NCBI GenBank assembly: GCA_945861615.1
Contig: CAMAVH010000020.1
Span: forward strand, 1-33,374
Length of the DNA stretch: 33,374 bases
Source of the DNA: Rhizobium sp. Q54
Lineage (GTDB): Bacteria; Pseudomonadota; Alphaproteobacteria; SMXQ01
Direction of reading: 5' to 3'
Positions 1-33,374 of this stretch are shown in pieces. Under the pieces are notes generated by a model. The model was not told the origin of the DNA and did not search any database. It was given only the letters and a program-made list of their open reading frames with translations. Made by a program: the position numbers and the translations under genes. Numbering within the stretch: position 1 is the first letter of the stretch; the number at the start of each line of letters is the position of its first letter.

Positions 1-216
1 CTGCTCGCCGTCGCCTCCGCTCTCATCACCGTCGTCGGCGAATGGGCCTATTACGCCGTCTTCACCGGCATCGACGCCAGTTTGGTGCTGCAGGCCAATC
101 TGACGACCATGGCCGGCCCGCGCCCGGCCTGGATCGTGCTGGCGATCAGCCTCCTCATACCGCTGACCGCGGCGCTCTGGCGCCCCATCGGGGCCTGGCG
201 CAAGCGGGCCGCCTAA
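1..216 (+). CDS. C-terminal end of an unidentified membrane protein (partial)
   Basis: The frame is open from base 1 to a TAA at 214-216 and gives 71 residues, so the gene starts outside the window. Two hydrophobic stretches are visible, about residues 1-22 (LLAVASALITVVGEWAYYAV) and 44-61 (WIVLAISLLIPLTAALW). A basic tail, WRKRAA, follows and would lie in the cytoplasm by the positive-inside rule. This looks like the last one or two membrane helices of a permease or other integral membrane protein. I do not recognise the family from this fragment. It does not look like a TctA or TctB end that I can identify, although Bug binding proteins lie nearby. The next gene starts about 100 bases later on the same strand. 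Confidence 0.6.
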   Translation: MLAVASALITVVGEWAYYAVFTGIDASLVLQANLTTMAGPRPAWIVLAISLLIPLTAALWRPIGAWRKRAA

Positions 217-314
217 AGCATTTCGGCGCGCGGCGTGGTCTTTTCGGGGAAAAGCATGGGCGGCAACGATGCCCAAGCCTAAAATAGATGCCTCTTTCTT
301 CTTCTGAGGCCGCC

Positions 315-1295
315 ATGTTCATCAGCCGCCGTCTGTCCTTCACGGAAATCCCGCTCGTCGATATCGCACCGATCTTCGGCGGCGACAGCCCGGCGCGCCG
401 CCAGATGGACGCCGCCTTGATCGATGCCTGCGAGCGCGTCGGCTTCTTTTACGTGACGAACCATCGCGTCGCGCTCGACATCCAGCAGCGCATGATGCGC
501 GTCACCGAAGACTTCTTCGCCCTGCCGACCGAGGCGAAGATGGACGTGGTGATGACCAAGTCGCCGGCGTTTCGCGGCTACCGCCCGTTCGGCGCCATCG
601 GCGTCGATAAGAGCAAGAAAGCGCGCGGCCAAGAGGGCTTCCAGATTCAGCGCGAGTTGGGCGCCGACGATCCCGATGTGCAAGCCGGCAAGCCGCTCCA
701 TGCGCCCAATCTCTGGCCGAAAGAACAGCCCGAGCTGCGCAAGGTGATGCTGGACTATTACGCGGCGATGGAAGGCCTCAGCATGGAGCTGATGCGCGCC
801 TTCGCGCGCGGTCTTGGCTTGGAAGAAAGCTACTTCGACCAGCGCCACCGTAAGTCGCTCTCCATGCTGCGCATTCTCCATTATCCTCGCCACAAGGCGA
901 CCGACGAGAGCGAGATCGGCATTCGCGCCCACACCGATTCGGGCGAACTGACCATCATCCTGCAGGACGACGTCGGCGGCCTCGAAGTGCTGAACAAGGA
1001 GGGCGAATGGGTGCAGGCCCGCCCGGTGCCGGACAGCTTCATCGTCAATCTCGGCCGCGCCATGGAGACCTGGACCAACGGCCGCTTCGTCGCGACGCCC
1101 CATCGCGTCATCAACCGCAACGGGGACAACCGCTATTCCATGCCTTTCTTCACCAACCCTGACTACGACGCCATCGTCGCGCCGGTGCCGGGCACCGAAG
1201 GCTATGGCGACGACCATCCGCCCATGGTCGCCGGCGAGAACACGCTGGCGCAATATCGCAAGAGCTGGCCGGCCTTCGGCGAAGGCGAATATTAG
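315..1295 (+). CDS. 2-oxoglutarate/Fe(II)-dependent oxygenase (isopenicillin N synthase family)
   Basis: The 326-residue protein has the usual length and layout of the 2OG-Fe(II)/isopenicillin N synthase family. The N-terminal DIOX_N part begins IPLVDIAPIF, followed by the typical GFFYVTNH segment. The iron ligands are visible as HTD (His206, Asp208) and His263 in PHRVIN. The 2-oxoglutarate (or substrate carboxylate) pair is Arg273 and Ser275 in NRYSMP. Such enzymes hydroxylate, desaturate or cyclise small molecules in the cytoplasm; the substrate cannot be told here. I chose the ATG at 315 because GAGG at 305-308 sits six bases before it. An in-frame ATG at 288 lacks a ribosome site and would add nine residues. 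It is convergent with a Bug binding protein across a bidirectional terminator. A paralogue lies at 2718-3788. Confidence 0.9.
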   Translation: MFISRRLSFTEIPLVDIAPIFGGDSPARRQMDAALIDACERVGFFYVTNHRVALDIQQRMMRVTEDFFALPTEAKMDVVMTKSPAFRGYRPFGAIGVDKSKKARGQEGFQIQRELGADDPDVQAGKPLHAPNLWPKEQPELRKVMLDYYAAMEGLSMELMRAFARGLGLEESYFDQRHRKSLSMLRILHYPRHKATDESEIGIRAHTDSGELTIILQDDVGGLEVLNKEGEWVQARPVPDSFIVNLGRAMETWTNGRFVATPHRVINRNGDNRYSMPFFTNPDYDAIVAPVPGTEGYGDDHPPMVAGENTLAQYRKSWPAFGEGEY

Positions 1296-1315
1296 GGCCC
1301 TTCGCCGGCCTCAAT

Positions 1316-1347
1316 AAAAAGGCCCGAACCGGCGTTCGGGCCTTTTT
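1316..1347. terminator. Bidirectional intrinsic terminator
   Basis: A 9-bp stem (1321-1329 with 1334-1342) encloses a CGGC loop. Five A precede it and five T follow it, so it can end transcripts from both sides. It lies between the convergent oxygenase and binding-protein genes, as expected for such a site. Confidence 0.9.
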
Positions 1348-1363
1348 CATTCTAAAGATCGGA

Positions 1364-2641
1364 TTATCGACAGGTCACCGACTGGGCCGCGTCTTTATTG
1401 CCGAGATAAACAACGTCACAGACCAGGCCCGCCTTGAGAGCTGCCGCCTTGGCCTCGCTGCCGGCCACCGTGATCTTGGCGCCGGCAAGCGCCGCGCTCA
1501 CCGGCTTGCCGCCGTCGGTGAAGGCGACGCTGCCGCCCTTGGCGTCGGCGGTCAACTTGGTCTCCTTGACGGTGATCCACTTCAAGGCCGCCTGGACGAC
1601 GCCGTCCTTCAGCATGCTGGCTTCGTTGGCGCGGTCCTGAATCGCTTGAGGCGTGGCGATCATCTTGGCGACATGGGCCTGCACCTTGTCGCCGGGAATC
1701 CAGTTGGCTTCGAGCTGCAGGCGCTTGGCCTCGGCGATAAAGGCCGGATCGGTCATCGTGTCGTCGAATGCCTTGCGCAACGCGGCGAGACGGTTCGCCG
1801 GAATGCCCGGCGGCGCACCGAAGGGACGGCCGATGTACTGACGCGAGATCAGGAAATCCATCACCTCGCGGTCGGCCGGAGACTTCGCGAGATCGACGGC
1901 GGCGGCGATGCCTTTCAAATCGTCGATCGGCTCGACATTGACCTGCACCAAAACGCGGATCGACTTGTCGTTGAGCTTCTGCTGCGCCGTGGTCAGCACG
2001 GTGTCCCAGCCGATGCCGCAAAGCCCGTCGACTTCGCCGCGCTCCATGGCGAGCATGACAGAAGGCACCGACGGATAACCGCGGATGATCTTGAACTTCG
2101 CGCCAGCCAGTTGATTGAGGAAAGCGCCGACCATATAGGTGCTCGAGCTGGTCGAGCCCGAGGCGCCGATCACCAATTCCTTCTGCTGCGCCTCTTTCAT
2201 CGTCTGCACCGGCGACTTGTCCGAGACGATGCAGATGCTGGTCAGTTGATTGGCACTGCCGATCCAGGAGAACTTTTCCGGCTCGAACTGGACCTTGCGG
2301 CCCATCAAGGGCTCGATCACGATGGTGTTGTGCAGGATAGCGATGGCCGAGCCGTCGCGCGGCGCCTTGTTATAGAGCGACGCTGCCATGACGAGGCCGC
2401 TGGCGCCCGGCATGTTGCGATAGACGAAGGTCGGGTTGCCGGGAATATGCCGCGCGTAAAACTGGCCGACGATACGCGCATAGGCGTCATAGCCGCCGGA
2501 CGGCTCGGAGCCGATATACATGTCGACCTGGCGGCCTTTGTAGAACTGCTCGACCGATTGAGCCGACGCGGCGCCGCACGCGGCCGCCACGGCTATTCCG
2601 ATCGCCATCGTCACCGCACGCGCCAAGCCCGTCTTACGCAT
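1364..2641 (-). CDS. TctC/Bug-type periplasmic binding protein with a C-terminal extension
   Basis: Product of 425 residues. A Sec signal peptide (MRKTGLARAVTMAIGIAVAA, cleavage probably after ASA at 27) precedes a Bug-family binding domain. Visible family marks are QFYKGRQVDMYIG, GGYDAYARI, HIPGNPTFVYRNMPGASG, LAMERGEVDGLCG and GRPFGAPPGIPANRLAALR. Bug proteins bind carboxylates or other small molecules in the periplasm for TctAB-type carriers. Most are about 320-350 residues long. This one carries about 80 more after residue 340, a Gly/Ala/Val/Thr-rich stretch with two cysteines near the end (LVCDVVYLG and SVTCR). The ATG at 2641 follows AGGGGG at seven bases; a longer frame to 2695 lacks such a site and would bury the signal peptide. 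It lies 76 bases behind the oxygenase gene, with a terminator-like hairpin between. The ligand is unknown. Confidence 0.9.
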   Translation of the reverse strand: MRKTGLARAVTMAIGIAVAAACGAASAQSVEQFYKGRQVDMYIGSEPSGGYDAYARIVGQFYARHIPGNPTFVYRNMPGASGLVMAASLYNKAPRDGSAIAILHNTIVIEPLMGRKVQFEPEKFSWIGSANQLTSICIVSDKSPVQTMKEAQQKELVIGASGSTSSSTYMVGAFLNQLAGAKFKIIRGYPSVPSVMLAMERGEVDGLCGIGWDTVLTTAQQKLNDKSIRVLVQVNVEPIDDLKGIAAAVDLAKSPADREVMDFLISRQYIGRPFGAPPGIPANRLAALRKAFDDTMTDPAFIAEAKRLQLEANWIPGDKVQAHVAKMIATPQAIQDRANEASMLKDGVVQAALKWITVKETKLTADAKGGSVAFTDGGKPVSAALAGAKITVAGSEAKAAALKAGLVCDVVYLGNKDAAQSVTCR

Positions 2642-2675
2642 ATCGCCCCCTAGGGTCTCATGATGTGGCGGATAC

Positions 2676-2707
2676 AAAAACGCCGGATCAGGCAATCCGA
2701 TCCGGCG
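2676..2707 (-). terminator. Intrinsic terminator or attenuator between oxygenase and binding-protein genes
   Basis: A 9-bp stem (2681-2689 with 2699-2707) with a 9-base loop is followed, on the minus strand, by five T (2676-2680). It lies after the oxygenase stop and only 34 bases before the start of the binding-protein gene. That leaves no room for a full promoter, so partial read-through is likely. Confidence 0.8.
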
Positions 2708-2717
2708 CTGCTGAGGA

Positions 2718-3788
2718 TTAGGCGTTGTAAGCTTCGCCTTTGCCCTTGTGGTAGCCGTAGTACCACAGGCGCAAATCCATGTAGGTCATCGGTTCGAACT
2801 GCTTGGGGTTGTCCGGGGTGATGCAGCTGTCCATCACCTCGATCATGGCGTCGAAGTCCGGCCCGAAGAACACCGGGACCGAATAGCGCTCGAGGCCCGA
2901 CAGGTTGATCACGCGATGCTTGGTCGATTTGTAGCGACCGTTGGTCCAGCGAACCATCAGGTTACCGGTGTTGACCAGCAGCGTCCCCGGAACGATCTCG
3001 GCCACCTTCCAATGGCCCGACGGCATCTGCACGGCCAAGCCCGGCACGTTCGACTGCGCGAGGAACGTCGTCAGGCAATTGTCGGTATGCGGTGGGATGC
3101 CGTACTGGCCGTTGCCGACCTCGGTCTGCGGCGGATAATGCGCGAGACGCAGGTTGCAATGGGGCTCATTGAACAAACCGTCGAAGAAATTATCGGGCAT
3201 GCCGACAGAGCGCGCCCATAAGGGCAGCATCGACTTGCCGAGTTTCTCGATTGCCGCGTGGTACTCAAGCAGCGTTTCGCGGAACCCCGGCAGGTTCTCC
3301 GGCCAATTGTTCATTCCGCAGAACGGCTTCTTGGCGATGACCGCCGGATCGTCGGGCGTGCGCTCGCGGTTGATGATGAACGACTCGTTGAGCGCCGGCT
3401 TGACGTTCTTGATGATCGAGCTGTTGGCAGAGTGGGGCGCCTCTTTGATCTGCACGTATCCCGTATTGTCGACGCGCGGCACCTTCATCTTCTCTTCGAG
3501 CGGCAAGGCGAAGAAGCGCTGCGCCTGAGCGAAGGTGCGGTCGATCATCTCCTGCGGAATGCCGTGATTTCTCAAGTAGAAGAAACCGACCGTCTCGGTC
3601 GCATGGCGCAAATCGGCGGCAATCAGGTCGGCTGCGCCCGGCTTGCCGGCGCGATAATCGCCGATATCGATGAGAGGAACCTCTTCGGTCGAGTCGGGAT
3701 AGTCCATCAGCTTGATCAACTCGGCGTCGTCGGTCGTCTCGACCATTTTGCCGACATTGAGCTTCTTTTCGTCGATTTGGGTGGCCAT
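2718..3788 (-). CDS. 2-oxoglutarate/Fe(II)-dependent oxygenase (isopenicillin N synthase family)
   Basis: Product of 356 residues with the DIOX_N segment (VPLIDIGDYR, then GFFYLRNHGIP) and the catalytic jelly roll. Iron ligands are His234 and Asp236 in PPHTDN and His291 in KHRVIN. The co-substrate carboxylate pair is Arg301 and Ser303 in ERYSVP. It is a diverged paralogue of the protein at 315-1295, with a longer N-terminus of about 37 residues before the conserved core and a C-terminal tail ending YYGYHKGKGEAYNA. The ATG at 3788 follows a purine-rich AGGAGCAGGAAGC. Placement directly before a binding-protein gene on the same strand suggests oxidation of the compound that protein captures; this is inference. 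The exact reaction (hydroxylation, desaturation or ring closure) cannot be read from the sequence. Confidence 0.92.
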   Translation of the reverse strand: MATQIDEKKLNVGKMVETTDDAELIKLMDYPDSTEEVPLIDIGDYRAGKPGAADLIAADLRHATETVGFFYLRNHGIPQEMIDRTFAQAQRFFALPLEEKMKVPRVDNTGYVQIKEAPHSANSSIIKNVKPALNESFIINRERTPDDPAVIAKKPFCGMNNWPENLPGFRETLLEYHAAIEKLGKSMLPLWARSVGMPDNFFDGLFNEPHCNLRLAHYPPQTEVGNGQYGIPPHTDNCLTTFLAQSNVPGLAVQMPSGHWKVAEIVPGTLLVNTGNLMVRWTNGRYKSTKHRVINLSGLERYSVPVFFGPDFDAMIEVMDSCITPDNPKQFEPMTYMDLRLWYYGYHKGKGEAYNA

Positions 3789-4122
3789 GCTTCCTGCTCC
3801 TCTCTGACGGCGGCCGCGTCGCGGCGCCGATACAAACGCAATCTACGCCAGTGTCGCCATTGTCTTCGGCAAAGCATCCTTTAGGGATGGCAATGATCCG
3901 CGAGTGTACAAAGCCGCATGGCCAAACAAAACCCACGGCCAGAGTCCCCGCTCGTCTCGGGCCCGATTCGCGAACAATGTCCCCGGACTAGTATGTCGCG
4001 CATTATCCACCCGGACCGTAGGGCGGACAATCATTGGGTGCCCAGCGTTTCTCCGCGCCATAGCCTGTTCCGTCCGACGGAATTTTTTCGCGTCTCGGTT
4101 GCAAGTTTACACAGAATAACTC
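3789..4122. other. Intergenic leader of the 2OG oxygenase gene
   Basis: These 334 bases lie upstream of the oxygenase start and behind the VOC gene stop. No convincing coding frame is present. The only structure I can point to is a short inverted repeat, CATCC/GGATG, at 3875-3889 with a 5-base centre. It could be an operator but has no second copy. The promoter of the 2718-3788 gene must lie here; no clear -35/-10 pair was found. Confidence 0.4.
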
Positions 4123-4530
4123 TTATTCCGTATCGGCCAGCGGATCGTTCGTCAGATCGATCAGCTCGAGCACGTTGCCGTCGGGATCGTGGAAATAGGC
4201 GCTGCGGCCTTGAAACGTCCCCCGGGCGCGATTTTCCTCGAGAAAAACCCGTACGCCGTGCTCGGCCAGCGTCTTCAGCGCCGCATCGAAGGCGCTGCCT
4301 TGCACCAGAAAGGCCGTGTGAATCTCATGACGATTCGGCGGATTGGGATCGATGGGTTTTTCGGAATGGGTCAGCACGAACAGGTCGTCGCCGCAGCGCA
4401 AGAAACACATATGTGGACTGCGCCGCAGCTTCTTAAGACCCAGCAGGCCGGTGTAGAAGGACTCGGCATGGTCGATATCCGTCACAGGAATGGTGAAATG
4501 CACGAGTTTCTGCAGTTCGATCACGGCCAT
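4123..4530 (-). CDS. VOC (glyoxalase/extradiol-dioxygenase fold) protein
   Basis: A 135-residue single-subunit VOC protein with two beta-alpha-beta-beta-beta modules. The first starts with LVHFTIPVTDIDHAESFYTG, the second with EIHTAFLVQG and ends DPDGNVLELIDL. His in VHFTI, His in EIHTAF and Glu in LELIDL sit at the usual metal-ligand positions, so a divalent metal site seems intact. Family members are lyases, isomerases, extradiol dioxygenases or antibiotic-binding proteins; the role here is unknown. The ATG at 4530 follows GGAGG at seven bases. A longer open frame to 4740 would add 70 residues without family resemblance and is rejected. The gene is divergent from the binding protein at 4809, sharing a 278-base promoter region. 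Confidence 0.88.
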   Translation of the reverse strand: MAVIELQKLVHFTIPVTDIDHAESFYTGLLGLKKLRRSPHMCFLRCGDDLFVLTHSEKPIDPNPPNRHEIHTAFLVQGSAFDAALKTLAEHGVRVFLEENRARGTFQGRSAYFHDPDGNVLELIDLTNDPLADTE

Positions 4531-4808
4531 GCCCACGCCTCCGGTCCTGTGATGAGCCTTGCCGGCCCATTCCTTCGATAGCGAATGTATCACTGCCGCC
4601 ATAGCGGCGATCTTATACCTTTCGGCCCGATTCTTATAAGCGCGTTTCAAGATGCGGCACGAAGACCGGGCGGCGAACTTCGTCTTGGCATATGTTCTGC
4701 CTAATTTAAAAAATTCCCGTTTTGCTTCACAGTGACCCACGGGAGATTCATAAGCGGATAACCGCGCGACAGGGCATCGCGCACCGCCCGCATAAAAGGA
4801 GACGTCAC

Positions 4809-5876
4809 GTGATCGTTAAGACACCCGCCGTTCGTTCCAGCGCCACGCGTTGCTTGCTTGCCCTGCCACTCGCCTTCGCCTGCACCGTGGCTGCCATGCC
4901 GGCACAAGCCCAGCAGTCGGTCGAGGATTTCTACAAAGGCAAACAGATGCGTTTCGTCATCCGTTCGGCCGGCGGCGGCGGCTACGATCTCTACTCGCGC
5001 CTGATCGCCGCGCATATCGTGCGCCACATTCCCGGCAATCCCACCATCGTGCCCCAGAATATGCCGGGCGCCGGCGGCATCATCGCCGCCAATTACATGG
5101 GCGAGATCGCGCCGAAAGACGGCACGCATCTCACCATGATCAGCCAAGCCCTCGCCATGGACCAGTCGCTCGGCCTGACGCCGACCTTCAAGGCGGACCT
5201 GCGCACGTTCGCTTGGATCGGCAACCTCGGCGATTCGAACATCCTGACCTACACCTATCACACGTCGCCGACCAAGACGATGGAAGACGCCAAGAAGCGC
5301 GAAACCACCATGGGTGCGACCGGTGCCGGCAGCGCCACGACTTGGCTGCCGATCGTCTACAACCGTTTGCTCGGCACCCAATTCAAGCTGATCCAGGGCT
5401 ACAAGAGCGGCTCCGCCGTCAAGCTCGCCATGGAGCGTGGAGAGGTCGAAGGCTATGCCGCCAACCCGTGGGCCGCGCTGGTCTCCGCATCGCCCGATCT
5501 CATCAAGAACAAGCAGCTCAATATCCTCACGCAGGTCGGCCTCGACAAGGAAGACGATCTGCCGAACGTGCCGTTGCTCAGCGAACTGGCGACCGATAAG
5601 GACAGCAAGGATATCCTGACCTGGATTTCGACGGCGATGGCCGTCGGCCGCCCGATCGGCACGACGCCGGGCGTACCTGCGGACCGCGTCGCCGCACTGC
5701 GCAAGGCCTTCAACGACACGGTGAAGGACCCCGTGTTCCTCGCCGCTGCCGCGAAGGTCGATGCCGAAATCAAGCCGATCGATGGCGTGAAGCTGCAAGC
5801 CATGATCGACAGCGTGATGAGTTCGCCGCAGTCCTTGAAAGACAAAGTCAAAGCGATAATGCCCGATCGCGAATAA
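4809..5876 (+). CDS. TctC/Bug-type periplasmic binding protein
   Basis: Product of 355 residues starting at a GTG, seven bases behind AAGGAG (4796-4801). An upstream in-frame ATG at 4722 would place a long non-hydrophobic arm before the signal peptide and is rejected. The signal peptide runs to about AQA in MPAQAQQ, followed by DFYKGKQMRFVI, GGGYDLYSRL, HIPGNPTIVPQNMPGAGG, LAMERGEVEGYA and AVGRPIGTTPGVPADRVAAL. These are the Bug-family marks. It is a close paralogue of the protein at 7314-8384. The segments MGEIAPKDGTH, MDQSLGLTPTFKADLR and HTSPTKTMEDAKKRET are identical in both. The two copies flank a two-cupin gene. No TctA or TctB subunit lies nearby. The ligand is unknown and probably an organic anion. 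Confidence 0.92.
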   Translation: MIVKTPAVRSSATRCLLALPLAFACTVAAMPAQAQQSVEDFYKGKQMRFVIRSAGGGGYDLYSRLIAAHIVRHIPGNPTIVPQNMPGAGGIIAANYMGEIAPKDGTHLTMISQALAMDQSLGLTPTFKADLRTFAWIGNLGDSNILTYTYHTSPTKTMEDAKKRETTMGATGAGSATTWLPIVYNRLLGTQFKLIQGYKSGSAVKLAMERGEVEGYAANPWAALVSASPDLIKNKQLNILTQVGLDKEDDLPNVPLLSELATDKDSKDILTWISTAMAVGRPIGTTPGVPADRVAALRKAFNDTVKDPVFLAAAAKVDAEIKPIDGVKLQAMIDSVMSSPQSLKDKVKAIMPDRE

Positions 5877-5882
5877 ACGAAC

Positions 5883-5915
5883 GCGGGGCGTTCACCAGAA
5901 CGCCCCGCTCTCCTT
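5883..5915 (+). terminator. Hairpin after a binding-protein gene, probable attenuator
   Basis: An 11-bp perfect stem (5883-5893 with 5898-5908) closes an ACCA loop and is followed by a weak pyrimidine run (TCTCCTTTT). It lies directly after the binding-protein stop and 46 bases before the cupin start. It may trim or partly end the transcript, and it shares its GGGGCGTTC arm with the hairpin at 8394. Confidence 0.7.
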
Positions 5916-5954
5916 TTGCCTGAGCCCACGCAGCATTTGCCCAAGGATTCGCTC

Positions 5955-7109
5955 ATGACGAGCTTGCACGTTGAGACGGTTGCTTCCGAGGCCACCGGTG
6001 CCGATGAGAACGACAAGAACCCGCTGATCCTCCCGGACCGCCAGGACACCTACAACGAATGGCTCAAGCTTCAGGGCATTCCGATCAATCGCGGCTTTTA
6101 TATCGACGTCAACGAACTGCCGCTGGAACATTGGGACATGAAAGGCGTTCCGGCCGCCTTCGTCATCCTCGAAGGCACCGGCGGCGTCAATGACGGTTAT
6201 GTCTGCGAGATTCCGCCAGGCGCCAAGACCAAGCCGCAACGCCACATGTACGAGGAGACGGTCTACGTCACCAAGGGACATGGCGCGACGACGATCTGGC
6301 AACCCGACGGCAAGAAGCACACGTTCGAATGGGGCCCGGGCAGTCTGTTCGCCATCCCGCTTAATGCCAATTACCAGCATTTCAACTCGAGCGGCCTAGA
6401 GGGCGCGCGTTTCTACGCCGTGACCAACTGCTGCTTCATGATGAACATGTTCCACTCGGTGGATTACATCTTCAACAACAACTACGTATTCAAGGATCGT
6501 TTCGACGGCGAGAACGGCGATTTCTTCAGCGGCGAAGGCCGCATTCAGGGCCGCCTCTTCATGACGACGAACTTCGTGCCCGATGCGCGCACGATCAAGC
6601 TCTACGACTACAGCATGCGCGGCAAGGACAGCACGAACCTGAAGTTCAATCTGGCGAGCCAGTCGATGGGCGCGCATATCTCGGAGTTTCCGGTCGGCTC
6701 CTACAAGAAGTCGCACCGCCACGGCCCCGGCGCGCATCTCATCATCCTTAACGGCAAGGGCTACACCTTGCTGTGGGAGCCGGGCAAAGACGAGGCGATG
6801 AAGGTCGATTGGAAGCCGGGCACTATCGTCGTGCCGCCCGACCAATGGTTCCATCAGCATTTCAATAGCGGCGCCGAGCGCGTGCGCTATCTTGCCATTC
6901 ATCGCAACAATTGGGCCTACAAGCCGCTCGCCAAGAACGCCGACTTGCAAGCCAGTTACACCAGCATCAAGGACGGCGGCAATCAGGTCGATTTCGAGGA
7001 TGAAGATCCACGAATCCACTGTGACTTCGTCGCCGAACTGGAAGCCGCCGGCGCGGCCTGCGTGATGTGCGACTACTATCCGCACTGCCCCAAGAAAAAG
7101 CACGGCTGA
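5955..7109 (+). CDS. Two-domain cupin (bicupin) protein
   Basis: A 384-residue cytoplasmic protein without signal peptide. Cupin module 1 (about residues 80-160) shows RHMYEETVYVTKG with His97, Glu100/101, and QHFNSS with His142. Module 2 (about 250-330) shows SHRHGPGAHLIILNGKGYT, then PPDQWFHQHFNSG. Both therefore keep the two-motif layout and metal-binding His/Glu set of cupins, although module 2 has no obvious Glu in the usual place. The C-terminus has a cysteine cluster, CVMCDYYPHC. Bicupins include dioxygenases (gentisate, quercetin, hydroxyanthranilate types), decarboxylases and isomerases; I cannot tell which this is. The ATG at 5955 lies seven bases after AAGGA. It sits between two near-duplicate Bug genes, which suggests it acts on their ligand. 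Confidence 0.88.
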   Translation: MTSLHVETVASEATGADENDKNPLILPDRQDTYNEWLKLQGIPINRGFYIDVNELPLEHWDMKGVPAAFVILEGTGGVNDGYVCEIPPGAKTKPQRHMYEETVYVTKGHGATTIWQPDGKKHTFEWGPGSLFAIPLNANYQHFNSSGLEGARFYAVTNCCFMMNMFHSVDYIFNNNYVFKDRFDGENGDFFSGEGRIQGRLFMTTNFVPDARTIKLYDYSMRGKDSTNLKFNLASQSMGAHISEFPVGSYKKSHRHGPGAHLIILNGKGYTLLWEPGKDEAMKVDWKPGTIVVPPDQWFHQHFNSGAERVRYLAIHRNNWAYKPLAKNADLQASYTSIKDGGNQVDFEDEDPRIHCDFVAELEAAGAACVMCDYYPHCPKKKHG

Positions 7110-7313
7110 CCGCCGGGCGCACCGGAAGATGCATCGATCCGGGACGTTTCATCGGAAAATCCATCTGGCGAAACGCTCGGCTTGTGGCATGTGCCATGCA
7201 TATTTGCATAATACTCGAATCGGGTCAGAGTACCCGCCGGGAGACTTTCATCGCGGGCAAGGCCGTCGCACCGTCGCGCCAGCCGGACCGCCGCCGCCAC
7301 AAGGAGATGCTAA

Positions 7314-8384
7314 GTGATCGCCAAAACCCCCGTCGCCAAAACCGCCATCGCTAAAGCTGGGCGCCTGTCCCTGCTCGCCGCCCTCGCCATCGTCGCGGGA
7401 ACCTCGGCCGTTCAGGCTCAGCAGTCCGCCGAGGACTTCTACAAGGGCAAGCAGATGAAATTCATCATCCGCTCCGCCCCCGGTGGCGGCTTCGACACCT
7501 ATTCGCGCCTGCTCGCGCGCCATATCACCAAGCATATTCCCGGCCAGCCCACGATGACGCCGCAGAACATGCCGGGCGCCGGCGGCATCACGTCCGCGAA
7601 TTACATGGGCGAAATCGCGCCGAAGGACGGCACGCATATGACCATGATCGGCCAAGCCCTGCCGATGGACCAGTCGCTCGGCCTGACCCCGACCTTCAAG
7701 GCCGATCTGCGCAGCTTCGGCTGGATCGGCAATATCGGCGATTCCAACGTGCTGACCTACGTCTGGCACACCTCGCCGACCAAGACGATGGAAGACGCGA
7801 AAAAGCGCGAGACGACCCTCGGCGCGACCGGCTCGGGCGACACCTCGTCGTGGATTCCCTCCGTCTACAACAAGGTGATAGGCACAAAATTCAAGACCAT
7901 CGACGGCTACAAGAGCGGCAGCGAGGTCAAACTCGCCATGGAACGCGGCGAAGTCGAGGGCTTCGGCAGCAATCCCTACTCGGCGCTGATGTCGGCATCG
8001 CCCCAACTGATGCGCGACAAGCAGATTTCCATCCTGGTGCAGGTCGGCGTGCGCAAGGAGAAGGATCTGCCCAACGTGCCGCTGCTCAGCGACTTCGGCA
8101 CGACTGCCGAGGATAAAGCCGTGCTCGGCTTCATCTCCAAAGCGCTGGCCGTTGGCCGTCCCATCGGCACCACGCCGGGCGTGCCGGCCGAGCGCCTCGC
8201 CGCCCTACGCAAGGCCTTCGATCAAACCCTGCTGGACAAGGATTTCTTGTCGGACGCAAAAAAAATCGGCGCCGAGATCAACCCGATGAACGGTGAGACG
8301 TTGCAGAGCCTGATCGGCGAGGTCATGGGCGCGCCGCAGGACATCAAGGACAAGGTCAAGTCGGTGCTGCCCAGCCGCAAGTAA
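7314..8384 (+). CDS. TctC/Bug-type periplasmic binding protein
   Basis: Product of 356 residues from a GTG at 7314, seven bases after AAGGAG at 7301-7306. The signal peptide ends near VQAQQS. The mature part shows DFYKGKQMKFIIRS, GGGFDTYSRLLARH, HIPGQPTMTPQNMPGAGG, LAMERGEVEGFG and AVGRPIGTTPGVPAERL. It is a tandem paralogue of the 4809 protein: both the start context (AAGGAG, seven bases, GTG ATC) and the downstream hairpin are shared. A 204-base leader separates it from the cupin gene and contains an ATGCA/TGCAT palindrome, so it may have its own promoter. The ligand and membrane partner are unknown. The two paralogues may differ in ligand range. Confidence 0.92.
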   Translation: MIAKTPVAKTAIAKAGRLSLLAALAIVAGTSAVQAQQSAEDFYKGKQMKFIIRSAPGGGFDTYSRLLARHITKHIPGQPTMTPQNMPGAGGITSANYMGEIAPKDGTHMTMIGQALPMDQSLGLTPTFKADLRSFGWIGNIGDSNVLTYVWHTSPTKTMEDAKKRETTLGATGSGDTSSWIPSVYNKVIGTKFKTIDGYKSGSEVKLAMERGEVEGFGSNPYSALMSASPQLMRDKQISILVQVGVRKEKDLPNVPLLSDFGTTAEDKAVLGFISKALAVGRPIGTTPGVPAERLAALRKAFDQTLLDKDFLSDAKKIGAEINPMNGETLQSLIGEVMGAPQDIKDKVKSVLPSRK

Positions 8385-8393
8385 TGCCGCGAT

Positions 8394-8418
8394 GGGGCGT
8401 TCGCCATGCGAACGCCCC
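8394..8418 (+). terminator. Hairpin after a binding-protein gene
   Basis: An 11-bp perfect stem (8394-8404 with 8408-8418) with a 3-base loop follows the stop codon of the binding protein. The T-run behind it is poor (TCCTTCC), so it may work as a transcript-end stabiliser or a weak terminator. Its GGGGCGTTC arm matches the hairpin at 5883. Confidence 0.65.
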
Positions 8419-8516
8419 TCCTTCCGGCACCCGTCCTTGCGGCAATTGACAAGGCAGGGCGACAAGAGTGCAGTGCAGGCCCGATTGACGCTGCTCCCGC
8501 ACTTTTGGAGATTGCC

Positions 8517-8996
8517 ATGCAAAACACCCACAACACCCTGTCCGAGAACGTTCGCGCGCAGGCGATCGAGCTTCTGAACAAGCATCTCGCCGCCGCCATC
8601 GATCTGCATGGCCAGATTAAGCAAGCCCATTGGAACGTGCGCGGCCCCGGTTTCATCGCCGTTCATGAACTGTTCGACCGGGTCTCCACAGAGGTCGAGA
8701 ACTATTCCGATATGCTGGCCGAACGGGCCGGGGCGCTCGGCGGCACGGCGCAAGGCACCATCCAAATTGCCGCCCAGCGCTCCTATCTGGTGCCCTACGC
8801 CCTCGGCATCGCCGACACCAAAAAGCACCTCTTCGCCGTTGCAGAAGCGCTCGCCGCCTTCGGGGAAGCCGCGCGCGAGGCGATCACTCTGGCCACCGAT
8901 TTCGGCGATCTCGACAGCGCAGACCTGTTCACCGAAATGTCGCGCGGCATCGATCAGCAATTATGGCTGGTCGAATCCAACCTCTCGCCGGACTAG
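8517..8996 (+). CDS. dps: Dps family DNA-binding ferritin-like protein
   Basis: A 159-residue four-helix protein of the Dps family. The inter-subunit ferroxidase motif is intact: KQAHWNVRGPGFIAVHELF supplies the first His pair region and ENYSDMLAERAGALGG supplies the Asp and Glu ligands. Dps forms a 12-subunit shell that oxidises Fe(II) with hydrogen peroxide and stores the iron, so it protects DNA and proteins from oxidative damage. The N-terminus (MQNTHNTLSENVRAQ) is short and not lysine-rich, so strong DNA binding is not obvious. The ATG at 8517 follows GGAG at six bases; an ATG at 8406 inside the preceding hairpin is in frame but has no ribosome site. In this oxygenase-rich setting the protein could handle peroxide stress. 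Confidence 0.93.
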   Translation: MQNTHNTLSENVRAQAIELLNKHLAAAIDLHGQIKQAHWNVRGPGFIAVHELFDRVSTEVENYSDMLAERAGALGGTAQGTIQIAAQRSYLVPYALGIADTKKHLFAVAEALAAFGEAAREAITLATDFGDLDSADLFTEMSRGIDQQLWLVESNLSPD

Positions 8997-9096
8997 CCGC
9001 CATCCCCGGCGCTTTACCCTCCGCGGCAAGACCGCTACTTTGCCCTCATCGAGGGCGTTGACAGAACGCTCGCCTCAGCCGCGGATCCGACATCTC

Positions 9097-10125
9097 ATGG
9101 CGCGCCGCTTTGCCTGGGCTTCCCTGCCCGAAAGCCAATTGCTGCAATTGCGCATCAAGGACCTCAGAGTCACGATTGATGGCACCTGGCTTGAGGGCTG
9201 CCTGCACGAACTGCACGACGAATTGGCCGCGCGCGGCCTCGGACGGTTCAAGCCCCATGCCTGGATCTCCGACGAATGGTTCAGCCCCGACACCACGCCA
9301 GGCATCGCCATCCCGTTTTACCTGGCCCATCCGCGCCTCATGCGTCTCGAGCGCAAGATGATCATCGACGTCGAAGGCGGCACTTACGCCGAATGCATGC
9401 AAATCCTGCGACACGAAGCCGGTCATGCGATTCGCTCCGCCTATCAGCTGCATCGCCGGCGGCAGTGGCAAAAAACCTTCGGGCCCGCGTCCAAACGCTA
9501 TCCGAACTACTACCGGCCCAATCCGGCGAGCAAGAATTACGTCGAGCACTTGCGCCTGTGGTACGCGCAAAGCCATCCCGACGAGGATTTCGCCGAGACT
9601 TTCGCCGTCTGGCTCAAGCCGCGGTCCGGCTGGCGCAAGCGATATGCCGGCTGGGGAGCCCTTAAGAAGCTCGAATATGTCGAGGCGCTCATGGCCGAAG
9701 TGGCCGAAGAGCGGCCCAAGCTGCGCGAGAGAACGCGCGTCGACCCGGCCAGTTCGATCACGCGCACACTGGCGGAACATTACGAGACGAAGCAGGCGAC
9801 CTATCTGCTCGATCCCTCCAAGGCCTACGACAAGGATTTGCTGCGGCTGTTCTCCAATTCGCCGCGTCATACCCGTGCCAAGGCGGCATCCAGCTTCATC
9901 CGCGAACATCGCGCCGATATCCGGCCCGTGGTCTCGAAATGGACCGGGGAATATCAGTTAACCCTTGATTCGATATTGGACGATATGATCCTGCGGTGCC
10001 GGGAGATGAATTTGCGCGCGCCCGGCTCGCAGAAGAAGCTCTTGCACGATCTGACCGTTCTTGTGACGGCCCAGACGGTGCACGCGCTCTATAGGCCGTC
10101 ACGGAGGCAATGGTACGCATTATGA
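9097..10125 (+). CDS. Putative zinc-binding metallopeptidase
   Basis: A 342-residue cytoplasmic protein without signal peptide. A zincin motif HEAGH lies at residues 106-110, in LRHEAGHAIRSAY, and a probable third zinc ligand Glu167 in the segment DEDFAETFAVWL, 57 residues on, as in gluzincin-like peptidases. It resembles proteins annotated as putative zinc-binding metallopeptidase, which are not well characterised. The C-terminal half (about 210-342) is helical and basic. The start is the ATG at 9097; its ribosome site is weak. Its stop TGA overlaps the ATG of the next gene (ATGA at 10122-10125), so it is probably co-translated with an ATP-grasp ligase. This suggests a paired function in making and breaking or trimming a peptide bond (inference). 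Confidence 0.82.
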   Translation: MARRFAWASLPESQLLQLRIKDLRVTIDGTWLEGCLHELHDELAARGLGRFKPHAWISDEWFSPDTTPGIAIPFYLAHPRLMRLERKMIIDVEGGTYAECMQILRHEAGHAIRSAYQLHRRRQWQKTFGPASKRYPNYYRPNPASKNYVEHLRLWYAQSHPDEDFAETFAVWLKPRSGWRKRYAGWGALKKLEYVEALMAEVAEERPKLRERTRVDPASSITRTLAEHYETKQATYLLDPSKAYDKDLLRLFSNSPRHTRAKAASSFIREHRADIRPVVSKWTGEYQLTLDSILDDMILRCREMNLRAPGSQKKLLHDLTVLVTAQTVHALYRPSRRQWYAL

Positions 10126-11147
10126 AGCGGCTCCGCGTCCTGGTGCTGATGCATCCGGACCTCGTCCCCCCGGACTCGATCAAAGGTTACAGCGAGCAGG
10201 AAAGCTACGTCTGGAAGACCGAATACGACGTCGTCAGCACGTTGCGCAAAGCCGGGCACGAGGTCCGACCGCTCGGCGTTCAAGAAGAACTGAAGCCGAT
10301 ACGCGACGCTATCGAAGATTGGCAGCCCCACGCAGTGTTCAACCTGCTGGAGGAATTCCACGGCGACACGGCTTACGATCAGAACGTCGCCAGTTATCTC
10401 GAACTGCTACGCATTCCCTACACCGGCTGTAATCCGCGCGGCATGATGCTGGCGCGCGGCAAGGACCTGTCGAAGAAGCTACTCAGCTATCATCGCATCC
10501 CGGCGCCGAATTTCGCCGTGTTCAAGAAAGGCCACGCGATCAGGCGGCCGGCCAGGCTCAAAATGCCTTTGATCGTTAAAAGCGTCAGCAACGACGCGTC
10601 GATCGGCATCGCCCAAGCCTCCGTCGTCGATAGCGACGAGAAGCTCGCAGAACGCGTCACCTTCATCCATGAGCGCATCAAGACAGACGCGATCGCCGAG
10701 GAATATATCGAAGGGCGCGAGCTCTACGTCGGCGTGATGGGGAACCAGCGACTCAAGGTGATGCCGATCTGGGAATTGCGCTTCGACAATCTGGGCAAGG
10801 GCCAGCGGGCAATCGCCACCGAACGCGTCAAGCACGATCCCGATTATCAGGAGAGACGCCTGATCATGCAGGGGCCGGCGGAGGATTTGTCGCCCGAGCT
10901 GCGCGCCGCCATTATCCGCTCGGCCAAACGGATTTGCCGCATTTTGGAGCTCGACGGCTATGCGCGCATCGACTACCGCCTATCGGCCGAGGGAATCCCC
11001 TACTTCCTCGAAGCCAATCCCAATCCGGAGATCGCCGAAAGCCAGGAATTCGCCCAATCGGCGCTACATGACGGCGTCGGCTACGCCGACCTGCTCCAGC
11101 AATTGCTGAACTTGGCGATCAAGCGCCAAGCCGCCAAGGATGCCTGA
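10122..11147 (+). CDS. ATP-grasp ligase (D-alanine-D-alanine ligase-like)
   Basis: Product of 341 residues with the three ATP-grasp parts. The N-terminal part has LVLMHPDLVPP and the HGDTAYDQNVASYLELL stretch. The ATP-binding lid shows PLIVKSVSNDASIGIAQAS and AEEYIEGRELYVGVMG. The magnesium-binding end is YARIDYRLSAEGIPYFLEAN followed by PNPEIA. D-Ala-D-Ala ligases and relatives form an amide between a carboxylate, activated as acylphosphate, and an amine. The substrate here is unknown; the gene is not in a cell-wall cluster, so a cell-wall role is unlikely. The start is taken as the ATG at 10122 overlapping the preceding stop. An in-frame ATG at 10110 lies only two bases after GGAGG and is less convincing. 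The enzyme is cytoplasmic. Confidence 0.85.
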   Translation: MKRLRVLVLMHPDLVPPDSIKGYSEQESYVWKTEYDVVSTLRKAGHEVRPLGVQEELKPIRDAIEDWQPHAVFNLLEEFHGDTAYDQNVASYLELLRIPYTGCNPRGMMLARGKDLSKKLLSYHRIPAPNFAVFKKGHAIRRPARLKMPLIVKSVSNDASIGIAQASVVDSDEKLAERVTFIHERIKTDAIAEEYIEGRELYVGVMGNQRLKVMPIWELRFDNLGKGQRAIATERVKHDPDYQERRLIMQGPAEDLSPELRAAIIRSAKRICRILELDGYARIDYRLSAEGIPYFLEANPNPEIAESQEFAQSALHDGVGYADLLQQLLNLAIKRQAAKDA

Positions 11148-11154
11148 GCGCGTC

Positions 11155-11185
11155 AAGCCGGCCCCGCGAAAGGCGAGGCCGGCTT
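11155..11185. terminator. Hairpin between convergent genes
   Basis: A 9-bp stem (11155-11163 with 11177-11185) with a 13-base loop lies between the convergent ATP-grasp and binding-protein genes. The flanking T-runs are weak in both directions, so termination strength is uncertain. Confidence 0.6.
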
Positions 11186-11191
11186 GGTTGG

Positions 11192-12214
11192 TCAACGCGA
11201 CAGCAGATCGCTTAGCTTACCCGACAGCGCATCCGGTGTGCGCATCAGGTCAACGACCATCTGCTCAAGCTCTTTGCCAGTCCGCGTATTGATTTCCAGA
11301 TCCAGGCTTTTGGCCTCCTTTTGAAAACCACTGTCCTTCATCGTGGCGTCGAACGCCCGCCGTAATGCGGCGACGCGGTCGGCCGGCACCTCGGGCGGCG
11401 CGACGACCGGACGCCCCAGCTCGACGCTGGTCGAGAACAAGCTGAGCAACTGCTTCTGCTCCTCGTTCTTGACGTACTTATAAATCGTCGGCGCATTTAC
11501 ATCGGGAACCGGATCGCGCTCCATGTTGAACAGCACATGCAGCCTGCCCTCCTCGATCCAGCCCGGCCGCGACTTCTCGACCGCCGTGATCGTCTGGCAA
11601 ATGCCCTGCACCTCTCCGCGCTCCATGGCGAGGATTACGTCGTTGGCGCTTTTATAACCATCGACCAGCTTGAATTTCATGCCGAGCATGTTCTTCAGCA
11701 ACGTCGGCGTCATGCTGACCGCCGTGCCGGCGCCGGCGCCGCCGACGATCAGATCTTTGGCCAGAAGGTCGTCGCCGGTCTTGATGCCGGATGAATCGAG
11801 CGCCACGCAGACCCGATTGGTCAGTTCCGGACTGCCGAGCCAGTTGAATTTGACCGGATCGAACTTCACGCTCGCATGTTTCGCCAGCGCTTGATTGGGC
11901 AGATTGCGCCCGATCATGCCGATAACCGAACCATCGCGCGCCGCGACGTTGAACAGATGGTTCGTCGCCGTGATCTGACCGCCGCCCGGCATGTTTTGCG
12001 TGATGAAGGTCGGCGCGCCGGGAATATGCCGGCCCATGTAGCGCGTGATCATTCGCGCCCAGATGTCGTAATCGGTGCCGGCCGCCGCCGACACGATCAT
12101 GCGAATCTGCTTGTCCTTGTAAAACTGCTCGACCGATTGCGCCTGCGCCGCAGCGCAGCCCAACCCAGCAAGAACGCCGCCCGCCGCAAGCAGGCGGGAA
12201 AGTTTAATCTTCAT
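11192..12214 (-). CDS. TctC/Bug-type periplasmic binding protein
   Basis: Product of 340 residues. The signal peptide MKIKLSRLLAAGGVLAGLG ends near AQAQS, followed by EQFYKDKQIRMIVS, GTDYDIWARM, HIPGAPTFITQNMPGGGQ, LAMERGEVQGICQT and LGRPVVAPPEVPADRVAALR. The usual GGGYD glycine turn is here AGTDYD, so the binding-site loop differs from the other Bug proteins in the window. I use the ATG at 12214; a GTG at 12223 is in frame but has no spacing for a ribosome site. It follows a VOC gene on the same strand (68 bases apart) and then a flavoprotein dehydrogenase. Together these may form a three-gene unit for uptake and oxidation of a carboxylate. The ligand is unknown. Confidence 0.92.
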   Translation of the reverse strand: MKIKLSRLLAAGGVLAGLGCAAAQAQSVEQFYKDKQIRMIVSAAAGTDYDIWARMITRYMGRHIPGAPTFITQNMPGGGQITATNHLFNVAARDGSVIGMIGRNLPNQALAKHASVKFDPVKFNWLGSPELTNRVCVALDSSGIKTGDDLLAKDLIVGGAGAGTAVSMTPTLLKNMLGMKFKLVDGYKSANDVILAMERGEVQGICQTITAVEKSRPGWIEEGRLHVLFNMERDPVPDVNAPTIYKYVKNEEQKQLLSLFSTSVELGRPVVAPPEVPADRVAALRRAFDATMKDSGFQKEAKSLDLEINTRTGKELEQMVVDLMRTPDALSGKLSDLLSR

Positions 12215-12282
12215 GTCAGCCACCCTGTTTTACCGCCAGGCTTTCAGACCCAGCCTTTGCGTTTCCTCATATGTGCGGCGCC

Positions 12283-12684
12283 TTAGGCGTCCTGCTTTTC
12301 TTTCTGCTTTTTGCGCTTCTCGCCCGCCAGTTCGACCTTCTGGAAGCCCATCACCGACAGGTCGAAGGTGTTGCCTTCCGGATCGGTGGCGCGCATTTCG
12401 GCGTAAGGACGATCTTCGGGACGCGGATTGGGGCCTTTGCCGGACCACTTGGCCAGTTTGGCGCGCACTTTTTCATGATCGTCGATCTTGAAGCCGAAAT
12501 GGTTGAGGCCGTTCGACTTGCCTTCGGCTTTGTTGGGCAGCAAGGCGATATTCATGTAGCCGTCGGTCAGAAACACGCCGCCGCCGGGACTCTTATGCAG
12601 CAGTTTCAAATCGAAGACATCGATATAAAACTCCGCGAGCTTGTCGGGGTTCATCGCGATGATGGCCATATGCCGTATTTCCAT
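12283..12684 (-). CDS. VOC (glyoxalase/bleomycin resistance fold) protein
   Basis: A 133-residue VOC protein. Module 1 begins EIRHMAIIAMNPDKLAEFYI; module 2 has NGLNHFGFKIDDHEKVRAKL and ends RATDPEGNTFDLSV. Two metal-site histidines (RHMAI and NHFGF) are visible, but the last usual Glu position reads Asp or is missing (NTFDLSV). Metal binding or catalysis may therefore differ from lactoylglutathione lyase-type members. The C-terminus is a lysine-rich tail (EKRKKQKEKQDA), odd for the family. The ATG at 12684 follows AGGAGAGAGACC. It lies between a TcuA-like dehydrogenase gene and a binding-protein gene on the same strand, 39 and 68 bases away, so the three are probably co-transcribed. Confidence 0.87.
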   Translation of the reverse strand: MEIRHMAIIAMNPDKLAEFYIDVFDLKLLHKSPGGGVFLTDGYMNIALLPNKAEGKSNGLNHFGFKIDDHEKVRAKLAKWSGKGPNPRPEDRPYAEMRATDPEGNTFDLSVMGFQKVELAGEKRKKQKEKQDA

Positions 12685-12723
12685 TGGTCTCTCTCCTGTG
12701 ATGCAGCCGGTGGAAGGAAGGAA

Positions 12724-14277
12724 TCATATCGTGGCAGGTTGACGGACAGGTCTCACAATGGGCCGCCCAGCCTGCGCCGCGGCATTACGCCCCGCCGTCA
12801 GACTGAAAACCACGTTGCGTGTCTGGCCGGTGCAAGAGGGATAATTGTGGTAAAAAAGTCCGATCACGTCGCCGGAAGCGTAAAGCCCGGCGACAGGGTC
12901 TCCCTCGGTATTGAGCACCTGGGCCTCGGTATCGACAGCGACTCCGCCGAAGGTAAAGGTGATGCCGCAGGTGACCGGATAGGCGCGGAACGGGCCGCGC
13001 TCGATCGGTGACGCCCAATTCGACTTGTTCGGCGTCAGCCCCCGCGTCCCCTTGCCGTCTAGGCGCCGTGGATCGAAGGGCACGCCGGCGTCGATCGCCC
13101 TGTTGAACTCGGCGACCGTATGGCCCAACACCTCGGGCGCGATACCGATCTTTTTCGCCAGTTCGGCGATTGTGGCGGCCTCTTCATGCGTCGCTACATA
13201 GTCTGGTCCATGACGGAATAGCGCGATGCCGGTCTGATCATAAATCTGATTAGCGATGCCGCTGGGCTGTTCAAGAATGGCACGGCCGGTCTTGGCATAG
13301 GTGTAGGTATGGTACGCCTCTCCTTCGTCATAAAAGCGCAAGCCTCGCTCGTTGACCGTGATGCCGAAGGTATAGTCGTAGCGGTTCATCGTGTTGCCGA
13401 GCCCATCGCCGGCAATCGGTGTCTCGACTGCGGGCGCCGCGCTGTCGATCGGCGAAGCGTGAGCGCCCTGCCAATGGCCGGCCGGTTTGACGCCAAGATC
13501 GAGCATCATGCGTAGCACCTCGCCGGTGTTGTATCGGCTACCGCGTACTTTGACGAAATCGGTGTTAGGCCCGAGATAGCGCGCGCGCATTTCCGGGTTC
13601 GCCTGAAAACCGCCACTGCAGGCGATGACCGCTGGCGCAACCAATTCATAGACCGTGTCCGGCGTTGTGACCTGTACGCCGTCGATACGGCGATGGTCGC
13701 CCAGGAAACTGCTGACCTTCGAACGAAAGCGGATATCGATGCCGAGCCCGTCGGCGATCTTGCGCCATTGCGCCAGCTGGCCACGCCCACCGCCTATTGG
13801 CTGAATGATTTTACCCGGATCGAAGTAGCGTTTGCCGTCTATGATCACAGCCTTTTCTGGCACCCAGCGAATACCGGTTTCCAGCATCCAATGCACAGCT
13901 GCATTCGAACGATCGACGAGATAGCTAGCCAGCACAGAATCGATGCGATGTTGCGTCACGCGATTGAGGTCGGCGAGAAAATCGTCGTGTGTATAAGGCG
14001 CGACCTGCATGCTGTGTAAGGTTGCCTTATCCAGATCGGGCAAAAACTCGGCGATCTCCTCGACTCCCGTCACCACGAACCGAAATCCAGTGTGTGAAAA
14101 GCGCGCATTGCCTCCGGAAAATTCCTCTGGCGCTTTTTCCAGCATAACGACCCGCTCGGCGCCGGCCTGCCGCGCTGCCACGGCTGCTTCGAACGCCGCA
14201 CTGCCGGCGCCGATAACGATCACATCGCAAACATCTTGCTGCATATGCGTACGGCTTGACGCATCAAATCGCGCCAA
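12724..14277 (-). CDS. FAD-dependent dehydrogenase (fumarate reductase/TcuA-like flavoprotein)
   Basis: Product of 517 residues of the FAD_binding_2 family (fumarate reductase, succinate dehydrogenase and tricarballylate dehydrogenase TcuA flavoproteins). The FAD Rossmann motif is near the start (VIVIGAGSAAFEAAVAARQA, ending in MLEK). A second FAD-contact segment near the end reads FGGVAVDTEAQVLN, with GLYASGDVIG behind it. No signal peptide is present, so the enzyme is cytosolic. TcuA oxidises tricarballylate to cis-aconitate with help of TcuB; a TcuB-like electron-transfer gene is not seen here. The start is a TTG at 14277, five bases behind GGGAGG; the ATG at 14244 has no ribosome site. 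Co-orientation with a VOC protein and a Bug protein supports a carboxylate substrate (inference). 3-Oxosteroid dehydrogenase-type activity cannot be excluded. Confidence 0.85.
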   Translation of the reverse strand: MARFDASSRTHMQQDVCDVIVIGAGSAAFEAAVAARQAGAERVVMLEKAPEEFSGGNARFSHTGFRFVVTGVEEIAEFLPDLDKATLHSMQVAPYTHDDFLADLNRVTQHRIDSVLASYLVDRSNAAVHWMLETGIRWVPEKAVIIDGKRYFDPGKIIQPIGGGRGQLAQWRKIADGLGIDIRFRSKVSSFLGDHRRIDGVQVTTPDTVYELVAPAVIACSGGFQANPEMRARYLGPNTDFVKVRGSRYNTGEVLRMMLDLGVKPAGHWQGAHASPIDSAAPAVETPIAGDGLGNTMNRYDYTFGITVNERGLRFYDEGEAYHTYTYAKTGRAILEQPSGIANQIYDQTGIALFRHGPDYVATHEEAATIAELAKKIGIAPEVLGHTVAEFNRAIDAGVPFDPRRLDGKGTRGLTPNKSNWASPIERGPFRAYPVTCGITFTFGGVAVDTEAQVLNTEGDPVAGLYASGDVIGLFYHNYPSCTGQTRNVVFSLTAGRNAAAQAGRPIVRPVRQPATI

Positions 14278-14438
14278 GCCTTCCTCCCTGATCCGGCGGA
14301 CTTTGTCCGCTCTCGTTAAAGCCCACGCGATCGCGAAATCGGCGGACGTTAGATAAGCAACATTATTGGCGGTTCGGCAAAGGCCGTCATTAAAAAAGCC
14401 ACCAGAGCCCCGCCAAACTGCTATCCGAAGGGTAAATC

Positions 14439-14444
14439 TATAAT
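14439..14444 (+). promoter_or_regulatory. Possible -10 element in an AT-rich divergent promoter region
   Basis: A perfect TATAAT lies in the AT-rich centre of the 295-base region between the divergent flavoprotein and kinase genes. No good -35 box is found 16-18 bases before it. The call rests on composition and the hexamer only. Confidence 0.25.
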
Positions 14445-14572
14445 ATAAATAAGCCTTTGATCATTGCGAGTGAGTCTGTCGATATATGAACTTTTTCAGT
14501 GTGGGCTCGTTACTCTATCGTTTTGCTCGATTTTTGCCTTAGGGCAGACCGTCGCCAGAGGCTTTGAGAACC

Positions 14573-16516
14573 ATGCAGCCGATCGTTGATCGCGCTCCGC
14601 CACCAACAGACGATGATCGTTACCGGCTGCTCGTCGAAGCCATTCACGATTACGCCCTCTACATGCTCAGTCCCGAGGGCTTGGTGACAAGCTGGAATCC
14701 CGGGGCCCAACGCTTTAAGGGTTACTCGGCGTCCGAGATCGTCGGCCAGCATTTTTCACGTTTTTACACGCCGGAAGACCGCGCGGCCGGCCTGCCCCAA
14801 CGCGCGCTGGAAACAAGCCTGCGCGATGGAACGTTCGAAAGCGAGGGCTGGCGCCTGCGCAAGGACGGGACGCGCTTCTGGACTCATGTCGTGATCGACC
14901 CGATCCGCACCTCGTCCGGACAGCTTCTCGGTTTTGCCAAGATCACCCGCGATCTGACCGAACGAAAACAGCGCGACGACGAACTCAAACGGAGCGAAGA
15001 GAAATTCCGCCTTCTCGTACAAGGCGTCACCGACTACGCCATCTATTTTCTCAGTCCAGAGGGATTGGTGACGAATTGGAATCAAGGCGCCCAGCGTATC
15101 AAGGGCTATAAGCCGGAAGAAATCATCGGCCAGCATTTCTCGCGATTCTACACCGAGGAAGACCGCGCCGACAGCGTCCCAGAGCGTGTCCTGAAGGTCG
15201 CGCTTGCTGAAGGCCGTTTCGAACGCGAAGGCTGGCGCCTGCGCAAAGACGGCACACGCTTCTGGGCCCATGTCGTTATCGACCCGATTTATGACGACGG
15301 CGTTCATATCGGATTCGCCAAGATCACCCGCGACATCAGCGACCGGCTGAAGATTCAGCAAGAACTGGAAGCTGCCCGCGAAGCCCTCTTCCAGTCGCAG
15401 AAAATGGAGGCCATCGGCCAATTGACCGGGGGAGTCGCGCATGATTTCAACAATTTGCTCATGGCGGTTCTCGGCAGCCTCGAGTTGGTCCGCAAGCGCA
15501 TGACCGACGATCCCCGTGTCATGCCGCTGATCGACAATGCCATGCAGGCCGCGCAGCGCGGCGCTGCCCTGACTCAGCGCATGCTGGCTTTCGCCCGACG
15601 CCAGGAGCTCGATCTCCAACCCATCGACTTATCCGATCTCATGCTAGGCATGAGCGAAATGCTGCAACGTTCGCTCGGACCGGAAATCTTCATCGATACA
15701 CGTTTTCCGCCGGACCTAGAAAAAGTGCAGGCTGACGCGAACCAGATGGAAATGGCGTTACTCAACCTCGCCCTCAACGCCCGCGATGCCATGCCCAAAG
15801 GCGGCTTGCTGATGATCTCGGCGCAGACGCAAACCATTGATACCAAACATGCCACCGGCCTGCCTGCCGGGCGCTATGTCTGCCTCACCGTCGCCGACAG
15901 CGGCGAAGGCATGGAAGAGGATACGCTGCAGCATGCCATGGAGCCGTTCTTCACGACCAAGGGCGTCGGCAAAGGCACCGGCCTAGGCCTACCGATGGTG
16001 CTGGGCCTGGCAGAACAATCGGGCGGCAAGCTCCTGCTGAAAAGCCGCAGAGGCGAAGGCACGGTCGCCGAACTATGGCTACCGGTCGCGCTCGCGTCTG
16101 CCGCACCGGAGAGCAGCGATAGCGCAAACACCGCTGAAGCCCCGGCCCGTCGGCTCGTCGTCATGGCAGTTGACGACGATGCCCTCGTGCTTATGAACAC
16201 CGTCGAGATGCTCGAAGAGCTTGGCCATAAAGTCCTGCAAGCCTCCTGCGCTCAGCAAGCGCTTGAGACCATCCAACAACACCCATCGATCGATCTGCTC
16301 ATCACCGATCAGGCCATGCCGCAAATGACCGGCGTGCAACTCGCAGAGGTCGTGAGCCGCGATCGGCCCACCCTTCCCGTCATTCTCGCCACCGGTTACG
16401 GCGAATTGCCGGCAAGCGCGGGCCGCAAAATTCTGAGGCTCGCCAAGCCTTTCAGCGAGAAGGACCTGGCCCGTACCATCTATATGGCGCTGCGGGACGG
16501 GGACAGGTCCACTTAA
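14573..16516 (+). CDS. Hybrid sensor histidine kinase (PAS-PAS-HisKA-HATPase-REC)
   Basis: A 647-residue soluble hybrid kinase without transmembrane segments, so it senses inside the cell. Two PAS domains with PAC ends (about residues 17-130 and 145-257) are near copies of each other. Both contain GQHFSRFYT and GWRLRKDGTRFW. A HisKA part has the phospho-acceptor His290 in GGVAHDFNNLL. The ATPase shows the N box (NLALNARDAMP, about 398-408), G1 (DSGEGM) and G2 (GTGLGL). The receiver domain (about 528-645) has Asp579 in ITDQAMPQMTG as acceptor and Lys625 in LAKPF. No output domain or adjacent response regulator is present, so the partner is encoded elsewhere. The start is the ATG at 14573; a TTG at 14564 has no better ribosome site. 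The sensed signal is unknown; PAS pockets may hold haem, flavin or small ligands. Confidence 0.92.
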   Translation: MQPIVDRAPPPTDDDRYRLLVEAIHDYALYMLSPEGLVTSWNPGAQRFKGYSASEIVGQHFSRFYTPEDRAAGLPQRALETSLRDGTFESEGWRLRKDGTRFWTHVVIDPIRTSSGQLLGFAKITRDLTERKQRDDELKRSEEKFRLLVQGVTDYAIYFLSPEGLVTNWNQGAQRIKGYKPEEIIGQHFSRFYTEEDRADSVPERVLKVALAEGRFEREGWRLRKDGTRFWAHVVIDPIYDDGVHIGFAKITRDISDRLKIQQELEAAREALFQSQKMEAIGQLTGGVAHDFNNLLMAVLGSLELVRKRMTDDPRVMPLIDNAMQAAQRGAALTQRMLAFARRQELDLQPIDLSDLMLGMSEMLQRSLGPEIFIDTRFPPDLEKVQADANQMEMALLNLALNARDAMPKGGLLMISAQTQTIDTKHATGLPAGRYVCLTVADSGEGMEEDTLQHAMEPFFTTKGVGKGTGLGLPMVLGLAEQSGGKLLLKSRRGEGTVAELWLPVALASAAPESSDSANTAEAPARRLVVMAVDDDALVLMNTVEMLEELGHKVLQASCAQQALETIQQHPSIDLLITDQAMPQMTGVQLAEVVSRDRPTLPVILATGYGELPASAGRKILRLAKPFSEKDLARTIYMALRDGDRST

Positions 16517-16545
16517 GACCGAGCGGTCCATACCGCTTTCGGTCT
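16516..16545 (+). terminator. Hairpin overlapping the kinase stop codon
   Basis: A stem of 7 plus 5 bp (16516-16522/16539-16545 and 16523-16527/16532-16536) with a CCAT loop and a two-T bulge starts at the last base of the kinase stop codon. No T-run follows, so it may stabilise the 3' end or act in Rho-dependent ending. Confidence 0.35.
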
Positions 16546-16784
16546 AGGGAAAAGCGAAAAGCCGCCGTCTTGCACATTTCTCCATCGTAAATGTCCCTTC
16601 CCGGCAGCATGATCGCGATTGGCACCGCCCGCAGCTTTGCATTAACATTTACCGGACATGTTCGCTTTACCATAATCCGGGCTCGACCAGCCTCGCCGCT
16701 TAGACTTTTGCAACGGCCCGCACCAATGCCGGGCCGGCACATATTTCTTTTAACAGGCTCGTTTCAACAGGGAGACCATTCACA

Positions 16785-17804
16785 ATGAAGTCCTACGTCC
16801 GTACCGGCGCAGCCGTGCTTGCGCTTATCGCCTCCGGCGCGCTGACCGCGCCGAATGCCGATGCCCAAACGCCTTACTACCAGGGCAAGACCGTCCGCCT
16901 GGTCGTCGGCTTCTCGCCAGGCGGCGGCTACGATACCTACGCCCGCTTGCTGTCGCGCCATTTTGGCGACCACATTCCCGGCAAGCCGAGCGTTATCGTC
17001 GAAAACATGCCGGGCGCCGGCTCGCTCACCGCCGTGCGCTGGCTCGACGGCCCGGCGCCGAAAGACGGCACCGCGATCACCGCCTACAATCCGGGCTTGA
17101 TCACGCAGTCCCTCCTCGATCCCAAGAAAATGAATAACCTGAAATTCGTCGACTTCGCCTGGGTCGGCAACATCGCGCGCGATCAGCGCGTTTGCTATGT
17201 CTGGCACACCAAGGCGGTGAAGGACTTCGACGAATTCCGGAAAAAAAGTTGGGTCTTCGGCACCACCGGTGTCGGCGCCGCCAACTGGATCAATCAGCGC
17301 ACGCTGCAGCGCGTCTTCAATATCGACCTGAAGATCATTACGGGATTCCCTGGCTCGCCGGAACAGCGCCTTGCCATCGAGCGCGGCGAATTGGACGGCG
17401 ATTGCGGCTCCTGGACCTCAATCCCCGAAGACCATCGCGCAAACAAGCTCGTCCGCCCCGTGGTCAAGTTGTCGCGGCAGTTGCCGCCGGACGCGCCGAA
17501 AGACGTGCCGTGGGCCAACGACCTCGCGGCGAACGACGAGGATCGCGCTGTGCTCAACGTGATCAACGGAGCCGGCGAAATCGGCCGTCCTTACATGATG
17601 TCGAAGCAGGTTCCGGCGGCCCAGGTCGCCATTCTGCGTAAAGCCTTCGACGACACCATGAAGGACAAAGGCTTCCTCGCCGACGCCGACAAATTGAAGC
17701 TTCCGGTCGATCCGATGACCGCTGACGAGGTCGTGGATCTCCTCAAGACGATCTACAACGCCCCGCCAGCGGCGCTCAAGCGCGCCAAAGCCGTCACGGA
17801 ATAA
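16785..17804 (+). CDS. TctC/Bug-type periplasmic binding protein
   Basis: Product of 339 residues. The signal peptide (MKSYVRTGAAVLALIASGAL) is cleaved near ADAQT. The mature part has YYQGKTVRLVVGFSPGGGYD, YARLLSRHFGDHIPG, VENMPGAGS, LAIERGELDGDCGSW and IGRPYMMSKQVPAAQVAILR. It keeps the Bug fold marks but is the most different in the linker region, where it has two cysteines (RVCYVWHT and GDCGSW). The ATG follows GGGAG by ten bases, at the long end of normal spacing. It is a single gene between a 268-base leader and a strong terminator, next to a hybrid kinase. Some Bug proteins work as extracytoplasmic sensors for kinases, but this cytosolic kinase makes that unlikely here. The ligand is unknown. 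Confidence 0.92.
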   Translation: MKSYVRTGAAVLALIASGALTAPNADAQTPYYQGKTVRLVVGFSPGGGYDTYARLLSRHFGDHIPGKPSVIVENMPGAGSLTAVRWLDGPAPKDGTAITAYNPGLITQSLLDPKKMNNLKFVDFAWVGNIARDQRVCYVWHTKAVKDFDEFRKKSWVFGTTGVGAANWINQRTLQRVFNIDLKIITGFPGSPEQRLAIERGELDGDCGSWTSIPEDHRANKLVRPVVKLSRQLPPDAPKDVPWANDLAANDEDRAVLNVINGAGEIGRPYMMSKQVPAAQVAILRKAFDDTMKDKGFLADADKLKLPVDPMTADEVVDLLKTIYNAPPAALKRAKAVTE

Positions 17805-17834
17805 GCGCCTAAACCGTCTCGGCGGTTACGACCG

Positions 17835-17875
17835 ATCGGCGGGCTCTCCGACAGGAGGCCCGCCGATTTTCTTTT
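17835..17875 (+). terminator. Strong intrinsic terminator
   Basis: A 10-bp outer stem (17835-17844 with 17858-17867) and a 4-bp inner stem (CTCC/GGAG) close a GACA loop, with TTTTCTTTT behind. It follows the fifth Bug gene and defines it as the end of a transcription unit. Confidence 0.92.
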
Positions 17876-18173
17876 GACCCAGCGTTCAACGCTTCCAATC
17901 ATCGAACCGAGCCTGTCGCTGACGCCCGCGGTTTTCATCGGCATGATTGGCGCTTTCGCCCCTGCATGGCCGAATGGGCCGCCCTCGGGCTATGAATTCA
18001 ATGGCCACAGCTGTTTATAGCTGCCGGCATCGGCGGTTTTCGCCGGGGCGCATTAACTGTTAGGCTAAGCGAACCCAAAGCGTCCTGGAGCGTTCCTTCT
18101 AACTTGGCCGCCTATCTTGGGCGCCCGACCGGGAGAACGCCCTTTTCCCGAGCCAGATCGAGACGTCCCGCCC
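17876..18173. other. Intergenic leader of the MFS gene
   Basis: About 300 bases separate the terminator from the MFS start. Apart from an imperfect inverted repeat around AGCTGTTTATAGCT (about 18010-18023), nothing is recognisable. A promoter for the exporter should lie here, but no confident boxes are seen. Confidence 0.35.
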
Positions 18174-19856
18174 GTGGTTGCCATTCCCGCAGACAAACCG
18201 AAACAGCCGCCCGGTACCGTCCTGGCGCCGCTCAGGCATCCGATCTTCCGCGCTGTCTGGTTTGCCAGCATGGCGTCGAATTTCGGCGGCATGATCCAAT
18301 CGGTCGGCGCCGCCTGGCTGATGGCTTCGATCGCCAGGGAAGCCGACACGGTCGCCCTCATCCAGGCTTCGGTCACCGCGCCGATCATGCTGTTCTCGCT
18401 GATGGCCGGCGCGCTCGCCGATACCTTCGATCGCCGCAAGATCATGCTGATCGCCCAGAGCTTCATGCTCGTGGTCTCGGTGACTCTGGCTGCCGTCGCC
18501 TGGGGCGGCGCCATCACGCCCTGGTTACTGATTCTGTTCACCTTCCTGATCGGCTGCGGCACGGCCTTCAACGGCCCGGCCTGGCAGGCCTCGGTCGGCG
18601 AAATGGTGCCGCGCAGCGACCTGCCGAACGCGGTGGCGCTCAACAGCATGGGCTTCAATATTGCGCGCAGCGTCGGCCCCGCCGTTGGCGGCGCCATCGT
18701 CGCGGCCGTCGGCGCGGCCTTCGCCTTCGTGCTCAATGCCTTTAGTTACCTCGGCTTGATCGTCGTGCTGTTGCGCTGGAAGCCCGCCAGGCCGCCGCAG
18801 CTGCTACCCTCCGAGCCGCTCGGCCGGGCGATAGCGTCCGGCTTGCGCTACGTTTCCATGTCGCCGCATCTGCGTGTCGTGCTGCTGCGCAGCGCCATCT
18901 TCGGCTTCGCCGCGACCGCCGTGCAGGCCCTGATGCCGCTGATCGCGCGCGACCATGTCACCAGCGGACCGCTCGGCTACGGCCTGCTGCTCGGCGCCTT
19001 CGGCGTCGGTGCGGTGGGCGGCGCCTTTTCCAGCACCAAGCTGCGCCGCCGCTTTTCCACCGAAGCGGTGGTGCGCTGCGCCTGCTTGTCCTTCTCGCTG
19101 GCCGCCGTCGTCGCCGCCTTCAGCCCCTATCTGCTGTTGACGATGGCCGGATTCCTGTTTGCCGGCGCGGGATGGGTCCTGGCGCTCTCGACCTTCAACA
19201 CCTCGGTCCAGATGTCGGCGCCGCGCTGGGTTGTCGCGCGCGCCCTGTCGCTCTATCAGATGTCGGCGTTCGGCGGTATGGCGCTCGGCAGCTGGTGCTG
19301 GGGCCTGGTCGCCGAATACGACGGCATCCCCATAGCTCTTTGCGCCGCGACGGCAGTGCTTCTGGCGAATTTGGCGCTCGGCTTCTGGCTGCCCTTGCCG
19401 CAGTTCGCCGGTCTCAATCTCGATCCGCTCAATCGCTTCAAGGAGCCGGAGATCGCCGTGCATATCGAACCGCGCAGCGGTCCGATCGTCATCACCATCG
19501 AATATAAGATTCGCGAGGAAGACATCGTGGCCTTTCTGCGCGTCATGGCGGAGCGGCGCCGCGTGCGCAAGCGCGACGGCGCGCGCCATTGGACACTGCT
19601 ACGCGACCTCAACGATCCGGAGGTTTGGGTCGAGCGCTATCACACGCCGACCTGGCAGGATTATATCCGCCACAACAGCCGCATCACCCAGGCCGACGCC
19701 AGGATCAGCGAAGAGTTGCGCCTACTGCACAAGGGCTCCGAGACGCCCCGCGTGCATCGCATGATCGAGCGTCAGACCGATGCCATTACCACGGCGCAGC
19801 CCGGGGCGACGCAGGATTTCCACGAAGCGCTGACCGACCCGCACCGCTCGACATGA
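18174..19856 (+). CDS. MFS_3-type exporter with cytosolic C-terminal domain
   Basis: A major facilitator of about 560 residues with about 10-12 membrane helices over residues 25-400. It shows the family loop motif GALADTFDRRKIML between helices 2 and 3 and matches the enterobactin-exporter-like MFS_3 family in layout (LRHPIFRAVWFASMASNFG, then AWLMASIA). After the last helix, about 140 soluble residues follow. Part of this (VITIEYKIREEDIVAFLRVM to WVERYHTPTWQDYIRHN) looks like the antibiotic-biosynthesis-monooxygenase type ferredoxin-like fold seen on some members. Members export siderophores, drugs or are uncharacterised; the substrate is unknown. The start is uncertain: a GTG at 18174 or a TTG at 18117 are both in frame and neither has a clear ribosome site. 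It ends 14 bases before the stop of the convergent Rieske ferredoxin gene. Confidence 0.88.
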   Translation: MVAIPADKPKQPPGTVLAPLRHPIFRAVWFASMASNFGGMIQSVGAAWLMASIAREADTVALIQASVTAPIMLFSLMAGALADTFDRRKIMLIAQSFMLVVSVTLAAVAWGGAITPWLLILFTFLIGCGTAFNGPAWQASVGEMVPRSDLPNAVALNSMGFNIARSVGPAVGGAIVAAVGAAFAFVLNAFSYLGLIVVLLRWKPARPPQLLPSEPLGRAIASGLRYVSMSPHLRVVLLRSAIFGFAATAVQALMPLIARDHVTSGPLGYGLLLGAFGVGAVGGAFSSTKLRRRFSTEAVVRCACLSFSLAAVVAAFSPYLLLTMAGFLFAGAGWVLALSTFNTSVQMSAPRWVVARALSLYQMSAFGGMALGSWCWGLVAEYDGIPIALCAATAVLLANLALGFWLPLPQFAGLNLDPLNRFKEPEIAVHIEPRSGPIVITIEYKIREEDIVAFLRVMAERRRVRKRDGARHWTLLRDLNDPEVWVERYHTPTWQDYIRHNSRITQADARISEELRLLHKGSETPRVHRMIERQTDAITTAQPGATQDFHEALTDPHRST

Positions 19857-19870
19857 GCGTCGTCGCGGAT

Positions 19871-20248
19871 TTAGCGCGGGGCGAGGCGAATTTCGCCGTC
19901 CCGGATCTCGATCGGCACTTTCGTTAGGCAGCCGAAAGGCCGCGCCGGTCCGCTGGCGCTCTCGCCACTTTCGATATCGAAGGTCGCGCCATGGGCCTGG
20001 CATAGGATGCGCCCGCCATCCGGCGTCAGAAAGGATTCGCCCTCCCACTGCAGGGCAAGATCCTGATGCGGGCAAAAATTCACGTAGCCGTAAACGCCGT
20101 CGCCGCGCCGGACGAGGAAAATCTCGACCTCCTCGCCGTCCTCAAACCGGAGCATGAAGGGGCGTGAACCGGGGTCGGCCAATTCATCCAGGCGGCACAG
20201 CATCCCGCCGGGATGCACGATGGGCGAATTGTTCTCCGAATCAGCCAT
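19871..20248 (-). CDS. Rieske [2Fe-2S] ferredoxin-like protein
   Basis: A 125-residue single-domain Rieske protein without signal peptide. The cluster ligands are Cys59 and His61 in NFCPHQDLAL and Cys83 and His86 in LCQAHGATF, the C-x-H and C-x2-H pattern of bacterial oxygenase ferredoxins (CarAc/BphA3 type). Such proteins carry electrons from a flavin reductase to a Rieske oxygenase. Some family members are instead fused or stand-alone subunits of nitrite reductase, but this context favours the oxygenase role. It is the last gene of the minus-strand catabolic set, 59 bases behind the Pht5-like gene. The two Rieske oxygenases A and B upstream are the likely acceptors (inference). No reductase gene lies in the window. 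The ATG at 20248 follows AGGGG at a short three-base distance. Confidence 0.88.
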   Translation of the reverse strand: MADSENNSPIVHPGGMLCRLDELADPGSRPFMLRFEDGEEVEIFLVRRGDGVYGYVNFCPHQDLALQWEGESFLTPDGGRILCQAHGATFDIESGESASGPARPFGCLTKVPIEIRDGEIRLAPR

Positions 20249-20307
20249 GATCCCCTGCTACTGAATGCGAACGATCGTGAGCCAGCTCTGAGCCAAGCCG
20301 GACCAGG

Positions 20308-21303
20308 TTACTGTTCCAAGGTCGCCGGCGCGAACAATTCCTCGATCTTGATCAGGCGCGGCGTGAGGCCCTGTTCGAAGGAATATTGCGCCGTGGTTTC
20401 CAGCGTCTTGCGGTTGGCGGCGACGCCATGCTGGATAATCGGCGTGGCCAGCGCCTTGCGCGCGCTTGCCGGCAAGAGCCCGGTCTCCAAATGGTATTCG
20501 ACCGCTTCCTTGCGCGCCTTCTCGGCGATCTCATTGGCCTTCACGAAAGCCTTGAAGATATTAAGCACGACCCAGGGATGGCGGTCGGCGATCTCGCGCT
20601 TGACCACCATGCAATGGTTGATCGGATAGATGCCGGTTTTCTCGTAGAAGCGCACGCCTTCGGCATGCGGATCCGGAAACACCGTTTTGAAATCCGGATG
20701 CTTATACAAATCGACGCTCGAACGGTCGACCAGGTTGTTGGTGCCGGCGAGATAGCGCAGCGCGCCGTCGAGCTTTCCGTCGAGCAGCATCTGACCCATG
20801 TTGGTGTCGTTTGGGATGTAGTTGACCTTCACATCCTTCGGCGGCGTGAAGCCGACCACGGCGCCCTGGCTATGGTCGTCGTTGCGCTCCATCCAGAATT
20901 CCATGTCGCGCGGATGCACGTCGTATTCATGCTGCAGATAGCCGCGGGTCCATAGCGCCGCCGTCTGCTGATACTCAGGCACGCCCATCTTCTTGCCCTT
21001 GAGGTCGGCCGGCTTGTCGATGCCGCGGTCCTTGCGCACCAGCACCCCGACCTGGAACATGCGGCGGGTGGTGAAGATCGGCATGGCGACCCAGCGGTCG
21101 TCGCCGCCGGCCACCGCCATCATCAGCGACGACATCGACATTTCCGAGACGTCGAAATCGCCGAATTTCAACTGACGCCAGAACAGTTCGGACGCGTGCA
21201 ATTCCGAACAGATGAAATCGATGCCATCCGGCTTTACCTTGCCCTCGATGATCGGACGGGTGCGCGGATTGTTCGCCATGGCGATGCTGAGCTGCAGTTT
21301 CAT
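20308..21303 (-). CDS. Cytosolic binding-protein-fold protein, 4,5-dihydroxyphthalate decarboxylase-like
   Basis: Product of 331 residues with the fold of NMT1/ThiY-type ABC binding proteins: MKLQLSIAMANNPRTRPI, then IDFICSELHASELFWRQL, FDVSEMSMSSLMMAVAGGD and ADLKGKKMGVPEYQQTAALW. It has no signal peptide, so it does not act in the periplasm as a transport protein. This cytosolic subgroup includes 4,5-dihydroxyphthalate decarboxylase (Pht5), which makes protocatechuate, and it has the same length as Pht5 as I remember it. The start lies four bases behind the LigB-type gene stop (21304-21307), so they are translationally linked. A decarboxylase feeding a ring-cleavage dioxygenase fits the known phthalate pathway, but the real substrate may be another aromatic or heterocyclic acid. 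Whether the catalytic residues of Pht5 are kept cannot be checked here. Confidence 0.8.
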   Translation of the reverse strand: MKLQLSIAMANNPRTRPIIEGKVKPDGIDFICSELHASELFWRQLKFGDFDVSEMSMSSLMMAVAGGDDRWVAMPIFTTRRMFQVGVLVRKDRGIDKPADLKGKKMGVPEYQQTAALWTRGYLQHEYDVHPRDMEFWMERNDDHSQGAVVGFTPPKDVKVNYIPNDTNMGQMLLDGKLDGALRYLAGTNNLVDRSSVDLYKHPDFKTVFPDPHAEGVRFYEKTGIYPINHCMVVKREIADRHPWVVLNIFKAFVKANEIAEKARKEAVEYHLETGLLPASARKALATPIIQHGVAANRKTLETTAQYSFEQGLTPRLIKIEELFAPATLEQ

Positions 21304-21307
21304 AAGT

Positions 21308-22321
21308 TCATTCCCAACTGGCGAAGGCCATGCCGCAACCGGTGCCGCCTTCCGAGCGGCAGGCCGGCACGTAGTCGATGAGGTTCATGCGCAAATCCGT
21401 CGCGGCGAGAATGCCGGCGACCGTGATCCAGTTTTTCGTTTCGGACGTGCCGGAGCGGAACATGCTGTGCGGTTCGGCGAAGATCGCCGCCGTGTCGCGA
21501 TTCTGCATCGCCGTCAGCATGCGGCGGTCGAAGTCTTCGTCGATGACGAAATGGCTGATGCCACCAGACGCGCAGATCGCCACCCGCTTATCCTCGCCCC
21601 AACTCGCAATGGCGCGGCCGATCGACTGGCCGAACTCGTAGCAGCGCTTGGCGGTCGGCTGATTCGGCGGGAAATAGGTGTTGAGCAGGATCGGCACCAC
21701 CGGCACCGGCTTGTCCTTCAAAATGCGGCGATAGATGAAGCCGACGGCATGGCCGATACCGATGACGCCCTTCTCGTTGGCGCGTTGCTTCATCGAGGCG
21801 GCGACATCGAACTCGTCGAGGATCGCCTGTTCGATGATCCACTCGGCGAGGCTCTGCGGCACCGGATAGGTCTGGTCCTCCGGGGGCTGGCTGGCCGACA
21901 TGGCGAGAGCGATGCCGGGGCTCTTGGTCTTCATGCGCTCCTGGTCGATCTTCGTGTTGACCACATCCTTGCCGCAATAGACCGTGAAGGACGGCTGCAC
22001 GTCGTCGAAGAACCATTCATGCTGGTCGTCGCCGACGACCACCACGATATCGGGATTGACCTGCTCGAGCTTGGCGGCCAGCCTGTCCAAAGCCTTCTGG
22101 TTGCGCGCATGACGCTCCTGGCGGACTTCGAGGGAAGAATCCTGAACGAAGTCTTTCTCGCCGCGCCGCGCCTCGACCAACTCGGGAAATGTATAAATCT
22201 TGCTGCGATAAGGATGGCGCAGGCTTAAGCGGTCGTCCGCCGCGCGCAAATCCCATTTTTCCGGCGGCGTGGACAGCAACGGCCCATGCGACGAGCCGAA
22301 TCCATAAACGATCTTGGCCAC
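21308..22321 (-). CDS. Class III extradiol ring-cleavage dioxygenase (LigB family)
   Basis: Product of 337 residues, member of the LigB superfamily of Fe(II) extradiol dioxygenases (protocatechuate 4,5-dioxygenase beta, gallate dioxygenase). The first iron ligand His12 lies in GFGSSHGPLL. The second is His101 in VVVVGDDQHEWFF, with a longer insert between them than in LigB. A further conserved region is AICASGGISHFVID, and the C-terminal part reads NWITVAGILAATDL. The enzyme would open a catechol-type ring with O2 next to a hydroxyl. No alpha (LigA-like) subunit gene is seen, so it may be a single-subunit form. The start is a GTG at 22321, seven bases after GGGAG. A terminator-like hairpin lies 16 bases before this start. 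It precedes the Pht5-like gene by four bases. Confidence 0.88.
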   Translation of the reverse strand: MAKIVYGFGSSHGPLLSTPPEKWDLRAADDRLSLRHPYRSKIYTFPELVEARRGEKDFVQDSSLEVRQERHARNQKALDRLAAKLEQVNPDIVVVVGDDQHEWFFDDVQPSFTVYCGKDVVNTKIDQERMKTKSPGIALAMSASQPPEDQTYPVPQSLAEWIIEQAILDEFDVAASMKQRANEKGVIGIGHAVGFIYRRILKDKPVPVVPILLNTYFPPNQPTAKRCYEFGQSIGRAIASWGEDKRVAICASGGISHFVIDEDFDRRMLTAMQNRDTAAIFAEPHSMFRSGTSETKNWITVAGILAATDLRMNLIDYVPACRSEGGTGCGMAFASWE

Positions 22322-22336
22322 TTTTTTGCTCCCGGC

Positions 22337-22371
22337 AAAAGACGGCGCCCGGACAAACGATCCGGGCGCCG
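22337..22371 (-). terminator. Intrinsic terminator or attenuator between ABC binding-protein and LigB genes
   Basis: An 11-bp perfect stem (22343-22353 with 22361-22371) and 7-base loop is followed on the minus strand by TCTTTT. It lies 28 bases after the binding-protein stop (22400) and 16 bases before the LigB start, leaving no space for a promoter. Partial termination is likely. Confidence 0.8.
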
Positions 22372-22399
22372 CATCATAGAGAAAAACGCGACTGAGCGC

Positions 22400-23539
22400 T
22401 CAGGGTTTTGCGCCAGTGGTCCAATAGCTGTCCCACAGGTCGCCCATCTTCTTGTTGGTCTCGCTGAGCAGCAGAGCGTCGTCTCGCACGTTGGCCGGCT
22501 TGCCGACGATCGTGTCGGCGAACGGCACGAAGCGCCTATCCTGCAGGTCCTTGTGAACCGGCACGGCGAGGGTCGTCGTGTACTGCACGATCTGCCCCTC
22601 TTTGCTTTCCAGCCAGTTGACGAAGAGGCGCGCGGCGTTCTTGCGCGGGCTCTTGTCGATGATGGCAATGCCCGAAACGGTGATCGGCACGGGACTCGGG
22701 CAATGATAGCCGAGAGGAGCGCCCTTTTTCACGTAGCGCTCCGCGACCCATTCGGGCGACGGCAAGCTGGCGTCGAACTCGCCGGCGACAGTCAGGCCGG
22801 TAAGCGCCGTCAGGCCTTCCTTGCGGCGCTGTGGCTTCAGCTTCTCGAACAGGGCTGTGGTGTATTCCGCGCCCCATTTCTCGCCCTTATCCCCCCACAA
22901 CCCGAGCAACCAAGTGCTCGGATTGTTGGTCAGGGCCAGCTTGCCGCCCGCCCAGCGCGGGTTGTTGACGAGATCTTCCCAAGTCGCCGGCAGGTCCGAC
23001 TTCTTCACGAGATCGGTATTGTAGGCCATGCAGCGATAGGAGAGCTTGTGGCTGATCCAGGTGCCGTCGGCCGCGCGATATTTCGCCTCGATAGCATTGA
23101 AGGTCGGCAGTTCTTGCAGGGGGGCGAGCGCCTTGGCCTCCATATATTCGAAGATGGCGTCGGCCAGACTGGTCACCACATCGGTGGTGACGCGCCCTTC
23201 GTTGAGCGCCATGAGAACCTGCATGCCGCGCCCAGACGTGCCGGAACGCTCATACTTCAGGTTGACGAACGGGTAGCGCTCTTTGAAAGGCGCCGCCATT
23301 TCCTGGAATTCCTTCGGCTGCCAAGTGCCGGAGATGATGACTTCCTTCTCCTTCTTGGCAGCGTCGAGCCAAGCCTGCGGCACCGCCAGTTCGGCGTCCA
23401 GGCCGTTCAGCGCATCGGCGCCGAGCTTCAGTTCGTCGAGCGCCTTCTGCGTCGCTTTCGGAAGATCTGCGGCGTGGGCCGTTACGCCCAGGCCGATTCC
23501 CGCCGCCAGGGCGACGCTCGCGATGATATTTTTATACAT
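22400..23539 (-). CDS. Iron(III)-type ABC transporter periplasmic binding protein
   Basis: Product of 379 residues, in the extracellular-binding-protein family 1/6 group used for Fe(III), thiamine and organic anions such as phosphonates. The signal peptide MYKNIIASVALAAGIGLGVT ends at AHAAD. The mature part has KEKEVIISGTWQP, FKERYPFVNLKYERSGTSGR, TDVVTSLADAIFEYM, AYNTDLVKKSDLPATWEDLV and GIAIIDKSPRKNAARLFVNW, all typical. It starts at the ATG 23539 after GGGAG at five bases. Its natural partner is the two-domain permease gene at 30138, which lies on the other strand about 6.6 kb away; the ATPase gene is not in the window. Placement within an aromatic-catabolic set suggests the ligand is an organic acid, not iron (inference). 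Confidence 0.9.
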   Translation of the reverse strand: MYKNIIASVALAAGIGLGVTAHAADLPKATQKALDELKLGADALNGLDAELAVPQAWLDAAKKEKEVIISGTWQPKEFQEMAAPFKERYPFVNLKYERSGTSGRGMQVLMALNEGRVTTDVVTSLADAIFEYMEAKALAPLQELPTFNAIEAKYRAADGTWISHKLSYRCMAYNTDLVKKSDLPATWEDLVNNPRWAGGKLALTNNPSTWLLGLWGDKGEKWGAEYTTALFEKLKPQRRKEGLTALTGLTVAGEFDASLPSPEWVAERYVKKGAPLGYHCPSPVPITVSGIAIIDKSPRKNAARLFVNWLESKEGQIVQYTTTLAVPVHKDLQDRRFVPFADTIVGKPANVRDDALLLSETNKKMGDLWDSYWTTGAKP

Positions 23540-23552
23540 GCTCTCTCCCATT

Positions 23553-23575
23553 ATTCGTAAAGCTTGATTCGTAAA
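23553..23575. repeat. Nine-base direct repeat ahead of the ABC binding-protein gene
   Basis: ATTCGTAAA occurs at 23553-23561 and 23567-23575, with a 14-base period, just upstream of the binding-protein ribosome site. It may be chance or a weak protein-binding pair; no other copy was noticed. Confidence 0.5.
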
Positions 23576-23620
23576 TGAAACGCCGCCCCGATCTACGCCG
23601 GAGTACGCGCGTTATCCGTC

Positions 23621-24118
23621 TTACAGCTTGCGCAAATGGGCATCGCCGCCGTAGAGGCCCATTTCCTCGTGACGATGTTCCTTATTGCGATCAAGTACCG
23701 CTTCCGCTTCCTTCGGATCTGGGAAGCGCGCCTCGATCTCGACGCGGTAATTGTCCGGATCGAGGAAGAACCAATTGAGGATGCCGGGCTCGCGCTTATG
23801 GCCGACCGGCCCCTCGACCGGAATGCCGAGCGAGCGGATATATTCGATCGTCTCCTCGCAACGCTTGGGATCGACGCGATAGGACCAATGGATGGCGTGC
23901 GGAATGCGGATGCGCGGCTCGTCGGGCGGCCATTTGATGATCGAAAGGCCGAAATCGCCGACGTACATCTTCATCAGCGGGTACTTCGAGTTGTCGTTGC
24001 GCCACGCCAGGCGGGCGCCGATCGTCTTGGTGTAGAACTCGATCGTGCGATCGAGGTCTTCGACGTAGAATCCGCTGTGGCTGATGCCGTTGATCGTCTC
24101 TTCCGACGTGTTTTTCAT
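23621..24118 (-). CDS. VOC (extradiol-dioxygenase-like) protein
   Basis: A 165-residue VOC protein with ISHSGFYVEDLDRTIEFYTK as first module and AIHWSYRVDPKRCEETIEYI followed by ILNWFFLDPDNYRVEIEA as second. The metal positions His (ISHSGF), His (AIHWSY) and Glu (RVEIEA) are kept. The length is longer than lactoylglutathione lyase-like members because of a charged C-terminal tail (EVLDRN-like, RHEEMGLYGGDAHLRKL). It lies 20 bases behind Rieske oxygenase B and starts at an ATG six bases after GGAGG. In this pathway it may be a ring-cleavage, isomerase or lyase step following the oxygenase, or a chaperone-like binding subunit; I cannot decide. Confidence 0.88.
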   Translation of the reverse strand: MKNTSEETINGISHSGFYVEDLDRTIEFYTKTIGARLAWRNDNSKYPLMKMYVGDFGLSIIKWPPDEPRIRIPHAIHWSYRVDPKRCEETIEYIRSLGIPVEGPVGHKREPGILNWFFLDPDNYRVEIEARFPDPKEAEAVLDRNKEHRHEEMGLYGGDAHLRKL

Positions 24119-24138
24119 GGTCGTCCTCCGTAAACTGA

Positions 24139-25395
24139 TTATTCGGCTGCAGTCTTGCTCGCGAGCAGGCGACGGCAGAAGCTGGGGCCGTCTTCGTGAT
24201 CCTCGATATAGCCCGAGGTGCAGACGAAGTCGGCGAAGGGGTTGTCGGCCGGCGTGCGGATCAGGCCGGGCGCCTCCTTGCCCTCCTGAACCTGCTTGAT
24301 CGCCTTGAAGAGAATCTTCCGTACCGAGGCGATCACCACGTCGCTCGAGCCGAGGTTCTCCTGGGTGCGGTCTTGAATCGGCCCCTGGGTCTCGATGGCG
24401 AAAGCGTCCTGCGTCGGGAAATGCATGCCCATGCCGGTGAAATGACCGGTCTTCATCAGCTGGCGGTCCTGCATGTAGCGATTCTCCATGCGACGCACAT
24501 GGCGCAAATCCGGGCCGACGTTCTCGGCGCGGTTCTTGCGCAGGCGCTCCTTATCGAGCGGCTTGCCCTCGCTGAAGAAGAACTCGAAGCGGAAGTGGCT
24601 GTAATCGTCGACCGGCACGTACCAGCGGCCCTGATAGCCGCCTTCGCCCGCCGAGGTGGAGGGCGTCGCACCCGTCGGGTAGACGTAGTTGTTCACGCGC
24701 AGGTATTTCTTGCCGTTCGGGGCATTGTGCAGCGCATAAATGCGCATGCCGACGCTGGTCGGCTCGGTCGAGACCTCCGGCACCTCGTTGCCGCGCACGG
24801 CGGCCACATCGGCGCCCGAGCGCTGGCTGGCGATGCCGGGCGGGCGGCGATGCAGGAAGGTCGTATGCACCGGATCGGTCGAGCTTTCGAGGCCCTGCAG
24901 CCAGTTGCACATCTGCTGAACGCGGAACGTCAGGCGGTTGGCGTCGGGCCCCTGCAGGAATTGGAAATCGGGAATCAGCGGCGGCTCGCCCTTGCCCAGG
25001 TAAGCCCAGATCGCCCCGCCCTTCTCCTGCACCGGATAGGAAACGAGCTTCACCGTTTCGCAGAACTGACGCTTTTCAGCCGGCTGCTGAAGGCAATTGC
25101 CGTCCTTGTCGAACAGCCAACCGTGATAGAGGCAACGGATACCGCCATCCTCGACGCGGCCATAGCTGAGATCGGTGCCACGGTGCGGGCAGTTGCGCTG
25201 AATCAGGCCGAGACGGTCCTTGTCGTCGCGGAACAGCACGAGATCCTCGCTCATGATGCGGATCGGCAGGGGATCTCCGCCGGGCGGAATCTCATCCGCC
25301 GCCGCGATCGGCTGCCAATAACTACGCAGGAACTCGCCGCAGGGCGTACCCGGTCCAGTCTGCGTCAGCAGGTCGTTTTGTTCTTTCGTCAGCAT
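24139..25395 (-). CDS. Rieske non-haem iron oxygenase, large subunit (phthalate 4,5-dioxygenase / LigXa-like), copy B
   Basis: Product of 418 residues. The Rieske domain ligands are Cys69 and His71 (NCPHRGTDLSYG) and Cys88 and His91 (CLYHGWLFD). The catalytic domain has the D-x2-H-x4-H iron motif at Asp174, His177 and His182 (STDPVHTTFLHRR). The opening MLTKEQNDLLTQTGPGTPCG is typical of the group that holds phthalate 4,5-dioxygenase and dehydrodivanillate O-demethylase LigXa. Such enzymes either dihydroxylate a ring or remove an O-methyl group with electrons from a ferredoxin or reductase. The Rieske ferredoxin at 19871 could serve. It is a close copy of the gene at 26508, with a Bug gene between them. 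The ATG at 25395 follows GGGAGG at eight bases. Confidence 0.92.
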   Translation of the reverse strand: MLTKEQNDLLTQTGPGTPCGEFLRSYWQPIAAADEIPPGGDPLPIRIMSEDLVLFRDDKDRLGLIQRNCPHRGTDLSYGRVEDGGIRCLYHGWLFDKDGNCLQQPAEKRQFCETVKLVSYPVQEKGGAIWAYLGKGEPPLIPDFQFLQGPDANRLTFRVQQMCNWLQGLESSTDPVHTTFLHRRPPGIASQRSGADVAAVRGNEVPEVSTEPTSVGMRIYALHNAPNGKKYLRVNNYVYPTGATPSTSAGEGGYQGRWYVPVDDYSHFRFEFFFSEGKPLDKERLRKNRAENVGPDLRHVRRMENRYMQDRQLMKTGHFTGMGMHFPTQDAFAIETQGPIQDRTQENLGSSDVVIASVRKILFKAIKQVQEGKEAPGLIRTPADNPFADFVCTSGYIEDHEDGPSFCRRLLASKTAAE

Positions 25396-25422
25396 GGCAA
25401 TGGCCTCCCGTTCCGCCGCGAT

Positions 25423-26490
25423 CTATTTCTTGGTCTCGTCCTTCATTTTGAACTCGCCCTGCTTGATGGAAAGGCGCGCCGCTGTGATCGCTTCCGGCGA
25501 CGAGGAATAGACGTCCTTCAAGATCGCCTCGATCTGCTCGCCCGACTTCGGATTGTTGATTTCAAGGCGGCGTTTATTTGCGTCGGCGAGAAACACTGGG
25601 TCCTTCACCATGGCGTCGAACGCGCGGCGCACTTCAGCGACGCGCGCCGCCGGCACGCCCGGCGGCATCACGTAAGGCCGGCCCATCGACTGGTTGGAGA
25701 ACACGATCTTCATCGCGGCGCGCTCCCTGTCGTTTCGGGCCAAATCCATCACCAACGGCACGTCGCCGGGAATGTCGTCGTTCTTTTCCAGACCGACCTG
25801 CATCAACAGTTTGACCTGCCCGGTTTCGAGCCATTTCGCCGCGCTGATCTTGAAAGTGGACCAGGACGCGCCGACGCGGCCTTCCACTTCGCCGCGTTCC
25901 ATGGCGAGATTCTGGTTGCCGTCCGAGCCGTAGCAGCAGACCTGCTGAAACTGCGTATCGAGCAAGCTGTTCAGCACGCGCGCGCCCAGTCCGCCTCGCG
26001 CGCCCGCCATCGCTACGATGGTCGGGCGACGCTGCGTGTCCTCCCAGGACTTGATGCCGGTGGTGTGCCACACCGCCGCCACGCCAATCTCGGTGTTCAA
26101 GCTACCGATCCAGTTGAATTCCAGCGGATCCTTGTACGGCGCTTTAGAGTCCTCGGCGTATAGCAGCGGCTCGACGGCGACGTTGCGGTCGATCGCGCCC
26201 ATAGCCGTGCCGTCCCGCTTCGCCGCCTGATACAGATAGGTCATCGCCCGCATGCTGGCGGCGCCGGGCATATTGCGTGCGATGATGTTGGGATTTCCGG
26301 GAATGAAGCGGCTGATATGCTCGGCCATCAGTCGGGCATAAATGTCGTACCCCGCGCCCGCCTCATACCCGACATACATATCGACGGTTTTTCCGGCGAA
26401 AAAATCCGCCTGCTGCGCCGATGCGCCGGACGCAATGACCGTGCTGAAAACGGATGCGACGATGGCCGCCGCGAACTTACGCTGTCCCAT
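25423..26490 (-). CDS. TctC/Bug-type periplasmic binding protein
   Basis: Product of 355 residues. The signal peptide ends near ASAQQ (MGQRKFAAAIVASVFSTVIA precedes). Bug marks are DFFAGKTVDMYVGYEAGAGY, HISRFIPGNPNIIARNMPGA, LAMERGEVEGRV and MGRPYVMPPGVPAARVAEVR. A double cysteine lies in FQQVCCYGSDGNQ, unusual in this set. The start ATG 26490 follows GGGGAGG at six bases; longer frames to 26547 run into the Rieske gene end and are rejected. It stands between two Rieske oxygenase copies with gaps of 17 and 27 bases, so the three form one operon. This placement strongly links the Bug ligand to the oxygenase substrate (inference). The membrane partner is absent from the window. Confidence 0.92.
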   Translation of the reverse strand: MGQRKFAAAIVASVFSTVIASGASAQQADFFAGKTVDMYVGYEAGAGYDIYARLMAEHISRFIPGNPNIIARNMPGAASMRAMTYLYQAAKRDGTAMGAIDRNVAVEPLLYAEDSKAPYKDPLEFNWIGSLNTEIGVAAVWHTTGIKSWEDTQRRPTIVAMAGARGGLGARVLNSLLDTQFQQVCCYGSDGNQNLAMERGEVEGRVGASWSTFKISAAKWLETGQVKLLMQVGLEKNDDIPGDVPLVMDLARNDRERAAMKIVFSNQSMGRPYVMPPGVPAARVAEVRRAFDAMVKDPVFLADANKRRLEINNPKSGEQIEAILKDVYSSSPEAITAARLSIKQGEFKMKDETKK

Positions 26491-26507
26491 GATGTTCCTC
26501 CCCATTT

Positions 26508-27761
26508 TTATTCGGCCGCAGCCTTGGCAGCCAGCAAGCGCCGGCATTGGCTTGGGCCATCTTCATTGTCCGCAATCGGCCCTTCGAAACAGACGAAGTC
26601 CGATAGGTAGTTTTCGTCGCGCATCAAGCCGGGCGCTTCTTTGCCGTCCTGCATTTGCTGAATGGCTTTCAGCAAGCTGCGGAACATCGAGGCGATGACG
26701 ATGTCAGTCGAGCCGAGATTCTCCGTCGTACGGTCGCGGATTATGCCCTGGGTCTCGATGGCGAAGGCGTCCTGCGCCGGGAAATATTCGCCCATGCCGC
26801 AGAAACTGCCGTCCGGTCCCTTCATCTCGACGCGATCCTGCAGATAGCGGTTTTCCGCGCGACGCACATGGCGCATGTCCGCCGCAACATTCTCGTTACG
26901 GAATTTCCGCAACGCGTCTTTGTCGACGGCCTGCGCATGCTTGTAGATGAACTCGAAATAGTAATGACTGCCGTCGTCCGCCGGCACGTACCAGCGCCCC
27001 TGGTATCCCGAGCCGGCGTTGCCCGTCGTCGGCGTGGCGCCGCATGGATAAACATAGTTGTTGATGCGCAGGTACTTGCCGTTCGAGCCATGATGCAGCG
27101 CGTAGATGCGCATGCCGAAGGTCGTCGGCTCGGTCGTGACGTCCGGCGGCGCGGTGCCGCGAAGCTTATTGACGTCGTTGCCCGAACGGATCGAGCGCGT
27201 GCCGACGGCGCGGCGATGCAAATAAGTGGTGTGCGCCGGATCGATGACGCTTTCCAGTCCCTGCAGCCAATTGCAGGTCTGTAGGGTCCGGGAGGTATGG
27301 CGATTGGCTTCCGGACCGACGAGGAACTGGAAATCCGGAATCATCGGCGGCTCGCCGTTGCCCATGTAGGTCCAGATCGCGCCGCCCTTCTCCTGCACGG
27401 GGTAGGACTTCATCGGCACCGTATCGCAGAACTTGCGCTTCTCGGCCGGTTGGTCGATGCACTTGCCGTTCACGTCGAACAGCCAGCCGTGATAGAGGCA
27501 GCGAATGCCGCCGTCCTCGATCCGGCCGTAGGACAAGTCTGTGCCGCGATGCGGACAGTTGCGCTGGATCAGGCCAAGACGGTCCTTGTCGTCGCGGAAC
27601 AGCACCAGATCTTCGCTCATGATGCGGATCGGCAAGGGATCGCCGCCCGGCGGAATTTCTTCCGTCGCAGCGATCGGCTGCCAATAACTGCGCAGAAATT
27701 CGCCGCACGGCGTACCGGGGCCGGTGCGCGTCAACAGATCGTTTTGCGCCTGGGTCAGCAT
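26508..27761 (-). CDS. Rieske non-haem iron oxygenase, large subunit (phthalate 4,5-dioxygenase / LigXa-like), copy A
   Basis: Product of 417 residues, paralogous to the protein at 24139 over its whole length. Ligands stand at the same residue numbers: Cys69/His71 and Cys88/His91 for the [2Fe-2S] cluster, and Asp174, His177 and His182 (VIDPAHTTYLHRR) for the iron. The segments EFLRSYWQPIAA and IRIMSEDLVLFRDDKDRLGL are identical in both, while the catalytic half differs more, so the two may take different substrates. The ATG at 27761 follows GAGAGG by eight bases. It lies 50 bases behind the aminotransferase gene and just ahead of the Bug gene. Electron partners are a ferredoxin or reductase; only the ferredoxin-like gene at 19871 is in the window. 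Confidence 0.92.
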   Translation of the reverse strand: MLTQAQNDLLTRTGPGTPCGEFLRSYWQPIAATEEIPPGGDPLPIRIMSEDLVLFRDDKDRLGLIQRNCPHRGTDLSYGRIEDGGIRCLYHGWLFDVNGKCIDQPAEKRKFCDTVPMKSYPVQEKGGAIWTYMGNGEPPMIPDFQFLVGPEANRHTSRTLQTCNWLQGLESVIDPAHTTYLHRRAVGTRSIRSGNDVNKLRGTAPPDVTTEPTTFGMRIYALHHGSNGKYLRINNYVYPCGATPTTGNAGSGYQGRWYVPADDGSHYYFEFIYKHAQAVDKDALRKFRNENVAADMRHVRRAENRYLQDRVEMKGPDGSFCGMGEYFPAQDAFAIETQGIIRDRTTENLGSTDIVIASMFRSLLKAIQQMQDGKEAPGLMRDENYLSDFVCFEGPIADNEDGPSQCRRLLAAKAAAE

Positions 27762-27811
27762 GACGAAAGCCTCTCTCTGTATAGTCCCGCCCGGTGTCGC
27801 CGGATTCCGCG

Positions 27812-29017
27812 TTATTCCGCTGGAATCAGTTCTGGCGCCCGAGTCTCGTTCGATGATTTGGTCAAATGGTCGCGCGCGGCGATCACGCCGCCAGTCTTGT
27901 GCGGCACGCCGGCCAAGCCGAGGCCCATTTCGACACCGCTGAGCGCGCCCATGAGCGTCAGTTCGTTGCACTCGCCGAGATGGCCGATGCGGAACAGCTT
28001 GCCGGCGACCTTCGACAGGCCGGCGCCGAGCGACATGTTGTAGTTTTCCAGCACGATGTCGCGGAAGCGGTCGGCGTTATGGCCGTCCGGCATCAGCACG
28101 GCGGTCAGCACCGGCGAATATTCGACGGGCTCGAGGCAGAAGATTTCGAGGCCCCAGGCGCGCACTGCCGCGCGCGTCGCCGCCGCCAGACGCTGATGGC
28201 GCGCGAAGACCGCATCGAGTCCCTCTTCGAGCAGGATAGCGATAGCCTCGCGCAGGCCGTACAGCAGGTTGGTCGACGGCGTGTAGGGGAAAAAGCCGTT
28301 GGCGTTCGGCTTCAGCATCTCTTCCCAGTCCCAGTAGGAGCGCGGCATCTTGTTGGTTTTGGCGGCGGCGCGCGCCTTGTCGGAAATGGCGGTGAAGCCG
28401 AGGCCGGGCGGCAGCATCAGGCCCTTTTGCGAGCAGGCGACGGTGACATCGACGCCCCATTCGTCATGACGGTAATCGACCGAGCCGAGCGAGGAGATGG
28501 TGTCGACGAGCAATAGGGCGGGATGGCCGGCGCGGTCGATCGCCTTGCGGATCTCGGCGATGCGGCTCGTCACCCCGGTCGAGGTTTCGTTATGGACGAC
28601 CATGACCGCCTTGATCTGATGGGCGCGGTCCTCCGCCAGCTTGGCCTCGATTGCCGCCGGATCGGCGCCGCGGCGCCAGTCGCTGGCGATCAGATCGACC
28701 GCGATGCCCCAGCGGGCGGCCATCTGCTGCCACATCATGGAAAAATGGCCGGTCTCGGCCATCAAAACCTTATCGCCGGGCGACAGGGTATTGACGATGG
28801 CCGCTTCCCAGGCGCCGGTGCCGGAAGACGGATAGATGATGACCGGCTTGGCGGTCTTGAAGACCTTCTGACAGCCGTCGAGGACCTCACGGCCGAGACG
28901 GCCGAACTCGGGACCGCGGTGGTCGATGACCGGCGAGGCAATGGCGCGCAACACCCGGTCCGGTACCGGACTGGGGCCGGGAATTTGCAGAAAATGGTGG
29001 CCTTGACCTGCGCTCAT
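27812..29017 (-). CDS. Class V aminotransferase (serine/alanine-glyoxylate aminotransferase type)
   Basis: Product of 401 residues of fold-type I, class V. Visible marks are FLQIPGPSPVPDRVLRAI, IDHRGPEF, IYPSSGTGAWEAAIVN (PLP phosphate cup), LLLVDTISSLGSVDYRHDE (Asp for pyridine N) and the PLP lysine in CSQKGLMLPPGLG. Best match is serine-glyoxylate and alanine-glyoxylate aminotransferases, which pass the amino group between serine or alanine and glyoxylate. Pyridoxamine-pyruvate and ureidoglycine-glyoxylate aminotransferases are related and cannot be excluded. The ATG at 29017 follows a G-rich AGGGGGG. It is the first gene of the minus-strand operon and divergent from the GntR regulator gene, so it is probably controlled by that regulator. 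A link to an amino or glyoxylate-yielding substrate is inferred. Confidence 0.9.
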   Translation of the reverse strand: MSAGQGHHFLQIPGPSPVPDRVLRAIASPVIDHRGPEFGRLGREVLDGCQKVFKTAKPVIIYPSSGTGAWEAAIVNTLSPGDKVLMAETGHFSMMWQQMAARWGIAVDLIASDWRRGADPAAIEAKLAEDRAHQIKAVMVVHNETSTGVTSRIAEIRKAIDRAGHPALLLVDTISSLGSVDYRHDEWGVDVTVACSQKGLMLPPGLGFTAISDKARAAAKTNKMPRSYWDWEEMLKPNANGFFPYTPSTNLLYGLREAIAILLEEGLDAVFARHQRLAAATRAAVRAWGLEIFCLEPVEYSPVLTAVLMPDGHNADRFRDIVLENYNMSLGAGLSKVAGKLFRIGHLGECNELTLMGALSGVEMGLGLAGVPHKTGGVIAARDHLTKSSNETRAPELIPAE

Positions 29018-29068
29018 AGTCCCCCCTGAGAGGTCGCATCTATCGTCGCCAATGATGGCTGATCGTTA

Positions 29069-29104
29069 AGCAGTAAATATTGCATTCAAAATTTTCTGAT
29101 GCAA
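29069..29104. promoter_or_regulatory. Candidate GntR operator in the divergent regulator/aminotransferase promoter region
   Basis: The right arm TTGCATTC (29080-29087), preceded by AAATA, repeats 13 bases of the palindrome at 29958, and ATGCAA at 29099-29104 gives a second half-site. On the minus strand, TTGCAT at 29104-29099 stands where a -35 box for the aminotransferase operon could lie. The left arm of the first site is degenerate, so this is a weaker site. Confidence 0.6.
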
Positions 29105-29158
29105 TGACTTTTAGAATTCAACATAGACAGTGCGTAGAAAACTGGCTATGTCTCCATC

Positions 29159-29890
29159 ATGTCAGACGCCGCGCCTCTCATTCGCGAAGACGCCCCCGCG
29201 ACGGGCCCGCAAACGGGCGCCAAATTCAATGGCGCTTCGCTGCATGGCGAGGTTCTCGGGCGGTTGCGCGACTATATCGTCGAGGGCCATCTCTCGGACG
29301 GCGCGCGCGTGCCGGAACGTCAGCTCTGCGAAATGTTCGGCGTGTCGCGCACGCCATTGCGCGAGGCCCTGAAGGTTCTCGCATCGGAAGGCGTGGTCGA
29401 TCTCCTGCCCAACCGCGGCGCCCGCGTGCGGACGCTCAACGAACGCGATATTCACGAACTGTTCGACCTGATGGCCGGGCTCGAAGCCCTCGCCGGCCGC
29501 CTCGCCTGCGAATCCATCACGGATGAAGAAGTCGCGGAAATAGAGCGTTTACATCATGAAATGTATAGCTTTTACCTGCGGCGCGACATGCCCGGCTATT
29601 TCGAGGCCAATCAGGCGATCCATCGCCTGATCGTTGCCGCGGCGCGCAACAACGCTTTGGCCGCCGCCTACGATGGCTATGCCGGCCGCATCCGCCGCAT
29701 CCGCTACGGCGCCAACCTTGCGCGCAAGCGCGACCGCTGGGGCGAAGCCATGCGAGAGCATGAAGCCATTCTCGATGCGCTGCGTCGCCGCGCCGGCGTC
29801 GAATTGAGCGACATCCTCTTCATCCACTTGCGCAACAAGCAAGTCGCGGCCCTCGAGCAGATGACCGAGCCGCGGCCCATTCAGGCCTAA
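29159..29890 (+). CDS. GntR-family transcriptional regulator (FadR subfamily, FCD domain)
   Basis: A 243-residue regulator. An N-terminal winged helix-turn-helix spans about residues 25-91 (VPERQLCEMFGVSRTPLREA, then GVVDLLPNRGARVR). An FCD ligand domain spans about 97-230. Of the usual metal-site residues, His155 (AIHRLI), His201 (REHEAI) and His223 (FIHLRN) are present, while the Asp position four before the first His is Asn151. The domain may therefore still bind a metal and an organic acid. Such regulators mostly repress catabolic genes until the acid effector binds. The ATG at 29159 has no clear ribosome site. It lies between the divergent aminotransferase operon and the permease gene, and both of its sides carry GAATGCAA-type arms. 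The effector is unknown. Confidence 0.92.
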   Translation: MSDAAPLIREDAPATGPQTGAKFNGASLHGEVLGRLRDYIVEGHLSDGARVPERQLCEMFGVSRTPLREALKVLASEGVVDLLPNRGARVRTLNERDIHELFDLMAGLEALAGRLACESITDEEVAEIERLHHEMYSFYLRRDMPGYFEANQAIHRLIVAAARNNALAAAYDGYAGRIRRIRYGANLARKRDRWGEAMREHEAILDALRRRAGVELSDILFIHLRNKQVAALEQMTEPRPIQA

Positions 29891-29957
29891 CCGCTCCCGC
29901 GCCGGCTAGACCTCTCCTGCTCTGCCCCCCATTCAAAGACGCGTGATCCCTGGCTCC

Positions 29958-29976
29958 GAATGCAAATATTGCATTC
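29958..29976. promoter_or_regulatory. Palindromic operator, probable GntR-regulator site
   Basis: GAATGCAA-ATA-TTGCATTC is a perfect inverted repeat with 8-base arms and a 3-base centre, upstream of the ABC permease gene. FadR-type regulators bind palindromes of this size. Its TTGCAT half (29969-29974) stands 18 bases before TAATAT (29993-29998), a candidate promoter, so binding would cover the -35 box. A further half-site TGCATTC follows at 30003-30009, 33 bases from its twin. Confidence 0.75.
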
Positions 29977-30137
29977 AATTATCAGCTACAACTAATATAA
30001 CCTGCATTCTAATAAGCGGGACATCGCACCGCAGGACGCGGAAAAGGGGTCGCTTCGCCCCACACGCAACAGGATAGGCATCTTCCCGAACGAAACGACG
30101 CCAAGGGCGCGCCGTCCGGGATCTATGAGGGGGACTT

Positions 30138-31898
30138 ATGGCCGTCACGACCGTCAATTTGCCGACCGCGATGCTGCGCCTGCCGCGCATCCGCACCGCA
30201 ACGATCTGGCATTTTCTCGTCTTCGTCATCGTCTTCGTCGCGGTCGTGACGCCGCTGCTGTTTCTCGTTCTCGGCAGCTTCAGCCAGGCTCGTATGCCGT
30301 CGGATTTTTCCCTTTCCACCTTGAGCGTCGCCAACTACGTCAAAGTCTGGGGCGATCCCGGCACCCGGGCGACGTTCTCCAACACCTTGTGGTTCGCCGG
30401 CGGCAGCACGCTGGTCGGCCTCGTGATCGCGTCGAGCCTCGCCTGGCTCGTCGAACGCACAAACATCCCCGGCAAAATCTGGATTTACGCCGGCGTGCCG
30501 ATGACCCTCGCCATGCCGGGCATGCTGCAATCTATGGCCTGGGTGCTGCTCGCCAGCCCGCGCATCGGCTTCATCAATAAAGCGGCGATGGGCGTCTTCG
30601 GCTTATCGGAAGCGCCGATCAACATCTACAGCATGGGCGGGATGATTTTCATCGAGGGCCTGCGCACGGTGCCGACCGCCTTCCTGATGCTGGTGCCTCT
30701 GCTGCGCAGCATGGACCCGACGCTCGAAGAGGCCGCCGCCATGTCGGGCGCGCGGCCGACCTCGACGCTGCGCAAGATCACGATGAGCCTGATGCTGCCC
30801 GGCCTTATCGCCGTGATGATCTATCAGTTCACCAGCGCTCTCGAAGGCTTCGAGGTGCCCGGCATTCTCGGCATGCCGGCGGGCATCTACGTGCTCAGCA
30901 CCAAGATCTACACGGTCCTGCATTCGTCTTCGGCCCTGCCTTCCTATGGCGAAGCGAACTCTCTGGCGATGCTCTATCTATTGGTCGCAGTCATCGGCAC
31001 CTATTTCTACAGCCGGGTGATCGCCAAATCGGAGCGTTTCACCATCGTCACGGGCAAGGGCTACCGTCCCCGCGTCGCCGCGCTCGGCAAATGGCGGTGG
31101 GTAGCCTTCGGCCTGGCCATGCTTTACCTCCTGCTTTCGACGATCATCCCGTTCCTCGTGCTCGCCTATGTGTCGTTCCTGCCCTACCTGCAGGTCCCCT
31201 CGGCCAAGGCCTTCGCCAGCATGAGCTGGGCCAACTACGACAGCATCTTTCAGACCGAGAGCATCGGCCGCATCCTGTGGAACACCGTGGTCATGACCTT
31301 CTGGGTCTCGACCGGCGTGGTGGTCGTCTCGTTCATCATTTCCTTCGTCGTGGTGCGCACGAAATTCTGGGGCCGCCGCCTCCTCGACCAACTGGCCTTC
31401 CTCCCGCATGCCATTCCCGGCATCGTCATGGGTCTTGCCATGTTGTGGATTTTCCTGCAGGTCGACAAGTTCGGCTTCAGCCTATTCGGCTCGCTGACCT
31501 CGATCATCATCGCCTTCATCGTCGGCTATATGGCCTACGGCACGCGCGTCATCAACGCCGCCGTGCTGCAGATCCACAAGGATCTGGAAGAAGCCGCCAA
31601 GGTGAGCGGCGCGCCGCAATGGCGCATCTTCATGCGAATCTTCACTCCGCTGCTGCTGCCCGCCTTCGCCGGCGTGTGGATCTGGACCATGCTGCATGTC
31701 GTGCGCGCCGCCGGCAAACCGCTGATCCTGACCAACGGCCCCGACAATCAGGTGCTCGCCGTCGCGATCTGGAACATGTGGGACCAGGGCTATACCGAAG
31801 CCGTCGGCGCCATTGGCACCATGCTGATGATCGCCCTGCTCGGCATCACCCTGCTCATCCGCCTGATCGGCTTCGGCCGCAAGACTTCGCCGCAATAG
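30138..31898 (+). CDS. Iron(III)-type ABC transporter permease, two fused permease domains
   Basis: A 586-residue inner-membrane protein with two BPD_transp_1 domains in tandem, as in FbpB/AfuB-type permeases. Each has an EAA loop for docking the ATPase: EEAAAMSGARPTSTLRKITM in the first half and EEAAKVSGAPQWRIFMRIFT in the second. About six helices per half are visible (for example WHFLVFVIVFVAVVTPLLFL and MIALLGITLLIRLIGF). It would form the channel for the binding protein at 22400, although the two genes are on opposite strands. No ATPase gene follows: the next element is a terminator. The ATG at 30138 follows GAGGGGG by four bases. A palindromic site 160 bases upstream suggests control by the neighbouring GntR regulator. 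Confidence 0.93.
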   Translation: MAVTTVNLPTAMLRLPRIRTATIWHFLVFVIVFVAVVTPLLFLVLGSFSQARMPSDFSLSTLSVANYVKVWGDPGTRATFSNTLWFAGGSTLVGLVIASSLAWLVERTNIPGKIWIYAGVPMTLAMPGMLQSMAWVLLASPRIGFINKAAMGVFGLSEAPINIYSMGGMIFIEGLRTVPTAFLMLVPLLRSMDPTLEEAAAMSGARPTSTLRKITMSLMLPGLIAVMIYQFTSALEGFEVPGILGMPAGIYVLSTKIYTVLHSSSALPSYGEANSLAMLYLLVAVIGTYFYSRVIAKSERFTIVTGKGYRPRVAALGKWRWVAFGLAMLYLLLSTIIPFLVLAYVSFLPYLQVPSAKAFASMSWANYDSIFQTESIGRILWNTVVMTFWVSTGVVVVSFIISFVVVRTKFWGRRLLDQLAFLPHAIPGIVMGLAMLWIFLQVDKFGFSLFGSLTSIIIAFIVGYMAYGTRVINAAVLQIHKDLEEAAKVSGAPQWRIFMRIFTPLLLPAFAGVWIWTMLHVVRAAGKPLILTNGPDNQVLAVAIWNMWDQGYTEAVGAIGTMLMIALLGITLLIRLIGFGRKTSPQ

Positions 31899-31919
31899 GC
31901 GAATCAGGCTCCCGACGAA

Positions 31920-31953
31920 CGGCCTCCGCTTTATTGCGGAGGCCGGCGTTTTC
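31920..31953 (+). terminator. Intrinsic terminator after the ABC permease
   Basis: A 10-bp stem (31920-31929 with 31936-31945) with a 6-base AT loop is followed by GCGTTTT. The T-run starts three bases after the stem and is short. It separates the permease from the SDR gene 68 bases further on. Confidence 0.75.
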
Positions 31954-32020
31954 CACTGGCGGATGTCGGCATCTTGCGGATAAGCAGGAGCCTCGACACA
32001 CCGAACGACAGGGATGCGCC

Positions 32021-32806
32021 ATGACCGCCGATCACGCTTCTTCGCCATTCGACTTGCAAGACCGGGTCGTCATCGTCACCGGCGGCGCCGTCGGCATCGG
32101 CAAGATCTATTCCGAACGCCTGGCCGAGCTCGGCGCCCATGTGGTGATCGCCGACATCGCCGCGGATGCCGGTGACGCGCTGGCCAAGAGCATTGTCTCG
32201 AATCGCGGCAGCGCCATCTCGGTCGCCACCGACATCGCCGACCCGATCGCCACCGACGCCATGGCCGAGGCGGCGCTCAAGGCGTTCGGCAAGATCGATG
32301 CGCTCGTCAACAATGCCTCGCTGATGAGCACGCTGCCCCGCCGCTCCTGGCTGGAAATTCCGCTCGAAGAATGGGACCGCGTCATGCAGGTGAACTTGCG
32401 CGGTCTGTTTCTCTGCTGCCGCTCGGTCGTGCCGCACATGAAGGCCCGCAAGAAGGGCAAGATTGTGAATATCGCCTCGACTCGCGTCTTCGAAGGCACG
32501 CCGAACCGCCTGCACTACACGACCTCCAAGGGCGGCGTGCTCGCCTTCACGCGCGCGCTCGCCCGCGAAGTCGGCGAGGACAACATCACCGTCAATTGCA
32601 TCGCGCCGGGCCTGACCCTGAGCGAAACCCAATTGGCGAGCTCGTCGCAGAGTTACCTGGCCAACAGCTACGACCAAGGCCGCGCCTTCGTGCGCCCGCA
32701 AGTTCCCGCCGACCTGGTCGGCGCGCTACTGTTCCTGCTGACCGACGCCAGCGATTTCATGACCGGCCAGACGCTCGTCGTCGATGGCGGTCGCGTCATG
32801 CACTGA
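32021..32806 (+). CDS. Short-chain dehydrogenase/reductase (SDR)
   Basis: A 261-residue classical SDR. Cofactor site TGGAVGIG (about residues 20-27) and an acidic residue at the end of strand 2 (VVIADIAAD) point to NAD(H) preference. NNAS is present, a variant of NNAG. The catalytic Ser lies in IVNIASTRVF and the Tyr-x3-Lys pair in LHYTTSKGG. The C-terminus FMTGQTLVVDGGRVMH is typical. SDRs act on hydroxyl or keto groups, and in Rieske pathways some rearomatise cis-dihydrodiols, which would fit this locus (inference). An N-terminal acid/serine-rich arm of about 10 residues is extra. The ATG at 32021 lies behind AGGGA. It follows the permease terminator, so it may have a separate or read-through transcript. 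It is convergent with the PAP2 gene. Confidence 0.92.
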   Translation: MTADHASSPFDLQDRVVIVTGGAVGIGKIYSERLAELGAHVVIADIAADAGDALAKSIVSNRGSAISVATDIADPIATDAMAEAALKAFGKIDALVNNASLMSTLPRRSWLEIPLEEWDRVMQVNLRGLFLCCRSVVPHMKARKKGKIVNIASTRVFEGTPNRLHYTTSKGGVLAFTRALAREVGEDNITVNCIAPGLTLSETQLASSSQSYLANSYDQGRAFVRPQVPADLVGALLFLLTDASDFMTGQTLVVDGGRVMH

Positions 32807-32851
32807 GCCGACTGGCGCGCTTTGACCTTGAGCCCACCGGCGAAGCCTATT

Positions 32852-33374
32852 TCAGCCGATCACGCGACCGCGAATATTGGCGGCAATCCAGCACAGCAGG
32901 GCCCAAGCCGTGCCGAGCGCCCAGCCGGCCAGCACATCGGTCGGGTAATGCACGCCGAGATAGATGCGCGACAGGCCGATCAGGACGGTCAAACCGATCG
33001 CCGTCGTCAGGAAGAAAGCCGCCAGGCGCCGATCGGGCGTGACATGGGCAAGCAGCGCACCGAGAGTCAGATAGACCACCGCCGACACCGTCGCATGGCC
33101 GCTCGGGAAGCTGGAGGTAAAGACGCGAACCGCCGTTGCGATGTCGGGCCGCGGGCGGTCGATCGCCAGTTTGAACAGCGACGAGAGGGCCGCGCCGCTG
33201 GCGACCGAGAGCGCGACGAACAGCGCCGCATGGCGTTGACGGTTGAGCAGCAGGTAAGCCACTGCGAGAGTGGCGATCAAGGCGAGGATGGTGAGGCTGC
33301 CGAGCGCGGTCACGTCGCGGCCGGCCTCCTGCAGCCAGCCGGGGCCCCACGGACTGGCGCCGCCGCCGCCGAAC
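32852..33374 (-). CDS. PAP2-family membrane phosphatase (partial, N-terminus outside window)
   Basis: The frame is open to the window edge, so the start is missing; 173 residues are seen. The three phosphatase motifs are present: KLAIDRPRP, the PSGH motif in SSFPSGHATVSAVVY, and SRIYLGVHYPTDVLAGW. About four to five membrane helices are visible. PAP2 enzymes remove phosphate from lipid phosphates such as phosphatidate or undecaprenyl pyrophosphate at the membrane, with active sites facing the periplasm. A GTG at 33313 could start a shorter protein, but the in-frame sequence before it (WGPGWLQEAGRDVTALGS) matches the usual N-terminal region of this family, so the gene continues. It has no obvious link to the catabolic genes. 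Confidence 0.9.
   Translation of the reverse strand, partial: FGGGGASPWGPGWLQEAGRDVTALGSLTILALIATLAVAYLLLNRQRHAALFVALSVASGAALSSLFKLAIDRPRPDIATAVRVFTSSFPSGHATVSAVVYLTLGALLAHVTPDRRLAAFFLTTAIGLTVLIGLSRIYLGVHYPTDVLAGWALGTAWALLCWIAANIRGRVIG

Follow-up and report, generated by a model that had tools for sequence, protein, structure and literature searches.

Bacteria have few ligase/peptidase pairs by which amide-linked groups are attached and taken off again, and for most of these the substrate has yet to be named. Glutathionylspermidine synthetase/amidase, a one-protein fusion that includes a papain-like amidase, both forms and hydrolyses one amide bond. The aspartic peptidase RimB removes the glutamates that the ATP-grasp ligase RimK adds to the ribosomal protein RpsF (PMC12239564), and in the Anbu operon a peptidase is encoded beside a putative peptide ligase (PMC5666114, PMC6376114). 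We failed to find a description of the pair reported here, or of its family, in the literature searched; the 2009 amidoligase review of Iyer et al., which lay outside this search, may already mention the neighbourhood, and the claim of novelty is thus modest.

The window analyzed was a stretch of DNA of 33,374 nucleotides. The pair is encoded there by two overlapping genes, with a doubtful promoter in front of them:

9097..10125, + strand: predicted zinc peptidase of a Peptidase_Mx-related family, 342 aa; ATG at 9097, stop codon at 10123-10125
10122..11147, + strand: predicted Ddl-superfamily ATP-grasp carboxylate-amine ligase, 341 aa; ATG at 10122, stop codon at 11145-11147
10122..10125, + strand: ATGA stop/start overlap of the peptidase and ligase genes, 4 shared bases
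9013..9041, + strand: possible weak promoter TTTACC-N17-TACTTT, read by eye and uncertain

Both ORFs were confirmed as the initial annotation had described them, that is, as a peptidase with the HEAGH motif (residues 106–110 of the window peptidase, P0001) and a Ddl-like ligase overlapping it by ATGA. An alternative ATG for the ligase at 10110, present in the ORF list, is less likely as the start, since the alignments with relatives begin at 10122. Both proteins lack a hydrophobic N-terminus (best 19-residue Kyte–Doolittle means of 0.76 and 0.93), and no export-type hydrophobic segment was seen in either, so a cytosolic location, suggested at the outset for the peptidase, is reasonable for both. 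A Dps/ferritin-like gene (PF00210) is indeed located closely upstream of the pair (8517-8996), and a link with stress had been proposed from it; at the 80 other Alphaproteobacterial loci, Dps was never found next to the pair, and the stress link was rejected.

At least six genes encoding TctC-like (tripartite tricarboxylate receptor-type) substrate-binding proteins, named by eye, stand in the window among oxygenase and ring-hydroxylating-dioxygenase-like genes:

1364-2695, − strand: TctC-like gene
4722-5876, + strand: TctC-like gene
7314-8384, + strand: TctC-like gene
11192-12223, − strand: TctC-like gene
16785-17804, + strand: TctC-like gene
25423-26547, − strand: TctC-like gene

A search of a genus-mate genome (G001) gave dozens of matches to this gene type. 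The pair region is non-syntenic in that genome, the matches being scattered and mostly to TctC-type genes.

The linkage of the two genes was analyzed across genomes. When 84,980 species genomes were scanned with the alignment of the peptidase, 160 relatives were confirmed and 80 of them kept. The ligase gene was directly downstream of the peptidase gene in 80/80 of these Alphaproteobacterial relatives (Bradyrhizobium, Xanthobacteraceae, Dongia, Reyranellaceae, Desertibaculum, and others); many of them are Bradyrhizobium, so the 80 loci do not equal 80 independent cases. A 4-base overlap was present in 74 pairs, including two with ATGA in the sequence though the alignment begins one residue in, while the other six had gaps of 24–136 bp. 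Peptidase and ligase occurred in the identical 5 of 385 whole genomes sampled (E ≤ 1e-5 and 1e-40), and their close orthologues in the identical 9 of 398 genomes of a second sample, always adjacent; these rates are lower bounds, as genome searches score few candidates per genome. Thus the co-occurrence count proposed in the initial annotation found the genes together and not mostly apart. The next ligase relatives in the second sample drop to about 1e-32 and 31% identity. Neither gene was detected in ten genomes of the window's own order, one of them from the same genus; therefore, the distribution of the pair is patchy.

A wider search, with an alignment that took in a distant pair (L140), detected the peptidase in 15 of 340 genomes (13 genera) of another proteobacterial class, probably Gammaproteobacteria, a label that rests on inference throughout. 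The ligase follows the peptidase in all 14 testable Gammaproteobacterial genomes, with 42–51% (peptidase) and 44–53% (ligase) identity to the window proteins, and the ATGA or GTGA overlap is kept in 11 of these 14 pairs; the contig with the fifteenth peptidase (34% identity) ends 144 bases past the gene. The pairing is thus real and far above chance, and its restriction to Alphaproteobacteria was rejected by this search. The distant pair, on IMG/VR contig L140, sits after phage-tail-like genes and has identities of 36% (peptidase) and 39% (ligase), the two genes being 62 bp apart. With the queries used, no match to the peptidase was found in the plasmid and phage collections. The distance matrices of the two proteins agree (r = 0.87; 0/2000 permutations as high), as expected if both genes travel together. 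A 6.3 kb contig of a Gammaproteobacteria MAG (L037) carries a pair with 65/72% identity, as close as the Alphaproteobacterial ones; it is possibly misbinned or the result of a recent transfer.

Flanking genes vary between the pair loci. No third gene common beyond close relatives was found around the Alphaproteobacterial pairs or around 27 loci of both classes, and genes for transporters, for amino-acid-forming enzymes, or for other tailoring steps were not conserved beside the pair. Gene calls in both classes revealed no conserved cell-wall genes there either. A short conserved peptide gene, which the initial annotation had suggested looking for, was not evident: in the 600 bp flanking each of 81 Alphaproteobacterial pairs on both sides, no short ORF was common beyond closely related loci. 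Neither protein matched PADLOC models (anti-phage defence) or PHROGs. The pair seems to be a self-contained two-gene unit in scattered Alpha- and Gammaproteobacteria. In 67 of 81 loci, against 1.6 expected, a promoter-like pattern, TTGTTG-N17-CAYCAT, was located about 29–50 bp ahead of the peptidase start codon, the pattern having been drawn up after the sequences were seen, one match (L064) being a truncated-contig artefact, which leaves about 66, and most of the others coming from Bradyrhizobium. The pattern was absent from the window, where a consensus promoter scan also found none.

The window peptidase matched the Pfam family Peptidase_Mx (PF15887) with 30.8 bits at a cut-off of 27, over profile positions 90–165 of 236; hhalign gave a probability of 94.8 over 80 columns. 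The family was matched by 35/35 members of alignment A3 over the catalytic core, while canonical Peptidase_Mx proteins score about 330–370 bits versus 30–36 for the pair-type members. Residues H106, E107, H110, E163, D164, and E167 were invariant in 26 diverse relatives (alignment A7). Because the HExxH and ED..E motifs are invariant, zinc is likely bound by H106, H110, and a glutamate (E163 or E167). No relative of the peptidase with a solved structure was found; AlphaFold models of the pair were poor (mean pLDDT of 69 and 54), and a structure search gave no matches.

Residues from approximately 205 to 342 form an extension common to paired members. Three phage relatives (L141, L142, and L143) match the peptidase only up to about residue 226 or earlier. 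One of them, L142, is a 207-aa Peptidase_Mx core; in the other two, found on contigs with terminase- and portal-like genes, a HAD-like N-terminus (recognized by eye from the DxDGT motif) is joined to this core:

L141, 4539-5708: HAD-like/Peptidase_Mx fusion
L143, 4383-5672: HAD-like/Peptidase_Mx fusion

No ligase match was found in the contig DNA examined for the three relatives, that of L143 ending with the peptidase. Two phage relatives thus have the core with no ligase match, and the core can therefore work alone. As the unpaired phage matches stop at about residue 226 and have no ligase match, the alignments suggest that the C-terminal region of the peptidase goes with pairing.

The ligase scored 87.7 bits with Dala_Dala_lig_C of Pfam, 127.5 bits with the NCBIfam Ddl models (below the cut-off of 243), and 16.4 bits with the RimK Pfam model (below the cut-off of 21). 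VanA was among its structural matches. In the phylogenetic tree, the pair ligases formed their own clade (100/100), apart from DdlA/DdlB, which agrees with the initial proposal that they do not group with true cell-wall ligases. Their nearer relatives in it were uncharacterised ATP-grasp proteins from rhizobial plasmids rather than DdlA or DdlB, a relationship less sure than the separation from Ddl, as several long branches meet in the tree. A rhizobial paralogue of the ligase occurs in G495/G638. The nearest non-pair ligases (about 30% identity) are encoded, in two records (L094 and L095), near lysine 2,3-aminomutase (KamA), accompanied by PanD or by the diaminopropionate genes SbnA/ornithine cyclodeaminase; these loci are possible unstudied peptide clusters.

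The housekeeping Ddl of the window genome was encoded between murB and ftsQ on another contig (L012), in a dcw cluster carrying murC, murB, ddl, ftsQ, ftsA, ftsZ, and lpxC, which bears out the initial remark that cell-wall genes are not found at the pair site. In two carriers of the pair (G650 and G368; L110 and L111), the best match to the DdlB query was just 35–36% identical, so these genomes may use a different type of Ddl for the cell wall.

The window ligase keeps K153, R282, D284, E297, and N299. The ATP and Mg residues, K144, R255, D257, E270, and N272 in the numbering of E. coli DdlB, were each kept in 47/47 pair ligases. The D-Ala contacts of the E. coli enzyme were mostly replaced: E15 was kept in 1/47, S150 in 2/47, G276 in 4/47, and S281 in 0/47. 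Where Ddl has its acceptor contacts G276, S281, and L282, the aligned residues of the pair ligases were mostly acidic or Gln; the alignment is uncertain in the omega loop (K215/Y216). Since the ATP/Mg residues are kept and the D-Ala contacts replaced, the ligase should still be able to form both an acyl phosphate and an amide, though with a substrate other than that of Ddl. A role as a cell-wall D-Ala-D-Ala ligase was rejected on the basis of the sub-cut-off Ddl score, the true Ddl in the dcw cluster, the separate clade, and the replaced contacts.

The most likely reading, to which we give a probability of roughly 0.4, is a translationally coupled writer/eraser pair adding and removing an amide-linked group on a common cellular substrate. 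The ATP-grasp ligase would activate a carboxylate as an acyl phosphate and join it to an amine; the co-translated zinc peptidase would act on that bond or on the same substrate, most likely to take the added group off again or to trim the substrate. The C-terminal extension of the peptidase may be the part that holds the ligase or the substrate. The genes are strictly adjacent and translationally coupled and lack other partners, which suggests that both proteins act on one substrate already in the cell. As the pair is not accompanied by a precursor peptide, transporter, or tailoring enzyme, this substrate would have to be present in most cells, such as a protein tail, a common peptide, or an amine. 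We infer both activities, their opposition, and the substrate; the observations counted in favour of the writer/eraser reading are the linkage, the identical presence, ATGA in two classes, the matched distances, and the lack of a third gene. The promoter-like element 5' of the peptidase, the intact zinc and ATP/Mg residues, and the RimK/RimB and Anbu precedents, together with a canonical Peptidase_Mx gene in an Anbu-type neighbourhood, were also counted for it. Against it, the peptidase could act before the ligase instead of cutting the bond that the ligase makes, and the two phage relatives with a core but no ligase match were counted on this side too. The modification system proposed in the initial annotation thus persists as the best guess, with the conserved coupled pair and the non-cell-wall ligase established and its activities and substrate still conjectural.

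A more specific version of the writer/eraser reading, tentative and less probable than the general one, is reversible conjugation, in which a ligase descended from Ddl, its acceptor site remodelled and mostly acidic, would attach a group by an amide bond to a common cellular protein or amine and the zinc peptidase would reverse this; the system would be compact, consisting of two genes that often have a promoter of their own and occur at many unrelated sites in two proteobacterial classes.

Next in order, and rather doubtful in our estimate, comes synthesis of a small molecule or dipeptide. Here the ligase would join amino acids or amines into an amide-linked metabolite, with the peptidase releasing a precursor or else maturing or recycling the product. 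The surroundings of the nearest non-pair ligases look biosynthetic, and the mostly acidic or Gln acceptor positions could suit a cationic acceptor. However, none of the genes expected of such a pathway (transporter, amino-acid-forming enzyme, tailoring gene) is conserved beside the pair, and a zinc peptidase of a broad family would be an odd sole partner in it.

Sequential processing, in which the peptidase would expose a new end of a protein or peptide and the ligase would then add a residue there, stands third and is unlikely. The peptidase gene is first in every pair and is translated first, and translational coupling suits a complex; however, gene order alone does not fix the order of reactions, and no substrate protein is linked to the pair.

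Maturation of a RiPP of the graspetide type, with the ligase cross-linking a ribosomal peptide and the peptidase removing its leader, is highly improbable, even though zincin-type peptidases occur in some graspetide loci (PMC8939145). The short-ORF search around the 81 Alphaproteobacterial pairs, the lack of a conserved transporter, and the assignment of the ligase to the Ddl superfamily all speak against it. A change of cell-wall precursors, as by the VanA ligase and the VanX dipeptidase, is the least probable of all: a Ddl-superfamily ligase is paired with a zinc peptidase and has VanA among its structural matches, but the Ddl substrate contacts, the clade, and the neighbouring genes are not those of cell-wall synthesis, the true Ddl is in the dcw cluster, and VanX belongs to a peptidase family other than that of the pair peptidase.

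Gain-of-function and deletion tests should be simple, since the pair is compact and cleanly linked and occurs in Bradyrhizobium and Afipia strains that can be cultured, while most of their relatives lack it.

Among known systems, RimK/RimB (and RloC/RloA) of Pseudomonas resemble the pair in that an ATP-grasp ligase is encoded with a peptidase; however, they combine a ligase of the RimK family with an aspartic (retropepsin-like) peptidase, whereas the pair combines a Ddl-superfamily ligase with a HExxH zinc peptidase and consists of two genes only. Glutathionylspermidine synthetase/amidase shares with the proposed reading the making and breaking of one amide bond, and differs in being a single fusion with a papain-like amidase. 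DdlA/DdlB and VanA belong to the same superfamily by sequence, and their ATP and Mg residues are kept in the pair ligase, whereas the latter has replaced substrate contacts, forms a separate clade, and scores far below the Ddl cut-offs. Canonical Peptidase_Mx (PF15887) shares with the pair peptidase the HExxH and (S/A)HPxED(F/W)AET motifs; the pair peptidase matches the catalytic core only and has a different C-terminal domain, and it lacks a match to PF10005, the N-terminal zinc ribbon of canonical L131.

The Anbu operon (CP-ATP-grasp, Alpha-E, transglutaminase, and Anbu) is alike in the peptidase adjoining a putative peptide ligase, and unlike in its circularly permuted ATP-grasp, versus the Ddl type of the pair, and its larger number of genes. 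Alpha-E was on another contig or approximately 100 kb or more away in pair carriers G000, G103, G174, G347, G368, and G650. In one genome (G476), a canonical Peptidase_Mx gene adjoins proteasome-type (Anbu-like) and circularly permuted ATP-grasp genes, and Alpha-E lies about 2.4 kb farther downstream. Just before its HAD-like fusion, phage contig L143 has a small ORF (3976-4542) that is Ntn-hydrolase-like (weak HslV match, below the cut-off) and recalls this Anbu/Peptidase_Mx neighbourhood. Two branches of one peptidase family therefore accompany two ATP-grasp types, the canonical branch in a single genome, and the substrate of the pair, once found, could help explain canonical Peptidase_Mx beside the Anbu/ATP-grasp/Alpha-E cluster.
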